DNA of 64,000 bases, taken from positions 2,501 through 66,500 of the forward strand of contig NZ_FNUM01000007.1 of NCBI RefSeq assembly GCF_900107995.1, given 5' to 3'. The stretch is from Alcanivorax sp. DSM 26293. GTDB lineage: Bacteria; Pseudomonadota; Gammaproteobacteria; Pseudomonadales; Alcanivoracaceae. This document shows, piece after piece, positions 1-64,000 of the stretch. The stretch's first letter is position 1; every line of letters starts with the position of its first letter. Both the position numbers and the translations under genes were made by a program. The notes beneath the pieces were generated by a model. The model searched no databases. It was given only the letters and a program-made list of their open reading frames with translations, and had not been told where the DNA came from.

Positions 1-597
1 TCGCCCCATCAGCAGATTGAACTTTTGGTCAGTCCCCCCCAGCTCCACATCGGCCTCCAGGGCCACAGAGTCATACCCTTGTACCAGCGGGTAGAGGAAT
101 TCATGGATGGCAATGGACTGATTGCCCTTGTAGCGCTTGTCGAAATCATCCCGCTCCAGCATCCGCGCCACGGTGTACTGCCCGGCCAGCTTGATCATGC
201 CGGCGGCACCCACCTCATTCATCCATTCGGAATTGAACACCACCCGGGTTTTCGCCGGATCAAGAACCTTGAACACCTGCTCTTTATAGGTCTCCGCATT
301 GCGCAGCACATCCTCGCGGGTCAGCGGAGGGCGGGTGGCGCTTTTTCCGGTGGGGTCGCCGATCATGCCGGTGAAATCCCCGATCAGGAAAATCACCTCA
401 TGCCCCAGCTCCTGGAACTGGCGCATCTTGTTGATCAGCACGGTGTGCCCCAGATGCAGATCCGGCGCCGTGGGATCAAAGCCCGCCTTGATCCTCAGGG
501 GCCGGCCGGAGGCCAGCTTTTCCCGCAATTCGTCTTCCTGGATGATTTCATCCGCACCGCGGGAAATGAGCGCCAGTTGTTCGTCCACCGTGGCCAT
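1..597 (-). CDS. tyrS: Tyrosyl-tRNA synthetase, N-terminal part
   Basis: Attaches tyrosine to tRNA-Tyr in the cytoplasm. The window holds the first 199 codons; the gene runs off the left edge. The translation starts [19 protein letters not shown], carries the class I HIGH-type signature as DLHLGHTVL, and continues with [14 protein letters not shown] and [16 protein letters not shown], which fit the TyrZ-like bacterial TyrRS branch. The KMSKS motif and S4 domain lie outside the window. The start ATG at 597 follows a GAGG ribosome site. It is divergent from the M23 peptidase gene, as in Pseudomonas. A TACAAT -10 candidate lies at 661-666 on this strand, with a weak -35. Confidence 0.95.
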
Positions 598-670
598 GCC
601 TACCTCTATACTGTCCGGGTACTGTTTGCGCAGAAAAGAACCCCTGCGAGAAAGCCGGCTATTGTAGCAC

Positions 671-700
671 TTGAACGCGGCCAGAGAAGGCAGGTATCTT
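671..700 (+). promoter_or_regulatory. Candidate sigma-70 promoter of the M23 peptidase-anmK pair
   Basis: TTGAAC (671-676) and TATCTT (695-700) are separated by 18 nt, in the divergent gap between tyrS and the peptidase gene, about 75 nt ahead of the peptidase ATG. Inferred from consensus similarity only. Confidence 0.4.
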
Positions 701-776
701 TGCAGGCCAGTTTTTCGCCGTGCCCTCCCCCTGGGTACGTCCGAGTTTTTATCCAACCAGGTCCCCCACATTCTCC

Positions 777-2093
777 ATGAAAGAACTCCTATCTTATGCT
801 GGCAGACTGGTGCGCCAGTTCCCTCGCACCCATTTACTGCTGAGCATGGCCTTGCTGGGCGGCGTCATCCTTATCGCCCTTCGTCCGGACAGTGCTCCGG
901 AGGAGCCCCGCCAACAGGCCAAGACCATCACCCTGCCAGCCAAACCAGCCCGCAAACCCGATCCCCAGCCACCAGCCCCTGACACTCCCCAGTGGCAGAC
1001 GCTAACCGTGCAAGCCGGTGACAGCCTGTCATCGCTGCTGCAGCCGCTGGGAGTGGGTGCCAGCCAGGTCTTTGCCCTGATCAACAGTGACGACAAACTG
1101 AAACGGCTGACCAAGATCCGGCCCGGGGAAACGCTGAAAGTAACCGTGGAGGACGACAGGCTGACCCGGGTGCAGTACCACCCCTCCAAAGTGGAAACCC
1201 TTACCGCCCGCCTCAGAGGCGGCGGCTGGGAAACCCGCCTGAGCCAGCGTGAGTACCAGAAACAAACGCGCTTTGCCGAGGCCGAGATCACCGACTCCCT
1301 GTTCCTGGCGGGTGCCGCAGCGGGCATCAGCGACAAACTCACCATGCAACTGGCCAACCTGTTTGCCTGGGACGTGGATTTCGTGCTCGACATTCGTCGT
1401 GGCGACCGCTTCCGGATCATCTATGAAGAGCTGTATCTGGACGGTGAGAAAGTCGGCGAGGGCGACATCCTGATGGCCGAATTCTGGAACCAGGACCGGC
1501 ATCTTACTGCCTTCCGCTACGAAACCCGTTCCGGCGATGTGGAATACCTGGATATCAAGGGGGACTCCATGCGCAAGGAGTTCATCCGCACGCCGGTGGC
1601 CTTTTCCCGCATCAGTTCCCGCTTCAACCTGAGCCGCAAGCATCCTGTGCTCAACCGGATTCGCGCCCACAAGGGCATCGACTATGCCGCCCCCTCCGGC
1701 ACTCCGATCAAGGCCGCCGGGGATGGCAAGGTCATCTTTGCCGGGGTCAAAGGCGGCTATGGCAACGTGATCATTCTCAAACACGGGCAGATCTACACCA
1801 CGCTCTACGCACACATGCGCGGCTTTGCCAAAGGCATCCGGGTGGGGAAACGGGTCAAGCAGGGCCAAACCATTGGTTATGTGGGAGCATCCGGGCTCGC
1901 CACCGGCCCTCACCTGCACTATGAATTCCGCATCAACGGCGTGCACCGCAACCCGCTCACCGTTCCCCTCCCCAAGGCGCGGGGCATCAATGACAATGAA
2001 CGCTCGGAGTTCCTGATTGCCGCCAATCGCCTGAAGGCACAGATGACCCTGTTCTCGGAAGCGTCAACCCTGGCCAGCAGCGATGTCTTCTGA
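777..2093 (+). CDS. M23 family murein endopeptidase (MepM/OapA-like)
   Basis: Predicted envelope peptidase that cuts peptidoglycan cross-links. The 438-residue product has an N-terminal membrane anchor (about residues 20-37), a LysM-like/OapA region beginning [16 protein letters not shown], a middle domain, and a C-terminal LytM domain with the zinc-ligand signatures [14 protein letters not shown] and [12 protein letters not shown]. The ATG at 777 is chosen over a GTG at 720 because it puts the short cytoplasmic tail directly before the membrane segment. Its 3' end overlaps anmK by 11 nt, so the two are probably co-translated. Wall cleavage followed by recycling of anhydro-MurNAc fits the pair. 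The exact bond cut is not known. Confidence 0.9.
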
Positions 2094-3183
2094 TTCCCGC
2101 GGGGATTACCTGATCGGTCTGATGACCGGCACCAGCGTGGACGGCATCGACGCGGTGCTGGTGCAGATTGGCAGCGGCGAATTTTTCCTGCAATCCACGC
2201 TCAACCTGCCCTTGCCCGCGGACCTGCAGCAGGCAGTGCTGGACCTCTGCCAGCCCGGCGACAATGAGATTGATCGTGCCGGCGCTGTCAGCCGCCAACT
2301 CTCTTTATGCTATGCACAGGCCTGCCGGACCTTGCTGGAACAGACCGGCCTGAAGCCAGAGCAGATTCGTGCCATTGGCTGTCACGGCCAGACCGTACGC
2401 CACCGGCCGGGCGATGGCGGCTTCAGCCTGCAACTGGGCTGCCCAGATACCCTGGCGGTGGAAACCGGCATCCCCGTGGTCACCAACTTCCGCAACAAGG
2501 ACATGGCCCTGGGCGGCCAGGGCGCTCCTCTGGTGCCCCCTTTCCATCGGCAACTGTTTGCCCGCACTGGCCAGCGGCGCGCCATTGCCAACATTGGCGG
2601 CATGGCCAACGTGACGCTACTGGACGGTGACACCTTGCTGGGCGGCTTTGATACCGGCCCGGGCAATGTGCTGATGGACCTGTGGATCCGCCAGCACCAC
2701 CAGCAGCCGTTCGACCGCAACGGGGACTGGGCCGCTGGCGGCCAGCCAGACCCGACGCTGCTGGAACAACTGCTGGATGATCCCTACTTCCGGCTGCCAC
2801 CCCCCAAGAGCACCGGCCGCGAACACTTCCATGGCGAATGGTTGACACGACAGCTGCCGGATCACTACGACGCCCAACAGGTCCAGGCCACCCTGGCCGA
2901 CCTGACCGCCCGTAGCATCAGCGATGCCCTGGCGGATTTCGCCCCGCAACAACTGCTGGTCTGCGGTGGCGGCGCCCATAACCGCCACCTACTGGCGCGG
3001 CTTGGACATTACCTGGGCGTACCGGTGGCCAGCACGGACAGCGAGGGCCTGCACCCGGATTGGGTGGAAGCCGCCGCCTTTGCCTGGCTGGCATGGGCCC
3101 GACTGGAAGGACAGTACGGCAATGCGCCGGTGGTCACCGGGGCCTCGAGGGAAGCCATTCTGGGCCAGGTCACCTTGCCCTGA
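2083..3183 (+). CDS. anmK: Anhydro-N-acetylmuramic acid kinase
   Basis: Phosphorylates and opens 1,6-anhydro-MurNAc to MurNAc-6-phosphate, a step of cell-wall recycling in the cytoplasm. The 366-residue product has the usual length and the family hallmarks: N-terminal GLMTGTSVDGIDAVL, the sugar-site GCHGQTVRH and TNFRNKDMALGGQGAPLVP, GGFDTGPGN, and the C-terminal LLVCGGGAHN nucleotide-site segment. Its ATG lies inside the end of the upstream peptidase gene. The same pair is found next to tyrS in Pseudomonas. Confidence 0.97.
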   Translation: MSSDSRGDYLIGLMTGTSVDGIDAVLVQIGSGEFFLQSTLNLPLPADLQQAVLDLCQPGDNEIDRAGAVSRQLSLCYAQACRTLLEQTGLKPEQIRAIGCHGQTVRHRPGDGGFSLQLGCPDTLAVETGIPVVTNFRNKDMALGGQGAPLVPPFHRQLFARTGQRRAIANIGGMANVTLLDGDTLLGGFDTGPGNVLMDLWIRQHHQQPFDRNGDWAAGGQPDPTLLEQLLDDPYFRLPPPKSTGREHFHGEWLTRQLPDHYDAQQVQATLADLTARSISDALADFAPQQLLVCGGGAHNRHLLARLGHYLGVPVASTDSEGLHPDWVEAAAFAWLAWARLEGQYGNAPVVTGASREAILGQVTLP

Positions 3184-3225
3184 AACGCGAAGAATCCACC
3201 CCCATTACCTCGCTATACCCCATAG

Positions 3226-3316
3226 GAGCGGCGCTCTCTGTGCCCCGCGGGTATGAGCCGCCAATTTTCGTGCGATAAAGGCCGGATCGTTCGCGGCTCA
3301 GGCGCCGCTCTTTTTT
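3226..3316 (+). terminator. REP-like nested hairpin ending in T6, terminator of the anmK transcript
   Basis: GAGCGGCGC (3226-3234) pairs perfectly with GCGCCGCTC (3302-3310), followed by six T. Inside it TGAGCCGC (3254-3261) pairs with GCGGCTCA (3293-3300). The left edge, taggagcggcg, resembles the REP-type sequence at 21620, so the terminator may be a captured REP element. Confidence 0.65.
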
Positions 3317-3382
3317 CGGGAGAAGCCAGAAGAATGTGCGGCCGCAGGACCTGGGCGGGGAGAGGATCGTCGAGAGGAAGGG

Positions 3383-3916
3383 CTAAACCAGCCAGAGACC
3401 CAGCATGGCACAGCTGACACCCAGGGTAGCGCCGGCGAGGATGTCACTGGGGTAATGGACACCCAGCAGCACCCGGGACAGCCCGACCATCACCGCCAGG
3501 CCCAGCGCCAGCAGCATCACCGGCGGGTAGAACACGCAGAGCAACGAGGCCATCACGAAGGCGGCAGCGGTGTGTCCGGAGGGAAAACTGAAACGGTCCG
3601 CGGGCTGGATGAAGGCAGACAGACTTTCCAGTGCGTCCGCCGGTCGTGGCCGCTTGATAAGATGCTTGAGCAACACAAACAGTGGCACTTCCAGGGCATA
3701 CGCTGCCATGGCGGTCAGGGCAAACTCACTGCCGCCCTGGCGATCCATCCACCAGATCAGCAGCGTCAGGGCCACATAGAAGGGGCCATCACCCAGCCGC
3801 GATACCATACGGGCCATCCGGGCCCGGCGGGCGGCCTGGGGCTGCTGAAGCAACCAGCACATGGCCCGGGTGTCAGCAGCAGTCATTCGTTGAAATGTAG
3901 GTTTAGTCGTCATCAT
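3383..3916 (-). CDS. PAP2-family membrane phosphatase
   Basis: Integral inner-membrane phosphatase of the PAP2 (type 2 phosphatidic acid phosphatase) superfamily, 177 residues with about five hydrophobic segments. All three catalytic motifs are visible: KHLIKRPRP (K-x6-RP), PSGHTAAAF (PSGH) and SRVLLGVHYPSDILAG (SR-x5-H-x3-D). Candidates for the substrate are undecaprenyl pyrophosphate or a phospholipid phosphate; the sequence does not decide. A G5/C5 palindrome sits directly before the ATG instead of a normal ribosome site. It stands alone on the minus strand, between anmK and erpA. Confidence 0.88.
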   Translation of the reverse strand: MMTTKPTFQRMTAADTRAMCWLLQQPQAARRARMARMVSRLGDGPFYVALTLLIWWMDRQGGSEFALTAMAAYALEVPLFVLLKHLIKRPRPADALESLSAFIQPADRFSFPSGHTAAAFVMASLLCVFYPPVMLLALGLAVMVGLSRVLLGVHYPSDILAGATLGVSCAMLGLWLV

Positions 3917-3987
3917 GGGGGTAGTTTCCCCCGCAAAAACGACGAAAAGTTGATCAAACAGTGAAGGTTTTGTGACAGCAGGACAGG

Positions 3988-4063
3988 AGCGAGTGACGAG
4001 AAGCGAGTTTCGAACCCCAACTCCATCTCTTTGCCTTTCGCTACTCGTAGCTCGTTACTCGCT
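3988..4063. repeat. Heptad-arm hairpin element A
   Basis: Left arm 3988-4015 reads as four heptads AGCGAGT GACGAGA AGCGAGT TTCGAAC. The right arm 4036-4063, read on the other strand, is AGCGAGT AACGAGC TACGAGT AGCGAAA. The loop is about 20 nt. It lies between erpA and the PAP2 gene, both on the minus strand. It shares CGAGAAGCGAGTTTCGAA exactly with element F (32720-32792). Confidence 0.8.
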
Positions 4064-4107
4064 TCTTTTGGGCAAAGAGGGCTTACGACAGAGGCAGCAA
4101 TGTATTC

Positions 4108-4446
4108 CTAGACGGAGAACGAGGAACCGCAGCCACAGGTAGTAGCCGCGTTGGGGTTGCTAACCACAAAGCGCGAGCCCATCAATCCCTTCTCGTAGTC
4201 CACCTGGGAGCCATCCAGGTACTGAATGCTCATGGCATCCACCAGCAGGGTGACACCATCCTTTTCAACGATGGTGTCGTCATCGTTGACCGCTTCATCG
4301 AAGGTGAAGCCATAGGAAAACCCGGCACAGCCACCCCCCGTGATATACACGCGCAGTTTCAGTTGCGGATTGCCTTCGTCGTCACGCAGTTCCTTGACCT
4401 TGGCGGCGGCGGCATCGGTGAATGAGATCGGGGCGTTTTCGGTCAT
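4108..4446 (-). CDS. erpA: A-type iron-sulfur cluster insertion protein ErpA
   Basis: Carries Fe-S clusters to apo-enzymes, notably of isoprenoid synthesis. The 112-residue product is full length and has the three conserved cysteines in [11 protein letters not shown] and the C-terminal CGCGSSF. It is the last gene of the minus-strand argC-DUF6776-bactofilin-erpA group, a neighbourhood shared with Pseudomonas. A TTGACT (minus strand, 4530-4535) and CATAAT (4502-4507) lie upstream but 20-22 nt apart, so an own promoter is uncertain. Confidence 0.95.
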
Positions 4447-4537
4447 ACTCTCGCTTGCAACGGGTGACGGATTGGCCCGTGGCCAGAAAGGCCAACGGGC
4501 TGATTATGTTCCAGTACCCGACTAAAACAGTCAAGAA

Positions 4538-5002
4538 TTATTCGGCCACGGCTTCCTTGCCAGAAGCCTTGCCGGCGTTCTTGCCGGTGGCATCCGGTGC
4601 CGGCAGGTTGCGGCGCTCGTCATCCAGGCGGACCAGCTTGCCATTGACCCGCGCGCCCATGACCATCTCGATCATCAGGTAATAGACATTGCCTTCCACC
4701 GAGGCCTTTTCCGCCAACTCCAGATTCTCAGTGGCGTGCACATCCCCTTCCACACGACCATTGATGATCACCTGGGGGACCTGAATCTCCCCCTTGACCA
4801 CACCGCTTTCGCCGATGATCAGACGGCCACCATCCTTGCCCACATTGATATTGCCTTCCACGGTGCCCTGAACATGCAACCCGCCGGTGAATTCAATATC
4901 GCCACGAACCGTGGCACTGGGTGCAATCAGGGTATGGTTACGGTAATCCTGGGACGAACCGGATGAACTGCCGGTTGCAGATTTCTTGTCTCGGCCAAGC
5001 AC
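4538..5002 (-). CDS. Bactofilin family protein
   Basis: Polymer-forming cytoskeletal protein (bactofilin, formerly DUF583), 154 residues. A disordered Ser-rich N-terminus precedes a central beta-helix region (about 25-125) with regularly spaced Gly/Val rungs: APSATVRGDIEFTGGLHVQG, VEGNINVGKDGGRLIIG, GVVKGEIQVPQVIINGRVEG. The tail is Ala/Lys-rich. It is 9 nt downstream of the coiled-coil membrane protein gene, so the two are probably one unit and may act together at the inner membrane. A role in shape or wall synthesis is known for other bactofilins; here it is inference. Confidence 0.92.
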   Translation of the reverse strand: MLGRDKKSATGSSSGSSQDYRNHTLIAPSATVRGDIEFTGGLHVQGTVEGNINVGKDGGRLIIGESGVVKGEIQVPQVIINGRVEGDVHATENLELAEKASVEGNVYYLMIEMVMGARVNGKLVRLDDERRNLPAPDATGKNAGKASGKEAVAE

Positions 5003-5011
5003 GGGTCTCTC

Positions 5012-5737
5012 CTACTGCCATTTTACGGTTTTTTGTGTCTGGTAACGGTTTCTGCCGCCGCTCTCAGCTTCTATATCTATGGCTTCCAGCTCCACGCCTT
5101 CCGGTACCTCAAAGCGGCCATTCAGCTCCTGGAAGTAACGAAACCGGAAGCGCGTCTCACTGCTATCGTCCAACCAGTCGGTGCCCGTCAGGGAAAAGGG
5201 CTCACCGTCGCGGGTACCGCGCAGAGTCAGATTGATATCACCGGACAGATAATTACGGTTATCGCCCGCTTGTACCAGAACCAATCTGTAACGGAAGACA
5301 CCATTGTCATCATCGGGCTGCAACACCATTTTTTCAATTTGCAGCCCTTCGCTGGCGCCTGGCGCCATCACACTCTTGTAAAACACTACCGCCTCTTCCA
5401 GCTCGGCGGCCTGATCGCGCAGGGATTTGATCTCCTGACGCAGGGTTTCCCGGGCTTCCCGGGTCACCTCGGTATCGGTTCGGTACAGGGCAAGCTCATT
5501 GCGCGCCGCTTCCAGCTCCCGTCGAGCTGTCTTCAGATCGCTGCGCAGGCGCTGGTTCGCTGCAGAGGTGTCCAGGGCACCACTGTTACCCGTCCACAGG
5601 CCCCCGACAAACAACATCACCGCCAGGATCAGCAAGGTCACTGCCCACAGGCGGCGGCGTTTTTTCTGCCGGGACGGGCTCACCGGCATCAGCATCACAT
5701 CATCAATGCCCGCCCGGCTTTTCGGTTTGCGCGCCAT
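5012..5737 (-). CDS. DUF6776-type single-span membrane protein with coiled coil
   Basis: Unknown function. The 241-residue product has a basic N-terminus (RQKKRRR), one membrane segment (about 29-48), a heptad-rich coiled coil (about 58-118, Glu/Leu/Arg-rich) and a C-terminal beta-rich domain (about 130-235) that would lie in the periplasm. The matching gene sits between argC and the bactofilin gene in Pseudomonas. Only 1 nt separates it from the argC stop. A membrane partner or anchor for the bactofilin is plausible but inferred from context alone. Confidence 0.8.
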   Translation of the reverse strand: MARKPKSRAGIDDVMLMPVSPSRQKKRRRLWAVTLLILAVMLFVGGLWTGNSGALDTSAANQRLRSDLKTARRELEAARNELALYRTDTEVTREARETLRQEIKSLRDQAAELEEAVVFYKSVMAPGASEGLQIEKMVLQPDDDNGVFRYRLVLVQAGDNRNYLSGDINLTLRGTRDGEPFSLTGTDWLDDSSETRFRFRYFQELNGRFEVPEGVELEAIDIEAESGGRNRYQTQKTVKWQ

Positions 5738-5738
5738 A

Positions 5739-6788
5739 TCAGGGCATCAACGGAACGACTGCCAGTCCCGCCCCTTCATCCAACCCGAACATGATATTCA
5801 TGGCCTGCACCGCCTGGCCGGAGGCCCCCTTCACCAGATTGTCGATCACCGACAGCACCACAATCACGTTCTCGCCCCGTGGCTGGTGCAGGGCAATCCG
5901 GCAGGTGTTTGCGCCTTTCACGAAGCGCGTCTCCGGGTGGCTGCCAAGGGGCATCACGTCCACGAAGGGCTCGTTGGCATAACGGGCTTCATAGGCTGCC
6001 TGGATCTCCTCCAGGGAGGGCGATTGCGCGGTCAGTTGGCCATAAAGGGTCGCGTGGATACCGCGAATCATGGGAATCAGGTGCGGCACAAAGGTGGCCT
6101 TTACCGGCCCACCGGCGATATCGCCCAGGCCCTGCTCAATTTCCGGCAGGTGGCGATGACCGCTGGCCCCATAGGCCTTGTAGCTTTCGCCGGCCTCCGC
6201 CAGCAGCATGGGCACCTTGGCCCCCTTGCCGGCACCGCTGGCACCGCTGGCCGCGTTGGCAATCAGCTGGTCCGGATTGATCCAGCCGTTTTCCAGCAAT
6301 GGCAGATACCCCAACTGGATGGCCGTGGGGTAACACCCGGCACAGGCCACCAGCCGCGCATCACGGAGCTTTTCCCGGTTCACTTCCGGCAACCCGTAGA
6401 CGGCGTCCGCCAGCAACTCCGGGCAGGCATGGGGCTCACCGTACCAGTCGCTCCACAATTCATGGTCACGGAGCCGGAAATCCGCAGACAGATCCACCAC
6501 CCTGACCCCGGCATCCATCAATTCCGGCATCATGCGCATGGCCACATTGTGGGGGGTAGCAAAAAACACCACATCACAGGCCGACAGCCGTTTCACATCC
6601 GGCTCGCTGAACACCAGATCGGTACGCCCGCGCAGGGAAGGAAACAGGTCTGCCACAGCGATACCCGCCTCGCCCCGGGAGGTAATTACATCCAGAGCCA
6701 CATGGGGGTGGTTGACCAGCAAGCGCAACAACTCCACCCCGGTGTATCCGGTGCCACCAACTACGCCAACCTTGAGGGGCTCTGCCAT
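5739..6788 (-). CDS. argC: N-acetyl-gamma-glutamyl-phosphate reductase
   Basis: NADPH-dependent reduction of N-acetylglutamyl-5-phosphate to the semialdehyde, third step of arginine synthesis. The product (about 349 residues) shows the dinucleotide loop [11 protein letters not shown] at its start, the catalytic cysteine in [18 protein letters not shown], and [11 protein letters not shown]. The ATG at 6788 is preferred to a GTG at 6800 because GGTGGAGA lies 6 nt ahead of it. This start is inside the last codons of the upstream ClC gene (28-nt overlap), which suggests translational coupling. Confidence 0.96.
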
Positions 6789-8305
6789 ATCTTTCTCCAC
6801 CCTGCTGACCAGGGAACTGCTGCATTTAACAAATGACCCCGCATGATAGGGGCGCCACCCGGGACCGGCAACTTATCCGGGTAATTGTCGCTCGGATTCC
6901 TTCCCCGCGGCCCGTTCTGTCCCCCCGTCGTCACCTTTTCCCGGGGTTTCTCCAGCGCCATACCGCGCCCATCCGACAGCCGCTCGGCCAGGGAGTCGTA
7001 AAGCGGCCGGGCCCAGACAACCTTGGCCACCGCCGTTGCCAGAAACGCCCCGGCCATCAGCGGCAGCAGGATGTCGTGCCGGTTCCCGGTCAACTCCATG
7101 ACAATCACAAAAGAAGTAATGGGGCGCTGAATCACACCTGCAAGAAAAGCCGCCATGGCCACCAGGGTAATTCCGACCAGCGAGGACGTCGGAAAAAAGC
7201 TGCCGATCACATTACCGAACCCGGCCCCGGCCGCCAGACTTGGTGAGAACAACCCGCCGGGAATACCAGTGAAGTACGACACCAGGGTGGCGGACATCTT
7301 GGCCAGGGCAAAGCTCCAGTTGCCCGGGTGCTCCCCGTCCAGCAGGGTACTGGCCTGCTCGTAGCCACTGCCATAGGTAGCGCCACCGGTCAGCAGCCCC
7401 AGCAAAACCAGTACCAGCGCGCACATCAACACTACCCGGTAGGGGTGCGCCCTGGCATGGGGAGAAAGAAACTGACTGCCCTTGATCAGCAACCGGCTGA
7501 ACAGGCCGCCGAACAGACCACATACCAGTCCGGTGACACCAATCGCCGCCCAGTCCCGGGTAATATCCAGGGCGCCCTGGGGGTGCCCGAAAAAACTGTA
7601 GTGGCCCATGATCATTAACACCACCACCCCGGACAGGATAATCGCCAGAATCAGGGTACCGCTGGTGCGCTGCTCGAAGGAGCCGGACAGCTCCTCAATG
7701 GCGAATACAATGCCGGCCAGCGGCGCATTGAACGCCGCCGACACCCCGGCGGCCCCACCGGCCACGATCAGGGAATTATCCACATATTTCTGATTCAGAC
7801 GCCCCAGCCGGCCAACCGAATACATCATCGCCGCGCCCATATGCACGCTGGGGCCCTCACGGCCGATACTGGCGCCGCACAGTAATCCCAGGCAGGTCAG
7901 AATGAACTTGCCGAAGATCACACGCAGAGAAAGGAAGGTGGGACGCAGCCAGTGGTAGCGCTGCTTGAGCACCACCAGCACCTGGGGAATACCACTGCCC
8001 TGGGACTCGGTGCCCAGCTGCCGCATCAACCAGACGATCAGCAACATGCCCAGAGGCGTGATCAGCACGGGCAACAGTGGCGACTGCTCGTGGATCTGAT
8101 TAAAGGTGTGCGACGCCAGTTCAGCTACCCAGGCAAACGCCACCACCAACAACCCCACCAGCACAGCGCCGATCCAGAACACCGCACGCAGCTTCCAGTC
8201 CTCCCAGGAGCCAAGCTGACGACGACTCACGCGGCGAGTGCGAAACAGGTAGTAACGCATCAGACGACGGTGGCGTGGCCGCTTATTCACGGGACTCCTT
8301 GGCAA
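6761..8305 (-). CDS. ClC-family chloride/proton antiporter
   Basis: Inner-membrane ClC protein of 514 residues. All selectivity-filter signatures are present: GSGIPQV (Ser filter), [10 protein letters not shown] with the gating glutamate, and [32 protein letters not shown] keeps the internal proton-pathway glutamate, which favours an H+/Cl- exchanger rather than a channel. There is no CBS domain; the C-terminal 60 residues are polar and probably disordered, and their codons overlap the argC start. Divergent from hemJ. Roles in acid stress or ion balance are known for the family, not shown here. Confidence 0.93.
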
Positions 8306-8402
8306 TCAGTGCTGGTTGACGAAACAATGGCAGGAAGTCGGTATAGTCTACGCTCTGACTCCCGATCCCTCCACTCACACCACCCCGGAGACTTGCCACA
8401 TC

Positions 8403-8849
8403 ATGATGCAGTTCGCCCTGGACCACCTGCTCTGGATCAAAGCCTTTCACCTGATCGCGGTGATCTGCTGGTTCGCCGCCATCTTTTACCTGCCTCGCCT
8501 GTTCGTCTATCACGCCATGGCAGAGGACACGGCCAGCCGGGAACGTTTCAAGGTGATGGAACGCAAACTGTACCGGGGCATCATGAACCCCAGCATGATC
8601 GTCACCGTGTTGCTGGGCCTGTGGATGCTGATGGCCAACTGGGAAGCCTATAAAGGCTTCGGCTGGATGCACGCCAAACTGACGCTGGTCTTCTTGCTGA
8701 TCGGCTATCACCACGTCTGCCTGGCCTACCTGAAAAAATTCGCCGCCGACGCCAATACCAAAAGTGACAAGTTTTACCGGATCTTCAACGAGATCCCCGT
8801 GTTTCTGCTGGTGGCCATTGTTATATTGGCGGTAGTGCGACCATTCTGA
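8403..8849 (+). CDS. hemJ: Protoporphyrinogen IX oxidase HemJ
   Basis: Membrane protein of the HemJ (UPF0093) family that oxidises protoporphyrinogen IX to protoporphyrin IX, the penultimate step of heme synthesis. 148 residues with about four membrane segments; the N-terminal WIKAFHLIAVICWFAAIFY and LPRLFVYHA match the family, including the conserved histidine. The start is the first of two tandem ATG codons (8403); the open frame extends further upstream without similarity. Its transcript seems to end at the hairpins just before thiD. hemL lies 5 kb downstream on the same strand. Confidence 0.92.
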   Translation: MMQFALDHLLWIKAFHLIAVICWFAAIFYLPRLFVYHAMAEDTASRERFKVMERKLYRGIMNPSMIVTVLLGLWMLMANWEAYKGFGWMHAKLTLVFLLIGYHHVCLAYLKKFAADANTKSDKFYRIFNEIPVFLLVAIVILAVVRPF

Positions 8850-8860
8850 AAAACGCTTAA

Positions 8861-8920
8861 CGCCTGACGCCGGACTAAAAGGTCGCCCGCACGTCAGGCG
8901 TGCCGCGTCAGGCATTTTTT
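8861..8920 (+). promoter_or_regulatory. Competing hairpins and T-run directly before the thiD start
   Basis: CGCCTGACG (8861-8869) can pair with CGTCAGGCG (8892-8900). The nearly identical stretch GCCTGACGC (8862-8870) can instead pair with GCGTCAGGC (8905-8913), which is followed by A-T6 and then the thiD ATG at 8921. The two pairings exclude each other. The second looks like an intrinsic terminator whose U-run abuts the start codon. No TPP-riboswitch signature is seen. It could be the hemJ terminator, an attenuator of thiDE, or both. Confidence 0.55.
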
Positions 8921-9679
8921 ATGAAACCCAATATTCTCGTCATCGCTGGCCACGACCCTTCCGGGGGCGCCGGCATCCATGCAGACATTGAAGCCATTCG
9001 CGCCCTGGGTGGCTTTGCCTCCACCCTGATCACCGGGCTCACCGTGCAGAACAGCCAGAACGTGCGCGGTTTCCGCCTCACCGACGTGGATCTGCTGCGC
9101 CAACAGGCCGCTACCCTGTTGGAGGATTACTCCTTCCAGGCGGTAAAAATCGGCATGACCGGCTCCGTGGCCATCATCGACTTTATCGCCGAGCTGTTGC
9201 AGCAACTGCCCGGCGTACCCGTGATTCTCGACCCGGTGTTGGCCGCCGAAGCCGGCGGTAGCCTGGCCAGCGAATCCCTGGCGGAGGCCATGCTGGAAAA
9301 GCTGGCGCCTCTCTGCGACGTGATGACCCCCAACCTGCCCGAAGCCCAGGCACTCACCGGGCGTCAGTCTGTCGCTGACTGCGGCGGCGAGCTGGTAAAA
9401 CGCACCGGGCGCGCCACCCTGATCACCGGCACCCACGACGACACCGACCAGGTCACCAACCACCTGTTCAGCGCCGACGGCGAGCAACAGTGGAACTGGG
9501 AGCGTCTCCCCCACAGCTATCACGGCTCCGGTTGCACCCTGGCGTCATCCATCGCCTGCCTGCGCGGCCACGGGGAATCCCTGGCCAATGCGGTGGCAGA
9601 CGGCCAGGCCCATGTGGACCGTTTCCTGCGCAACGCCTTCCGCCCGGGCCATGGCCAGCACGTGCCAGACCGGCGATGA
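8921..9679 (+). CDS. thiD: Hydroxymethylpyrimidine (phosphate) kinase
   Basis: Phosphorylates HMP and HMP-P to HMP-PP for thiamin synthesis. The product (about 252 residues) has the ribokinase-fold signatures LVIAGHDPSGGAGIHADI, VKIGMTGS, DPVLAAEAGG, and HSYHGSGCTLASSIA with the catalytic cysteine/anion-hole segment. The ATG at 8921 is used because MKPNILVIAGHDPSGG is the family start; a GTG at 8900 is in frame but would lie in the hairpin. The usual ribosome site is replaced by the T-run of the upstream hairpin. The stop overlaps the thiE start (ATGA). Confidence 0.95.
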   Translation: MKPNILVIAGHDPSGGAGIHADIEAIRALGGFASTLITGLTVQNSQNVRGFRLTDVDLLRQQAATLLEDYSFQAVKIGMTGSVAIIDFIAELLQQLPGVPVILDPVLAAEAGGSLASESLAEAMLEKLAPLCDVMTPNLPEAQALTGRQSVADCGGELVKRTGRATLITGTHDDTDQVTNHLFSADGEQQWNWERLPHSYHGSGCTLASSIACLRGHGESLANAVADGQAHVDRFLRNAFRPGHGQHVPDRR

Positions 9680-10317
9680 AGCACCCCGCAATCCACGGCC
9701 TGTACGCCATCACCGACCCGGCCCTGATCCCCGATCGGCAATTACTGCCCGCCGCAGAGGCAGCCCTGCGCGGTGGCGCCCGCCTGCTGCAATACCGGGA
9801 CAAGACCGCCACCCCGGCACAACGCCGTCATCGTGCCAGCCAGCTTCAAACCCTGTGCCGGCAATATGGCACCCTCTTTCTGGTCAACGACGACCCGGCC
9901 CTGGCCGCAGACATTGAGGCCGACGGTGTCCATATCGGCCAGAGTGACGGCGGCATTGCCCGCGCGCGACAACGACTCGGGCCCGGCAAAATTATCGGCG
10001 TTACCTGTCATGGCGACCTGACTCTGGCCGAGCAGGCCGCTGAAGCCGGCGCCGACTACGTGGCCTTCGGCCGCTTCTTCCCCTCTCGCACCAAGCCACA
10101 GGCCCCGCCTGCGGATTCCGCTATCCTCCAGCAAGCTCGCAAGCGGCTGGCCATTCCACTGGTCGCCATCGGCGGCATTGATGCGGAGAACGGTGGCCGC
10201 CTCCTGGAGCAGGGTGCCGACGCCCTGGCAGTGATCCATGCCCTGTTTTCCAGCCCGGCACCGGAGCACGTTGAGCAGGCTGCCCGTCGGCTGGCAGCCC
10301 TGTTTGTGACCGGCTGA
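9676..10317 (+). CDS. thiE: Thiamine-phosphate synthase
   Basis: Joins HMP-PP and the thiazole phosphate to thiamin phosphate. 213 residues, normal length, TIM-barrel motifs LYAITDPALIP, RLLQYRDKTA, LFLVNDDPALAADIEADGVHIGQSD split over successive strands, GADYVAFGRFFPSRTKP and AIGGIDAENG. It overlaps thiD by 4 nt. In Pseudomonas thiD-thiE are followed directly by hemL; here two further genes intervene. Confidence 0.95.
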   Translation: MKHPAIHGLYAITDPALIPDRQLLPAAEAALRGGARLLQYRDKTATPAQRRHRASQLQTLCRQYGTLFLVNDDPALAADIEADGVHIGQSDGGIARARQRLGPGKIIGVTCHGDLTLAEQAAEAGADYVAFGRFFPSRTKPQAPPADSAILQQARKRLAIPLVAIGGIDAENGGRLLEQGADALAVIHALFSSPAPEHVEQAARRLAALFVTG

Positions 10318-10470
10318 GCAAAGACTTTCCCTGTACGCCCGTCCAGATCGCCAGGAATGGGATCCGCCGCACAACATACCCGCCCGCAGGGACGCAAAAT
10401 CCCCCGCAACAACTACACCGAAATAGCCAGATAAAAAATACGAAAAACCCAGTAAGGGGGAGAATCACTC

Positions 10471-13269
10471 ATGTCATCCCGTTTTCGCCGACCGCTGGCC
10501 CGGTGGCGCGGCCTGCTGCTGGCCGCACTGCTTATCCCCGCCAGCCAGGGAATCGCTGCATCCGCTCAAACCAGCACCGACGTGTTTATCGATGGCAGCC
10601 GTTACCGGGCCGTTCTGTCACCCAGCCCCGCCCGTATCGGTATGTCCGACGCGGATCGGCAACTCCTCAGGGGCGAACACTACAGCGGCACACTGGAACA
10701 GGTGCCGGACAGCTGGGTGCGCCTGTCACGGCTGGATGATCGCTGGTCCGGGGTAGTGTCGCTGCATGGCGAAATGCACATTATCGATAGCACCACCTTC
10801 AGCCAGGAGCACAACCTCCCCGTGGCCCGCTCCCTGCAAAGCCTGCAGGCACCCGGCACCTGCGGCGTAGGCAATGGCACCCACAGCTCCCTGGAACTGC
10901 CAACCCGGGAAGGCGCCAGCGCGCGTTCAGGCGAATACCACATTGCCGCGGCCACCCTGGAAGAGATGTGCACCGATCAGGTTGACGGTGTCTGTCTGTT
11001 GCCCGAGAAATACCTGATCGTCGACCATCTGTTTCAACAGAAGCACCCGGATACCTATCAGGACAAGGTGGTGGAACTGCTCAACATCATCGACGGTTTC
11101 TACCGCAATGATCTGAACATGGTGTTCGACAACCTGCATGTGGAATTTCCCAGTGAGGAGCTGCTGCTGGAGTCCACCAGCGCCAATGAATTGCTGGTGG
11201 ATCTGCGTGAGAAGTACCACGGCTTTTCCTTCGCCGACACCAGCACGGCGAGCCCACTGATGGAACTGCTGTCCGGTCGTGAATTCGATGGTTCCACGGT
11301 CGGCCTTGCCTATGTGGGCACCCTCTGTAATACCAATGGCTACGCCACCGGCGTCACCCAGGAGTACGTCAACATTCCCCTGACGGCCATCGTCATGGCC
11401 CATGAGATCGGCCATAACTTCGGCGCCAACCACGACAATGTGGAAGCCGACCAGGTCGACAACCCGGAGCGTTACTGCGGCAACGGCCATATCATGTCCA
11501 GCTTTGCCGACCCCAGCGCCACCGGCTTTTCCCGTTGCTCGGTAACCCAGATGACGGCCAAGGTCGACAGCCTCAACAACCAGGATGCCTGCTTCAACTA
11601 CCCGGTGGATGCAGGATTCAGCGCTGACAGCGCCAACCCGGAGCGCTTTGATAACAGCACCGGCACCACCCTGGCCCTGGCCTTTACCCTGGACTACCAG
11701 CAAGCCTCACGAGCGCCAGACCAAATCCAGCTGCAGGGGAATCTCAGCAATGCCCGGATCGAGCAACTGACCCTGCCGGATGGTGACTGCAGCATTGCCC
11801 CGGATCAGCGCAGCTATAGCTGCTCTCTGACACCGCCCTTCGCCCCTGCCAGCCTGACACTAGGCATCATCAGCACCACCCCGGCTGACGCTCTCCTGAC
11901 ACAGACAGCCACGATCATTGGCAGCGAAGTGAAGGACATCCTTCCCGGTAACGACCAACTGAGCACCCCTCTGACCTATGACATTGTCTCCAGTCAGCCG
12001 AACGACCTGCAGGCCCAGGTCCAGCAGGCGCCGCCACAGGTGACCCTGACCTGGACCGACCGGGCGTTTACCGAAACCGGGTACCGGGTCGAGCGCGCCA
12101 GCAACGACGGCAGCTGGGCGCTGCTGGTCAGCCTGCCGGCCGACAGCGAGACCCATATCGACACCGGCATCGACACTGATCTCAACTATCAATACCGCGT
12201 CATTGCCGAAAGCAACGACATCACCGGCGACAGCTCAAACGTCGTCAGCATCAGGGTAGAGGGCACACCGGCTGCCCCGGCCAACCTGACCACCGCCTTG
12301 GCGCAAGGCGGTATCCAGTTGAGCTGGAACGACCAGGCAGACAATGAGCAGCGCTACGAAGTCCAGCGCCGCCGGGACAACAATGGCAGCTGGACAAGCT
12401 GGACCCCTCTTGTGGAAGACCTGGCCACGGACAGTGTGCAATATCTGGACAGCACCGCTGTGCTCGGCGAGCGCTACCAGTACCGCGTCATTGCCCATAA
12501 CGCCACGCTGGCTTCAGCGCCATCCAATCTGGCCGAGATCCAGTTTGGCTCCCGGCCCGAAGCGCCCTCCAACCTGACCAGCCGCCTACTGGAAAACGCC
12601 CTCCGCCTGACCTGGCAGGACCAGGCCGACAACGAAACCGGCTTCCGGATTCTGCGCCAGCAATTCAACGGGCAGGCCTGGAGTGAATGGCAGAGCCTCG
12701 TCGAGCTGGGCAGCAACCAGACCCGCCACGATGACAGCTCTGTCATCCCCGGCACGTTATATCGTTATCAGGTGCAGGCCTTCAATGCCGTGGGCTCCTC
12801 GCCGCTGAGTAACAGCGCCGAGCAGCTCTTCGAACGGGTACCGGCCGCCCCTGACAACCTGCAGGCACAGCGCCAGAACAGTGCCGTGGTATTGCAGTGG
12901 CAGGATAATGCCGACAATGAATTCGGCTTCCGCATCGAGCGCCAGCGCCAGGACGGCGACACCTGGCTGGCCTGGCAGGCCATCGCTGAGCTGAATGCCA
13001 ACAGCACCCGCTATACCGATACCCGCGTCACCGTGGGCAATCGTTATCGCTACCGGGTTTCCAGCCTGAACAGCGCCGGCCCCTCTACGCCTTCGGCAAT
13101 GGCGACGATCACCCTGAACAACGAGATCACCCCAACCGGCGATGACAACACCTTCGATGACAGCACGCCGCCACAGGATTTCAATGATGATGGCGGCAGC
13201 GCAGGCTTCCTGACCGGCCTGCTGGCACTGCTGGTGCTGCGGCGTCGTAGAGGCACTGCCCCATGCTGA
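10471..13269 (+). CDS. Secreted reprolysin-like (M12B) metalloprotease with FnIII repeats and GlyGly-CTERM tail
   Basis: A 932-residue exported protein. Order of parts: signal peptide (1-32), prodomain-like region, metalloprotease domain with the zinc motif HEIGHNFGANHD at 311-322 and a downstream CGNGHIMSSF Met-turn typical of ADAM/reprolysin enzymes, a beta-rich linker, four fibronectin type III repeats (about 510-595, 598-690, 696-785, 790-885), and an Asp-rich spacer. The tail has Gly-Gly at 908-909, a hydrophobic stretch 912-923 and RRRR at 924-927, the GlyGly-CTERM pattern processed by rhombosortase. Thus it is probably exported, trimmed and surface-attached or released. Several Cys pairs suggest disulfides. 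A GGGGGAG site precedes the ATG. Substrate unknown. No rhombosortase gene is in the window. Confidence 0.88.
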   Translation: MSSRFRRPLARWRGLLLAALLIPASQGIAASAQTSTDVFIDGSRYRAVLSPSPARIGMSDADRQLLRGEHYSGTLEQVPDSWVRLSRLDDRWSGVVSLHGEMHIIDSTTFSQEHNLPVARSLQSLQAPGTCGVGNGTHSSLELPTREGASARSGEYHIAAATLEEMCTDQVDGVCLLPEKYLIVDHLFQQKHPDTYQDKVVELLNIIDGFYRNDLNMVFDNLHVEFPSEELLLESTSANELLVDLREKYHGFSFADTSTASPLMELLSGREFDGSTVGLAYVGTLCNTNGYATGVTQEYVNIPLTAIVMAHEIGHNFGANHDNVEADQVDNPERYCGNGHIMSSFADPSATGFSRCSVTQMTAKVDSLNNQDACFNYPVDAGFSADSANPERFDNSTGTTLALAFTLDYQQASRAPDQIQLQGNLSNARIEQLTLPDGDCSIAPDQRSYSCSLTPPFAPASLTLGIISTTPADALLTQTATIIGSEVKDILPGNDQLSTPLTYDIVSSQPNDLQAQVQQAPPQVTLTWTDRAFTETGYRVERASNDGSWALLVSLPADSETHIDTGIDTDLNYQYRVIAESNDITGDSSNVVSIRVEGTPAAPANLTTALAQGGIQLSWNDQADNEQRYEVQRRRDNNGSWTSWTPLVEDLATDSVQYLDSTAVLGERYQYRVIAHNATLASAPSNLAEIQFGSRPEAPSNLTSRLLENALRLTWQDQADNETGFRILRQQFNGQAWSEWQSLVELGSNQTRHDDSSVIPGTLYRYQVQAFNAVGSSPLSNSAEQLFERVPAAPDNLQAQRQNSAVVLQWQDNADNEFGFRIERQRQDGDTWLAWQAIAELNANSTRYTDTRVTVGNRYRYRVSSLNSAGPSTPSAMATITLNNEITPTGDDNTFDDSTPPQDFNDDGGSAGFLTGLLALLVLRRRRGTAPC

Positions 13270-13712
13270 GCCTGAAACCGCTGATGACGCTGCTGCTGGC
13301 AACCTTGCTGTGCGCCTGCCAGGTGGGCAGCAAGGACAGCGCAAGCGATCCTTTGACCCAGGCCCGACAACGCTGGGTCGACCTGGGCCTGCAGCATTAC
13401 CGCTACCAGGTCCGCCAGCAGTGTTACTGCGGCCAACAGGCCCTGATCCCCGCGACTGTTCTGGTCAACGGCCAACAGGCCAGACTGGACAGTCCCGACC
13501 ATGCCGCGCGGGCCCCTCTGGCCCGCACCGTGGAAGCCTGGTTTGACCTGATAGAGGAAAAACAGCGCAAGGGCTGGCACCAGGTGGACGTGGACTACCA
13601 CCCGCAACAGGGTTACCCCCGCCATATCCGACTGGATTTCGATCCGCGCATGGCCGATGACGAGCAGCAGTACTGGATCGAGAACCTGGTGCCGGCAGCG
13701 GCCAGACCCTAA
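13263..13712 (+). CDS. DUF6174-type lipoprotein
   Basis: A 149-residue predicted lipoprotein: hydrophobic N-terminus ending in LLCAC, with Cys19 as the likely lipidated residue. The mature part fits DUF6174: W-x-DLGLQHYRYQV, a CYCG cysteine pair, a V-x-V-NGQ strand, and VDYHPQQGYPRHIRLDFDP. Function unknown. Its ATG overlaps the protease stop (ATGCTGA), so the two are co-translated; a chaperone, inhibitor or anchor for the protease is possible but not shown. Confidence 0.8.
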   Translation: MLSLKPLMTLLLATLLCACQVGSKDSASDPLTQARQRWVDLGLQHYRYQVRQQCYCGQQALIPATVLVNGQQARLDSPDHAARAPLARTVEAWFDLIEEKQRKGWHQVDVDYHPQQGYPRHIRLDFDPRMADDEQQYWIENLVPAAARP

Positions 13713-13995
13713 ACCCGCCCCTTCTCTGGCCAAGCCGCCACTCACCCCTCATAATGCCGCCACTTTCCCGTGGCGGATCCGGGTGACCCATGTGGAAAGT
13801 TCGGTAATCGTTCGCTGCGCCAACATCCCCGGCTCGGAATGAAAACGCCTGAACCTGGCCCAGACCCTGTCATGGGCCCTTCATGCTCCAGCGACACCAT
13901 CAACCGTAATTTCCAGTGTGCGCCCCGGTGCACACCGCCGCCCGCGCGGCCTGCGATGCCAGGCGTCGCCAACAGCCAAAGCAAGAGGACACACC
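13713..13995 (+). other. 283-bp gap upstream of hemL
   Basis: Contains a short hairpin (gccac-tttccc-gtggc, about 13762-13777) that could end the protease-lipoprotein transcript but has no T-run, and an AGAGGA ribosome site at 13984-13989 for hemL. No convincing promoter or small gene was seen; reading frames that extend hemL upstream here show no protein similarity. Confidence 0.4.
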
Positions 13996-15276
13996 ATGAG
14001 CCGCAAGCACTCTGAACAGCTTTTCCGTCAGGCACAGAAACATATTCCCGGCGGTGTTAACTCCCCGGTGCGCGCCTTCAAGGGCGTTGGCGGCACCCCG
14101 GTGTTTTTCCATTCCGCCAGCGGCGCCTACCTGTACGATGAAGACGACAATCGCTACATCGACTATGTGGGTTCCTGGGGGCCAATGATTCTGGGTCATA
14201 ACCATCCCCAGGTGATTGCCGCCGTGCAGGCCGCCGTACAGAACGGCCTCAGCTTTGGCGCCCCCACCGCCACCGAAGTGGCCATGGCGGACAAGGTCTG
14301 CGAACTGGTGCCCTCCATGGACATGGTGCGCATGGTCAACTCCGGCACCGAAGCCACCATGAGTGCCATCCGCCTGGCCCGGGGCTACACCGGCCGCGAC
14401 AAGATCGTCAAATTCGAGGGTTGCTACCACGGCCATGTGGACAGCTTGCTGGTAAAAGCCGGTTCCGGCGCCATGGGCATCCCCGGCTCCCCCGGTGTGC
14501 CCGCCGCCGTCACCGGTGACACCCTGGTACTGGACTACAATGATGCCGCCAGTGTGGAGACGGCCTTCCAGGAATACGGCGACCAGATTGCCGCCGTCAT
14601 CGTCGAGCCGGTAGCCGGCAACATGAACTGCGTGCCCCCCACCAAGGCATTCCTGCAGGCCCTGCGCCAGTACTGTGACGACCATGGCTCCGTGTTGATC
14701 TTCGACGAGGTGATGACCGGTTTCCGGGTCGCCCTGGGCGGCGCCCAGGCGCTCTATGACGTGACTCCGGACATGACCACCCTGGGCAAAATCATCGGTG
14801 GCGGCATGCCGGTGGGCGCCTTCGGCGGCAAAAAAGCCATCATGGAACACCTGGCGCCGCTGGGTCCGGTCTACCAGGCCGGCACCCTGTCCGGTAACCC
14901 GGTGGCCATGGCCGCCGGGCTGACCACCCTGAACCTGCTCAGTGAACCCGGCTTCCATGACGCCCTGGCCGAAAAGACCACCCGCCTGCTGGACGGCCTG
15001 ACCGAAGCCGCCCATGCGGAGGGGGTCGCCTTCACCACCGCGCAAGCGGGGGCCATGTTCGGCATGTTTTTCACGGATCAAAGTCGCATCAGCGGCTTTG
15101 CAGACGTGATGGCCTGCGACAGCGAACGCTTCAACCGCTTCTTCCATGCCATGCTGGACCAGGGCATCTACCTGGCCCCCAGCGCCTTTGAGGCAGGCTT
15201 TGTGTCAGCAGCCCATAGCGATGAAGATATCGCGGCCACCATTGCCGCGGCCCGCAAGGCCTTTGCGACGGTATAA
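13996..15276 (+). CDS. hemL: Glutamate-1-semialdehyde 2,1-aminomutase
   Basis: PLP enzyme making 5-aminolevulinate in the C5 route of tetrapyrrole synthesis. 426 residues, standard length; starts [20 protein letters not shown]. Signatures: [18 protein letters not shown], the PLP aspartate in [12 protein letters not shown], and the Schiff-base lysine at 265 in [17 protein letters not shown]. The ATG at 13996 has a good ribosome site and matches the family start. With hemJ it makes two heme-pathway genes within 6 kb. Confidence 0.97.
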
Positions 15277-15324
15277 CCACACCGCGCCGCACGCGTGTCG
15301 GCGAGCTGCCAGCCCGCAGGCACG

Positions 15325-15687
15325 CTAGCGTAGACGCTGGTCCATCACCTGCGGATTAAACCCGGAGAACGGTGTGCCGTTAATCAGGAACAACGGCACA
15401 CCGCGCCCCCCATGACGGCGCCATTCCTCTTCGTAACGGGAATTGCGTGTCACATCCCGCTCTTCATAGGCAATGCCACGTTCAGAAAAATAACGTCGGG
15501 CCTGCCGGCACACCCCACAGGTTGGCGTGGAATACATAATCAGATCCGGCTGACGGTTGGTCGCCGCCAGTGTGGCAGGCATCGCCATACCCGGTTCGGC
15601 AGGCAGCCCCATGGCCTCACGCAATTCTCCCCGGAACTGCACCAGCAAAAGGACCAGCACCCCCACCAACACCACCATTTTTCCCAT
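15325..15687 (-). CDS. Membrane-anchored glutaredoxin-like protein
   Basis: About 120 residues: one N-terminal membrane segment (roughly 3-17), a linker, then a glutaredoxin fold with the redox motif TPTCGVC, a GIAYEERDVT strand, GVPLFLINGTPFSGF with the cis-Pro, and a short C-terminal helix. It resembles small thioredoxin-fold proteins of the DUF4124/GrxC-like type that act at the membrane; the partner is unknown. The ATG at 15687 is preferred over 15708 because GGGGGA lies 6 nt upstream. Confidence 0.8.
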   Translation of the reverse strand: MGKMVVLVGVLVLLLVQFRGELREAMGLPAEPGMAMPATLAATNRQPDLIMYSTPTCGVCRQARRYFSERGIAYEERDVTRNSRYEEEWRRHGGRGVPLFLINGTPFSGFNPQVMDQRLR

Positions 15688-15762
15688 CGTCCATCCCCCA
15701 ACTGTCATCCGTAACCCGATTCTTCCACCACCCGGCCGTGCCCAACCACACCGCGCGGCCCG

Positions 15763-16230
15763 TCAAACCCGAACCAATGGCGCGCTATGCCCCCCGGTCA
15801 ACACCAGCAGATCCGTCGGTGCCATGGCGATTTCCAGCCCCCGCCGCCCGGCACTCATGAATATCCGGTCCTGTCCATTGGCGCTGCTGTCCAGGTACAA
15901 CGGCAGCCGCTTCTTCTGCCCCAGCGGGCTGATGCCGCCTAGCACATAGCCAGTGAGCCGTTGTGCCCTGTCCGCTGGACACATGGCGGCTTTCTTGCCG
16001 CCATGGGCCATGGCGAGAAATTTCAGGTCCAGCTGATGGGCCACTGGCACCATGGCGACCACCGGCTGTGCATCCACCAGGGTCAGCAGTGTCTTGAAGA
16101 CTTTTTCCGCAGGTAGCTGCAGGGCTTCCGCCGCCTCCAGTCCGTAGCTTTCGGCCTTGGGATCATGCTCGTAACGGTACACCTGAAAAGGCATGCCGGC
16201 CTGTTTTGCCGCCTCTACGGCGGGTGTCAT
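15763..16230 (-). CDS. ybaK: Cys-tRNA(Pro)/aminoacyl-tRNA deacylase YbaK
   Basis: Trans-editing protein that hydrolyses Cys-tRNA-Pro. 155 residues, usual length; visible family marks are the catalytic lysine in EKVFKTLL, the substrate loop GGISPLGQKKRLP, and the C-terminal GRRGLEIAMAPTDLL. The start overlaps the stop of the upstream TPR lipoprotein gene by 4 nt. Confidence 0.93.
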   Translation of the reverse strand: MTPAVEAAKQAGMPFQVYRYEHDPKAESYGLEAAEALQLPAEKVFKTLLTLVDAQPVVAMVPVAHQLDLKFLAMAHGGKKAAMCPADRAQRLTGYVLGGISPLGQKKRLPLYLDSSANGQDRIFMSAGRRGLEIAMAPTDLLVLTGGHSAPLVRV

Positions 16231-16679
16231 ACCGGCCTGGCCTTCGGATTGCGCAGTTCCCCGGCCTTGTCGCGGGCCTGGCGGGCCCCCGCCTTGTCGC
16301 CCTGGCGGTCACGGGCAGTGGCTACCAGGTCCCACAAGCCGGCGCGGTAGTCATCATGGTCCGGGGCCAGACGCAACGCCTTTAGTGCGAAGCCTTCCGC
16401 CCCCCGGGGATCGCCCTCGGAAAGCCGCAGGCCTGCCAGCTCTTTGTACAGCCAGGATGAATCCGGGGCGATATTGAGAGCCCGCTCCAGATAACGCTCC
16501 GCCACCGATGTCTGGCCCTGCTGACGGGCTTGTTCCGCCCGGTTCAACAACCCCAGTGCCGGCGAGCCTTCCAGTTCCTGGCTGGCGGTCATCGGTTCCG
16601 CCGGTTCCTCAACCGCGGGCCGAACCGCGCACCCTGCGAGCACCACACTGATCAACACCAGTTGAATAAGTCTTTTCAC
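16227..16679 (-). CDS. TPR-containing lipoprotein
   Basis: Predicted outer-membrane or periplasmic lipoprotein with lipobox VLAGC and about two to three tetratricopeptide-like helices (about 50-140: LLNRAEQARQQGQTSVAERY, LERALNIAPDSSWLYKELAG). A GTG start at 16679, with GAGG 9 nt upstream, gives the clean signal MKRLIQLVLISVVLAGC; ATG codons at 16697 and 16688 are in frame but lack a spaced ribosome site. It lies downstream of mrcB on the same strand, so an accessory role for PBP1b, as for other TPR lipoproteins, is conceivable; this is inference. Confidence 0.8.
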   Translation of the reverse strand: MKRLIQLVLISVVLAGCAVRPAVEEPAEPMTASQELEGSPALGLLNRAEQARQQGQTSVAERYLERALNIAPDSSWLYKELAGLRLSEGDPRGAEGFALKALRLAPDHDDYRAGLWDLVATARDRQGDKAGARQARDKAGELRNPKARPV

Positions 16680-16804
16680 TGTCCACATCCTCAACATCCC
16701 TGAAACGCGCCACTTTGATCGCGCGTTGCGGCGGCGGGCAACCTCTCAGAAAACGAGGCATGCCCGGTGAAATTCGCGTTGTCCCCGGGATCGGTTAACC
16801 GTCA

Positions 16805-19144
16805 CTAGTCAAACAGCCCCTTGAACCAGCCCTTGATGCCCTTGCCGGTCTCCTTCACCTTCCCGCAGCCGTCGCTTTCCTGGGGAATCGAGACTTCCAG
16901 CATGGGATAGCGGCGGGCCTCGCTGCAGCCCTCGGCACTGGTGCGGCGACCGTCCGGGTTCATCCACACCCACTCCACGCCGGCGGGCGGAGTTTGTGAC
17001 AGGCTGCGCTGGGGAAGTTTGCCCATCAACTGCGCCCAGACCGGCAAGGCACCACTGGACCCGGTAATGCCCGCATTGCGGTTATCGTCCCGACCCACCC
17101 AGACTACCGCCAGATGGTTGGCGGAAAAACCGGCAAACCAGGCATCACGAAAATCATTACTGGTGCCGGTCTTGCCGGCCACCTTGAGCGCTTCAGGCAG
17201 CGACGCCCGGGCGGCACGCCCGGTCCCCTTCTCGACCACCTGCTGCATGGCCCATTGGGTCAGGAAAGCCGGCCCGGCGTCCACCACCTCATCGGTATTG
17301 ACCGGGTAGCGGGCCAGCGGCTTGGCTTCCTTGTCGAGCACATCGGTGATGGAACGCAGGCGGGTACTGAAGCCCCCGGTGGACAGCGGCTGATACATCA
17401 TCGCCACCTCGAACGGGGTCAGTTCCAGACTCCCCAGAAGAATGCTGGGGTAGAGGGGAATATTGCGGGTCACTCCCAGGGTCTTCATGGTGTCAGCCAC
17501 CCTGTCCAGGCCCACATCCAGCCCAAGCCGGGCCGTGCCCTGATTACGGGAGTAGGTGAGCACATCCACCACCGGCATGGCACCCCTGGACTGGTTGTCG
17601 AAGTTTTGCGGTGACCAGGTGGTGCCGTTGGGCAGCGTCACTTGCACAGGCCCATCTTCCACCTGGGTCGCCAGGGACCATTGCTTGGGCTGACTCACCG
17701 CCGACAACACCACCGCCGGCTTGGCCAGCGATCCGATGGGACGCTGGGCATCCAGGGCACGGTTGAAACCCGCCTCCCGGGAGCTGCGATTGCTGACCAG
17801 GGCCAGCACATCCCCCTGGGCCGGGGCCACCACGACCACGGCGCCATTCAGTTTTTTGCTCTCGTCAGGATCGCGACGGTTCAGGTGGTCACGGAGGGCG
17901 CCCTCCGCCGCCAGCTGTGCCAGCACGTCCAGAGTGGAGTGAATACGCAGCCCCTCATCGCTGAGCACCTCCGGCGGGTAATCCCTGGCCAGCTGGCGAC
18001 GCACCAGATCAATAAAGGCAGGAAACGCATACAGCGCCGAGGCACCGCGGGGGACCACTTCCAGCGAACGGTTGCTGTACTTGTCGTAATCCGCTTTCGA
18101 CAAGGCGCCCTCGTCCATGGCCACTTTCAATACCGTGTTGCGGCGATCCAGGGAACGTTCCGGGTGACGGCGCGGGTCATACCAGCTGGGCCCCTTGAGC
18201 AGGGCGACCAACGTGGCCAGGTGATGAGGCTCCAGCTCTTCCAGCGGGCGCCCGAACAGGAACTGGGCGCCCAGCCCCATACCATGAATGGCACGGGCAC
18301 CGTCCTGACCCAGGTACACCTCGTTCAGGTAGGCCTCAAGAATCTGCTCCTTGCTGTAATGCAGCTCCAGCAACATGGCCATGGGCATTTCCAGCAGCTT
18401 GCGCGACAAGGTGCGCTCGGAAGTAAGCCAGAAATTCTTCACCAGCTGCTGTGTCAGGGTGCTGCCGCCCTGTACCAGCCGACCGGCCTTGATGTTGGCC
18501 AGCATGGCCCGGGCCAGACCACGCAGGGAAATACCATGGTGGTCGTAGAACGCCTGATCCTCCGTGGCAATCAGCATGTCCACCAACAAGGGCGGCACCT
18601 TGCCCAGCGGCACCAGCACCCGGTCTTCCGCGTGTTGGGGGTGAATACTGCCAATCTGCAGGGGTTCGAGACGGGCCAGACGGTCGCCGCCGGCCTCCAG
18701 AGATCGTATCTGCCCGCCAGACAGGCTCAGCCGGATACGTTCGGCCTTCTCCCCGCCATCACTGTCACTGAAACCGCGGGTATGCAGTAACAGACTGCTG
18801 CCCTGCACCGCATAGCTCCCCGGGGTGGACGCCCGTGAGTCGCGCCGGTAGCGCATCAGGTCCAGTAACTTGAGCATATCCTCGCGGGACAGCACCCGGC
18901 CTTCATAGAGCTCCACTGGCCGGGCATAGACCCGGGCCGGCAGTTGCCAGACATGGGCATCAAAACGCTCACGGACCAGCGCATCCAGATACGCCAGCCC
19001 GGCGGCCCCCAGCACCAGTGACACCAGCGCCACCTTGCCCACAAAGGGCCAGCTGAACCAGCGACGCTGCGCGCCGTTGCTGCGTTTTTTCCGATTTGGT
19101 TGCCGCCGCGATCGCGCGGGGGACTTTTTCGCTTTTTTTGCCAT
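16805..19144 (-). CDS. mrcB: Penicillin-binding protein 1B (bifunctional murein synthase)
   Basis: Inner-membrane enzyme that polymerises and cross-links peptidoglycan. 779 residues. Parts in order: very basic cytoplasmic tail (AKKAKKSPARSRRQ, NRKKR), one membrane segment (about 38-57), a UB2H-like region, GT51 glycosyltransferase (EDQAFYDHHGIS, GGSTLTQQLVKNFWL), and transpeptidase with SxxK in RPIGSLAKPAVVL, SxN as YSRNQ, and KTGTSNDFRDAWF. The ATG at 19144 starts MAKKAKK. A TATACT hexamer ends about 10 nt before this ATG on the minus strand, so the mRNA may have almost no leader. Confidence 0.95.
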   Translation of the reverse strand: MAKKAKKSPARSRRQPNRKKRSNGAQRRWFSWPFVGKVALVSLVLGAAGLAYLDALVRERFDAHVWQLPARVYARPVELYEGRVLSREDMLKLLDLMRYRRDSRASTPGSYAVQGSSLLLHTRGFSDSDGGEKAERIRLSLSGGQIRSLEAGGDRLARLEPLQIGSIHPQHAEDRVLVPLGKVPPLLVDMLIATEDQAFYDHHGISLRGLARAMLANIKAGRLVQGGSTLTQQLVKNFWLTSERTLSRKLLEMPMAMLLELHYSKEQILEAYLNEVYLGQDGARAIHGMGLGAQFLFGRPLEELEPHHLATLVALLKGPSWYDPRRHPERSLDRRNTVLKVAMDEGALSKADYDKYSNRSLEVVPRGASALYAFPAFIDLVRRQLARDYPPEVLSDEGLRIHSTLDVLAQLAAEGALRDHLNRRDPDESKKLNGAVVVVAPAQGDVLALVSNRSSREAGFNRALDAQRPIGSLAKPAVVLSAVSQPKQWSLATQVEDGPVQVTLPNGTTWSPQNFDNQSRGAMPVVDVLTYSRNQGTARLGLDVGLDRVADTMKTLGVTRNIPLYPSILLGSLELTPFEVAMMYQPLSTGGFSTRLRSITDVLDKEAKPLARYPVNTDEVVDAGPAFLTQWAMQQVVEKGTGRAARASLPEALKVAGKTGTSNDFRDAWFAGFSANHLAVVWVGRDDNRNAGITGSSGALPVWAQLMGKLPQRSLSQTPPAGVEWVWMNPDGRRTSAEGCSEARRYPMLEVSIPQESDGCGKVKETGKGIKGWFKGLFD

Positions 19145-19227
19145 GGGCCGGAGTATAGAGAAAAGTGTGAGTGTTTTATGAGTCTGTCGGGACGTATCCG
19201 TTCCCTTCACGGGAATTTGAGTAAATT

Positions 19228-19255
19228 TTGCAACCGGACCCGAGGCGCCCATAAT
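19228..19255 (+). promoter_or_regulatory. Candidate sigma-70 promoter of the PfkB kinase gene
   Basis: TTGCAA (19228-19233) and CATAAT (19250-19255) with 16-nt spacing, about 40 nt before the ATG at 19295, in the divergent gap with mrcB. Confidence 0.45.
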
Positions 19256-19294
19256 AGCCGCCTTGCCTTTTCTGAATCAGAACACGGAGCATCC

Positions 19295-20299
19295 ATGACG
19301 AAAAAATACGACGTTTATGCCCTCGGCAACGCCCTGGTGGACACGGAGATCGAGGTCAGCGACGCCTTTCTTGAGCGCATGGATGTGGGCAAGGGCCTGA
19401 TGACACTGGTGGACGAAGCCCGCCAGGCAGAACTGATTGCCGCCCTGGCAGACGAAGCCGAGCCTCACAAGCAAACCAGTGGCGGCTCTGCCTGTAACAC
19501 CGTGGTGGCCACCCGCTATTTCGGCGGCAATGGCTATTACGCCTGCAAGGTTGCCGACGATGCCACCGGCGATATCTTCGTCAACGATCTGACCGCCGCC
19601 GGCGTGGACACCAACATGAACGGCAGCCGCGACCGCGGTATATCCGGCAAGTGTCTGGTCATGCTGACCCCGGACGCAGAGCGTACCATGAATACTTTCC
19701 TGGGCATTTCCAGCCAGGTGTCCGAGGCAGAACTGGACGAAGCCGCCATTGCCGCCAGCCACTATGTCTATCTGGAAGGTTACCTGGTCAGTGGTGACAG
19801 CTCCCGGGCGGCAGCCATCAAACTACGCCAGCTGGCAGAAAAGCACGGTGTCAAAACCTCCCTGACATTCTCCGATCCGGCCATGGTGCAGTTCTTCAAG
19901 GACGGCCTGTCCGAGATGCTGGGCGACGGCGTGGACCTGCTGTTCTGCAACGACGCGGAAGCCACCAGCTACACGGATACCGACAGCCCCGAGGCCGCCC
20001 TGGAAAAACTCAAGAGCGTCTGCCGCTCCGCCGTCATCACCCTGGGCGCCGAAGGCGCGTTGGTATGGGATGGTGAGCATACCCACAGCATTGCTCCCTT
20101 GCCGGTCAAGGCCATCGACAGTAACGGCGCCGGCGACATGTTTGCCGGGGCCTTTCTGTATGCCATCACCCATGGCCATGATTTTGTTACCGCCGGCAAC
20201 CTCGCTGCTGCTGCCGCCGCCCGCCTGGTGACAGAATTCGGCCCGCGCCTTAGCGCCGAGACCCACCAGCAGATTCGCCAAGATATTTTAGGTAAGTGA
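19295..20299 (+). CDS. PfkB-family carbohydrate/adenosine kinase
   Basis: Ribokinase-superfamily kinase of 334 residues, annotated in relatives as adenosine kinase. Visible motifs: YDVYALGNALVDTEIEV at the start, TSGGSACNTVVATRYFGG (PfkB signature 1), and DSNGAGDMFAGAFLYAI (signature 2 with catalytic Asp). A GGAG ribosome site lies 5 nt before the ATG. It is followed 4 nt later by the Rieske gene. The sugar or nucleoside phosphorylated cannot be fixed from the sequence. Confidence 0.88.
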   Translation: MTKKYDVYALGNALVDTEIEVSDAFLERMDVGKGLMTLVDEARQAELIAALADEAEPHKQTSGGSACNTVVATRYFGGNGYYACKVADDATGDIFVNDLTAAGVDTNMNGSRDRGISGKCLVMLTPDAERTMNTFLGISSQVSEAELDEAAIAASHYVYLEGYLVSGDSSRAAAIKLRQLAEKHGVKTSLTFSDPAMVQFFKDGLSEMLGDGVDLLFCNDAEATSYTDTDSPEAALEKLKSVCRSAVITLGAEGALVWDGEHTHSIAPLPVKAIDSNGAGDMFAGAFLYAITHGHDFVTAGNLAAAAAARLVTEFGPRLSAETHQQIRQDILGK

Positions 20300-20303
20300 T
20301 CAC

Positions 20304-20636
20304 ATGGAACACGTTTGCAACCTGATCGACATTCCCGACGACAGTGCGCGGGAATTCCAGAAAGACGGCCAACCCGTGGTCGTGGTGAAACACGATGGGC
20401 TGGTACGTGCCTTCGTCAACTGGTGCCCGCACCTGGGCATCGAGCTGAACTTCATGCCGGACCAGTTCATGGACAGTGACAACCAGTTCATCATGTGCGC
20501 CAACCACGGCGCCCTGTTCGAGATTGATAGTGGCGACTGCCTGTCCGGCCCCTGCAGTGGCGACAAGCTGATCCCGGTTCCCCTTGAAGTGCGTGGTGAC
20601 GAGGTGTGGCTTGGCCCCGTCGAGGTGCCGGCCTGA
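20304..20636 (+). CDS. Rieske-type [2Fe-2S] protein
   Basis: Small cytoplasmic Rieske protein of 110 residues. The cluster ligands are complete: NWCPHLGIELN (Cys-x-His) and MCANHGALFEIDSGDC (Cys-x2-His). Similar single-domain proteins act as ferredoxin-like electron carriers or as subunits of oxygenases and reductases. It lies between a PfkB kinase and srkA, 4 nt and 7 nt away, so it is in their operon; no oxygenase partner is nearby. Confidence 0.9.
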   Translation: MEHVCNLIDIPDDSAREFQKDGQPVVVVKHDGLVRAFVNWCPHLGIELNFMPDQFMDSDNQFIMCANHGALFEIDSGDCLSGPCSGDKLIPVPLEVRGDEVWLGPVEVPA

Positions 20637-20643
20637 GCCGCTT

Positions 20644-21603
20644 ATGAGCCATCCTTTTGATGACCTCACCCCGGATTACATGCTCGACGCCGTGGACGCC
20701 GCCGGCTTCCTCAGCGACGGTCGCCTGCTGCAGCTGAACAGTTTCGAGAACCGGGTCTACCAGGTGGGCCAGGAAGAGGGCCCGCCGGTCATCGTCAAGT
20801 TCTACCGTCCACAGCGCTGGAGCGATGAACAGATCCTGGAAGAACATGCCTTCAGCCTGTTCCTGGTGGCGCGGGACCTGCCGGTGGTTGCCCCCATCGA
20901 AAAGAACGGCACCACCCTGTTTCACTGCGACGGCTTTGCCTTTGCGGTATTCCGCAGAGCCGGCGGCCATGCGCCGGAGCTGGATAACGACAACCATCTG
21001 GAACAGCTTGGTCGCACCCTGGCCCGCTGGCATGCCTGCGGCAGCGATCGGCCTTATGAGCTCCGCCACACCATGGACCCGCTGGCCGACATTCGCGCCG
21101 CCAGCACCTTCCTGATCAATGACGTGGTGGACCTGAATTACCGCAGTCAGTATCGGGATGTGTGCGGCCAGCTGCTGGAACAGATTGAACAACACCTGGC
21201 CGAGGTGGAATTTCCACTACTCAACGTGCACGGCGACTGTCATACCGGCAATATCCTGTGGCGCGACGACAAACCGCATTTCGTGGATCTGGATGACAGC
21301 TTGCGGGCGCCAGCCATGCAGGACATCTGGATGCTGCTGTCCGGCGAGCAGGACGAACAACAACACCAGCTTCGGGTGCTGGCCCGCGGCTACGACACCT
21401 TCCTGCCCTTCCCCTGGCAACAGACGGCCCTGATCGAACCGCTACGCACCCGGCGCATTATCTGCTACGACGCCTGGCTGGCCAGACGCTGGGACGACCC
21501 GGCCTTTCCGCCGGCATTCCCCTGGTTTGAATCCATGAGTTACTGGCGGGATCAGGTGACCTTATTGCAACAGCAGCTACGTAGTTTGCAGACCCCGTTG
21601 TAG
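20644..21603 (+). CDS. srkA: Stress response kinase A (YihE/RdoA family)
   Basis: Ser/Thr protein kinase of the aminoglycoside-phosphotransferase fold, 319 residues. It shows SFENRVYQVGQEEG with PPVIVKFYRP (ATP-lysine), the catalytic loop NVHGDCHTGNILW, and the metal site FVDLDDSLRAPAMQDIWMLL. In E. coli this kinase counters envelope stress and oxidant-induced death. The ATG at 20644 matches the family start MSHPFDDLTPDYMLDAV. Confidence 0.93.
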   Translation: MSHPFDDLTPDYMLDAVDAAGFLSDGRLLQLNSFENRVYQVGQEEGPPVIVKFYRPQRWSDEQILEEHAFSLFLVARDLPVVAPIEKNGTTLFHCDGFAFAVFRRAGGHAPELDNDNHLEQLGRTLARWHACGSDRPYELRHTMDPLADIRAASTFLINDVVDLNYRSQYRDVCGQLLEQIEQHLAEVEFPLLNVHGDCHTGNILWRDDKPHFVDLDDSLRAPAMQDIWMLLSGEQDEQQHQLRVLARGYDTFLPFPWQQTALIEPLRTRRIICYDAWLARRWDDPAFPPAFPWFESMSYWRDQVTLLQQQLRSLQTPL

Positions 21604-21619
21604 AGGAAAACGCGTTTCC

Positions 21620-21644
21620 GTAGGAGCGCCGCTCGCGGCGCGAT
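21620..21644. repeat. REP-like palindrome downstream of srkA
   Basis: GTAGGAGC followed by a perfect 7-bp hairpin GCGCCGC-TC-GCGGCGC (21626-21641). The GTAGGAGC head and GC hairpin are the layout of REP sequences in Pseudomonas and Alcanivorax-type genomes. It lies 17 nt after the srkA stop. Confidence 0.65.
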
Positions 21645-21677
21645 AGGGTTGGCGCCGTGTCTTCTAAAGCCGCTGCT

Positions 21678-21843
21678 GTAGGAGTTCCTCTCGAGGGACG
21701 AAGCCGAGGCCAAGCGAGGAAAAAGGCGAGGCAGGGGCTGCCAGGTCACTCTAGAGACGCCCTGTTTCACAGAAACGACGTTGCTGGCCTTGCAGGTGCT
21801 TTCCACGCCGGCACCTGGTTCGTCCCTCGAGAGGAACTCCTAC
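21678..21843. repeat. Inverted pair of REP-like sequences with perfect 25-bp ends
   Basis: The 25-mer at 21678-21702 (head GTAGGAGTTCCTCTCGAG) is repeated exactly in inverted orientation at 21819-21843, with 116 nt between. Each copy also contains the short palindrome CTCGAG. The right copy supplies the TAG stop codon of sfsA (21840-21842). The arrangement is that of a REP doublet (REPIN/BIME), and it would fold to one long hairpin between the convergent srkA and sfsA transcripts. Confidence 0.75.
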
Positions 21844-22559
21844 AACTGTATTGGCAACGGGTGTTCCAGCCGAAAACCATCGGCGGATAACGCCACCTTC
21901 CACGCCAGTACCTCCACCCCCTTCTCCACCGCTTCCCGCAGCAGCACCCCGTAGCGGGCGTCGATTTCATCCGCCGGTCGGGCGGCCTGTCCCCCACTGT
22001 GCTGCACACAGAAAAACAGCACCGCCCGCTTGCCGGACGCCACCACCTCCATGAGGGTCAGTAGATGCTTCTGGCCCCGCTCGGTCACGGAATCCGGGAA
22101 GGCAATGACACCGTCATCCGGATCATTTGGCCCGGGGCCAAGCGTGACATTTTTCACTTCCACAAAGGTATGGGGATCGCTGCGCTCTCCCAGTGCCAGA
22201 TCAAAGCGGCTGTCACCGTATTTCACTTCCCGTTCCACTCCGCTGCCGGGGTTCAGCCCGGTAACAGCGCCGGCACGAATGGCTTCCTCCACCAGCGCAT
22301 TGGGGCGACTGGTATTCACCCCCGCCCAATGGCCGTGGGCCACCTGCACCGCCTCCAGCGTGTGACGATATTTACGCTTGGGGTTACCGCTGTCGGAGAT
22401 CAGCGCCAGTTGGGGCTCTCCCAGTACGCAGTGCTTCATGGAGCCGGTATTCGGGCAATGCACGGTCATTTCGCGGCCATCGGCGCGCACCACATCGGCC
22501 ATAAACCGCTTGTAGCGGCGCAGCAGGGTGACGCGCTCCAGGGGGGGATCAAACTTCAC
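21840..22559 (-). CDS. sfsA: Sugar fermentation stimulation protein SfsA
   Basis: DNA-binding/nuclease-like protein of unclear role, first seen as an enhancer of maltose use in E. coli. 239 residues, usual length. Hallmarks: LLRRYKRFMADVVR, HCPNTGSMKHCV, SRFDLALGE, TFVEVKNVTLG with the putative catalytic Glu-Lys, and FPDSVTERGQKHLL. The ATG overlaps the stop of the aminotransferase gene by 4 nt. The last codons and the stop run into the REP-like repeat, so the final residues PIQL may be element-derived. Confidence 0.93.
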   Translation of the reverse strand: MKFDPPLERVTLLRRYKRFMADVVRADGREMTVHCPNTGSMKHCVLGEPQLALISDSGNPKRKYRHTLEAVQVAHGHWAGVNTSRPNALVEEAIRAGAVTGLNPGSGVEREVKYGDSRFDLALGERSDPHTFVEVKNVTLGPGPNDPDDGVIAFPDSVTERGQKHLLTLMEVVASGKRAVLFFCVQHSGGQAARPADEIDARYGVLLREAVEKGVEVLAWKVALSADGFRLEHPLPIQL

Positions 22560-23722
22560 AGGGGCTCCAGGTAACGGCCCAAGCGGTGCAGGGCTTCGAC
22601 TAGACGGGACTCGGCGCAGGTATAGGCCAGACGAACATAACGGTGAGGGTCATGGCCGGCACCGAAATCCAGCCCCGGCGTCATGGCCACTTTTTCCTTT
22701 TCCAGCAGGTCTGCACAGAAGGCAAAGCTGTCATCGGTCCAGGCACTCACATCCACATACACATAAAACGCCCCGTCGGCATTGGACACCACCGGCAGTT
22801 TGAGATGCGCCAGGCCATTGAGCAGGCACTGGCGGCGACGGGCAAACAGCTGGTGACGCTGCTCCAGAATCGTCAGCGTCGGCTCCTGCAAGGCGGCAAG
22901 GGCACCGTGCTGCGCTGGCGTGGACGGTGCCAGAAACAGGTTCTGGGCCAACCGTTCAATGGCCGGCACCAGCGGCTCCGGCGCCACCAGCCAGCCCAGC
23001 CGCCAACCGGTCATGCAGAAGTATTTGCTGAAGCTGTTGATCACCATCACCTGATCGGTACGCGACAGCACCGACTCCGCCGGCCCGCGGTAACAGAGCC
23101 CCTGATAGATTTCATCCACCAGCAACAGCCCCCCTTTCTCCACGGCCCCTTCGGCCATGGCCTGCAGGGTATCCAGCGACAACATGTTGCCGGTGGGGTT
23201 ATCCGGGCTGGCGACCATGGCCAGGCGGGTATTCGACTGCCAGGCCGACAGCAAGTCGTTGCGGGTCAGCGTGAAATGATTGTCCGCCTTCAAGACCAGT
23301 GGCTGAGGCCGCCCCCCCACCAGATTCACAAACTGGCGATTGCAGGGGTAACCCGGATCACACAGCAATACACCGTCCCCGGGATTGATCAGCGCCGCCA
23401 GCGCCAGCTGCAGGGCACCGGAAGCCCCTGGCGTCACCACGATCTGTGACGGCAATACGGTAGCGGCAAAACGGTCCCGGTAATCATCCGCTATGGCCTG
23501 GCGCAAAGCAGGCAATCCTGCCGCCGGCGTGTAGCCGGTGCCTCGCTCACGGGTTGCCTCGGCAATGGCCTCCAGCACCGGCGCCGGAGTTTCAAAATCC
23601 GGCTCGCCCACTTCCAGATGGATCACATCGTGTCCCTGAGCGGCCAGTTGCTGGGCTCGCTCCAGCAGTGCCATTACGTGAAAAGGCGGGATCTGTTTGG
23701 CGAAATGCGACAGCGTGCTCAC
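22556..23722 (-). CDS. Class I/II PLP-dependent aminotransferase
   Basis: Cytosolic fold-type I aminotransferase of about 388 residues. Motifs: HLEVGEPDFETPAPV, GYTPAAGLPALRQAIADDY, ASPDNPTGNML (PLP Asn/Asp), LLVDEIYQGL, and the Schiff-base lysine in INSFSKYFCMTGWRLGW. The start is a GTG at 23722 with GAGGA 5 nt upstream; the open frame reaches back to 23788 without support. Closest to aspartate/alanine-type enzymes; the amino-acid pair is not decided. Overlap with sfsA suggests one transcript. Confidence 0.88.
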   Translation of the reverse strand: MSTLSHFAKQIPPFHVMALLERAQQLAAQGHDVIHLEVGEPDFETPAPVLEAIAEATRERGTGYTPAAGLPALRQAIADDYRDRFAATVLPSQIVVTPGASGALQLALAALINPGDGVLLCDPGYPCNRQFVNLVGGRPQPLVLKADNHFTLTRNDLLSAWQSNTRLAMVASPDNPTGNMLSLDTLQAMAEGAVEKGGLLLVDEIYQGLCYRGPAESVLSRTDQVMVINSFSKYFCMTGWRLGWLVAPEPLVPAIERLAQNLFLAPSTPAQHGALAALQEPTLTILEQRHQLFARRRQCLLNGLAHLKLPVVSNADGAFYVYVDVSAWTDDSFAFCADLLEKEKVAMTPGLDFGAGHDPHRYVRLAYTCAESRLVEALHRLGRYLEPL

Positions 23723-23754
23723 AAGATTCCTCTTTCCTATAGGGGTGGCATGGC

Positions 23755-23809
23755 TATAATCGGCCAGATTTTCACCAACTGGTGACAAGACTTACCCGGA
23801 AGGGGTAAG
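23755..23809. promoter_or_regulatory. TATAAT box and two palindromes upstream of dksA
   Basis: TATAAT at 23755-23760 is followed by the palindrome TCACCA-AC-TGGTGA (23772-23785) and by a hairpin CTTACCC-GGAAG-GGGTAAG (23791-23809). The first has the look of an operator just after a transcription start, the second of a leader hairpin. No good -35 was found. The dksA ATG is 100 nt further on. Confidence 0.4.
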
Positions 23810-23911
23810 GTCGAAAGATTACATTACGCCCGTGCTTGGTGATATCAAGCAGACCCTAGGGATAGTGGCACAGGATAGAGAGTCGAGAAGATGCTAAGGG
23901 AGTTAATCAAA

Positions 23912-25069
23912 ATGGCCACCGGCAAAAAGAAAGCCCCGAAAAAGGCGGCTAAAAAACAAACCACCGGGTCTGCTTCCAGCAGCAAAAAAGCCACCTCATC
24001 CACTGCTGCCCGCAAAGCACCAGCCAAAAAGGCCGCTGCAAAGAAGGCTCCTGCCAAGAAAGCCACGGTGAAGAAGGTGGCGGCAAAGCCTGCAGCCAAA
24101 AAGACCCCAGCCAAAAAAGCGGCCGCAAAGAAAGTCACCAGCAAGCCAGCCGCCAAAAAGGCACCGGCCAAGAAGGCCGCCGTGAAGAAGGCAGCGCCCA
24201 AGAAAGCCGTTGCCAAGAAACCGGCACCGGCCAAAAAAGCGACCGCCGCCAAACCGGCAGCCAAGAAAACAGCCACCCCAAAAGCCCCGGCCAAAAAGGC
24301 CGCAGCGAAAGCGCCGACCAGTAAGCCTGCCGCTCAAAAGGCAGTCCGCAAGCCAGCGGCGAAACAGGCCGTCGCGAAAACCCAATCCACTGCTGCCAGC
24401 GCCAAGCCGGCGAAGGCCAGCAAGCCCGCTGCCAAGAAACCGGCAGCCAAAAAAGCAGCACCGGCTGCACCTAGAACAAAACTGCCGACCTCCGGGAAGG
24501 CATCCGCAGCGGCCCGGGCCGCTGCCAGAGACGCATCGAACACCGGTAACGCACGGACCGCGACTGCCGGCAAAGGGACTTCGCCGAGCCGATCCACCAC
24601 TTCTGCTCAGGTAAAAGCAAACGTGAAAAAGAAAACCGCCTCATCTTCCTCGCAGGCCCAAATGCATGGTTTCAAACCCTACATGCCGGCCAAAAACGAG
24701 GAGTACATGAACGAGAAACAACGGGAGCACTTCCGCCAGATTCTGCTGGCCTGGCGCCAGGAGTTGATGGAAGAAGCGGATCGCACCATGCACCACCTGC
24801 AGGATGAGCAGGCGAACCTGCCTGACCCTGCTGACCGCGCCACCCAGGAAGAAGAGTTTGCCCTGGAGCTGCGCACCCGTGACCGCGAGCGCAAGCTGCT
24901 CAAGAAGATCGAGAAGACGCTGGATCTGGTCGACAAGGACGATTATGGCTACTGCGAAGCCTGTGGCATTGAAATCGGCATCCGTCGCCTGGAAGCCCGC
25001 CCCACCGCCGACCTGTGCATCGACTGCAAGGAACTGGCGGAGATCAAGGAAAAGCAGCTGGCCGGATAA
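23912..25069 (+). CDS. dksA: DksA with a histone-H1-like N-terminal extension
   Basis: RNA-polymerase secondary-channel factor that acts with ppGpp. Residues 251-385 are a full DksA core: helical start [20 protein letters not shown], the acidic coiled-coil tip [14 protein letters not shown], and a four-cysteine zinc site (YCEACG, LCIDCK) ending EIKEKQLAG. Residues 1-250 are low-complexity, made of Lys/Ala/Pro repeats such as [12 protein letters not shown], then a Ser/Thr/Ala linker; this resembles AlgP/histone-H1 tails that bind DNA. The frame is unbroken, so this is a real fusion. ATG 23912 has AAGGGAG upstream; ATG 23891 is also possible. An internal ATG at 24662 begins the core exactly and could give a short form. 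Confidence 0.93.
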
Positions 25070-25076
25070 CCTCCCC

Positions 25077-25188
25077 AGTTGACAGTGGACAGTTGATAGT
25101 TGACAGCTAGCAGGGCGCAAAGCGCCCTGCTTTGCTATCTGCTTGGCACTGTTTTCCGCTGTCAATTGTCAACTATCAACTGTCAACT
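25077..25188. repeat. Heptad-arm hairpin element B
   Basis: Left arm 25077-25104: AGTTGAC AGTGGAC AGTTGAT AGTTGAC. Right arm 25161-25188, on the other strand: AGTTGAC AGTTGAT AGTTGAC AATTGAC. Including AGC at the inner edge, 27 of 31 positions pair. The core holds the terminator-like hairpin at 25109-25131. The right arm ends directly at the gluQ ATG (25189), so it takes the place of the ribosome-binding site. Confidence 0.85.
25109..25131 (+). terminator. Hairpin after dksA, inside repeat element B
   Basis: Perfect 10-bp stem AGCAGGGCGC / GCGCCCTGCT with an AAA loop. The following TTGCTAT is a poor U-run, so termination may be partial. Confidence 0.5.
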
Positions 25189-26076
25189 ATGGTTTATCGC
25201 GGACGTTTCGCCCCCACCCCCTCCGGCCCCCTGCATTTCGGGTCCCTGGTGGCTGCGCTGGCCAGCTGGCTGGAAGCGCGCCACGCGGGCGGTGAATGGT
25301 TGATCCGCGTGGACGATCTGGACCCGCCCCGGGAAGTGCCCGGTGCCGCCGATACCATTCTGCGTCAGCTGGAAACCTTTGGCCTGCACTGGGATGGGCC
25401 CGTGCGTTACCAGAGCCAGCGCCACTTCGCCTATCAGGAAGCCGTGGATGCCCTGCTCGACCGCGGCTACGCCTTTCACTGTCGCCTGACCCGCAAACAA
25501 CTGGCCGCCCTCAACCATAACCATCCCGGCATCAGTGCCAGTGTGCCCGCCGCCGAGGATACCGCCATCCGCCTGCAGGTTCCCGACCGGGAGCTGGACT
25601 ACCCGGATGGCATTCAGGGGCGAATCAGCAACAACCTGCACCAGGACGGTGGCGCCTTCGTGATTCGTCGCCGCGATGGCCTGTTCGGGTATCAGCTGGC
25701 CTGCGCCCTGGACGATGCGGATGATGGTATTACCCATGTGTTGCGTGGTGCGGACCTGCTCGATTCCACCTTGCGCCAGCGCTGGCTGCTGGAATGCCTG
25801 GGCAGGCCTGCGCCGGAGTATGCGCATTTGCCGGTGGTCAGCGACGGCCGGAACCTGAAGCTGTCCAAATCCACCGGCAGTGAGGCCCTGGACCCCACTC
25901 GAGCCAGCCAGCTACTCACCGCCGCCCTTCACTGCCTGGGACTGCAGCCGCCCTCAGACCTGCAAGACGAACGCCCCGCAGTACTATTGGCATGGGGCAC
26001 GGCGCACTACCCCGATCACCAGTGGCCCGCGGGCCGACAGCAGCCATTGCCCGATGAGTTAAAAGTTCAACGTTGA
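25189..26076 (+). CDS. gluQ: Glutamyl-Q tRNA(Asp) synthetase
   Basis: Attaches glutamate to queuosine in tRNA-Asp. About 295 residues, a truncated GluRS without anticodon-binding domain. Seen: RFAPTPSGPLHFGSLV (HIGH region), the glutamate-site RVDDLDPPRE, LACALDDADDGITHVLRGADLL, and KLSKSTGSEAL (KMSKS region). The ATG at 25189 matches the family start and is flush with the right arm of repeat B, so no normal ribosome site is visible. The C-terminal residues ELKVQR and the TGA stop are encoded by the left arm of repeat C. Confidence 0.94.
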   Translation: MVYRGRFAPTPSGPLHFGSLVAALASWLEARHAGGEWLIRVDDLDPPREVPGAADTILRQLETFGLHWDGPVRYQSQRHFAYQEAVDALLDRGYAFHCRLTRKQLAALNHNHPGISASVPAAEDTAIRLQVPDRELDYPDGIQGRISNNLHQDGGAFVIRRRDGLFGYQLACALDDADDGITHVLRGADLLDSTLRQRWLLECLGRPAPEYAHLPVVSDGRNLKLSKSTGSEALDPTRASQLLTAALHCLGLQPPSDLQDERPAVLLAWGTAHYPDHQWPAGRQQPLPDELKVQR

Positions 26077-26210
26077 AAGTTTAAAAGCGCGAGAGGGTTT
26101 CGTGATTTCTGTTTGTCCGTGCCTGCGCCCTTGCCATGAATCGCGGGCACGACCTCGCCAGGTCTTCGACCTGGCCCGCGTTGCAACTTTACACTTTGAA
26201 CTTTCAACTC
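26056..26210. repeat. Heptad-arm hairpin element C
   Basis: Left arm 26057-26084: AGTTAAA AGTTCAA CGTTGAA AGTTTAA. Right arm 26182-26209, other strand: AGTTGAA AGTTCAA AGTGTAA AGTTGCA; both continue into GCG at the inner edge. The core has TCGCGGGCAC at 26141-26150 and a perfect hairpin GCCAGGTC-TTC-GACCTGGC (26157-26175). The left arm forms the end of gluQ, including its stop. Confidence 0.85.
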
Positions 26211-26276
26211 AGCCCCCGCTTTTACACGCCTCACCCCCTGGCGTATGCTCATCGGCCCGGAGGGGTTAAACCACCT

Positions 26277-26453
26277 ATGTATACCGACCGACTGCTGATC
26301 ATCTTCATTCTCGGCACCTACCTGCTTTCTCCTGCCATCATCGATTGGTGGAGCGAAGGTGGGCGCGCCTGGTATCGCCCCTATCTGATCTGGTTGGGCC
26401 TGATCGCCCTGAGCTACTGGATTGCCAAGAGCAAGGATGTCGATGGTCTATAG
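26277..26453 (+). CDS. cbrX: Small membrane protein CbrX
   Basis: 58 residues with two hydrophobic segments (about 7-21 and 36-50). A short hydrophobic frame overlapping the start of cbrA is known in Pseudomonas as cbrX, where it couples to cbrA translation; position and character match here. A GGAGGGG site lies 11 nt before the ATG. Its last codons contain the cbrA start (11-nt overlap). Biochemical role unknown. Confidence 0.78.
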   Translation: MYTDRLLIIFILGTYLLSPAIIDWWSEGGRAWYRPYLIWLGLIALSYWIAKSKDVDGL

Positions 26454-29400
26454 TGTCAGCGATCTGATCCTGATTGCCGGTTGCTACCTGCTGTTCCTGT
26501 TTGCGGTGGCCTGGATCACCGAGCGTGGCTGGCTGCCGGCTCACTGGGTACGCCACCCGGCGGTGTATGTGCTGTCGCTGGGGGTCTACGCCAGTGCCTG
26601 GGCCGTGTACGGTTCAGTGGGTTATGCCTACCAGTACGGCTACAACTTCCTGTCCTATTTTCTGGGGATTTCCGGGGTCTTTCTGCTCGCCCCGATTTTG
26701 CTGGCACCGATTCTGAGGCTGACCACGACCTACCAGCTCAGCTCCCTGGCGGACCTGTTTGCCTTCCGTTACCGCAGCCGACTGGCTGGCGCCATGACGA
26801 CCCTGATCATGCTGATCGGGGTACTGCCCCTGCTCGCGCTGCAACTGAAGGCGGTCGCAGAATCCATCCAGATCCTCAGTGGCACCGCCGACCCCCGCGA
26901 CCTGGCCGCCGGCTTCTGCCTGATGATGGTGATCTTCGCCATCCTGTTCGGCGCCCGCCATACCACCGCCCGGGAGAAGCACGAAGGGTTGGTGATGGCC
27001 ATTGCCATGGAATCGCTGATCAAACTGCTGGCCTTCGGCGCAGTGGCCTTGCTCGGCCTGTATGGCGTGTTCGATGGGCCCGCCAGCCTCAACGCCTGGC
27101 TGGATGACCACCCGGAAATGCTGGCGCGGCTCTACTACCCCCTGCAGGACGGTACCTGGCATTCCATGATCATGGCGTTCTTTGTCTCCGCCGTGGTGCT
27201 GCCGCACATGTTCTACATGGCCTTTACCGAAAACATGAACCCCCGCGCCCTGATCACCGCCAGTTGGGCGCTGCCGTTGATGTTCCTGCTGATGGCATTG
27301 TGCGTGCCGGTCATCCTGTGGGCCGCAGCTGCCGGCAATGCCCCCACCCCACCGGATTATTACGCCCTGGGTATCGGCATGATTAGCGGTGGCCACGGTG
27401 CGGTGCTCGGCTATATTGCCGGCCTGGCCGGGGCCAGCGGCATGCTGATCGTGGCCACCCTGGCGCTGTCCGGCATGTGCCTGAATCACCTGGTACTGCC
27501 CGCCAGCCCGCTGCAGGGCCAGAACCTGTATCGCAATCTGCTCTGGACCCGGCGCATCCTGATCGCCGCCATTCTGGCCCTGGCGTATCTTTTCTACCGC
27601 TTCACCGGCACCGATCACACCCTGGTGGAACTGGGAGTGCTCACCTTTGTGGCCACCCTGCAATTTGTCCCCGGACTGATTGGCGCCCTGTTCTGGCCCT
27701 CCGGCAACCGCAACGGCCTGTTCGCCGGGCTGCTGGTCGGCTTTATCCTGTGGATCATGTTGCTGCTGGTTCCCATCGCCTACCCGAACTGGCAGTTCCA
27801 GCCACTGATGGAATTGCTGGGCATGCGCTTCCAGAGCGGCGCCAGTCAATGGCACCACGTGGCCATTGCCTCGGTCACCGCCAATGCGCTGATCTATGCC
27901 ATCGTATCCATCGTCACGCCCATGTCCCGATCGGAGAAGAACGCCGCCGAGGCCTGTGCGGTCGACAGCCTGCGCCGCCCCTATCGCTGGGAGCTGGAAG
28001 CAAAGAGCGTGGACGATTTTATTGATGCCATGAGCCAGCCCCTGGGGCCCATCACGGCCACCCGGGAGGTGGAAATGTCCCTGCGGGATCTGCACCTGCC
28101 GCGCACGGAAACCCGCCCCTATGCCCTGCGCCGTCTGCGTGATCAGCTGGAAACCAACCTGTCCGGTCTGCTTGGCCCTTCGGTGTCTCACCAACTGATC
28201 GACGACCACCTGCCTTACCTGCCGGAGGAAGAGCAGCATTCCAGCGAGGATATCCAGTTCATTGAATCCCGCCTGGAGCAATACCGGGATCGTCTGTCCG
28301 GGCTGGCGGCGGAGCTGGACGGCCTGCGCCGCTTCCATCGTCAGACTCTTCTGGAACTGCCCATGGGGGTGATTTCCCTGGGGGCTGACCGGGAAATCAT
28401 CGGCTGGAACCGGGCCATGGAAAGTCTCACCGGCATCACCGCCGAGAACACCATCGGGTCACGACTGGCGGATCTGGATGCACCCTGGGGCGATTTCTTC
28501 ACCCGCTTCAGTCACGACGACAACCCCCACCAGCCCCAACAGGCCCTGGAAGTGGACAATCAGACCCGCTGGCTGAGCCTGCACAAGTCCGAAGTGATGG
28601 GGGCCGGCACTGCCGAACAGGCCGGGGGCCAGGTACTGGTGATCGAGGACATTACCGAACTGCGCCACATGGAGGCCCACCTGGCTCATAACGAACGACT
28701 CGCCTCCATCGGCCGACTGGCGGCCGGCGTGGCCCACGAAATTGGCAACCCGGTTACCGCTATTGCCTGCCTGACCCAGAATCTGGATGAAGACAGCGAC
28801 CCGCAGGAACAACAGGAAGCCTGCGACCAGATCCTTGAGCAGACCCGACGCATCACCCGCATTGTGGAATCCCTGGTGACCTTCAGCCACTCCGGCGGCA
28901 TCAAGCTCAGCGAACAGGTGCCGGTGAACCTTCGCGATACCGTGGACGAAGCCATTTCATTACTGCTGCTGGATCCGGATCATCGCCAGCAGCCGTTCGA
29001 GAACCACTGCCCGGCCAGCCATTGGGTCAAAGGTGATCCGCAGCGGTTGTTGCAGGTGTTTATCAACCTGCTTGGCAATGCCGCCGATGCCAGCGAAAAG
29101 GCACTGCCGGTCACCGTGCATTGTGAGCCCCGTGGGGATTTCCTCGATATTCTGCTGGAAGACCAGGGTCACGGCATCCCGGACAACCTGCGCGACGCCC
29201 TGTTCGAACCCTTCGTCACCAGCAAGCCACCGGGGCGCGGGACAGGCCTTGGGCTGGCGCTTGTGTACAGTATTATTGAAGAGCATCAGGGCAGCATTCG
29301 AGTAGAAAGCCCGCTCAACGATGACGGCGGCACCCGCTTTGTGGTCAGCCTGCCTGTGCACCAGCAACACGCTGCTGACCCCGGGCACCCGGAAACGTAG
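26443..29400 (+). CDS. cbrA: Sensor histidine kinase CbrA with transporter-like input domain
   Basis: Membrane sensor of about 985 residues for carbon/nitrogen balance, partner of CbrB. The N-terminal 500 residues are a solute:sodium-symporter-like (SLC5) domain with about 13 membrane segments. After a linker comes a PAS domain (about 640-740, LPMGVISLGADREIIGWNRA), a HisKA domain with phospho-His at 765 in VAHEIGNPVTAI, and HATPase with NLLGNAADAS, DQGHGIP and GRGTGLGLALV. In Pseudomonas CbrA its SLC5 part moves histidine. ATG 26443 has AAGG 6 nt upstream; ATG 26437 is in frame. cbrB follows after 38 nt. Confidence 0.95.
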   Translation: MVYSVSDLILIAGCYLLFLFAVAWITERGWLPAHWVRHPAVYVLSLGVYASAWAVYGSVGYAYQYGYNFLSYFLGISGVFLLAPILLAPILRLTTTYQLSSLADLFAFRYRSRLAGAMTTLIMLIGVLPLLALQLKAVAESIQILSGTADPRDLAAGFCLMMVIFAILFGARHTTAREKHEGLVMAIAMESLIKLLAFGAVALLGLYGVFDGPASLNAWLDDHPEMLARLYYPLQDGTWHSMIMAFFVSAVVLPHMFYMAFTENMNPRALITASWALPLMFLLMALCVPVILWAAAAGNAPTPPDYYALGIGMISGGHGAVLGYIAGLAGASGMLIVATLALSGMCLNHLVLPASPLQGQNLYRNLLWTRRILIAAILALAYLFYRFTGTDHTLVELGVLTFVATLQFVPGLIGALFWPSGNRNGLFAGLLVGFILWIMLLLVPIAYPNWQFQPLMELLGMRFQSGASQWHHVAIASVTANALIYAIVSIVTPMSRSEKNAAEACAVDSLRRPYRWELEAKSVDDFIDAMSQPLGPITATREVEMSLRDLHLPRTETRPYALRRLRDQLETNLSGLLGPSVSHQLIDDHLPYLPEEEQHSSEDIQFIESRLEQYRDRLSGLAAELDGLRRFHRQTLLELPMGVISLGADREIIGWNRAMESLTGITAENTIGSRLADLDAPWGDFFTRFSHDDNPHQPQQALEVDNQTRWLSLHKSEVMGAGTAEQAGGQVLVIEDITELRHMEAHLAHNERLASIGRLAAGVAHEIGNPVTAIACLTQNLDEDSDPQEQQEACDQILEQTRRITRIVESLVTFSHSGGIKLSEQVPVNLRDTVDEAISLLLLDPDHRQQPFENHCPASHWVKGDPQRLLQVFINLLGNAADASEKALPVTVHCEPRGDFLDILLEDQGHGIPDNLRDALFEPFVTSKPPGRGTGLGLALVYSIIEEHQGSIRVESPLNDDGGTRFVVSLPVHQQHAADPGHPET

Positions 29401-29438
29401 TATCCTGCTCAACCCGACAAGTAAGGACCCAGCGATAC

Positions 29439-30767
29439 ATGAGTCACATCCTGATTGTTGAAGATGAACCGGTGATTCGCGGTGCGCTGCGCAAACTGCT
29501 GGTACGCCACGAACACTCCGTGGCAGAAGCCGACTCCGTGGAGCAGGCCCGGGAGCAGCACCTCAATCAGTTTGATCTCATCATCAGCGACCTGCGCCTG
29601 CCCGGCGAGCCCGGCACCGCCCTGATTGCCAGTGCCGGCGCGACCCCTGTGCTGATCATGACCAGTTATGCCAGCCTGCGCTCCGCGGTAGACGCCATGC
29701 GCCAGGGTGCGGTGGACTATATTCCCAAGCCCTTCGATCACGATGAAATGCTGCTGGCCGTTGAGCGGGTGCTCAAGGAAGGTCGTCTGAATAGAGGCAA
29801 TCGCGCTCTGCGTCGGGATATGGAACGCAGCTACCCGGTGCATAATATGATCGGTACCAGCGATGCCATGCAGGAGCTCAAGCATCGCATCCAGCGGGTA
29901 GGCCCCACCAATACACCGGTGCTGATCATGGGCGAGTCCGGCACCGGCAAGGAACTGACCGCCCGCGCCCTCCATGAGCAAAGCGAACGGGGTGGCGGCC
30001 CGCTGATCTCGGTACAGTGCGCCGCACTGCCAAAAAACTTGCAGCTGACGGAACTGTTCGGCGATGAAGAAAGCGCCGGGCGCATCGAAGAAGCCGATGG
30101 CGGCACCCTGTTTCTCGACGAAGTCGGTGAATTGAACAGCGATGTGCAAAGCCGTCTGCTGACCCTGCTCACCCATCACGAAATACATCGCCAGGGCTCC
30201 CTGTCACCGCGCAAGGTGGACGTGCGCATCCTTGCCAGTAGCCAGCTGGATTTACCCGGCCGGGTTGCTGAGGGCCATTTCCGTCAGGATCTGTACTACC
30301 GGCTCAATGTGATGGAACTGACCCTTCCTCCCCTGCGCGAGCGCCAGGATGACCTGCAAAGCCTGGCCAACGCCCTGCTCGCACGCGGCTGCGAGAAACT
30401 CAATCGCCACGACCTCTACTTTACCGATGCGGCCTGGCAGGCCATGGTCGGGTACAGCTGGCCCGGCAATGTGCGGGAGCTGGAAAACGTGATCGAGCGA
30501 GCCATTATTCTCACTGAAGAAGACGGCATCGGCCCCTCCCAGTTGGGGCTGAACCCCAACCGCACCCCGCAGCGAGTGAGCCGCGCCAGCCTGGATCCCA
30601 GTGAAGACCTGTCCCTGGAGGATTATTTCACCCGCTTTGTCATGGAAAATCAGGACAGCATGACCGAAACCGAGCTGGCCCAGAAACTGGGCATCAGTCG
30701 CAAGAGCCTGTGGGAGCGCCGGCAGCGACTGGGCATTCCCCGCAAAAAAGCCGGTGGTCGCCGCTAA
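29439..30767 (+). CDS. cbrB: NtrC-type response regulator CbrB lacking the GAFTGA loop
   Basis: 442-residue regulator. Receiver (1-120) with acidic pocket VEDEP and phospho-Asp51 in ISDLRLPG; AAA+ domain with Walker A MGESGTGKE, Walker B GGTLFLDEVGE, arginine finger FRQDLYYRLNV and sensor II WPGNVRELEN; Fis-type HTH at the end (ELAQKLGISRKSLWERRQRL). The sigma-54-contact loop is missing: LFG (206-208) is followed by DEESAGRIEEADGG, about nine residues shorter than NtrC-type proteins, with no GAFTGA. By analogy with TyrR, HupR or R. capsulatus NtrC it may act at sigma-70 promoters. Context (cbrX-cbrA upstream, crcZ-pcnB downstream) supports the identity. Confidence 0.92.
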   Translation: MSHILIVEDEPVIRGALRKLLVRHEHSVAEADSVEQAREQHLNQFDLIISDLRLPGEPGTALIASAGATPVLIMTSYASLRSAVDAMRQGAVDYIPKPFDHDEMLLAVERVLKEGRLNRGNRALRRDMERSYPVHNMIGTSDAMQELKHRIQRVGPTNTPVLIMGESGTGKELTARALHEQSERGGGPLISVQCAALPKNLQLTELFGDEESAGRIEEADGGTLFLDEVGELNSDVQSRLLTLLTHHEIHRQGSLSPRKVDVRILASSQLDLPGRVAEGHFRQDLYYRLNVMELTLPPLRERQDDLQSLANALLARGCEKLNRHDLYFTDAAWQAMVGYSWPGNVRELENVIERAIILTEEDGIGPSQLGLNPNRTPQRVSRASLDPSEDLSLEDYFTRFVMENQDSMTETELAQKLGISRKSLWERRQRLGIPRKKAGGRR

Positions 30768-30893
30768 TTAACCGCTTGTCCGGGCCAGAGAACCGGCGAG
30801 ACGGGATTTGCGCCAGGCCATGTAAAAAATATTGCGCCCTGATGCCCACACCCCGTTCTGGATTTCCTGACAAAAGAGCCGCGATGGGCATAA

Positions 30894-30933
30894 GTGTTAC
30901 CGCGCTACACAGGCAGGTAACACCAAGGTTACA
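30894..30933 (+). promoter_or_regulatory. CbrB-type palindrome upstream of crcZ
   Basis: GTGTTACC (30894-30901) and GGTAACAC (30916-30923) form an exact inverted repeat with 14 nt between; a further GGTTACA half-site lies at 30927-30933. TGTTAC/GTAACA half-sites are those described for CbrB at the Pseudomonas crcZ promoter. The AT-rich stretch 30940-30990 after it would hold the promoter. No GG-N10-GC (-24/-12) sequence was found. Confidence 0.65.
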
Positions 30934-30999
30934 AATTTCGTGAAACTATTTACGGTTATTTTAATTATTGATCACAAGTCTTTGTTTTTTAAGGAATTC

Positions 31000-31240
31000 A
31001 CTCTTTGTTGCATTGCCCCGGTGTGACGGGCACTATGAATCCCACGCCAGCTAACAAAAAAAACATCGGCGTACAGGCTCAACAATAACAACAAGAAAGA
31101 AGAAGAATAATTTCACGAGCCAATGCAATGCTGCTGCAACTGATGATTGCAGCGACAAGGCAGAAAACAACACAAACAATAATAACAACAGAATCAGCGC
31201 AAAATATGGGAGTCACAACTTCGGTTGTGGCTCCTTTTTA
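31000..31240 (+). ncRNA. crcZ: CrcZ-like small RNA (Crc/Hfq antagonist)
   Basis: The 570-bp gap between cbrB and pcnB is where crcZ lies in Pseudomonas. It has no coding gene but three A/C-rich clusters of the AANAANAA type bound by Hfq/Crc: about 31055-31064, 31081-31111 and 31164-31190. It ends in a strong intrinsic terminator. The 5' end is a guess (30990-31020). CrcZ sequesters Hfq/Crc and so lifts carbon catabolite repression. The sequence between the clusters does not look like known CrcZ, so identity rests on position, motifs and terminator. Confidence 0.72.
31209..31240 (+). terminator. Intrinsic terminator of crcZ
   Basis: 11-bp stem GGAGTCACAAC / GTTGTGGCTCC (one G-U) with a TTCG tetraloop, followed by TTTTTA. 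Confidence 0.88.
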
Positions 31241-31337
31241 CTTTCTGGGCCACGCCCAAACCGGCCAGTATCTCAATAGACGAGAAAAAGTGCTACTATC
31301 GCCGCTTTATTGCACACCTTGAGGCTAATACTGACGC

Positions 31338-32711
31338 ATGCCCTGCAAGTTCCTGGAACGTATGACTGACTGGTTTAAGAAGGGTTCCCCAAAAAACCGC
31401 AGAACGTTCGAACCGCGAGTCATTCCCCGCGACCAACATCCCATCTCCCGCAAACAGGTGTCTCGCGCTGCACTGGATGTGCTCTATGGCTTGCACAAGG
31501 CCGGCTTTGAAGCCTATCTGGTGGGCGGTTGCCTGCGGGACATTCTCTGCGGTCGCGAGCCCAAGGATTTCGACGTATCCACCAATGCCACGCCGGAACA
31601 GGTGAATCGCCTGTTCAAGCGCAGCCGCATCATCGGTCGTCGTTTCCAGATCGTGCATGTGCGTTTTGGCCGCGAGGTCATCGAGGTCTCCACCTTCCGT
31701 GCCATGAATCGCGAGGACAACCCGGACCGGGACCAGCATCACGCCCACGAGGAAACCGGCCTGGTCTTGCGCGACAACACCTGGGGCAGTATCGAGGAAG
31801 ATGCCCTGCGGCGGGATTTCACCATCAACGCGCTGTACTACAACATCGCCGACTTCACTCTGCATGACTTTGTCGGCAGCCTGGATGATATCGAACAAGA
31901 GGTCATCCACCTGATTGGCGACCCGGAGACCCGCTTCCGGGAAGACCCGGTCCGTATGCTGCGCGCCGCCCGCTTTGCCGCCAAACTGGGCTTTCACATC
32001 GACCCTGCCACCGGCGATCCGATTCCGGAACTGGCCGAGTTACTGCTGCAAGTCCCCGCCGCCCGCCTGTTCGATGAGGTGCTAAAGCTGTTCCTCAGCG
32101 GCCATGCCCGGGAGTCCTACGAGCAACTCCAGCACCTGGGCCTGTTTCGCTTCCTGTTTCCGGAAACCCAGCAAGCGCTGGAGGGTGAAAAAGGGAACAT
32201 CTGGGAGGCCATGCTGCTGGCTGCCATGGACAATACCGACAAACGCCTGGCCGATAACAAGCCGGTCACCCCCGCCTTTATCTATGCAGTACTGCTGTGG
32301 CCGGTGATTCAGCAGCGCATGGGGCACTACCTTTCCAGCGGTCTGCCGCCGGCCCAGGCTCTGCACAAGAGCGCCACCCGTGCCCTCAATCAGCAGATCA
32401 AGCACACCGCCATCCCGCGACGTTTCTCCACAGTGATGCGAGAAATGTGGGAACTGCAGCTGCGTCTGGATAAACGTGCCGGCAAGCGCGCTGATGCCCT
32501 GATGGAACATCCCCGCTTCCGCGCCGCCTATGATTTCCTGTTGCTGCGCGAGCAGGCCGACGAAATCAAGCCGGGACTTGGCGATTGGTGGACCCGCTAC
32601 CAGGAACAGGATGAGCAGGGCCGCCGGCAGATGATCAGCCAGCTGGGCAACCCGTCCGGCGGTGGCAACAAACGACGACGGCGGCGGAAAAAGCCGGCAG
32701 CGGAAGGCTGA
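31338..32711 (+). CDS. pcnB: Poly(A) polymerase I
   Basis: Adds 3' poly(A) tails that mark RNA for decay. 457 residues. Seen: EAYLVGGCLRDILCGREPKDFDVSTNA (nucleotidyltransferase head with catalytic Asp pair, split here as GGCLRD and KDFDVS), the RRDFTINALYY motif, and DPVRMLRAARFAAKLGF. The C-terminal tail is strongly basic (KRRRRRKKP), typical for PAP I. ATG 31338 or 31362 could be the start. The location next to crcZ and folK matches Pseudomonas. Confidence 0.95.
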   Translation: MPCKFLERMTDWFKKGSPKNRRTFEPRVIPRDQHPISRKQVSRAALDVLYGLHKAGFEAYLVGGCLRDILCGREPKDFDVSTNATPEQVNRLFKRSRIIGRRFQIVHVRFGREVIEVSTFRAMNREDNPDRDQHHAHEETGLVLRDNTWGSIEEDALRRDFTINALYYNIADFTLHDFVGSLDDIEQEVIHLIGDPETRFREDPVRMLRAARFAAKLGFHIDPATGDPIPELAELLLQVPAARLFDEVLKLFLSGHARESYEQLQHLGLFRFLFPETQQALEGEKGNIWEAMLLAAMDNTDKRLADNKPVTPAFIYAVLLWPVIQQRMGHYLSSGLPPAQALHKSATRALNQQIKHTAIPRRFSTVMREMWELQLRLDKRAGKRADALMEHPRFRAAYDFLLLREQADEIKPGLGDWWTRYQEQDEQGRRQMISQLGNPSGGGNKRRRRRKKPAAEG

Positions 32712-32719
32712 CAAAACAA

Positions 32720-32792
32720 GGCGAGCGAGGAAGAGCGAGCTTCGAAAGGCAACCCGGTGTTGGTTTTCGAAACTCGCTTCTCGCAACTCCCA
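32720..32792. repeat. Heptad-arm hairpin element F
   Basis: Left arm 32720-32747: GGCGAGC GAGGAAG AGCGAGC TTCGAAA. Right arm 32765-32792, other strand: TGGGAGT TGCGAGA AGCGAGT TTCGAAA. Loop 17 nt. It fills most of the gap between pcnB and folK and uses the same heptad word as element A. Confidence 0.75.
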
Positions 32793-32826
32793 GCCTGCCC
32801 TTTCCTGATCAGAACCGAGAGCCCTT

Positions 32827-33330
32827 ATGCACGCGTTCATTGGCCTTGGCAGCAATCTGGACCACCCCTCGCAGCGGCTGATCTCGGCCCTGCGGGCGCT
32901 GCAACGGCTACCCGGCCTGACCCTGTGTCACCATTCGCGCCTGTATGCCAGCGCTCCTGTGGGCCCCCGGGACCAGCCGGACTACGTCAATGCCGTGGCC
33001 GACATTGACACCCCACTCTCCCCCCACGCCCTACTGCATACCCTGCAGGCCCTGGAACTGGCGGCGGGCCGGCAACGCCTGCGCCATTGGGGCGAACGCA
33101 CCCTGGATCTGGACATCCTGCTGATCGGCGACAGCCACATTGACAGTGACGATCTGCAAGTTCCCCACCCGCAAATGACCCGGCGGGCTTTTGTCCTGGA
33201 ACCGCTCCTGGAAATTTGCCCTCATGCCCTCTTGCCGGATGGCACCGCACTGCGTAGTTTTCTCGGTCAGGTAGCTGAACAACCGATTTCACCGTTGGCA
33301 GAGCTGGATCGCGATGCACTCATCGAATGA
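32827..33330 (+). CDS. folK: Hydroxymethyl-dihydropterin pyrophosphokinase
   Basis: Transfers pyrophosphate from ATP to 6-hydroxymethyl-7,8-dihydropterin in folate synthesis. 167 residues. Signatures: FIGLGSNLDHPSQRL at the start, RHWGERTLDLDILLIGD (HPPK signature with Mg-binding Asp pair), and VPHPQMTRRAFVLEPL. Overlaps the kinase gene downstream by 17 nt. folP, the next enzyme, is at 52 kb. Confidence 0.96.
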   Translation: MHAFIGLGSNLDHPSQRLISALRALQRLPGLTLCHHSRLYASAPVGPRDQPDYVNAVADIDTPLSPHALLHTLQALELAAGRQRLRHWGERTLDLDILLIGDSHIDSDDLQVPHPQMTRRAFVLEPLLEICPHALLPDGTALRSFLGQVAEQPISPLAELDRDALIE

Positions 33331-34015
33331 CAAAACCCTAACCGAACGCATTGAACAACGTCGCCAGGCCCGCACGCTGCCGCGCTTTATCGCGGTAGAG
33401 GGGCCTATTGGTGCCGGCAAGACCAGCCTGGCGAAACGCCTGGCAATGACCTTTGGCTATGACCTGCTGCTGGAACAGGCCAGCGACAATCCCTTCCTCA
33501 CCCGCTTTTATCAAGACCCGGCCCGTTATGCCCTGCAAACCGAGCTGTTCTTCCTGTTTCAGCGTGCCGACCAGTTACGCCAGATCCAGCAGCAGGACCT
33601 GTTCGCCGGGCCCCGTATCGCCGACTTCCTGATCGACAAGAACCGGCTGTTTGCCCGGGTCACTCTGGACGATGATGAATTCGAGCTATACCGCAATGTG
33701 GATGACCACCTCACTCTCGATGCACCACAACCGGATCTGGTGATTTATCTGCAGGCGCCTTCCCAGGTACTGCGCCAGCGCATCGGGCGCCGTGGCAACG
33801 ATTTCGAGCAGGGCATCCAGAGCGATTACCTGGACCGTCTAAGCGATGCCTACACCGAATTCTTCCATTTTTATGACCGCGCACCGCTGCTGATCGTCAA
33901 TGCGGCGGAGATTGATCTGGTCAACCACGATCGCGACTACCAGCAACTGGTGAGCGAGTTGCTGGACATCCGTTCCGGGCGCCACTATTTTAACCCCCGG
34001 CCGCTGGTCGACTGA
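33314..34015 (+). CDS. Deoxynucleoside kinase family protein
   Basis: P-loop kinase of the dCK/dGK family, 233 residues: FIAVEGPIGAGKTSLAKRLA (Walker A), the ERS-like region around FLIDKNRLFARV, and LVIYLQAPSQVLRQRIGRRG (LID/arginine region). Such genes sit between folK and panB in Pseudomonas too. The nucleoside used is not decided. The ATG lies inside folK. The A of its TGA stop is the first base of repeat D. Confidence 0.88.
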   Translation: MHSSNDKTLTERIEQRRQARTLPRFIAVEGPIGAGKTSLAKRLAMTFGYDLLLEQASDNPFLTRFYQDPARYALQTELFFLFQRADQLRQIQQQDLFAGPRIADFLIDKNRLFARVTLDDDEFELYRNVDDHLTLDAPQPDLVIYLQAPSQVLRQRIGRRGNDFEQGIQSDYLDRLSDAYTEFFHFYDRAPLLIVNAAEIDLVNHDRDYQQLVSELLDIRSGRHYFNPRPLVD

Positions 34016-34171
34016 GTTGAAAGTTCAAAGTTGAAAGCTCAAAAGCGCGGAATAGCATGTCGCCTCTCTGATGACGCCCTGCCCGCGACACTTTTGACAG
34101 CCTCGCGGGCACAACCTGTACACAGCTTCAGACTTGACCGCGTTTCAACTTTCAACTTTCACCTTTCAACT
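34015..34171. repeat. Heptad-arm hairpin element D
   Basis: Left arm 34015-34042: AGTTGAA AGTTCAA AGTTGAA AGCTCAA. Right arm 34144-34171, other strand: AGTTGAA AGGTGAA AGTTGAA AGTTGAA; both run inward to GCGG. The core has an inner 9-bp perfect stem TGCCCGCGA (34080-34088) / TCGCGGGCA (34103-34111). It occupies the gap between the deoxynucleoside kinase gene and panB. Confidence 0.85.
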
Positions 34172-34193
34172 GAATTTCCCTGGGAGGTTTCCC

Positions 34194-34982
34194 ATGTCAG
34201 TAACCATCCGCACCCTGCATAAACGCAAACAGGACGGCGAGAAATTTTCCGTACTCACCGCTTACGACGCCTGTTTTTCCCGGCTGATTTCGGAAGCCGG
34301 CGTAGACGCCATTCTGGTGGGGGACTCCCTGGGAAACGTGATACAGGGCCAGAGCAGCACGGTACCGGTGACCCTGGAACAGATGGCCTACCACACGGAA
34401 TGCGTGGCCCGGGGCAATCAGGGCAGCCTGATCATTGCTGATGTGCCCTTCATGGGGGCCGCCACCCTGGAACGTGCGCTGGAAACCGCCACGGCGCTCA
34501 TGCAGGCCGGCGCCAATATGGTCAAGCTGGAAGGCAGCGCCTGGCTGGCGGACAGCATCGAGATCCTCAATCGCAATGGCATCCCGGTCTGCGCCCATCT
34601 GGGCCTGACTCCCCAGGCGGTGAACGCTCTCGGCGGCTACCGGGTCCAGGGCAAGGATGACGCCGGCGCCAGCGAACTGCTGGCAGCGGCCAAAGCACTG
34701 GATGCGGCCGGCGCCGCCATGCTGCTGCTGGAGTGCGTGCCCCGGGAGCTCAGCGCCCGTATTACCCAGGAAGTGAGCGTGCCGGTCATCGGCATCGGCG
34801 CAGCCCCGGAGTGCGACGCTCAGGTGCTGGTGATGCACGACATGCTCGGCATCAGCCCCGGCAAACCGGCCCGCTTCGTGAAGGATTTCATGGCGGAAAC
34901 CGGCGATATTCGTGCCGCCTTCCAGGCCTATGACCAGGCAGTGAAAGACGGCAGCTTTCCTGCCGATGAGCATTGTTTCTAG
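34194..34982 (+). CDS. panB: Ketopantoate hydroxymethyltransferase
   Basis: First committed step of pantothenate synthesis. 262 residues: [30 protein letters not shown] (Mg site), [37 protein letters not shown], and [22 protein letters not shown] (motifs in family order). GGGAGG lies 6 nt before the ATG. Heptad elements D and E flank it on both sides. Confidence 0.97.
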
Positions 34983-34989
34983 AAAAACC

Positions 34990-35169
34990 AGCGGCAAGCT
35001 ACAAGCTTCAAGCTACAACGCGGGTCAGGACATCGTAAAACTGCAGCATTTTGGTCCGCGCACAAACGCTTGGGGAAGAATCCCCCGGCAAAAAATCGCG
35101 GGCAGGGAGCCAGTCAGTCAGCACTGGCCTCCCCCGCGCCTTGTAGCTTGAAGCTTGTGGCTTGCAGCT
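34990..35169. repeat. Heptad-arm hairpin element E
   Basis: Left arm 34990-35017: AGCGGCA AGCTACA AGCTTCA AGCTACA. Right arm 35142-35169, other strand: AGCTGCA AGCCACA AGCTTCA AGCTACA; 26 of 28 positions pair, then a GCGGG/CCCGC extension. The 124-nt core contains TCGCGGGCA at 35096-35104 and two smaller hairpins. It separates panB from panC by 207 nt. Confidence 0.85.
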
Positions 35170-35189
35170 TTCTTACCCGAGGATTCCCG

Positions 35190-36047
35190 ATGCAAACCGT
35201 CCATACTGTCTCCCAGGTTCGTGAATATGTGCGCGGCTGGCACCAGAAAGGTCTGTCCGTGGGGTTTGTGCCCACCATGGGCAACCTCCATGACGGTCAT
35301 ATCAGCCTGATCAAGGAAGCCCGTGCCCGTTGCGACGTGGTGGTGGTCTCCATCTTCGTCAACCCGACCCAGTTCGGCCCCAACGAGGATTTCGACCGCT
35401 ACCCGCGCACCCTGGACGCGGATGCCGCTGCCCTGGTGGACGCGAGCACAGACCTGCTCTTTGCCCCCTCCGTGGACGAGATGTACCCCTCTGGCCAGAA
35501 CCAGACCTGGGTAGACGTGGACGCTCTGGGCGAGCATCTGTGCGGGGCCAGCCGGGAAGGTCACTTTCGGGGCGTTACCACGGTGGTGGCCAAACTGTTT
35601 AACATTGTTCAGCCGGATGTGGCCGTATTCGGCGAAAAGGACTTTCAGCAACTGGCCATTCTTCGCCGCATGAGCGAAGAACTGCTGTTTCCGGTCAAGA
35701 TCGTCGGCGCCCCCACCAGTCGGGAGAGTGACGGTCTGGCGCGCAGTTCACGCAATGGCTTTTTGACCGAAAGTGAGCGCACACTCGCGCCACAGATATA
35801 CCAAACCCTGCAAACCCTGAAAGCCGATATTGAAGGCGGCGAACAGGATTATCGGGCCCTGGAACAGCGCTACCGGGACAGCCTGAACCAGGCCGGCTTC
35901 CAGGTGGACTATCTGACTGTCGCCAACGCGCGCAGCCTGGCGCCCGCCAGCGCCGGGGATACCGATCTGGTGGTCGCTGTGGCCGCCAAACTGGGGAATA
36001 CTCGATTGATAGACAATGTCAGTCTGGCCGTTGTGCGTGACCGGTGA
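35190..36047 (+). CDS. panC: Pantothenate synthetase
   Basis: ATP-dependent joining of pantoate and beta-alanine. 285 residues: FVPTMGNLHDGHISLI (HIGH-type), SIFVNPTQFGPNEDF, GEKDFQQLAILRRM, and RESDGLARSSRN (KMSKS-type loop). The ATG at 35190, with GAGGA 6 nt upstream, matches the family start; the frame upstream is repeat E. Confidence 0.97.
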   Translation: MQTVHTVSQVREYVRGWHQKGLSVGFVPTMGNLHDGHISLIKEARARCDVVVVSIFVNPTQFGPNEDFDRYPRTLDADAAALVDASTDLLFAPSVDEMYPSGQNQTWVDVDALGEHLCGASREGHFRGVTTVVAKLFNIVQPDVAVFGEKDFQQLAILRRMSEELLFPVKIVGAPTSRESDGLARSSRNGFLTESERTLAPQIYQTLQTLKADIEGGEQDYRALEQRYRDSLNQAGFQVDYLTVANARSLAPASAGDTDLVVAVAAKLGNTRLIDNVSLAVVRDR

Positions 36048-36135
36048 TTCATGCATACTTCCGGCCCCTTGAAGTGCCTGTGTGGTGGCAACACCGTGTG
36101 TCTGCAGGCTTCGGGTAGCGCAAGAGGTAACCAAG

Positions 36136-36516
36136 ATGCAGTGCACCATGCTGAAAGCAAAACTCCATCAGGCTCGAGTCACCCACGCGGAACTTGAGTA
36201 CGAAGGGTCCTGTGCCATTGACGGTGACCTGATGGACATGGCGGGTATCCTGGAATACGAACAGATCCAGATCTATAACATCGATAACGGTGAGCGCTTT
36301 GAAACCTACGCCATTCGTGGCGAAGCCGGTTCCAAGATCATCTCCGTCAACGGTGCCGCTGCGCATAAAGCCCAGCCTGGCCACCGGGTGATTATCTGCG
36401 CCTACGCCAGCTATTCCAGCGCCGAACTGGTCAACTTCAAGCCTAGCCTGATCTACATGGCGGAAGGCAACGAAGTCAAAGGCACCAGCAACGCGATTCC
36501 GGTACAGGTCGCCTGA
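36136..36516 (+). CDS. panD: Aspartate 1-decarboxylase
   Basis: Pyruvoyl enzyme that makes beta-alanine from aspartate. 126 residues; self-cleavage site Gly24-Ser25 in YEGSCAIDG, plus [14 protein letters not shown] and [19 protein letters not shown]. An AGAGG ribosome site precedes the ATG. Last gene of the pan set; a strong terminator follows. Confidence 0.97.
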
Positions 36517-36543
36517 TACCGGAACCTGAAAAGGAATTCCTGA

Positions 36544-36570
36544 AACGCCGGCTTTTGCCGGCGTTTTTTT
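36544..36570 (+). terminator. Intrinsic terminator of panD
   Basis: 9-bp stem AACGCCGGC / GCCGGCGTT, loop TTTT, followed by TTTTT. Confidence 0.92.
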
Positions 36571-36802
36571 ATGCCTCCGCTTTCCCGTGCCCCTTCCCCA
36601 CCCGCCGCCATGCATTTGCGGTCGTTCACTGTTCTGTCCTTGGCCATTGACCAACACATTGTTTACTCTTGGTAGCAACCTAGCCGTTTCCCCCCTTCGA
36701 CCATGGTTGAATAGCCAGCCGGGAAGCGTCACACAATAATCAAGGGAAAGCCGGGAGCCCCTGAAGCGCGCTCCCCACTGGCAGTATCCCAAGGAGGCCC
36801 TG

Positions 36803-38740
36803 ATGTCCAAGACCCACATTCACCCTGTTCCCGCAGATTTCAAAGCCCAGACCCTGATGGATCGCGATACCTACGAGACATGGTATGCCCAGTCCATCAA
36901 TGACCCGGATACCTTCTGGGCGGACCGGGCCCGGGAATTACTGGACTGGAAAACCCCCTGGGACACGGTCAGTGACTGGGACTTCCACGAAGGCCGTGCT
37001 GCCTGGTTCAAGGGCGCCACCCTCAACGTATGCTACAACTGTGTCGATCGACATCTGCCAGAACGGGCCAACCAGACGGCCATTATCTGGGAAGGCGATG
37101 AGCCGGATCAGGACAAGCACATTTCCTACCAGCAACTATTCGAGGAAGTCAGCAAATTCGGTAATGTGCTGAAAACCCGTGGCGTCAAGAAAGGCGATCG
37201 CGTGGTGATCTACATGCCGATGATTCCCGAAGCCGCCTACGCCATGCTGGCCTGCGCCCGCATCGGCGCCATTCACTCCGTCGTGTTTGGCGGCTTCTCC
37301 CCGGAAGCCCTGAAAGATCGCATTCAGGATGCCGGTGCCTGTGCCGTCATCACCGCCGACGAAGGGGTCCGCGGTGGCAAAACCGTCCCCCTGAAAGTGA
37401 ATGCCGACAAGGCCATGGCCGGGATCGAGAGCGTGCATACCTGCCTGACGGTCAAACGCACCGGCGGCGATGTGGACTGGCAGGCAGACCGGGATGTCTG
37501 GTACCACGAGGCCATGGCGGAAGCCTCCAGCGACTGCGAACCAGAATGGGTCGAAGCGGAAGACCCACTGTTCACCCTTTACACGTCCGGCTCCACGGGC
37601 AAGCCCAAAGGCGTCGTCCACACGACCGCCGGCTATCTGCTCAACACTGCACTGACCCATAAATATGTGTTCGATTATCACGAGGGTGACATCTACTGGT
37701 GCACCGCCGATGTGGGCTGGATCACCGGGCACAGCTATATTGTCTACGGACCGCTGGCCAATGGTGCCACCACCCTGATGTTCGAGGGCGTCCCCACTTA
37801 CCCGGACGCCTCACGCTGCTGGCAAGTGGTGGACAAGCACAAGGTGAATATCTTCTACACCGCACCCACCGCCATTCGCGCCCTCATGGGCCTGGGCGAC
37901 GAGCCGGTCACCAAAACCTCCCGGGCCAGCCTGAAGTTGCTGGGCACGGTAGGCGAACCTATCAACCCGGAAGCCTGGGAGTGGTATTACAAGGTGGTGG
38001 GCGAGTCCCGCTGCCCCATCGTGGATACCTGGTGGCAGACCGAAACCGGCGCCATCATGATCGCACCGCTGCCGGGTGCCGTGGATCTGAAAGCCGGCTC
38101 TGCCACCCTGCCCATGTTCGGGGTGCAACCCGTGCTGATGGACCCGGACGGCAACGAGCTGGAGGGCGCCACCTCCGGCAATCTGGCCATCAAGGCCAGC
38201 TGGCCCAGCCAGATCCGTACCGTCTATGGCGATCACCAGCGGCTGATTGATACCTATTTCAGTGCCTACAAGGGCTACTACTTCACCGGTGACGGCGCCC
38301 GTCGCGACGAGGATGGTTACTACTGGATCACCGGTCGGGTGGACGACGTACTCAACGTCTCCGGCCACCGCCTGGGCACCGCCGAGATCGAGTCCGCCCT
38401 GGTACTGCATACCAGCATTTCCGAAGCTGCCGTGGTTGGCTACCAACACGATGTGAAGGGCCAGGGTATCTATGCCTACGTGTCGCTGATGGCCGGCAAG
38501 GAAAGCAGCGAGGAGCTGGTCAAGGAGCTTCGGGATATGGTGACCCAGGAAATTGGCCCCATCGCCAAACCGGACCTGATCCACTTCGCCCCCGGCCTCC
38601 CCAAAACCCGTTCCGGCAAGATCATGCGCCGCATCCTGCGCAAGATCGCCGCCAACGAGCTGGACAGCCTGGGCGATACCTCCACCCTCGCAGACCCGGC
38701 GGTGGTGGATCAGCTGATCGATACCCGGCTGAATCAGTAA
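36803..38740 (+). CDS. acs: Acetyl-CoA synthetase
   Basis: Activates acetate to acetyl-CoA. 645 residues, full length: [20 protein letters not shown] (AMP-binding loop), [34 protein letters not shown] (hinge), and the regulatory acetylation lysine in [24 protein letters not shown] lies 5 nt before the ATG. The 286-bp gap upstream has only weak promoter-like sequence (TTGGCC, 18 nt, TACTCT near 36642-36671). The nearby CbrAB system makes carbon-dependent control likely; that is inference. Confidence 0.97.
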
Positions 38741-38770
38741 GCCCCGCCATCCGGCCGTTTCCCACACACA

Positions 38771-38799
38771 AAAAAGGCAGCCATCTGGCTGCCTTTTTT
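38771..38799. terminator. Bidirectional terminator between acs and the lipoprotein gene
   Basis: Stem AAAAAGGCAGCCA / TGGCTGCCTTTTT with T on both outer sides; serves the convergent transcripts. Confidence 0.9.
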
Positions 38800-38813
38800 C
38801 ATTCTATCCAGTC

Positions 38814-39239
38814 TTACAATGAGGCTTGCTCATCGAGCATCTGGTCTGCCAGAGAGGCCTCTAGCTGTTTGAATTCCTTCTTCCCATGCGGGTCATAGGT
38901 GTAATAGTAGACCGTCTCTTTCTTATTAATCGTATTTGCATCAATGGCCCCTTGTGGAACACCCCAGATAACGGATGCTGGCCAGAACAACAGATTCAGA
39001 AAGCCATACGTCCACTGGGCACCTTCGTTCGTCCCAATGCCCAAATAGAAATTACCGAAACCCGGCAACAGGTTCAGGCCACCAGCCACGCCCGGGTGCT
39101 TTACTTTCACCTCGGTATCCTGAATACCGACAGCATTGAGCTCACGCAAACGAACTTCATCAGCCCGGCTCAGCGATGTACAACCTGTTGAACTGAATAC
39201 TGCCAGAGCAAGCAGGCAGAGAAACGCGACATTCCTCAT
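38814..39239 (-). CDS. Conserved lipoprotein of unknown function
   Basis: 141 residues with lipobox SSTGC (Cys20). The mature part has a Gly/aromatic-rich region LNLLPGFGNFYLGIG and LNLLFWPASVIWGVPQGAID that could dip into a membrane, then a charged C-terminus. Base composition is clearly lower in GC than its neighbours (40-52% in lines sampled by eye), and it stands alone with its own promoter between acs and pnp, so recent acquisition is likely. Function not recognised. Confidence 0.82.
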   Translation of the reverse strand: MRNVAFLCLLALAVFSSTGCTSLSRADEVRLRELNAVGIQDTEVKVKHPGVAGGLNLLPGFGNFYLGIGTNEGAQWTYGFLNLLFWPASVIWGVPQGAIDANTINKKETVYYYTYDPHGKKEFKQLEASLADQMLDEQASL

Positions 39240-39283
39240 TATTATTTCCCTTCCATAGATTTAATTTTCAGACCAAGTCGCGC

Positions 39284-39311
39284 ATTCTATTTGCATAACA
39301 TTTTTTTGCAA
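39284..39311 (-). promoter_or_regulatory. Sigma-70 promoter of the lipoprotein gene
   Basis: On the minus strand TTGCAA (39311-39306), 16 nt, TAGAAT (39289-39284), 45 nt before the ATG, in an AT-rich gap. Confidence 0.6.
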
Positions 39312-39349
39312 CAATTCCGCCACAATCAGAAACCGACTTTTCCAAAACC

Positions 39350-39377
39350 AAAAAGGCCGGCAAAAGCCGGCCTTTTT
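39350..39377 (-). terminator. Intrinsic terminator of pnp
   Basis: Stem AAAAAGGCCGGC / GCCGGCCTTTTT with a 4-nt loop, 20 nt after the pnp stop; symmetrical enough to work both ways. Confidence 0.92.
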
Positions 39378-39396
39378 GAATGGGGAAAAGGAAGAA

Positions 39397-41490
39397 TTAG
39401 TCTTCCTTCGCTTCCTTCATGGACAGCTTGATACGGCCACGCTGATCCACGTCGAGCACCTTCACCTTGATCAGGTCGCCTTCATTGACGTAGTCAGACA
39501 CCTTCTCCACCCGCTCTTCAGCGATCTGGGAGATGTGCAGCAGACCTTCGGTACCGGGCATGATCGCCACGAATGCGCCGAAATCCACCACCTTGGTGAC
39601 CTTGCCTTCGTAGATAGCACCCACTTCCGCTTCGGCAGTGATCTCTTCCACACGGCGCACGGCTTCTTCCGCTTTCTCGCGGGTCTCACCGTAGATCTTC
39701 ACGCTGCCATCGTCTTCCAGATCGATGGTACAGCCAGTCTCTTCGGTCAGCGCACGGATGGTGGCGCCGCCTTTACCGATCACGTCACGGATTTTGTCCG
39801 GGTTGATCTTCAGGGTCAGCAGGGTCGGCGCATTGTCAGATACCTGGGTGCGGGACTCAGCAATCGCCTTGGCCATTTCACCGAGGATATGGATACGACC
39901 GGCATTGGCCTGCTCCAGCGCCTTTTCCATGATCTCTTCAGTGATGCCTTCGATCTTGATGTCCATCTGCAGGGCGGTGACGCCACGGGCAGTACCGGCC
40001 ACCTTGAAGTCCATGTCGCCCAGGTGATCTTCATCACCGAGGATATCGGACAGTACCGCGAAGCGGCCGTCTTCTTCCTTCACCAGGCCCATGGCGATAC
40101 CGGCCACCGGCGCGGCCAGGGGTACACCGGCATCCATCAGCGCCATGGAGGTGCCACAGACGGACGCCATGGAGGAGGAACCGTTGGACTCAGTGATTTC
40201 GGACACCACGCGAATGGAGTACGGGAAATCTTTTTCGTTGGGCACGACCGCTTCCACACCGCGACGGGCCAGACGGCCGTGACCGATCTCGCGACGCTTG
40301 GGAGAGCCGATCATGCCGGTTTCGCCCACACAGTAGGGAGGGAAGTTGTACTGCAGCATGAAGTGGTCCTGACGGGACCCTTCCAGTGCATCGATAAACT
40401 GGGCATCACGCATGCCGCCCAGGGTGGCGGTAACGATCGCCTGGGTTTCACCACGGGTGAACAGGGCGGAACCGTGAGTCTTGGCCAGCACGCCCACTTG
40501 ACACTCGATAGCACGCACCGCATCCAGGGCGCGACCGTCGATACGTGGCTTGCCGGACACGACCGCTTCACGGACCACGGATTTCTCGACCTTGCCGAAC
40601 AGCTCCTTCACTTCCCCGGCTTCCGGAGCACCTTCTTCACCGGTAGCAAACGCGTCTACGCAGGCATCACGCAGCTCGCCCACTTTGGCGTAACGGGCCA
40701 TCTTCTCGGTGATGGTATAGGCTTCAGCCAGAGCGCCTTCGAACTTTTCCTTGATGGCATTTTTCAGCTCGGTATTCTCGGCAGGTGCCTGCCAATCCCA
40801 CTTCGGGGTGCCCACTTCGGCGGCAAATTCCTTGATGCCCTGGATAACCGGCTGCATCTCCATGTGACCAAACAGCACCGCACCCAGCATCTGGTCTTCG
40901 GACAGCTCCTTGGCTTCGGATTCCACCATCAATACGGCAGGCTCGGTACCGGCAACCACCAGGTCCAGCGCGGATTCTTCCAGCTCACTGCGGCTGGGGT
41001 TGAGGATGTACATGCCATCCTTGAAGCCCACGCGGGCGGCGCCGATAGGGCCACCAAACGGAATACCGGAAATGGACAGGGCGGCCGAAGTGCCAATCAG
41101 GGCGGCGATATCCGGATCCTGGTTCTTGTCAGCGGACATGACCGTGGCAACGACCTGCACTTCATTCATGAAGCCCTTGGGAAACAGCGGGCGAATGGGG
41201 CGGTCAATCAGGCGGCAGGTCAGGGTTTCTTTTTCGCTGGGACGACCTTCACGCTTGAAAAAGCCACCCGGGATACGGCCGGCGGCGTAGGTCTTTTCCT
41301 GGTAGTTAACGGTCAGGGGGAAGAAGTTCTTGCTGGGATCCGCTTCTTTCTTGCCTACTACGGTGACCAGCACTTCGGTGTCACCGATACGGACCATGAC
41401 AGCGGCGGTGGCCTGGCGGGCAATTTGCCCGGTTTCCAGGGTTACCGTGTCACGGCCGAACTGAATCTGTTTAGTGATTTTATTGAACAT
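39397..41490 (-). CDS. pnp: Polynucleotide phosphorylase
   Basis: 3'-5' phosphorolytic exoribonuclease of the RNA degradosome. 697 residues: two RNase PH domains ([20 protein letters not shown] in the first; [19 protein letters not shown] in the second), KH domain (about 555-612, [20 protein letters not shown]) and S1 domain (about 620-690, [20 protein letters not shown]). Follows rpsO with its own promoter and an inter-gene hairpin, as in E. coli where RNase III cutting there controls pnp. Confidence 0.98.
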
Positions 41491-41563
41491 ATCTCGTCTC
41501 TTCTCTCTTCACGACAATCTTCGAGGCCCATGCCTCTGATAACAATTCATCTTTTGCCCGGGC

Positions 41564-41592
41564 ATCATATCCCGCCAGGGCGCCTGGCCCAA
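41564..41592 (-). promoter_or_regulatory. Sigma-70 promoter of pnp
   Basis: Minus strand TTGGGC (41592-41587), 17 nt, TATGAT (41569-41564), about 75 nt before the pnp ATG. Confidence 0.6.
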
Positions 41593-41681
41593 CCGTAAAT
41601 TGGCCTGGAGACACGCCTGAGCCCTCTGGCCCACGATACCTTGGCGCGATCTTACCGCCTGATTTTCCGCAGGCCAGAAAC

Positions 41682-41713
41682 AACAGAAGCCCGGCGGCTG
41701 CCGAGCTTCTGTT
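41682..41713 (-). terminator. Hairpin between rpsO and pnp
   Basis: AACAGAAGC (41682-41690) pairs with GCTTCTGTT (41705-41713), and the GC-rich inner part pairs as well, giving a stem of about 14 bp with a 4-nt loop. The U-run is weak (GTTTC). Terminator of rpsO, or an RNase III processing site of the rpsO-pnp transcript. Confidence 0.7.
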
Positions 41714-41737
41714 GGGGGTTACCCGATCTGCTGTCTT

Positions 41738-42007
41738 TTAACGACGCAGACCCAGCTTTTCAATCAGCTGCAGGTAACGGGTACGGTCCTTCTTGGCCAG
41801 GTAGTCCAGCAGCTTACGACGCTGGTTTACCATGCGGATCAGGCCGCGACGGCTGTGGTGATCCTTCTTGTGACCCTTGAAGTGGTCCTGCAGGCCGTTG
41901 ATGTTGGCGCTCAGCAGAGCAATCTGCACTTCCGGGGAACCGGTATCGCCTTCTTTCTGGCCGTGCTCTTTCAGGATTTCCGCTTTCTGTTCAGTGGTTA
42001 ATGCCAT
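41738..42007 (-). CDS. rpsO: Ribosomal protein S15
   Basis: Small-subunit protein that binds the 16S central domain. 89 residues, complete, with [20 protein letters not shown] and [20 protein letters not shown]. The 341-bp gap upstream of it is almost filled by the palindromic element at 42078-42355; a TATAAAT sequence about 50 nt before the ATG could be a -10. Confidence 0.99.
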
Positions 42008-42077
42008 GCTATTTCTCCAATATGCTCAATAAAAAGACGCGGTCAGCCATGCATATTTATAGCTGCCGTCGCTCATT

Positions 42078-42355
42078 GGGCTCGGGGAGCCTCTTTATAA
42101 CTCCTTGCGTACTCAGCGTGGCCTGAAGGGTTCAGCTGTTGTGTTTTGTCGCGACGGACAGGGTGGTTCCCTTTCCTAGCGACAAAGCGCAGCAGATGTG
42201 CCCTTCAGGCCGCGCCCTCCGGGTCTTTCAGGCTGGCCCGCACTCGTTGTTGCGCTTTTTTGATGGATGGACATACACCTTCAAAATCGCGCCTAGATTG
42301 CGAGCCAGCCTGAAAGACTGAGCATGCAAGGAGTTATACAGAGGCTCCCTAGCCC
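42078..42355. mobile_element. 278-nt three-way-junction palindrome between truB and rpsO (MITE-like)
   Basis: Outer arms 42078-42116 and 42318-42355 are inverted copies (39 and 38 nt, about five differences). Inside are two more hairpins: CGTGGCCTGAAGGG (42117-42130) with CCCTTCAGGCCGCG (42201-42214), which also holds TTTGTCGC/GCGACAAA, and GTCTTTCAGGCTGGC (42223-42237) with GCCAGCCTGAAAGAC (42304-42318), 15 bp perfect. Only about 8 nt at the junction stay unpaired. The right arm contains the truB stop codon. No frame in it codes. Fits a non-autonomous mobile palindrome or a structured leader RNA of rpsO. Confidence 0.75.
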
Positions 42356-43266
42356 GATACCAGTCGACGCGGCGCAATGCGCCCGTCTTCCAGCACTTCA
42401 CCGACACCCAGAAATTCTTCACTGGATGCCTGGTAAATACTGACCCAGCCGTCCGCGGGACGGTCTGAGCTCATCACTGGCTGACCCTGCTGCAGGTAAT
42501 AGGCAGCATTGTCACCCAGCTCAATGCGCGGCCAGTCTGCCACGCTGGTAGATAAAGGCAAGAGCAGCTCGTCGATTGCCTCAAAACCACCGGTTTCCTT
42601 GATCTTGCCCAGCTGCTCCAGGGTCAGCATGCGTTCCGCCGGGTAGGGGCCGGCTGACAAGCGGCGCAGCGCCGTCACATGGCCGCCACAACCCAGCTTT
42701 TCACCGGTATCTTCCACCAGCGAGCGCACATAGGTGCCTTTGGAACAATCCACCTCGAATTCCAGCTCATCACCTTCGATTCGCAGGATGCGGATATCAT
42801 AAATCGTTACCGGGCGCGCTTTGCGCTCCACGGTTTTGCCTTCGCGGGCCAGCTTGTAGAGCGGCACGCCATCATACTTGATCGCCGAATACATGCTCGG
42901 CACCTGCTCGATATCCCCCTTAAAGGACATCAGGGCATCTTCAATCTGGGCCGGGCTGGCGGTTACGTCGGCGGTTCTGACTACCTCACCATCCGCATCA
43001 CCGGTTTCCGTGATCACGCCTAATTTGGCGGTCACCCGGTAGCTCTTGTCAGATTCCAGCAGGAACTGGCTGAACTTGGTGGCTTCACCAAAACAGATCG
43101 GCAACATCCCGGTAGCCAGTGGGTCCAAGCTACCGGTGTGGCCGGCCTTGGCTGCCGCAAACATTTTCTTGGCCATCTGCAGGGCACCATTACTGCTGAC
43201 GCCACTGTTTTTATCCAACAGCAGAATGCCGTTGACGTTACGGCCACGGGGACGACGTTTTGCCAC
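42349..43266 (-). CDS. truB: tRNA pseudouridine-55 synthase
   Basis: Makes pseudouridine 55 in the T-arm of tRNAs. 305 residues: GILLLDKNSGVSSNGAL, AGHTGSLDPLATGMLPI with the catalytic aspartate, YDGVPLYKLAREG, and the C-terminal PUA-like domain with QLGKIKE and DGRIAPRRLV. The TAG stop lies in the outer arm of the downstream palindrome. rbfA is 17 nt upstream. Confidence 0.97.
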   Translation of the reverse strand: MAKRRPRGRNVNGILLLDKNSGVSSNGALQMAKKMFAAAKAGHTGSLDPLATGMLPICFGEATKFSQFLLESDKSYRVTAKLGVITETGDADGEVVRTADVTASPAQIEDALMSFKGDIEQVPSMYSAIKYDGVPLYKLAREGKTVERKARPVTIYDIRILRIEGDELEFEVDCSKGTYVRSLVEDTGEKLGCGGHVTALRRLSAGPYPAERMLTLEQLGKIKETGGFEAIDELLLPLSTSVADWPRIELGDNAAYYLQQGQPVMSSDRPADGWVSIYQASSEEFLGVGEVLEDGRIAPRRLVSG

Positions 43267-43283
43267 CTGACAGCTCCGCTACA

Positions 43284-43694
43284 CTAATCGTTTTCGGTTT
43301 CGTCGTTGTCCGGACGCAATTCCCGGTCTTCCGCTCGGGCGTCATCGATCAGCTGGGAAAGATGGGCCGCCCGCTCCGGGGTCATGTCGTAATGGAAACG
43401 CAATTTCGGGGTAGTGCGGGTATTGAGGCTTTGCGCCAGGCTGCTGCGCAGGAAACCACTGGCTTTCACCAGCACGGCTTCCGCTTCCGCGCCCTCTTCC
43501 TCTCCTTTGCCAAGCAACGTGAAATACACGTCGGCAAAGGACAGGTCCCGGGACACCGTCACATCCTGAATGGTGGCCAGGTTTACCCGCGGGTCTTTCA
43601 TTTCAAACTGCAATAACCGCGACAGCTCACGCTGTATCTGGTCGGCAATCCGATCAGTGCGGTTAAAGCCCTGCGGGCGACGATGGCGACTCAT
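43284..43694 (-). CDS. rbfA: Ribosome-binding factor A
   Basis: 30S maturation factor needed in cold growth. 136 residues with the KH-type core: RIADQIQRELSRLLQFEMKD, DVTVSRDLSFADVYFTLLG, and the C-terminal LRFHYDMTPERAAHLSQLID. The acidic tail EDRELRPDNDETEND is disordered. Sits between infB and truB as in E. coli. Confidence 0.97.
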   Translation of the reverse strand: MSRHRRPQGFNRTDRIADQIQRELSRLLQFEMKDPRVNLATIQDVTVSRDLSFADVYFTLLGKGEEEGAEAEAVLVKASGFLRSSLAQSLNTRTTPKLRFHYDMTPERAAHLSQLIDDARAEDRELRPDNDETEND

Positions 43695-43713
43695 GGTTAA
43701 CGGGGCACGCTCC

Positions 43714-46404
43714 TTAAAGGAAGCGCGCCACCTCCTTCACTTCGAAGACTTCGATCTTGTCGCCTTCCTTCACGTCGTTGTAGCTCTTCACGGCAATACC
43801 ACACTCCATGCCGTTGCGAACTTCCTGGACGTCGTCCTTGAAGCGACGCAGGGATTCCAGCTCGCCTTCGAAGACCACCACATCGTCGCGCAGCACGCGG
43901 ATCGGCCGATTGCGGTACAAGGTACCTTCGATAACCATACAGCCAGCCACGGCACCGAACTTGGAGGAACGGAACACGTCGCGAACCTGGGCGGTACCGA
44001 GAATCTCTTCGCGCTTCTCCGGCGCCAGCAGGCCGCTCATGGCCGACTTGACGTCGTCGATCAGCTCATAGATGACGCTGTAGTAGCGCAGATCCAGACC
44101 TTCCTGCTCGCACAGTTTCTTGGCCTTGGAATCAGCACGGACGTTGAAGCCCAGCAGCACGGCTTCACTGGTCATTGCCAGATTGACGTCTGACTCGTTG
44201 ATCGCACCGACACCGGCAGACACAAGGTTCACCTTCACCTCTTCCGTGCCCAGATCATTAAGGGCACCGGTGAGGGCTTCCAGGGAACCGCGCACATCGG
44301 TCTTGAGAACGATGTTGACGGTCTTGATTTCTTCACTGCCCATGTTGGCAAACAGGTTTTCCAGCTTGGACGCCTGTTGACGCTTGAGCTTCAGGTCACG
44401 GTCACGCTCCTGACGGAACTCGGCCACTTCGCGGGCTTTCTTCTCGTCGGGAACAACCTGTACCTGTTCACCCGCTTCCGGGGCACCGTCCAGGCCCAGC
44501 ACTTCCACCGGGATGGAGGGGCCGGCAGAGGTGATCGGCTTGCCGTTCTCGTCCACCATGGCCCGCACGCGACCGAAGTGCGCACCGGCCAGCAGCATGT
44601 CACCAATATTCAGCTCACCTGCCTGCACCAGAATGGAGGCAACGGTACCGCGACCTTTTTCAATGCGCGATTCGATCACCACACCGGTGGCCGAGCCGGT
44701 GGCCGGCGATTTCAGTTCCAGCAATTCTGACTGCAGCAGGATGGCATCCAGCAGGTCATCCACGCCCTGGCCGGAGTGCGCGGATACGTTGATGAACTGA
44801 TATTCACCGCCCCACTCTTCCGGAATCACGTCCTTGGTGGCCAGCTCGTTACGAACCCGGTCCGGGTCTGCCTGCTCTTTATCAATCTTGTTCACGGCAA
44901 TGATGATCGGGGCACCGGATGCCTTGGCGTGATTGATCGCCTCTTCGGTTTGCGGCATCACGCCATCGTCTGCGGCGACTACAATCACCACGATATCAGT
45001 GGCTTTGGCACCACGCGCACGCATGGCCGTAAAAGCGGCGTGACCCGGGGTGTCCAGGAAGGTGATCATGCCCTTCTCATGCTGTACGTGGTAAGCACCG
45101 ATGTGCTGGGTAATGCCGCCCGCTTCACCGTCGGCCACCTTGGCCTTGCGGATATAATCCAGCAGGGAGGTTTTACCGTGGTCCACGTGCCCCATGATGG
45201 TGACTACCGGCGCACGATCATTCAGGTCCACATCGTCACGGTTGACCATATCGGCCAGGTGATCTTCGAGAACTTCTTCCTGACCTTTGCTGGCGACGGC
45301 CTTGTGGCCCATTTCTTCCACCAGCAAAAACGCGGTTTCCTGATCAATAAACTGGTTGACCGTCGCCATTTCACCCATCTTCATCATGGCCTTGATCAGT
45401 TCCTTGGCCTTGATGTTCATGCGCTGGGCCAGATCGCCCACGGTAATGGTTTCCGGTACTTCGACTTCGTAGATTTTCTTCTCCGTCGGGGTTTTAAAGC
45501 CGTGCTGCTTGTTCATGGAGCTCTTCATCTGCCCATGAGCAACGCCCGCCGATTTCGGCTTGCGGCGACGACGACGAGACTGGCGCTCTTCACGCTGATA
45601 ACTGGCTTCCTGGGCGGCAACAACAATGGAAGACCCTTTGTCTTCCTCTTCTTCAGGCTTTTTCTCTTCCTGATCGCCACGTTTTTCCAGCTCAGCAGCA
45701 ATCCGCGCCGCTTCTTCAGCAGTACGGCGAGCGGCTTCTTCTTCCGCTTTCTTGCGAGCTTCGGCTTCTTGCTTGCGCTTGGCCTCATCCGCTTCACGCT
45801 GCTTGCGTTCCGCTTCCTCGCGCTTGGCTTTCTCTTCCGGGGTTTCGGTCTTGGCTGGCTTCTTGGCGGTTGCCGTCTTGGGCACGGAGACACGCTTGGT
45901 CTTTTCTTCCGCCGCCTTTTCACCTGCAGCCTTACGCTCGGCTTCCGCACGAGCCTTGGCTTCTTCCTCTTTCTTGCTGGCCGCTTCTTCTTCGGCCTGA
46001 CGCTTGGCCGCTTCTTCCGCCTTGCGTTTCTCTTCTTCCGCCAGACGCGCAGCCTCTTCCGCCGCCTTGCGTTCGGCTTCTTCGCGTTCCTGCTCCTCAA
46101 GCGCTTCGCGCTTCACGTAGGTGCGCTTCTTGCGCACTTCCACGTTAACGGTCTTGGATTTGCCCGCCGCACCGGTGGTCTTGATAGTGCTGGTGGACTT
46201 GCGCTTGAGGGTAATCTTCTTGGCTTCGGTATCCGCGGCACCATGGGACTTGCGCAGATGGGCAAGAAGCTGCTGCTTCTGCTCATCGGAGACCACTTCG
46301 CTGGCATCGCCATGGGGTAGCCCGGCGTCTTTCATCTGCGAAAGCAGTTTCTCGACGGGGGTCCCTACGATGTCGGCCAGTTTCTTTACGGTCGTTTCTG
46401 CCAT
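43714..46404 (-). CDS. infB: Translation initiation factor IF-2
   Basis: GTPase that places fMet-tRNA on the 30S subunit. 896 residues. N-terminal IF2N domain (1-50), then a long charged Lys/Glu/Ala-rich helix (about 95-260), a basic linker, and the G domain from about 395 with [22 protein letters not shown] and [10 protein letters not shown], followed by domains II-IV ending [13 protein letters not shown]. The Lys/Glu-rich region is normal for the family and explains the repetitive DNA. A 218-bp gap with a palindromic element separates it from nusA. Confidence 0.98.
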
Positions 46405-46431
46405 GTCAGCAACACTCTCCTGTCCGTCTCT

Positions 46432-46584
46432 AGCAGGCTATTGAAAATAGCCTGGGCCATTGCCCTCGGGGCGAATGACCGCGCTGCCCGGCACATTCCG
46501 GTCAGCGCATTGTGTGCTTATCTTTGCGGGCCATACCGCGAAGATAGCTTGAAAAGCACCTTATGGCCTTTTCAACACCCTGCT
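46432..46584. mobile_element. MITE-like palindromic element in the nusA-infB gap
   Basis: Ends 46432-46452 (AGCAGGCTATTGAAAATAGCC) and 46565-46584 (other strand AGCAGGGTGTTGAAAAGGCC) are imperfect inverted repeats. Inside are TATCTTTGCGG / CCGCGAAGATA (about 46519-46546) and GCGCTG / CAGCGC. The AGCAGG-TGTTGAAAA end type is one I associate with small palindromic repeats in many gammaproteobacterial genomes. No coding potential. Confidence 0.65.
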
Positions 46585-46622
46585 GTTGGTGCCCGCGTCC
46601 AATCCGCCAGGATTAAAGGCCG

Positions 46623-48137
46623 TTACGCCCCGGCTTCATTTTCATCAGCGAACCAGGGGGCCCGGGCAGTCATGATCAGCTCGGCGGCACGCTCTTCGCT
46701 CATGCCACTGATGTCCATCAAATCATCCACCGCCTGTTCGGCCAGATCTTCCATGGTGGGGATACCGCGCGATGCCAGTTCCACAGCCAGGTCACGATCC
46801 ATGCCTTCCATATTGAGAAGGTCTTCAGCAGGCTCGGCCAGCTCGAATTTCTCTTCGGATACCAGGGCTTTGGTCAGCAGGACATCCTTGGCGCGCTGGC
46901 GCAGGGCGTCGACGATATCTTCATCGAACCCGTCGATAGCGAGCATCTCTTCTTCCGGCACGTAGGCCACTTCTTCCAGGGTGGTAAAACCTTCATCCAC
47001 CAGAATGCCGGCAACATCTTCGTCCACGTCCAGTTCTTTCATGAACGTTTCCAGTGCCTGGGCAGCTTCCTCTTCCTGTTTGTTCTGGGCATCGTCAAGG
47101 GTCATGACGTTGAGTTCCCAGCCAGTCAGTTCAGAGGCCAAACGGATATTCTGGCCGCTACGGCCGATGGCCTGAGCCAGAGCGGACTCGTCTTCCACCG
47201 CGATATCCATGGAGTGACTTTCTTCATCCATAACAATGGAAGCCACTTCCGCCGGCTGCATGGCATTGATCACCAACTGTGCCGGGTTGTCGTCCCACAG
47301 GACGATATCGATACGTTCACCGGCGAGCTCATTGGAGACCGCCTGAACACGGGCACCGCGCATACCCACGCAGGCACCGACCGGATCAATACGCTGGTCA
47401 TTGCTTTTCACGGCAATCTTGGCACGGGAGCCAGGATCTCGGGCAGCGCCCTTGATTTCGATCAGCTCTTCACCGATTTCCGGCACTTCAATCTTGAACA
47501 GCTCGACCAGCATGTCCGGGCAGGCTCGGCTGGCAAACAGCTGCGGGCCACGGTTTTCTTCGTTCACGCCCAGCAAATACGCACGGATTCGGTCATTCTG
47601 ACGCACCGCTTCACGGGGAATCATGTGCTCGCGGGTAATCAACGCTTCCGCATTCCCGCCCAGATCCAGAACGATGGAATCCCGGTTGGCTTTTTTGACG
47701 ATGCCGCTGATCAACTCACCAATGCGATCACGATACTCTTCGATGATCTGGCGACGCTCGGCTTCGCGCACTTTCTGCACGATAACCTGTTTGGCAGTCT
47801 GGGCACCGATACGACCGAAGGCTTCCGATTCGATCTCTTCTTCCCAGGTGTCACCAATCTGCAGAGACGGATCCTGCTCATGGGCTTCATCAAGGGTCAG
47901 CTGTTTACCGAATTCATAAAGCTCTTCGTCGGGTACGACGTGCCATACGCGGAACGTGCGGGAATCACCGGATACCCGGTCAATATCCACGCGAATTTCC
48001 ACGTCTTCTTCCTTAAAGCGTTTTTTGGTAGCGGCCGCCAGTGCCAGCTCGATGGCCTCGAAAATCACGTCACGGCTGACGCCTTTTTCGTTTGATACGG
48101 TTTCCGCTACCAGCAGGATCTCTTTGTTCATGGCCAA
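46623..48137 (-). CDS. nusA: Transcription factor NusA
   Basis: Controls pausing, termination and antitermination by RNA polymerase. 504 residues: N-terminal polymerase-binding domain ([18 protein letters not shown]), S1 domain (about 135-200), KH1 and KH2 ([34 protein letters not shown]), and two C-terminal acidic HhH repeats (about 365-495) that bind alpha-CTD. Downstream of rimP by 33 nt. Confidence 0.98.
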
Positions 48138-48170
48138 GCCTTTACAAAGACAAAGTTCTTCAGGGCGTGC

Positions 48171-48626
48171 TCAGTCGAAGCGAGGCTGCAACCGGGCACG
48201 ATCTACCTGACTGTAAGGAATACGCAGAGTGTCGCCATCAAGCTCCACCACCAGCGTTTCGCCATCCACGGCCACAATGGCCGCCGTCATTTTACGCTTG
48301 CCTGATACCGGCGCCAGCAACTTCAGCTGAACATCTTCACCGATATAGTCGGCATATTGCGCAATATCAAACATGGGCCGATCCATGCCCGGCGAAGACA
48401 CCTCCAGGTTGTATTCGCCAGGTATTGGATCTTCCACATCCAGCACGCCGCTGATTTCGTGACTCACCGCCGCGCAATTATCTACTGTGATACCGTCGCT
48501 GTGGTCGATATAGACACGCAAAACAGCCCCGCGCCCCTGGATATGTTCAATACCCCAAAGCACGAAGCCCAAGTCCTCAACGACCGGAGCCAGCAGCTCC
48601 GTCAATTGCTCTACGCGTTTCGACAT
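48171..48626 (-). CDS. rimP: Ribosome maturation factor RimP
   Basis: 30S assembly factor. About 151 residues from the ATG at 48626 (MSKRVEQLTELLAPVVEDLG); the open frame upstream to 48707 has no similarity. Family marks: GFVLWGIEHI, RVYIDHSDGITVDNCAAVS, EYNLEVSSPGMDRPMF, and SQVDRARLQPRFD at the end. First protein gene of the metY-rimP-nusA-infB cluster. Confidence 0.95.
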   Translation of the reverse strand: MSKRVEQLTELLAPVVEDLGFVLWGIEHIQGRGAVLRVYIDHSDGITVDNCAAVSHEISGVLDVEDPIPGEYNLEVSSPGMDRPMFDIAQYADYIGEDVQLKLLAPVSGKRKMTAAIVAVDGETLVVELDGDTLRIPYSQVDRARLQPRFD

Positions 48627-48735
48627 GTCCTTTCCGACAGTACAAACAAAAAATGGGCCTGGGGACAATACAGCCACTGCAAGGAAGCCATGCAATCGAC
48701 CGCACATCCACCGCCCATTCCACTGCTGCGGATAA

Positions 48736-48764
48736 CAAAAGGCCCCTGCTAGAGGGGCCTTTTG
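48736..48764 (-). terminator. Intrinsic terminator downstream of tRNA-fMet
   Basis: 12-bp stem CAAAAGGCCCCT / AGGGGCCTTTTG, loop of 5, T-run on each side. Lies between metY and rimP, so rimP is reached by read-through or by a promoter not identified. Confidence 0.88.
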
Positions 48765-48799
48765 TCCGCTTTGAACCCGCCGTAGCCGGTTCTTCTAAG

Positions 48800-48876
<77 letters not shown>

Positions 48877-49004
48877 ATAAACCGTTGAACCGTAAGCGCC
48901 CCTCGGCACTCGATCTGCATTCTGGTGCGTGCAGATCTTTTGGTTCCAGCTGACCGAGCCTGACTCGCTAAAGCTGCTCAACCGGCCTCAAATATCGAGC
49001 GCAA

Positions 49005-49033
49005 ATAGTACTTAGAGGCGCTCACTCTGTCAA
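49005..49033 (-). promoter_or_regulatory. Strong sigma-70 promoter of tRNA-fMet
   Basis: Minus strand: consensus TTGACA (49033-49028), 17 nt, TACTAT (49010-49005), about 120 nt before the tRNA. The leader holds a perfect 8-bp stem GATCTGCA (48912-48919) / TGCAGATC (48930-48937). Confidence 0.8.
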
Positions 49034-49288
49034 GGCAAAGACGAAAAAAACATTTATTTTTCGCTGCCTTAGCACAACAAGGAGCACGCCCCTTCTGTGC
49101 AGTTGCAAGCACTCCTGTGCCCGCATTACCGACACGGCTGGCGACGTTTTTTGTCGCAGAAACCAGGCCGGCATACACAACCCCATTGTGCCGTTTTTGG
49201 TGATCGCAGACTTCCGCCATCACCCCGATCAAGACAGTCAAACGCTGTCTGGCCGGACCGAGATCCACTCAGGACCTCTCTTCCAAAT
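49034..49288. other. Gap between the metY promoter and tRNA-Leu
   Basis: No gene seen. A small hairpin GCGAC-GTTTTTT-GTCGC lies at 49141-49157; with no flanking U-run on the minus strand it is a weak candidate for the end of the tpiA-secG-tRNA-Leu transcript. Confidence 0.3.
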
Positions 49289-49374
49289 TGGTGCCGAAGG
49301 CCGGACTTGAACCGGCACGAGCGAAGCTCACTACCCCCTCAAGATAGCGTGTCTACCAATTCCACCACTTCGGC
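49289..49374 (-). tRNA. tRNA-Leu (GAG)
   Basis: 86 nt with CCA. Acceptor stem GCCGAAG / CTTCGGC, long variable arm typical of class II tRNA, T-loop GGTTCAAGTCC, anticodon loop TTGAGGG giving anticodon GAG (codons CUC/CUU). Follows secG by 14 nt, probably cut from its transcript, as in Pseudomonas. Confidence 0.96.
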
Positions 49375-49388
49375 AAAGAACGCTTTAC

Positions 49389-49835
49389 TTACTGCTCCGA
49401 CTGAGGCACTTCAGTCGGGGCCGGGGATTCTACCCCAGCTTGAGGCACATCCGAAACCTCTTTTTGCGCCGGCACCTCATCGGATGCCACAGGCACCTCT
49501 GACAGAGTGGCGGGCACATCAGAATCCACTGGAGCCGCGGGCACATCGTCTTCCTGCTGCTCAAGAGTTTCCAGTTCCGGCAAGAAGCTGCGCACACCCT
49601 CGGCTTCCTGGCGCGCCATCCAGGCCAGCGCCATGCTGGTGACAAAGAACACCACCGCCAGCAGCGCCGTGGCACGGGTCAGGAAATTGGCTGACCCGGC
49701 ACTGCCAAATACGGTCTGCGATCCCCCGCCACCGAAAGAGGCTCCGGCATCGGCACCTTTACCGTGCTGAATCAGCACCAGACCGATCAGGCCAAGGGCC
49801 GCCAGTACATGCACTACGTGAACAACAATATCCAT
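49389..49835 (-). CDS. secG: Preprotein translocase subunit SecG
   Basis: Auxiliary subunit of SecYEG. 148 residues from the ATG at 49835 ([20 protein letters not shown]). Two membrane segments flank the hallmark [22 protein letters not shown]. The C-terminal 70 residues are acidic and Pro/Val-rich, longer than in E. coli SecG but common in this group. 10 nt after tpiA. Confidence 0.95.
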
Positions 49836-49845
49836 AATGACTCTA

Positions 49846-50592
49846 TTATTCCGCCGCCTGACAGATAGCAATAAAACTGTCGGCTGTTAACGATGCCCCG
49901 CCTATCAGACCCCCATCGATGTCTGACTGGGCAAACAGAAGGGCGGCATTATCCGCCTTTACACTGCCGCCGTAAAGCAAGCACAGCGATTCAGCGATAT
50001 CCGGATCGTTTTTTTCCAATGACGCCCGCAACGAGGCGTGCACTTCCTGGGCCTGCTCCGGGCTGGCAGTCCTGCCGGTGCCGATGGCCCACACAGGTTC
50101 ATAGGCCACCACCGCCTTACCGAAAGCCGCAATACCTACGGCATCAATCACCGCCTGCAACTGTCCACAGACCACGGATTCCGTGTTTCCGGCTTCACGC
50201 TCTTCCAGGGTTTCTCCCACACAGAGGATCGGAACCAGGCCCGCGGCCTGGGCGCGAGAAAACTTGTCGGCGATCACCGCATCGGTTTCCCCGTACAGGG
50301 CACGGCGCTCGGAATGACCCACAATCACGTGACTGCAGCCCACCTCCGCAAGCATGGCTGCGGACACCTCGCCAGTGAAAGCCCCGTCATCCTGATCACT
50401 CAGATTCTGCCCACCCACCTTGATGGCCGCCGGCAGCTGGCTTCTGGCCGCAGCCAGGTAGGGAAAGGGCGGACAGATCAACACCTGCGCCACACCCTCA
50501 TAGCTGCTCAACGCTTCCGCCATCTCAGACAGAAGTGCCTCCCGCCCGTTCATTTTCCAGTTACCGGCAACCAGCGGTGTTCTTGATTTCAT
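49846..50592 (-). CDS. tpiA: Triosephosphate isomerase
   Basis: Interconverts DHAP and glyceraldehyde-3-phosphate. 248 residues: NWKMNG (catalytic Lys), VIVGHSERR (His), [11 protein letters not shown] (Glu, loop 6), and [15 protein letters not shown] (phosphate site). First gene of tpiA-secG-tRNA-Leu, 44 nt after glmM. Confidence 0.98.
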
Positions 50593-50636
50593 TTGTCATT
50601 TCCTTGAATAGAAAAATGGCGCAAGGCCAAGGGCGA

Positions 50637-51971
50637 TTACGCAATCGCCTTTTCCACCACATCCGCCAGCTCGCGACACAGGGCAGCCACCTTGTCCGGA
50701 TCCTTGCCCTCGATCATCACCCGCACCAAAGGCTCGGTGCCGGAAGGCCGCAGCAGGATGCGGCCATTACCGGCCAGCGCTTTTTCGGCTTCCGCCATGG
50801 CCGTTTTGACTTCGGGCTTGTCCATAAAGCCGTCACGATTGGGGCCTCTCACGTTGATCATCGTCTGGGGCAACAAGGCCACATCCGCCACCGCCTCCGC
50901 CAGGCTCTGGTCTCGACGTGACAGCGCCGCCAGAACCTGCAAGGCTGAAACCGTGCCATCTCCGGTGGACGTGCGATCCAGACAAACCAGATGGCCAGAA
51001 GACTCGCCACCGATTAACCAACCACGCTGGTCAAGCTGCTCCATCACATAACGATCCCCCACTTTGGCACGCACGAACTCAATATCCAGCGCCTGCAGGG
51101 CCAGCTCAAGACCGAAATTGGACATCAGGGTACCGACTACGCCGGGCAGTTCCGCCCCGCTCTCCTTGCGATCGCGGGCTACTACGAACAATAGCTGATC
51201 GCCGTCCACCAGATTACCGCTGTGATCCACCATGATCAGCCGGTCCGCATCACCATCCAGCGCCACCCCGAGGTCCGCTTTTTCCTCAAGCACACGCTGC
51301 TGCAGCTTTTCCGGATGCGTGGAGCCGCAATCGCGGTTGATATTGAAGCCGTCCGGCGTGTTGGCCAGGGCCACCACCTCAGCGCCCAATTCCTCGAACA
51401 CATCCGGGGCAATGTGGTACGCCGCACCATTGGCGGTATCGACCACAATCTTCATGCCATTCAGGTTCAGCCCGGGCACCGTGCTCTTGCAGAATTCAAT
51501 GTACCGACCTCGGGCATCATCAATCCGGCGCACCTTGCCAAGCTGGTCAGTGGCCACGACCGACATCTCTTCATCCAGCAGCCGCTCGATTTCCAGCTCG
51601 ATATCATCACTGAGCTTGCGGCCGTCCGCGCCAAAGAACTTGATGCCGTTATCGGTGTAGGCGTTATGGGAGGCGGAAATGACAATACCTGCCTGGGCCG
51701 ATAGCGTCCGGGTCAGATAGGCAATGCCCGGTGTCGGCAGAGGGCCGAGCAGACGCACATCAACACCCGCCGCAGAAATGCCCGCTTCCAGGGCCGACTC
51801 GAACATATACCCGGAAATACGGGTATCCTTGCCAATCAGAATCTTGCTGCCGCCGCGGGCAGCCAGCACTTTACCGGCCGCCCAACCCAGTTTGAGCACG
51901 AAATCCGGAGTAATGGGGAACTCCCCTACCGTGCCCCGCACACCATCTGTCCCGAAATATTTACGCGCCAT
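50637..51971 (-). CDS. glmM: Phosphoglucosamine mutase
   Basis: Makes glucosamine-1-phosphate for UDP-GlcNAc. 444 residues: [20 protein letters not shown] at the start, the phosphoserine in [18 protein letters not shown], metal site [21 protein letters not shown], and [12 protein letters not shown]. 17 nt after folP, an order shared with E. coli. Confidence 0.98.
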
Positions 51972-51988
51972 GACGACTCCTTGTGCAG

Positions 51989-52843
51989 TTATTTTGTGCG
52001 CTCACTATCGACTGATTGCCGAACGGCGTGTGCGAAACGCACCACATCCACGGTTTCCTTCACATCGTGTGCGCGAACGATCATTGCACCGCGCTCAACA
52101 CACATCACGGCCGCTGCCAGACTGGCGGGCAATCGCTCATTCACGTCCCGGCCGAGCAGTTTACCAAACAGAGACTTGCGTGAAATACCGATCAGAATTG
52201 GCAGTGCCAATTCCTGCAAAGCGGCCATTTCATGCATTAGCGTAAGGTTGTGCGCCACGGTTTTGGCAAAGCCAAAACCCGGATCGACAAGCAGTCGTTC
52301 GCGGGGAATGCCCACCTGCCCACAGGCGGCAATACGTTGGCGCAGGAAATCGACCACCTCGGCGGTGACGTCCTGGTAACGGGGATCGTCCTGCATGTTG
52401 CCGGGCTCTCCTTGCATGTGCATCAGACACACAGGTAACCCGCTGGCAGCCGCAGCGCCCAGGGCCCCGGATCGGCGCAGGGCACGCACATCATTGATCA
52501 TGCCTGCGCCTGCTGCCGCGGCACCACGAATCACTGCGGCAGTGCTGGTATCCACAGACACAAGGGCATCAAGCTCCGACGTCAGCGCCTCGACGACCGG
52601 CACCACCCTGTCCAGTTCCTGCTGCTCGGACACCGGTGCCGCACCGGGACGGGTGGACTCGCCGCCCACGTCAATAATGGCCGCACCATCCGCCAGCATT
52701 CGCTCCGCCTGACGCAGGGCAGCATCCCGCTCGGTAAAGCGGCCACCATCGGAAAAGGAATCCGGGGTTACATTCAGTATCCCCATAACGACAGGCGCGG
52801 ACAGGTCTAGTGTCCGCGCCCCACAGGTCAGCGTTTCAATCAT
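51989..52843 (-). CDS. folP: Dihydropteroate synthase
   Basis: Joins p-aminobenzoate to the pterin for folate; the sulfonamide target. 284 residues: [18 protein letters not shown] (signature 1), [36 protein letters not shown], and [12 protein letters not shown]. 3 nt from ftsH. folK, the preceding enzyme, lies at 33 kb. Confidence 0.98.
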
Positions 52844-52846
52844 GGA

Positions 52847-54760
52847 TCAGTGAGTATTGGCAGGCCCACCGATGGCATCGTCACCCGGCTCTTTATCGCC
52901 GGTGGCGGCACCATTGCCCGGCCCCTGATCGCGCCAGTCTTTCGGCGGACGAGGCTTGTGGCCAGCCATGATGTCGTCGATCTGACCGGCATCAATGGTT
53001 TCGTATTGCATCAAGGCTTCCGCCATCAGGTCCAGCTTGTCGCGGTTGTCCTCGAGAATCTGCTTGGCTCGGCCATAGCAGCTATCAATGATGGCCCTCA
53101 CCTCGCGGTCAATCTCTTCAGCGGTCTGCTCGGACATGCTCTTGCGCTGGGACATTTGCTTGCCCAGGAAGACTTCACCCTCTTCTTCCTCGTAGGCCAG
53201 CGGGCCCAGCTTCTCGCTCAGCCCCCACTTGGTCACCATGGCACGGGCAAGCTTGGTAGCACGCTCAATGTCGTTGGAGGCACCGGTTGTGACACCGTCG
53301 AAGCCCAATGTCATTTCCTCGGCCAGACGACCGCCGTAGAGCGAACAGATGGAAGATTCCAGACCGCGCTTGGACTGGGAATACTTGTCTTCTTCCGGCA
53401 GGTACATGGTCACACCCAGGGCCCGGCCACGGGGAATGATGCTGACCTTGTAGACAGGATCATGTTCCGGCACCAGACGCCCGACAATGGCATGACCCGC
53501 CTCGTGATAGGCAGTATTCAGCTTTTCTTTCTCGCTCATCACCATGGAGCGGCGTTCGGCGCCCATCAGGATCTTGTCCTTGGCTTTCTCGAACTCCTCC
53601 ATGGACACCATGCGCTTGTTGGCACGGGCAGCGAACAGCGCAGCTTCATTGACCAGGTTGGCCAGGTCCGCGCCGGAGAAACCGGGAGTACCACGGGCAA
53701 TCACACTGGGGTCCACATCTTCGGAGATAGGCACCTGACGCATGTGCACCTTGAGCACGTGTTCGCGGCCACGGATATCCGGCAGCGGCACCGTTACCTG
53801 ACGGTCGAAACGGCCCGGGCGCAACAGCGCCGGGTCCAGCACGTCGGGACGGTTGGTGGCGGCGATCACGATAATGCCCTCATTGCCATCAAAGCCATCC
53901 ATTTCCACCAGCAGCTGGTTCAACGTCTGCTCACGCTCATCGTGACCACCGCCCAGGCCGGCGCCACGGGAGCGCCCCACCGCATCAATTTCGTCGATGA
54001 AGATAATGCAGGGAGAATGCTTCTTGGCCTGCTCGAACATGTCGCGCACACGGCTGGCACCCACACCCACGAACATTTCCACGAAGTCAGAGCCGGAAAT
54101 ACTGAAGAACGGTACCTTGGCCTCACCGGCAATCGCCTTGGCGAGGAGGGTCTTACCGGTACCCGGAGAGCCAACCATCAGCACACCGCGGGGAATCTTG
54201 CCGCCCAGGCGCTGGAATTTGGCCGGATCGCGCAGGAACTCCACAAGCTCCTGCACCTCTTCCTTGGCCTCTTCCACGCCCGCCACATCGGCGAAGGTGG
54301 TTTTGATCTGGTCTTCGCCCAGCAGTTTCGCCTTGGATTTACCAAAGGTCATCGGGCCACTGCCACCTCGGCCCCCGCCCTGCATCTGGCGCATGAAAAA
54401 GATAAAAATAGCCAGGATGATCAGAATCGGCAGTACGGACAGGAACAGCTGCATCAGGAAACCCTGGCGCTCCGGCTCCACACCCACCACATTCACCTTG
54501 TTCTGGATCAACGTGGGCATCAGGTTGGTGTCCAGAGTCGGCGGTTTGACCGTCTTGAACTGGCTGCCATCCTTGTAGGTGCCGGTAATCGCACTTTCGC
54601 CGATCTTGGCTTCCTGCACGTCACCACTCTCTACCCGCGAGATGAAGTCAGAGTAGGGAATACTGGTTGTTGCAGGCTGGGTGCTGATGCTGGACGCCAC
54701 AACGTAAAGGACGCCGGCGATAACCAGCCACAGCACAATATTCTTGGTCATGTCGTTCAA
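52847..54760 (-). CDS. ftsH: ATP-dependent zinc metalloprotease FtsH
   Basis: Inner-membrane AAA+ protease for membrane and short-lived proteins. 637 residues: membrane segments at about 7-24 and 102-123 around a periplasmic domain, Walker A GSPGTGKT (197-204), Walker B IIFIDEID (252-259), SRH region [18 protein letters not shown] split in the AAA domain, and the zinc site HEAGH at 419-423. The C-terminus is Pro/Gly-rich. Followed by folP and glmM as in E. coli. Confidence 0.98.
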
Positions 54761-54876
54761 GGGAGACCTCGATCAATTCCGGGCGCTTGACGCGCACAAT
54801 AACGAACTTACACCTTACACCATTTGCCGAACCCTGAGTAATGCCGGTTCGGACAGCAAAACGGCCATTTTACGGC

Positions 54877-55503
54877 TTATTTCAGACCACTTGCCAGCTG
54901 GTACACCTCGGTGGATCGGGCCCGGCTGGCGGCCGGCTTGCGGCTGACAACCCGGTCAAAGCGCTGCAGCAGCATTTGCCGGTACTCGTCAAACCCTTCG
55001 CCCTGGAATACCTTGACCAGAAACTGGCCATCCGGTTCCAGTACCCGCTCGGCCATATCCAGCGCCAACTCCGCCAGATACATGGCCCGCGGCTGATCCA
55101 CGCCCTTGTTACCACTCATATTGGGGGCCATGTCGGACATTACAAGGTCTGCCTTGCGATCCCCGAGGGCCGCCAGGATTTGCTCATACACCGCATCTTC
55201 GCGGAAATCCCCTTCGATGAAGGTCACATCCGGCAAGGCGTCCATGGGAAGGATATCGCTGGCGATGACAGTGCCGTGTGAACCCATCAGCCGGCCCGCC
55301 ACCTGGGACCAGCCGCCCGGCGCGGCCCCCAGGTCCAGCACTGTCATACCGGGCCGGAACAGGCGGTCCTTCTCATGCATTTCCAGCAACTTGAAGCTGG
55401 CGCGGGAGCGGTAGCCCTCCGCCTGGGCCTTCGCCACCCACTGGTCGCTGAAATGCTCCTTGAGCCAGGCCTTGCTGGTTTTGGAACGGCTCGATTTCGC
55501 CAT
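54877..55503 (-). CDS. rlmE: 23S rRNA 2'-O-methyltransferase (U2552)
   Basis: Heat-shock rRNA methylase, also called RrmJ/FtsJ. 208 residues: [17 protein letters not shown] (catalytic Lys), [16 protein letters not shown] (SAM site), SDMAPNMSG (catalytic Asp) and [14 protein letters not shown] (second Lys). Upstream of ftsH with a 116-nt gap that has a CCGAACC/GGTTCGG hairpin (54827-54852). Confidence 0.97.
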
Positions 55504-55662
55504 AAGAGATTACCTCACCCACCCGGTTTGCCGTTCCTGTGCGTAACGGCTGCTTTTCAATTTGCTAACCCGTAGAATACGCCCACTGTCGGGGCAACCC
55601 GGACATTCCCTTATTTCCTGTGTCGCCCCGCTGGCGACACCTTGCAGCTCTGGAGCCACACC

Positions 55663-55977
55663 GTGCCGCTATCGCAACAGGACATCAAACGGCTGCGCCG
55701 TATTGGCCACCACCTAAAGCCCGTGCTCATTTTCGGTGGCAAAGGCCTTACCGAAACCTTTATCGAAGAGCTGAACCTGCGCCTGGAAGACCACGAATTG
55801 ATCAAGGTTAAGGTCAATGCGGAAACCCGTGACGACCGGGCTGCCATCGTCCAGGCCCTGAGCGAAAAGGGTAGCGCCGAGCTGATCCAGCGCATCGGCA
55901 ACATTGCCCTGCTCTACCGACCGGCACAGAAACCCAACCCGAAACTATCCAATATCCTGCGCTATCAGGACGCATAA
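55663..55977 (+). CDS. yhbY: CRM-domain ribosome assembly protein YhbY
   Basis: RNA-binding protein that associates with pre-50S. 104 residues from a GTG at 55663 with TGGAG 7 nt upstream (MPLSQQDIKRLRRIGHHLKP). CRM features: LIFGGKGLTETFIEELNLRL (GxxG-like loop) and ELIKVKVNAETRDDRAAI. A TGTCGCC/GGCGACA hairpin (55621-55639) sits in its leader. Divergent from rlmE, convergent with greA. Confidence 0.92.
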   Translation: MPLSQQDIKRLRRIGHHLKPVLIFGGKGLTETFIEELNLRLEDHELIKVKVNAETRDDRAAIVQALSEKGSAELIQRIGNIALLYRPAQKPNPKLSNILRYQDA

Positions 55978-56008
55978 CTGCCGCCTGACTTCCCCGCAGG
56001 CCTTATGA

Positions 56009-56035
56009 AAAAGGCGACGTTAAACGTCGCCTTTT
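56009..56035. terminator. Bidirectional terminator between yhbY and greA
   Basis: 12-bp stem AAAAGGCGACGT / ACGTCGCCTTTT with a TAA loop and T-rich flank on the plus side. Confidence 0.9.
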
Positions 56036-56044
56036 CTTTTCCCT

Positions 56045-56072
56045 TGCAACTTGAACCTTTCAACTTGCAACT
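56045..56072. repeat. Single heptad arm (half element G) at the end of greA
   Basis: Minus strand: AGTTGCA AGTTGAA AGGTTCA AGTTGCA, starting with the A of the greA TGA stop, the same junction (TGAGTTG) as at the deoxynucleoside kinase stop. No inverted partner is present; the next structure is the terminator at 56009-56035. Confidence 0.7.
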
Positions 56073-56548
56073 CAGATGTGCTCGACCTTGTCGACCTCAT
56101 ACTCGCGGGTGCCACCGGGAGTATCGATCTGCACCACATCACCTTCTTCCCGGCCGATCAGGCCGCGGGCGATGGGAGAATTGACGCTCAACTTGCCCTG
56201 CTTGATGTTGGCTTCGTCGTCACCCACGATCTGGTAAACCTTCTCTTCGTCGGTATCCACATCAATGATGGTGACGGTCACGCCAAAGATCACCTTGCCG
56301 GTGTTTTCCAGCTCGGTGATATCGATGATCTGCGCGGCGCCCAGCTTTGACTCGATCTCGTTGATCCGCCCCTCGCAGAAACCCTGCTGCTCACGGGCCG
56401 CATGGTATTCCGCGTTTTCTTTCAGATCGCCATGCTCACGAGCTTCGGCAATGGCAGCCGTAATGCGCGGGCGATCTTCCCGCTTCAGCTTCTCCAGCTC
56501 CGCACGCAGGGCATCGGCCCCTTTGGCGGTCATTGGTATGCGTTGCAT
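56072..56548 (-). CDS. greA: Transcript cleavage factor GreA
   Basis: Rescues backtracked RNA polymerase. 158 residues from the ATG at 56548 ([20 protein letters not shown]) with GAGGA 6 nt upstream; the open frame before it is unrelated. The coiled-coil tip acidic residues are in [20 protein letters not shown], and the C-terminal domain has [15 protein letters not shown]. Follows carB. Confidence 0.97.
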
Positions 56549-56613
56549 AGTTGTCCTCGTCTTTTTATGGAAACCGCCCGGAGCACTCGGCTCCGAGCGC
56601 TCCATGGGACGAT

Positions 56614-59600
56614 TTACTGCATTTGGGCGTGCAAATCCTGCAAGCGGCGAACCGTCGGCTCGCCACTGATACCCAGCGCCTGACACACCGCATGGGCCGC
56701 CGTAATGGTGGTGGTATAGAACACCCGGTGCTGCAGGGCAGAGCGACGGATGGCGAAGGAATCACGAATCGCCTGTTTGCCCTCGGTGGTGTTCACGATC
56801 AGGGCAATCTCGTCATTCTTGATCATGTCGACGATATGCGGACGCCCTTCCAGCACCTTGTTGACCACTTTCACTTCCAGACCAGCGTCGCTGATCACCT
56901 TGGCGGTGCCGCGTGTAGCCACCAGGTTGAATCCACGCTCGATCAGCATACGCGCCACATCAATGGCCGCCGGCTTGTCCACTTCCCGCACGGAAATAAA
57001 GGCGGTACCTTTTTCCGGCAGTTTTTCGCCAGCACCCAGGGACGCCTTGCCAAAGGCTTCCGCAAAGGTGGCACCCACACCCATCACTTCCCCGGTGGAT
57101 TTCATTTCCGGGCCCAGGATCGGGTCTACCTTCGGGAACTTGGCAAACGGGAAGACCGCTTCCTTCACGAAGTAGTGCTGCGGTTTGACCTCTTCAGTGA
57201 AGCCCTGTTCCTTGAGGCTGGTGCCGGCCATGCAACGGGCGGCCACCTTGGCCAGAGACACGCCGATGCACTTGGACACGTAGGGCACGGTCCGTGATGC
57301 ACGGGGATTCACCTCCAGAACATACACCTCACCGCTCTTGACGGCGAACTGCACATTCATCAGGCCGATCACGCCCAGCTCCAGCGCCATATCGGCGGCC
57401 TGCTGGCGCATCACGTTCTGCACCTCTTCGTCCAGGGAGTACGGCGGAAGCGAACAGGCGGAGTCACCGGAGTGCACGCCAGCCTGCTCGATATGCTGCA
57501 TGATGCCGCCGATTACCACGTCGGTGCCATCACAGACCGCATCCACGTCCACCTCGATGGCGTCATCCAGGAAGCGATCCAGCAGCACCGGCGAGTCGTT
57601 GGACACGGAAACCGCGTTCATCATGTAGTTGCGCAGCTCGGCCTCGCTGTAGACGATTTCCATGGCACGACCACCCAGCACATAGGAAGGACGCACCACC
57701 AGCGGGTAACCGATTTCCTCCGCCAGACGCACCCCATCTTCCATGGAGCGGGCGGTACGGTTGGGCGGCTGCTTGAGGCCCAGCTTGTTGACCATCTGCT
57801 GGAAACGCTCCCGGTCTTCTGCCTCGTCAATGGCATCCGGCGGGGTACCGATAATGGGCACACCGGCGGCCTGCAGGGCACGGGCCAGCTTCAGCGGCGT
57901 CTGGCCGCCGTACTGCACGATCACACCCTTGGGTTTTTCCTTGGCGACGATGGCCAGCACGTCTTCCAGGGTCACCGGCTCAAAATACAGGCGATCGGAA
58001 GTGTCGTAATCCGTGGACACGGTCTCCGGGTTACAGTTGACCATGATGGTCTCGTAACCGTCATCCTTCATGGCGAAGGCGGCGTGCACACAGCAGTAAT
58101 CAAACTCGATCCCCTGACCGATCCGGTTGGGGCCACCACCGATGACCATGATCTTGTCACGGTCGGACGGGTTCGCCTCGCACTCTTCGTCATAGCTGGA
58201 GTACATGTAGGCGGTGTCGGTGGAAAATTCCGCAGCACAGGTATCCACTCGCTTGTAGATGGGCTGCACACCCAGCTCTTCGCGTTTGCCGCGCACGTCC
58301 GCTTCCTTCACCCCCAGCAGCTGGGCCAGACGGGCATCGGAGAACCCCTTGCGCTTGAGTGCGTAAAGACTGTCACGGCTCAGGTCGCTGAAGGTAGTGG
58401 CTGCCAGCTGCTGCTCGGCGCGCACCAGATCTTCAATCTGCACCAGGTACCAGCGGTCGATCTTGGTGATATTGAACACATCATCCACGGTCATACCGAC
58501 CCGGAAGGCATCACCGACGATCCAGATCCGCTCGGGGCCCGGCGTGGCCAGCAACTGGGCCACCTGCTCGCGGGCATCCGGCGCGGACGGATCCACGCTG
58601 GGATCAAAGCCCACGGACTCGGTTTCCAGACCGCGCAGGGCTTTCTGTACGGATTCCTGGAAGTTGCGGCCAATGGCCATCACTTCGCCCACGGACTTCA
58701 TCTGGGTGGTCAGCACCGCGTCGGCTTCGGCGAACTTTTCAAAGTTGAAGCGCGGAATCTTGGTAACCACGTAATCGATGGACGGCTCGAAAGAGGCCGG
58801 AGTCTTGCCGCCGGTGATCTCGTTCTGCAGTTCGTCAAGGGTGTAACCCACCGCCAGCTTGGCGGCCACCTTGGCAATCGGGAAGCCGGTGGCCTTGGAC
58901 GCCAGCGCCGAAGAACGGCTCACCCGCGGGTTCATTTCGATCACTACCATGCGGCCGTTGTCCGGGTTGACCCCGAACTGTACGTTGGAACCGCCGGTTT
59001 CCACACCGATCTCGCGCAGCACCGCCAGGGAGGCGTCGCGCATGATCTGGAACTCTTTATCGGTCAGGGTCTGCGCCGGTGCCACGGTGATGGAGTCACC
59101 GGTGTGCACGCCCATGGGGTCAAAGTTTTCGATGGAGCAAACGATGATGCAGTTGTCCTTTTTATCGCGGACCACTTCCATCTCGTACTCTTTCCAGCCC
59201 AGCAGGGACTCGTCGATCAACAGCTCGTTGGTGGGCGACAGGTCCAGACCGCGCTGGCAGATTTCTTCGAACTCTTCCCGGTTATAGGCAACACCGCCAC
59301 CGGAACCGCCCATGGTGAAGCTGGGCCGGATAATGCAAGGAAAGCCCAGATCTTCCAGGGCCGCATTGGCCTCTTCCATGTTGTGGGCGATGGCAGAGCG
59401 CGGGCATTCCAGCCCGATAGCTTTCATGGCCTGGTCGAAACGATGCCGGTCTTCCGCCTTGTCGATGGCATCCTGGGTGGCGCCGATCATTTCCACACCG
59501 AACTCGGCCAGCACGCCGTGCTTGTCCAGATCCAGCGCGCAATTCAGGGCGGTCTGCCCGCCCATGGTGGGCAGCAGGGCGTCCGGACGCTCCTTTTCGA

Positions 59601-59832
59601 TGATCTTGGCCACGGTTTGCCAGGTGATCGGCTCGATGTAGGTCGCATCGGCCATGGCCGGGTCGGTCATGATGGTGGCCGGGTTGGAATTCACCAGGAT
59701 GACCCGGAACCCCTCTTCACGCAGGGCCTTGCAGGCCTGGGCACCGGAGTAGTCAAACTCACAGGCCTGGCCGATGACAATCGGGCCAGCGCCAATGATG
59801 AGAATGCTTTGTATGTCAGTTCTTTTCGGCAT
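56614..59832 (-). CDS. carB: Carbamoyl-phosphate synthase large subunit
   Basis: ATP-driven synthesis of carbamoyl phosphate for arginine and pyrimidines. 1072 residues with two homologous synthetase halves: [20 protein letters not shown] and [15 protein letters not shown] in the first, [17 protein letters not shown] and the second ATP-grasp in the second. The C-terminal MGS-like allosteric domain starts about 935. Follows carA by 66 nt. Confidence 0.98.
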
Positions 59833-59898
59833 AGTTCACTAACCGTCAGACGTAAATGGCTGCATCAGGGACCCGGCGATGCCGGGTCTGGCTCTGGC

Positions 59899-61032
59899 TT
59901 ACTGTTGGCTCTTCGCTTCCATCAGTTCGATGAAATGATCGAACAGCGGCGCGCAGTCTCGCGGACCCGGGCTGGCTTCCGGGTGCCCCTGGAAACTGAA
60001 GGCCGGCACATCGGTGCGGTGAATACCCTGCAAGGTGCCATCGAAGAGGGACACATGCGTCACCTTCAGATTGTCGGGCAGGGAGTCCATATCCACGGCA
60101 AAACCATGGTTCTGGCTGGTAATCATCACCGTGTCATCGGCCAGGGTTTTCACCGGGTGGTTGGCACCGTGGTGGCCGGTGCCCATCTTCATGGTTTTCG
60201 CCCCGCTGGCCAGCGCCAGCAGCTGATGGCCCAGGCAGATACCGAACACCGGCTTGCCGGTGGCAACAATCTCCTTGATGGCCTCGATGGCGTAATCACA
60301 GGGCTCCGGATCACCGGGGCCGTTGGACAGGAAGATGCCATCAGGATTCATGGCCAGCACGTCAGCGGCCGGGGTCTGTGCCGGCACCACCGTGAGCTTG
60401 CAACCGCGCTCCACCAGCATGCGCAGGATGTTGCGTTTGACGCCGTAATCATAGGCCACCACATGGAAGCGGCTATCGACGCCCTCCGTGTGGCCTTTTT
60501 CCAGATCCCAGGTGGACTCGGTCCAGGTATAGGCATCACTGACGGTGACTTCCTTGGCCAGATCCATGCCCTTGAGCCCCGGGAAGGCCTTGGCCGCTTC
60601 CAGTGCCTTGGACTCATCCAGGTTATCGCCGGCAAGGATGCAGCCGTTCTGGGCACCCTTGTCCCGCAGGATACGGGTCAGGCGGCGGGTATCGATCTCC
60701 GCAATGGCCACGATATTGTTGTCGCGCAGGTAGTCCGGCAAGGACTGCTGGCTACGCCAGTTGCTGACCGTCATGGCCAGATCGCGAATCACCAGGCCGG
60801 ACGCCCAGATCTGCGCGGACTCTTCGTCCTCGGGCGTCACACCGGTGTTGCCAATATGAGGATAGGTCAGGGTCACAATCTGTTTGGCGTAGGAGGGATC
60901 CGTAAGGATTTCCTGGTAGCCGGTCATAGCGGTGTTGAACACCACTTCACCCACGGTCTGACCCGTGGCACCGATAGCAACACCCCGAAAGATGCTTCCG
61001 TCTTCAAGAGCGAGAATGGCGGGAACCGTCAA
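59899..61032 (-). CDS. carA: Carbamoyl-phosphate synthase small subunit
   Basis: Glutaminase subunit that feeds ammonia to CarB. About 377 residues; class I amidotransferase triad in [15 protein letters not shown] (Cys), with GHHGANHPV and the C-terminal [15 protein letters not shown] (His, Glu). The start is taken as TTG at 61032, giving [17 protein letters not shown] like other CarA, with GGAGG 5 nt upstream; no ATG is suitably placed. Confidence 0.95.
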
Positions 61033-61087
61033 CGCAACCTCCAGGCTGGTAAGAATATAGGGAGATATGCGGCAGGGCACATTCGCA

Positions 61088-61121
61088 AAAAAGCGAGATG
61101 GATTGCTCCACCTCGCTTTTT
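61088..61121 (-). terminator. Intrinsic terminator between dapB and carA
   Basis: About 15-bp stem of AAAAAGCGAG-type sequence with a 4-nt loop (one G-U on the minus strand) and T-run on the minus side. It lies in the carA leader (61033-61243), where TATATT near 61052 may be a -10 but no -35 is clear. Confidence 0.82.
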
Positions 61122-61243
61122 CATGAAATTCGTCATCAGTGCCCCGCACGCCCATCACGGGCTGCGCGCTATTTTAGGGGCTCAGCCGGCAAATGTCACC
61201 CTTTGCCGGGCGCAACCGACCGCTGGCAGCCCCCGGGGCTTTC

Positions 61244-63302
<2,059 letters not shown>

Positions 63303-63401
63303 GATTACCTCTGTTATTGTTGTTTTTATGCACAATATCGCAGGGAGGGATAAAGCGGCAACGAAAGCGGTCAAATTTCAGACTATTGCCTGATCACCAC
63401 A

Positions 63402-63435
63402 AAAAAAGCCCGGGCTTGGGGCACCGGGCTTTTTT
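63402..63435 (-). terminator. Intrinsic terminator of dnaJ
   Basis: Stem AAAAAGCCCGG / CCGGGCTTTTT with a loop of about 10 nt and T on the minus side, 20 nt after the dnaJ stop. Confidence 0.9.
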
Positions 63436-63454
63436 ATCAGGCTGGGAGAAAGGA

Positions 63455-64000
63455 TTATTTGGCGTCGAAGAAACGCTTCACCCCTTCGAACCAGCTGCTC
63501 TTGCGCGGGTTATGGCGATTGCCCCCGCTTTCCAGGGATTCCTGGAATTTGCGCAACAGGTCTTTCTGCTCACCGGACAGTTTCACCGGTGTTTCGATTA
63601 CTACCTTGCAGAGCAGATCCCCCGGGCCACCGCCGCGCACCGGAGTCACCCCCTTGCCGCGCAAACGGAACAGCTTGCCACTCTGGGTTTCCGCCGGGAC
63701 TTTCAGTTTCACCTTGCCATTCAGGGTGGGCACATCGAGCTCCCCCCCCAGGGTGGCATCGACAAAACTGATCGGCACTTCGCAGAACAGGTTGGCCCCA
63801 TCGCGCTGGAAGATATCGTGCTCGCGCACTGCCACCTGAACATACAGATCGCCGGCCGGGGCACCGTGCATACCCGCTTCGCCTTCCCCCGCCAGACGGA
63901 TCCGGTCACCGGTGTCCACACCGGCAGGGATTTTCACCGACAGGGTCTTGGTGTTCTGCACCCGGCCCTGGCCACCACAATTAGTGCAGGGGTCCTTGAT
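63455..64000 (-). CDS. dnaJ: Chaperone DnaJ, C-terminal part
   Basis: Hsp70 co-chaperone. The last 182 codons are in the window; the gene enters from the right edge. The first residues [14 protein letters not shown] contain the last zinc CxxCxGxG repeat, followed by the substrate-binding beta domains ([56 protein letters not shown]) and a C-terminal dimer helix. J domain and Gly/Phe region are outside. Confidence 0.97.

Follow-up and report, generated by a model that had tools for sequence, protein, structure and literature searches.

Genes for IVP (PF05635), the S23/IVP or 'four helix bundle protein' of 23S rRNA intervening sequences (IVS), mostly lie between inverted arrays of 7-nt repeats (heptads) whose words recur in intergenic hairpins of our 64-kb window (the whole stretch of DNA that was analysed). 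We consider it likely that these hairpins belong to a group of IVP mobile elements, as its gene-less, non-autonomous members, and that IVP reads the heptads; our best reading is that they are intergenic kin of the rRNA intervening sequences. This reading draws on the heptad bracket around IVP genes in 3 data sets, on shared words and a shared 31-nt end, on filled and empty sites, on stop-codon placement and on the co-divergence of heptad word and IVP.

We used a word-free detector for hairpins in the window, which in its strict setting required 28-nt arms with a period-7 identity of at least 13/21 per arm and an inverted identity of at least 18/28. With this setting, exactly 4 elements were returned from the 64 kb, B, C, D and E, and none from 60 dinucleotide shuffles, in agreement with the first-pass annotation of the sequence, which had described period-7 arms in inverted pairs at these positions. 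A relaxed setting (12/21 and 17/28) gave 6 matches in the window, compared with a shuffle mean of 0.13 and maximum of 2, the extra matches being element A and a GC-rich match at 50422-50575. Of the 3 other elements that had been listed, A was thus recovered at the relaxed setting only, F was seen by eye and missed by the detector because its right arm is weak, and G stood as a half copy. The core motif CGCGGGCA, as previously described, is common to C, D and E.

None of these features is assigned a strand. Element B (25077-25188, AGTTGAC word) occupies the dksA/gluQ gap, and its right arm shares a stretch of 31 identical nt with one end of L462, an IVP element of this genome. Element C (26056-26210) carries the AGTTNAA word and a CGCG core, and the gluQ ORF terminates within its left arm; in element D (34015-34171), which has the same word, the first A doubles as the final letter of the TGA stop codon that closes the gene upstream of panB. 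Element E (34990-35169), in the panB/panC gap, carries the word CAAGCTN, which is also that of this genome's IVP element L400 (C7:197229). The CGAG word is found in element F (32720-32792, pcnB/folK gap) and, as CGAGNNN, in element A (3986-4065), whose gap has other content in all 5 relatives compared, and element G (56043-56072) is a single heptad array. By eye, we also observed a degenerate GACGCCN-word hairpin at 8852-8915 that was absent from the first-pass annotation; the equivalent gap of 5 relatives holds it too, passing the detector in G001 and G008 (G000 denotes this genome and other G numbers its relatives), and IVP genes of G013 and G007 are flanked by arms of this word. An Rfam scan of positions 24500-36000 gave no match on the hairpins.

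A genome-wide search, as had been proposed, revealed that the heptad hairpins are not isolated. The examined parts of this genome contain 67 hairpins, 7 of which were flagged, by crude ORF calls, as inside an ORF, and word matches were above controls, although matches overlap in register in all of the following counts: AGTTNAAAGTTNAAAGTT, with at most 1 mismatch, gave 56+52 matches in this genome against 19+13 for the reversed control; AGCTNNAAGCTNNAAGCT, likewise, gave 69+105, many of them from a few long direct arrays, against 3+4; and exact CGAG at 3-nt spacing, 3 times over, gave 90+84 against 0+2. Long perfect heptad arrays were also present. The arm of 4 heptads (28 nt) that had been thought fixed is the commonest state of the AGTT class (4 full heptads in 17/26 left and 21/26 right arms) and is not a rule, inasmuch as the CGAG class mostly has 3 (17/25 left-side and 23/25 right-side arms) and full heptads per arm range from 2 to 14 across the 3 classes. 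Similarly, the claim that both arms of an element use the same word holds for the class word; beyond this, facing arms were clearly closer than permuted arms in the CGAG class (0.752 vs 0.695, a value reached in 0 of 2000 permutations), only slightly so in the AGTT class (0.861 vs 0.834, p=0.0175), and not different in the AAGCTN class (0.853 vs 0.847, p=0.35).

With regard to placement, the AGTT class abuts stop codons, 23 of 29 stop distances falling between -19 and +7. Hairpins seldom lie between divergent genes (2/67 in this genome, or 5 if uncertain cases are included, and 8/84 for AGTT hairpins in Alcanivorax), gene directions for these counts and for the stop distances being taken from our own crude ORF calls. 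The base pairs adjoining hairpins were GG in 23 cases, CC in 19, GC in 18 and CG in 1, a distribution that is confounded by the stop codons, and the 84 Alcanivorax AGTT hairpins showed no target duplication with a length of at least 5 nt. A few hairpins have a terminator-like centre. Viral contigs contained no AGTT or CAAGCT hairpins.

A search for genes between distant inverted arms in the examined loci had L112 as its sole result, and this locus led to IVP. In the genus as a whole, 42 of 44 IVP genes are located between inverted heptad arrays, compared with 0 of 468 displaced intervals; this census covers 44 of the 46 PF05635 matches in 17 genomes, two sub-cut-off fragments being left out. 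The gene-bearing unit measures ~410-570 bp and consists of about 4 direct heptads, one IVP gene and the same heptads inverted. These observations support the earlier suggestion of a conserved machine behind the hairpins, but not the RAYT-like nuclease named as its example (see below). An earlier control, in which 35/752 ORFs were bracketed compared with 42/55 IVP loci, was weak, since many loci had been chosen for their hairpins and genes between 2 hairpins were counted, and the displaced intervals were used in its place. At the threshold used, the bracket was absent from 16/90 IVP loci, one of which, L410, has visible arrays. We recognise no nuclease motif in IVP, and to us its conserved residues suggest no enzyme chemistry; to our knowledge, none has been described for it.

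The IVP gene and inverted heptad layout recurs in distant bacterial phyla. We found PF05635 in 26 of 27 genomes that were chosen for AGTT hairpins (24 over the cut-off) and in 0 of 14 control genomes. Beyond the family, a bracket was present at 16/25 loci, compared with 1 of 336 displaced intervals; these loci come from the best 30 of a longer match list, from which L435 and L439, with cut flanks, were dropped, and the count leaves out L418, which coincides with L381, and 2 Alloalcanivorax loci. Plasmid IVP genes, which were found by protein alone (18 of the 23 records with an IVP match), were bracketed in 13/18 cases, compared with 5/98 displaced intervals, which adjoin the arms because the loci are short. 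Phage records gave no match to the IVP protein. In Nostoc plasmids, filled and empty sites at stop codons show that IVP elements enter new sites whole, and the elements exhibit the insertion polymorphism that is used to recognise MITEs. Junctions there have GRTTCTA, with the stop codon, on either side of the insert; insertion at a TAATG stop/start overlap was also seen; and repeats of 3-10 nt occur at 2 junctions. One Nostoc gap holds an IVP element, a gene-less hairpin or nothing, depending on the plasmid.

Gene-less hairpins and IVP elements share more than their layout. Nine IVP words recur in gene-less hairpins of the genus (AGTTNAA, CAAGCTN, CGAGNNN, AGTTGAC, ARTKAAY, AATTGAT, CACGC, GACGCC and GAGCT), two others, GACGTC and CAGTTNT, were not found among them, and the sub-end CGAAA[AG]GCA is common to CGAG IVP elements and several CGAG hairpins. 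Sharing of ends with gene-bearing elements of the genome itself, a further mark of MITEs, was found for B with L462 (the 31 nt) and, by word, for E with L400; C, D, A and F are tied to IVP elements of other species only. The word of the hairpin at gap B agrees with that of the resident IVP better than when shuffled (0.738 vs 0.696, n=14, p=0.028, with G015 left out). Of 71 loci tried, 58 had arms, and in these word likeness tracks IVP likeness (Mantel r=0.52, p=0.001, n=31 in Alcanivoracaceae; r=0.13, p=0.023, n=27 outside the family), and in 37 pairs with a protein similarity of at least 0.8 the mean word similarity was 0.80. Word and gene are linked, however, so that this co-divergence could be plain descent. 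G000 has AGTT- and CGAG-word hairpins with no AGTT- or CGAG-word IVP, and G015 has a CAAGCTN hairpin at gap D with no PF05635 match and no Y1_Tnp match either. IVP elements are not the source of the hairpin cores.

Comparison of the same gaps between species bears on the idea, advanced in the first-pass annotation, of a word that drifts within an element of constant form. In-place drift was observed at gaps B and C, but most between-species word differences at one gap accompany non-homologous cores and represent replacement; copy number and same-gap replacement make up the variation that we saw among gene-less hairpins. Word labels in this comparison are from a simple motif count, which gives a wrong label in at least one case (gap B of G005, AATTGAT labelled AAGCY); gap B of G010 reads N, and the G012 stretch is without gaps B and C. 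The core at gap C is inverted between species and heptad number at gap B varies between orthologues, showing that arms do exchange or slip. Within one class, non-orthologous cores are hardly alike; the 2 most alike in G008 (score 59, the next best being 49) are ~0.8 kb apart and may represent a local duplication.

We suggest that an IVP oligomer would read the heptads, each IVP lineage having one lineage-specific word, and would recognise its own element together with every gene-less hairpin of the same word. It would act on the ends, probably folded as a hairpin, via a putative strand-transfer activity, and the placement of survivors at stop codons may reflect a target that brings the stop codon to either flank of the insert. 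After loss or replacement of an IVP lineage, the hairpins that belonged to it would remain and decay. More tentatively, and with slightly less than even confidence, we propose that IVP elements are a separate class of bacterial transposable elements, in which a lone IVP oligomer reads the lineage-specific tandem heptads at both ends and mobilises its element, together with the gene-less kin, the element having no known transposase or recombinase, that the rRNA IVS are members which landed in rRNA, and that many heptameric repeats (those of Xanthomonas, Nostoc and perhaps Beggiatoaceae) are footprints of such elements. Movement may perhaps be helped by a host nuclease, or occur at the RNA level with a reverse transcriptase; Avd, a fold relative of IVP, serves a reverse transcriptase. 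The mobility of IVS is a long-standing suspicion to which no mechanism has been attached. With a general anatomy (a gene between inverted heptads), derivatives that lack the gene, and sites both filled and empty, binding and moving of heptads by IVP become testable. Our reading, if true, would also give one explanation for scattered heptameric repeats, including some that are now viewed in terms of G-quadruplexes, polymerase slippage or translational control.

The hairpins might, alternatively, arise by themselves through 7-nt polymerase slippage and template switching of the arms, with IVP genes as passengers that landed or were kept there. Heptad-number differences at gap B, core inversion at gap C and the long perfect arrays speak for this, as does a survey, recounted in PMC4679880, in which heptamers outnumber other long simple repeats in most genomes, with a proposed polymerase footprint of 7 nt (Mrazek 2007). 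We nonetheless regard it as unlikely, as close IVPs retain close words, whole IVP elements enter empty sites as units, and each heptad has fixed positions (6/7 in AGTTNAA and AAGCTNC, 4/7 in CGAGNNN) beside free ones, unlike recent slippage copies. Moreover, heptads are about equally alike within an arm and between elements of a class (0.783/0.786, 0.804/0.789 and 0.668/0.683 in the 3 classes), a comparison on which a self-homogenising palindrome was rejected as the sole cause. Selection for a folded transcript, in 3'-end protection or termination, would suit the stop-codon abutment (23/29), the rarity of hairpins between divergent genes and the few terminator-like centres, but is in our judgement very improbable: mismatches on the transcribed strand have no G.U bias (48 G.U-type vs 54 A.C-type in 44 co-directional elements, p=0.62; also 36 vs 44, p=0.43), which lends no support to the earlier suggestion that the folded form is under selection, folding energy is lower for the complementary strand in 8/11 cases, and unrelated words replace each other at the same gap.

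The 2 readings left are the least probable that we weighed. Chromosomal binding arrays for a DNA-binding protein of the ribbon-helix-helix (RHH) type have a point in their favor in that the RHH protein omega binds heptads, but they leave the IVP bracket, the many words and the mobility unexplained, and we give them hardly any credence. Equally slight is the chance that the hairpins are RAYT/REPIN-type elements which a Y1 transposase mobilises. The genome does contain RAYT genes and REPs (a search for the RAYT gene, which had also been proposed, found 4 Y1_Tnp genes) and some CGAG hairpins are flanked by inverted REPs; yet 0 of the 4 RAYT genes lie between inverted heptad arms, no GTAG tag was found beside heptad arms, and total RAYT counts do not track AGTT-hairpin counts (RAYT/AGTT matches of 4/1 in G006, 4/42 in G000 and 6/266 in G008, RAYT lineages pooled). 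The RAYT genes are adjoined by REP-type palindromes, GTAG-tagged in 2 and with other tags in 2, and RAYT was rejected as the machine on the absence of heptad arms around its genes, these palindromes and the unmatched total counts.

Our preferred reading, of hairpins as gene-less IVP elements, places them beside several known systems. In the available text of PMC4990558, the Coxiella IVS is a selfish element that contains an S23p ORF, with heptamers in tandem at the 5' end, the authors doubt expression of S23p in vivo, and the function of the S23p family is given as not known. The present elements resemble the 23S rRNA IVS described there in protein family, in a length of a few hundred nt, in a terminal inverted sequence that forms a stem and, for Coxiella, in the heptamers; PF05635 is encoded by the gene-bearing members, the window elements being gene-less. 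They differ from the IVS in their location between protein genes, rather than in 23S rRNA, in their high-copy gene-less kin and in the one word per IVP lineage. REP/REPIN sequences with RAYT and MITEs are likewise short, palindromic, gene-less, multi-copy and presumed to depend on a gene at another location, but the present elements end in tandem heptads, there is no GTAG tag, and the linked gene is PF05635 rather than any known transposase. The repeats of Beggiatoaceae (TAACTGA) are also lineage-specific intergenic heptads, in 2-6 copies and present in some Cyanobacteria and Bacteroidetes as well, but are direct, with one exception, and near start codons (PMC4679880). In open-access literature, we found none of 6 heptad strings as printed sequence and recognised no link of IVP genes with inverted heptads. 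The heptamer repeats of Xanthomonas (GGGAATC) and Nostoc (GGGGA(C/T)T) were studied as G-quadruplex formers (Rehm et al. 2015, PMC4692102); according to the available text of that report they, too, are mostly of 4 heptads, intergenic, near the 3' end of the upstream ORF and rare between divergent ORFs, with 70 and 75 inverted pairs in two Xanthomonas genomes, and no IVP link is described in that text. Unlike those repeats, AGTTNAA, CAAGCTN and CGAGNNN are without G-runs. XCC0516 of Xanthomonas campestris is a relative of IVP, with a solved structure (2gsc).

The period-7 inverted arms described by the first-pass annotation were present in the window at the places it had named. Elements B, C, D and E were the only matches there of a word-free detector at its strict setting, which gave no matches in 60 dinucleotide shuffles of the window; element A was picked up at a relaxed setting only, one side of element F was too worn for the detector, and element G is a half copy. 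In the genome of the window (G000), pattern counts for three word classes were far above those of reversed controls, and the detector found 67 distinct hairpins in the fetched part (26 AGTTNAA, 25 CGAG, 12 AAGCTN and 4 other). One heptad position is free in AGTTNAA and AAGCTNC and three in CGAGNNN, the rest being fixed. Hairpin cores fall into two types according to word class: one of ~90–120 nt with inverted CGCG motifs, found with AGTTNAA, CAAGCTN, CAAGTTN, CACGC and ARTKAAY (AGTT-class pattern ..GCGCGGG..TGCCCGCG..CGCGGGCA..CCGCG..), and a shorter one, found with CGAG and AGTTGAC (CGAG pattern CGAAAAGC..AAAACC..GGTTTT..).

AGTT-class hairpins lie directly 3' of genes, 23 of 29 stop-codon distances falling within -19 to +7 nt. 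Of 46 co-directional AGTT hairpins from several species, 11 had the stop codon of the gene ending precisely on the first base of the arm, and 6 had it ending within the first heptad. The gene context of the 67 G000 hairpins was co-directional (40), convergent (16) or divergent (2), with 7 flagged inside an ORF call and 2 unplaced; divergent-gene placement accounted for 8/84 in a second set. Some hairpins have a central terminator-like GGCCGCG..CGCGGCC stem, followed in several by T-runs (G000 C7:676912, C7:743736, C22:173453 and C18:135054, and homologues of window gap B).

When the fetched loci were searched for a gene between far inverted arms, a single case was observed, L112, whose gene encodes a 23S rRNA intervening sequence protein, or IVP (PF05635, E 1.3e-31; TIGR02436, 'four helix bundle protein'; nearest solved structure 2gsc, XCC0516, E 7e-15). 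PF05635 had 46 matches in 16 of the 17 genus genomes and was found in 0/14 control genomes. We took 44 of these matches for a census, and 42 lay between inverted heptad arms, as compared with 0/468 displaced control intervals. Every IVP has its own word; nine IVP words also occur in gene-less hairpins, and two, GACGTC and CAGTTNT, were not seen in gene-less hairpins of the genus. The three IVP elements of G000 carry AGTTGAC (L462), CAAGCTN (L400) and CAGTTNT (L386); window element B has a 31-nt end in common with L462, and the word of element E is that of L400. An AGTTNAA-word IVP is present in G008, the genome with most AGTT matches, and in Alloalcanivorax gelatiniphagus (L399, L429), a mixed AGTT/CAAGTT word in G003 (L390), and CGAG-word IVPs in G004, G011, G012 and G014. 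G000 has neither an AGTTNAA-word nor a CGAG-word IVP, and this is in keeping with the worn AGTT cores of this genome (median score 13.5). At gap B (dksA-gluQ), the word of the hairpin matches that of the resident IVP more closely than under shuffling (n=14, p=0.028), with misfits in G009, G003, G016 and G004.

Long, near-perfect direct arrays of (AGCTACA)n were also seen at L112–L117 (C7:197604, C7:611207, C18:203414, C10:84243, C20:124195 and C20:149900), three with assembly gaps; they adjoin a conserved flank (GGTTGGATAGGGAAAG..GGAACTTTCC-like). G003 has a (CGAGCTA)n array of ~40 copies.

The RAYT-like machine suggested as an example by the first-pass annotation was rejected in the bracketing test applied to IVP genes, as 0/4 RAYT genes of G000 (L031–L034; C13:372207, C17:7746, C7:230033 and C7:226394) lay between heptad arms. 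REP-type palindromes occur close to all four; those of two genes carry the GTAGGAGC tag, and those of the other two are of GTTGGAGC and GAAGCGATGC types. In some cases a pair of GTAG REPs encloses a CGAG hairpin; GTAG/CGTC REPs have been described (PMC3733652).

The association extends beyond the genus. A scan of named genomes gave at least 112 AGTT-armed stretches; among the matches listed, 40 of 80, counted by title, were from outside Alcanivoracaceae/Pseudomonadales, with carriers in Acidobacteriota, Bacteroidota, Anaerolineae, Planctomycetales, Chamaesiphon, Verrucomicrobia, Clostridia and Parcubacteria. Cores in other phyla differ (38 of these read, plus two Alloalcanivorax). PF05635 was found in 26 of 27 genomes with AGTT hairpins (24 over cut-off; three of the 27 are Alcanivoracaceae), and 19 of 28 usable IVP loci (30 fetched) were bracketed. 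Outside the family, leaving out L418 (which is locus L381) and two Alloalcanivorax loci, 16/25 were bracketed vs 1/336 displaced intervals, with new words including AGTCGTA and TTAGTGG (Clostridia), AGTTGCT (Terriglobus) and GGGAGAT (Chamaesiphon). A search by protein only located plasmid IVP genes in 23 records; 13 of the 18 that were fetched were bracketed, vs 5/98 displaced intervals, and two more (L453, L455) look bracketed by eye. Several are within operons, as in cas6/IVP/cas4 (L445, L452) and cas10/IVP/cmr3 (L455), these three being insertions in CRISPR-cas operons of cyanobacterial plasmids.

IVP elements insert: related Nostoc plasmid backbones have both filled and empty sites. In pNsp_a, an element with the word CAGAAGT follows AGGTTCTAAAT and precedes GATTCTAG, and empty relatives read AGGTTCTAGG or AGATTCTAGAT, from which it follows that a target with a stop codon is present on both sides of the element. 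In pNsp_c, another (GGGAAAA) interrupts a TAATG stop/start overlap and has ATG on either side. A third Nostoc gap, with flanks that are not clean, holds an IVP element in N. edaphicum and C052 and nothing in C057; in pNsp_c it is occupied by a gene-less hairpin (inverted identity 18/28) whose word is worn and resembles GGGAANA. The filled/empty pair 7003/7002 was not clean, 32 nt differing at the site.

Across the genus, the same gaps are occupied by hairpins of different words. Core similarity of orthologous hairpins had a median score of 42.5 for the same word (128 pairs) and 13.0 for different words (191 pairs), vs 12.5 (159 pairs) and 13.0 (848 pairs), respectively, for non-orthologous hairpins. 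Since orthologous different-word cores are no more alike than non-orthologous ones, most word differences at one gap look like replacement of the hairpin. In-place drift also occurs: G006 has a CAAGTT/CAAGCT mixture at gap C with its core kept (scores 74, 70 and 66 vs G001, G003 and G010), and gap B words drift within ARTKAAY. Orientation of the gap C core (window 26056-26210) differs between species (G002, G004, G008, G009 and G011); G008 vs G009 and G011 scored 82 and 86 inverted, and 12.5 and 16 direct. This inversion is evidence that heptad arms recombine or exchange strands. AGTT-hairpin matches, counted in overlapping registers, ranged from 266 in G008 through 42 in G000 and 1 in G006 to 0 in G005 and G015, with 0 for the reversed control in all 17 genomes; in a class-wide sample, 2/369 genomes had AGTT hairpins, G000 among them. 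Best scores between cores were 59 and 49 in G008 and 54 in G009, above the maximum of 19.5 among 600 shuffled pairs, and hairpins have thus been copied within these lineages.

Bracketing of IVP genes, words in common with gene-less hairpins, insertion and siting at stop codons have been demonstrated; that IVP reads the heptads we infer. Word similarity grows with IVP similarity, being ~0.45 for distantly related pairs and 0.80 for close ones, and Mantel correlations were 0.52 within Alcanivoracaceae (p 0.001, n=31), 0.13 outside (p 0.023, n=27) and 0.08 for all 58 (p 0.044). Such co-divergence is no proof of recognition, because linkage by descent could yield the same pattern. In an alignment of 57 IVP sequences the core Q..R...s.p.niaEG is conserved, and we recognised no nuclease motif, so strand transfer would have to be supplied from elsewhere or by an unrecognised IVP activity. 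Avd of diversity-generating retroelements has the same fold as IVP. S23p of Xanthomonas forms a pentamer, according to Lin 2006 as cited in PMC4990558.

The latter paper also relates that 23S rRNA IVS encode S23p, that the Coxiella IVS has tandem heptamers before its ORF, three in some strains and two in others, and that it has been proposed as a transposition remnant or as a mobile element carrying a mobility ORF (PMC4990558). Xanthomonas GGGAATC heptamers occur mostly in fours, near 3' ends, and two genomes contained 70 and 75 inverted pairs of them (PMC4692102); TAACTGA repeats are also on record (PMC4679880). In the open-access literature searched, we recognised no paper that makes a general connection between IVP genes and inverted heptads.

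In G006, gap F (pcnB-folK) is occupied not by element F, as in G000, but by a palindromic repeat of another kind (CCACAGAGGGCACAGAG..CTCTCAGTGCCCTCTGTGG), and a sequence similar to this repeat occurs in G010 at another gap. In Pseudomonas, the sRNA CrcZ lies just upstream of pcnB; window positions 31051-31265, likewise just upstream of pcnB, gave a weak Rfam match to CrcZ (20.6 bits vs a gathering score of 95).
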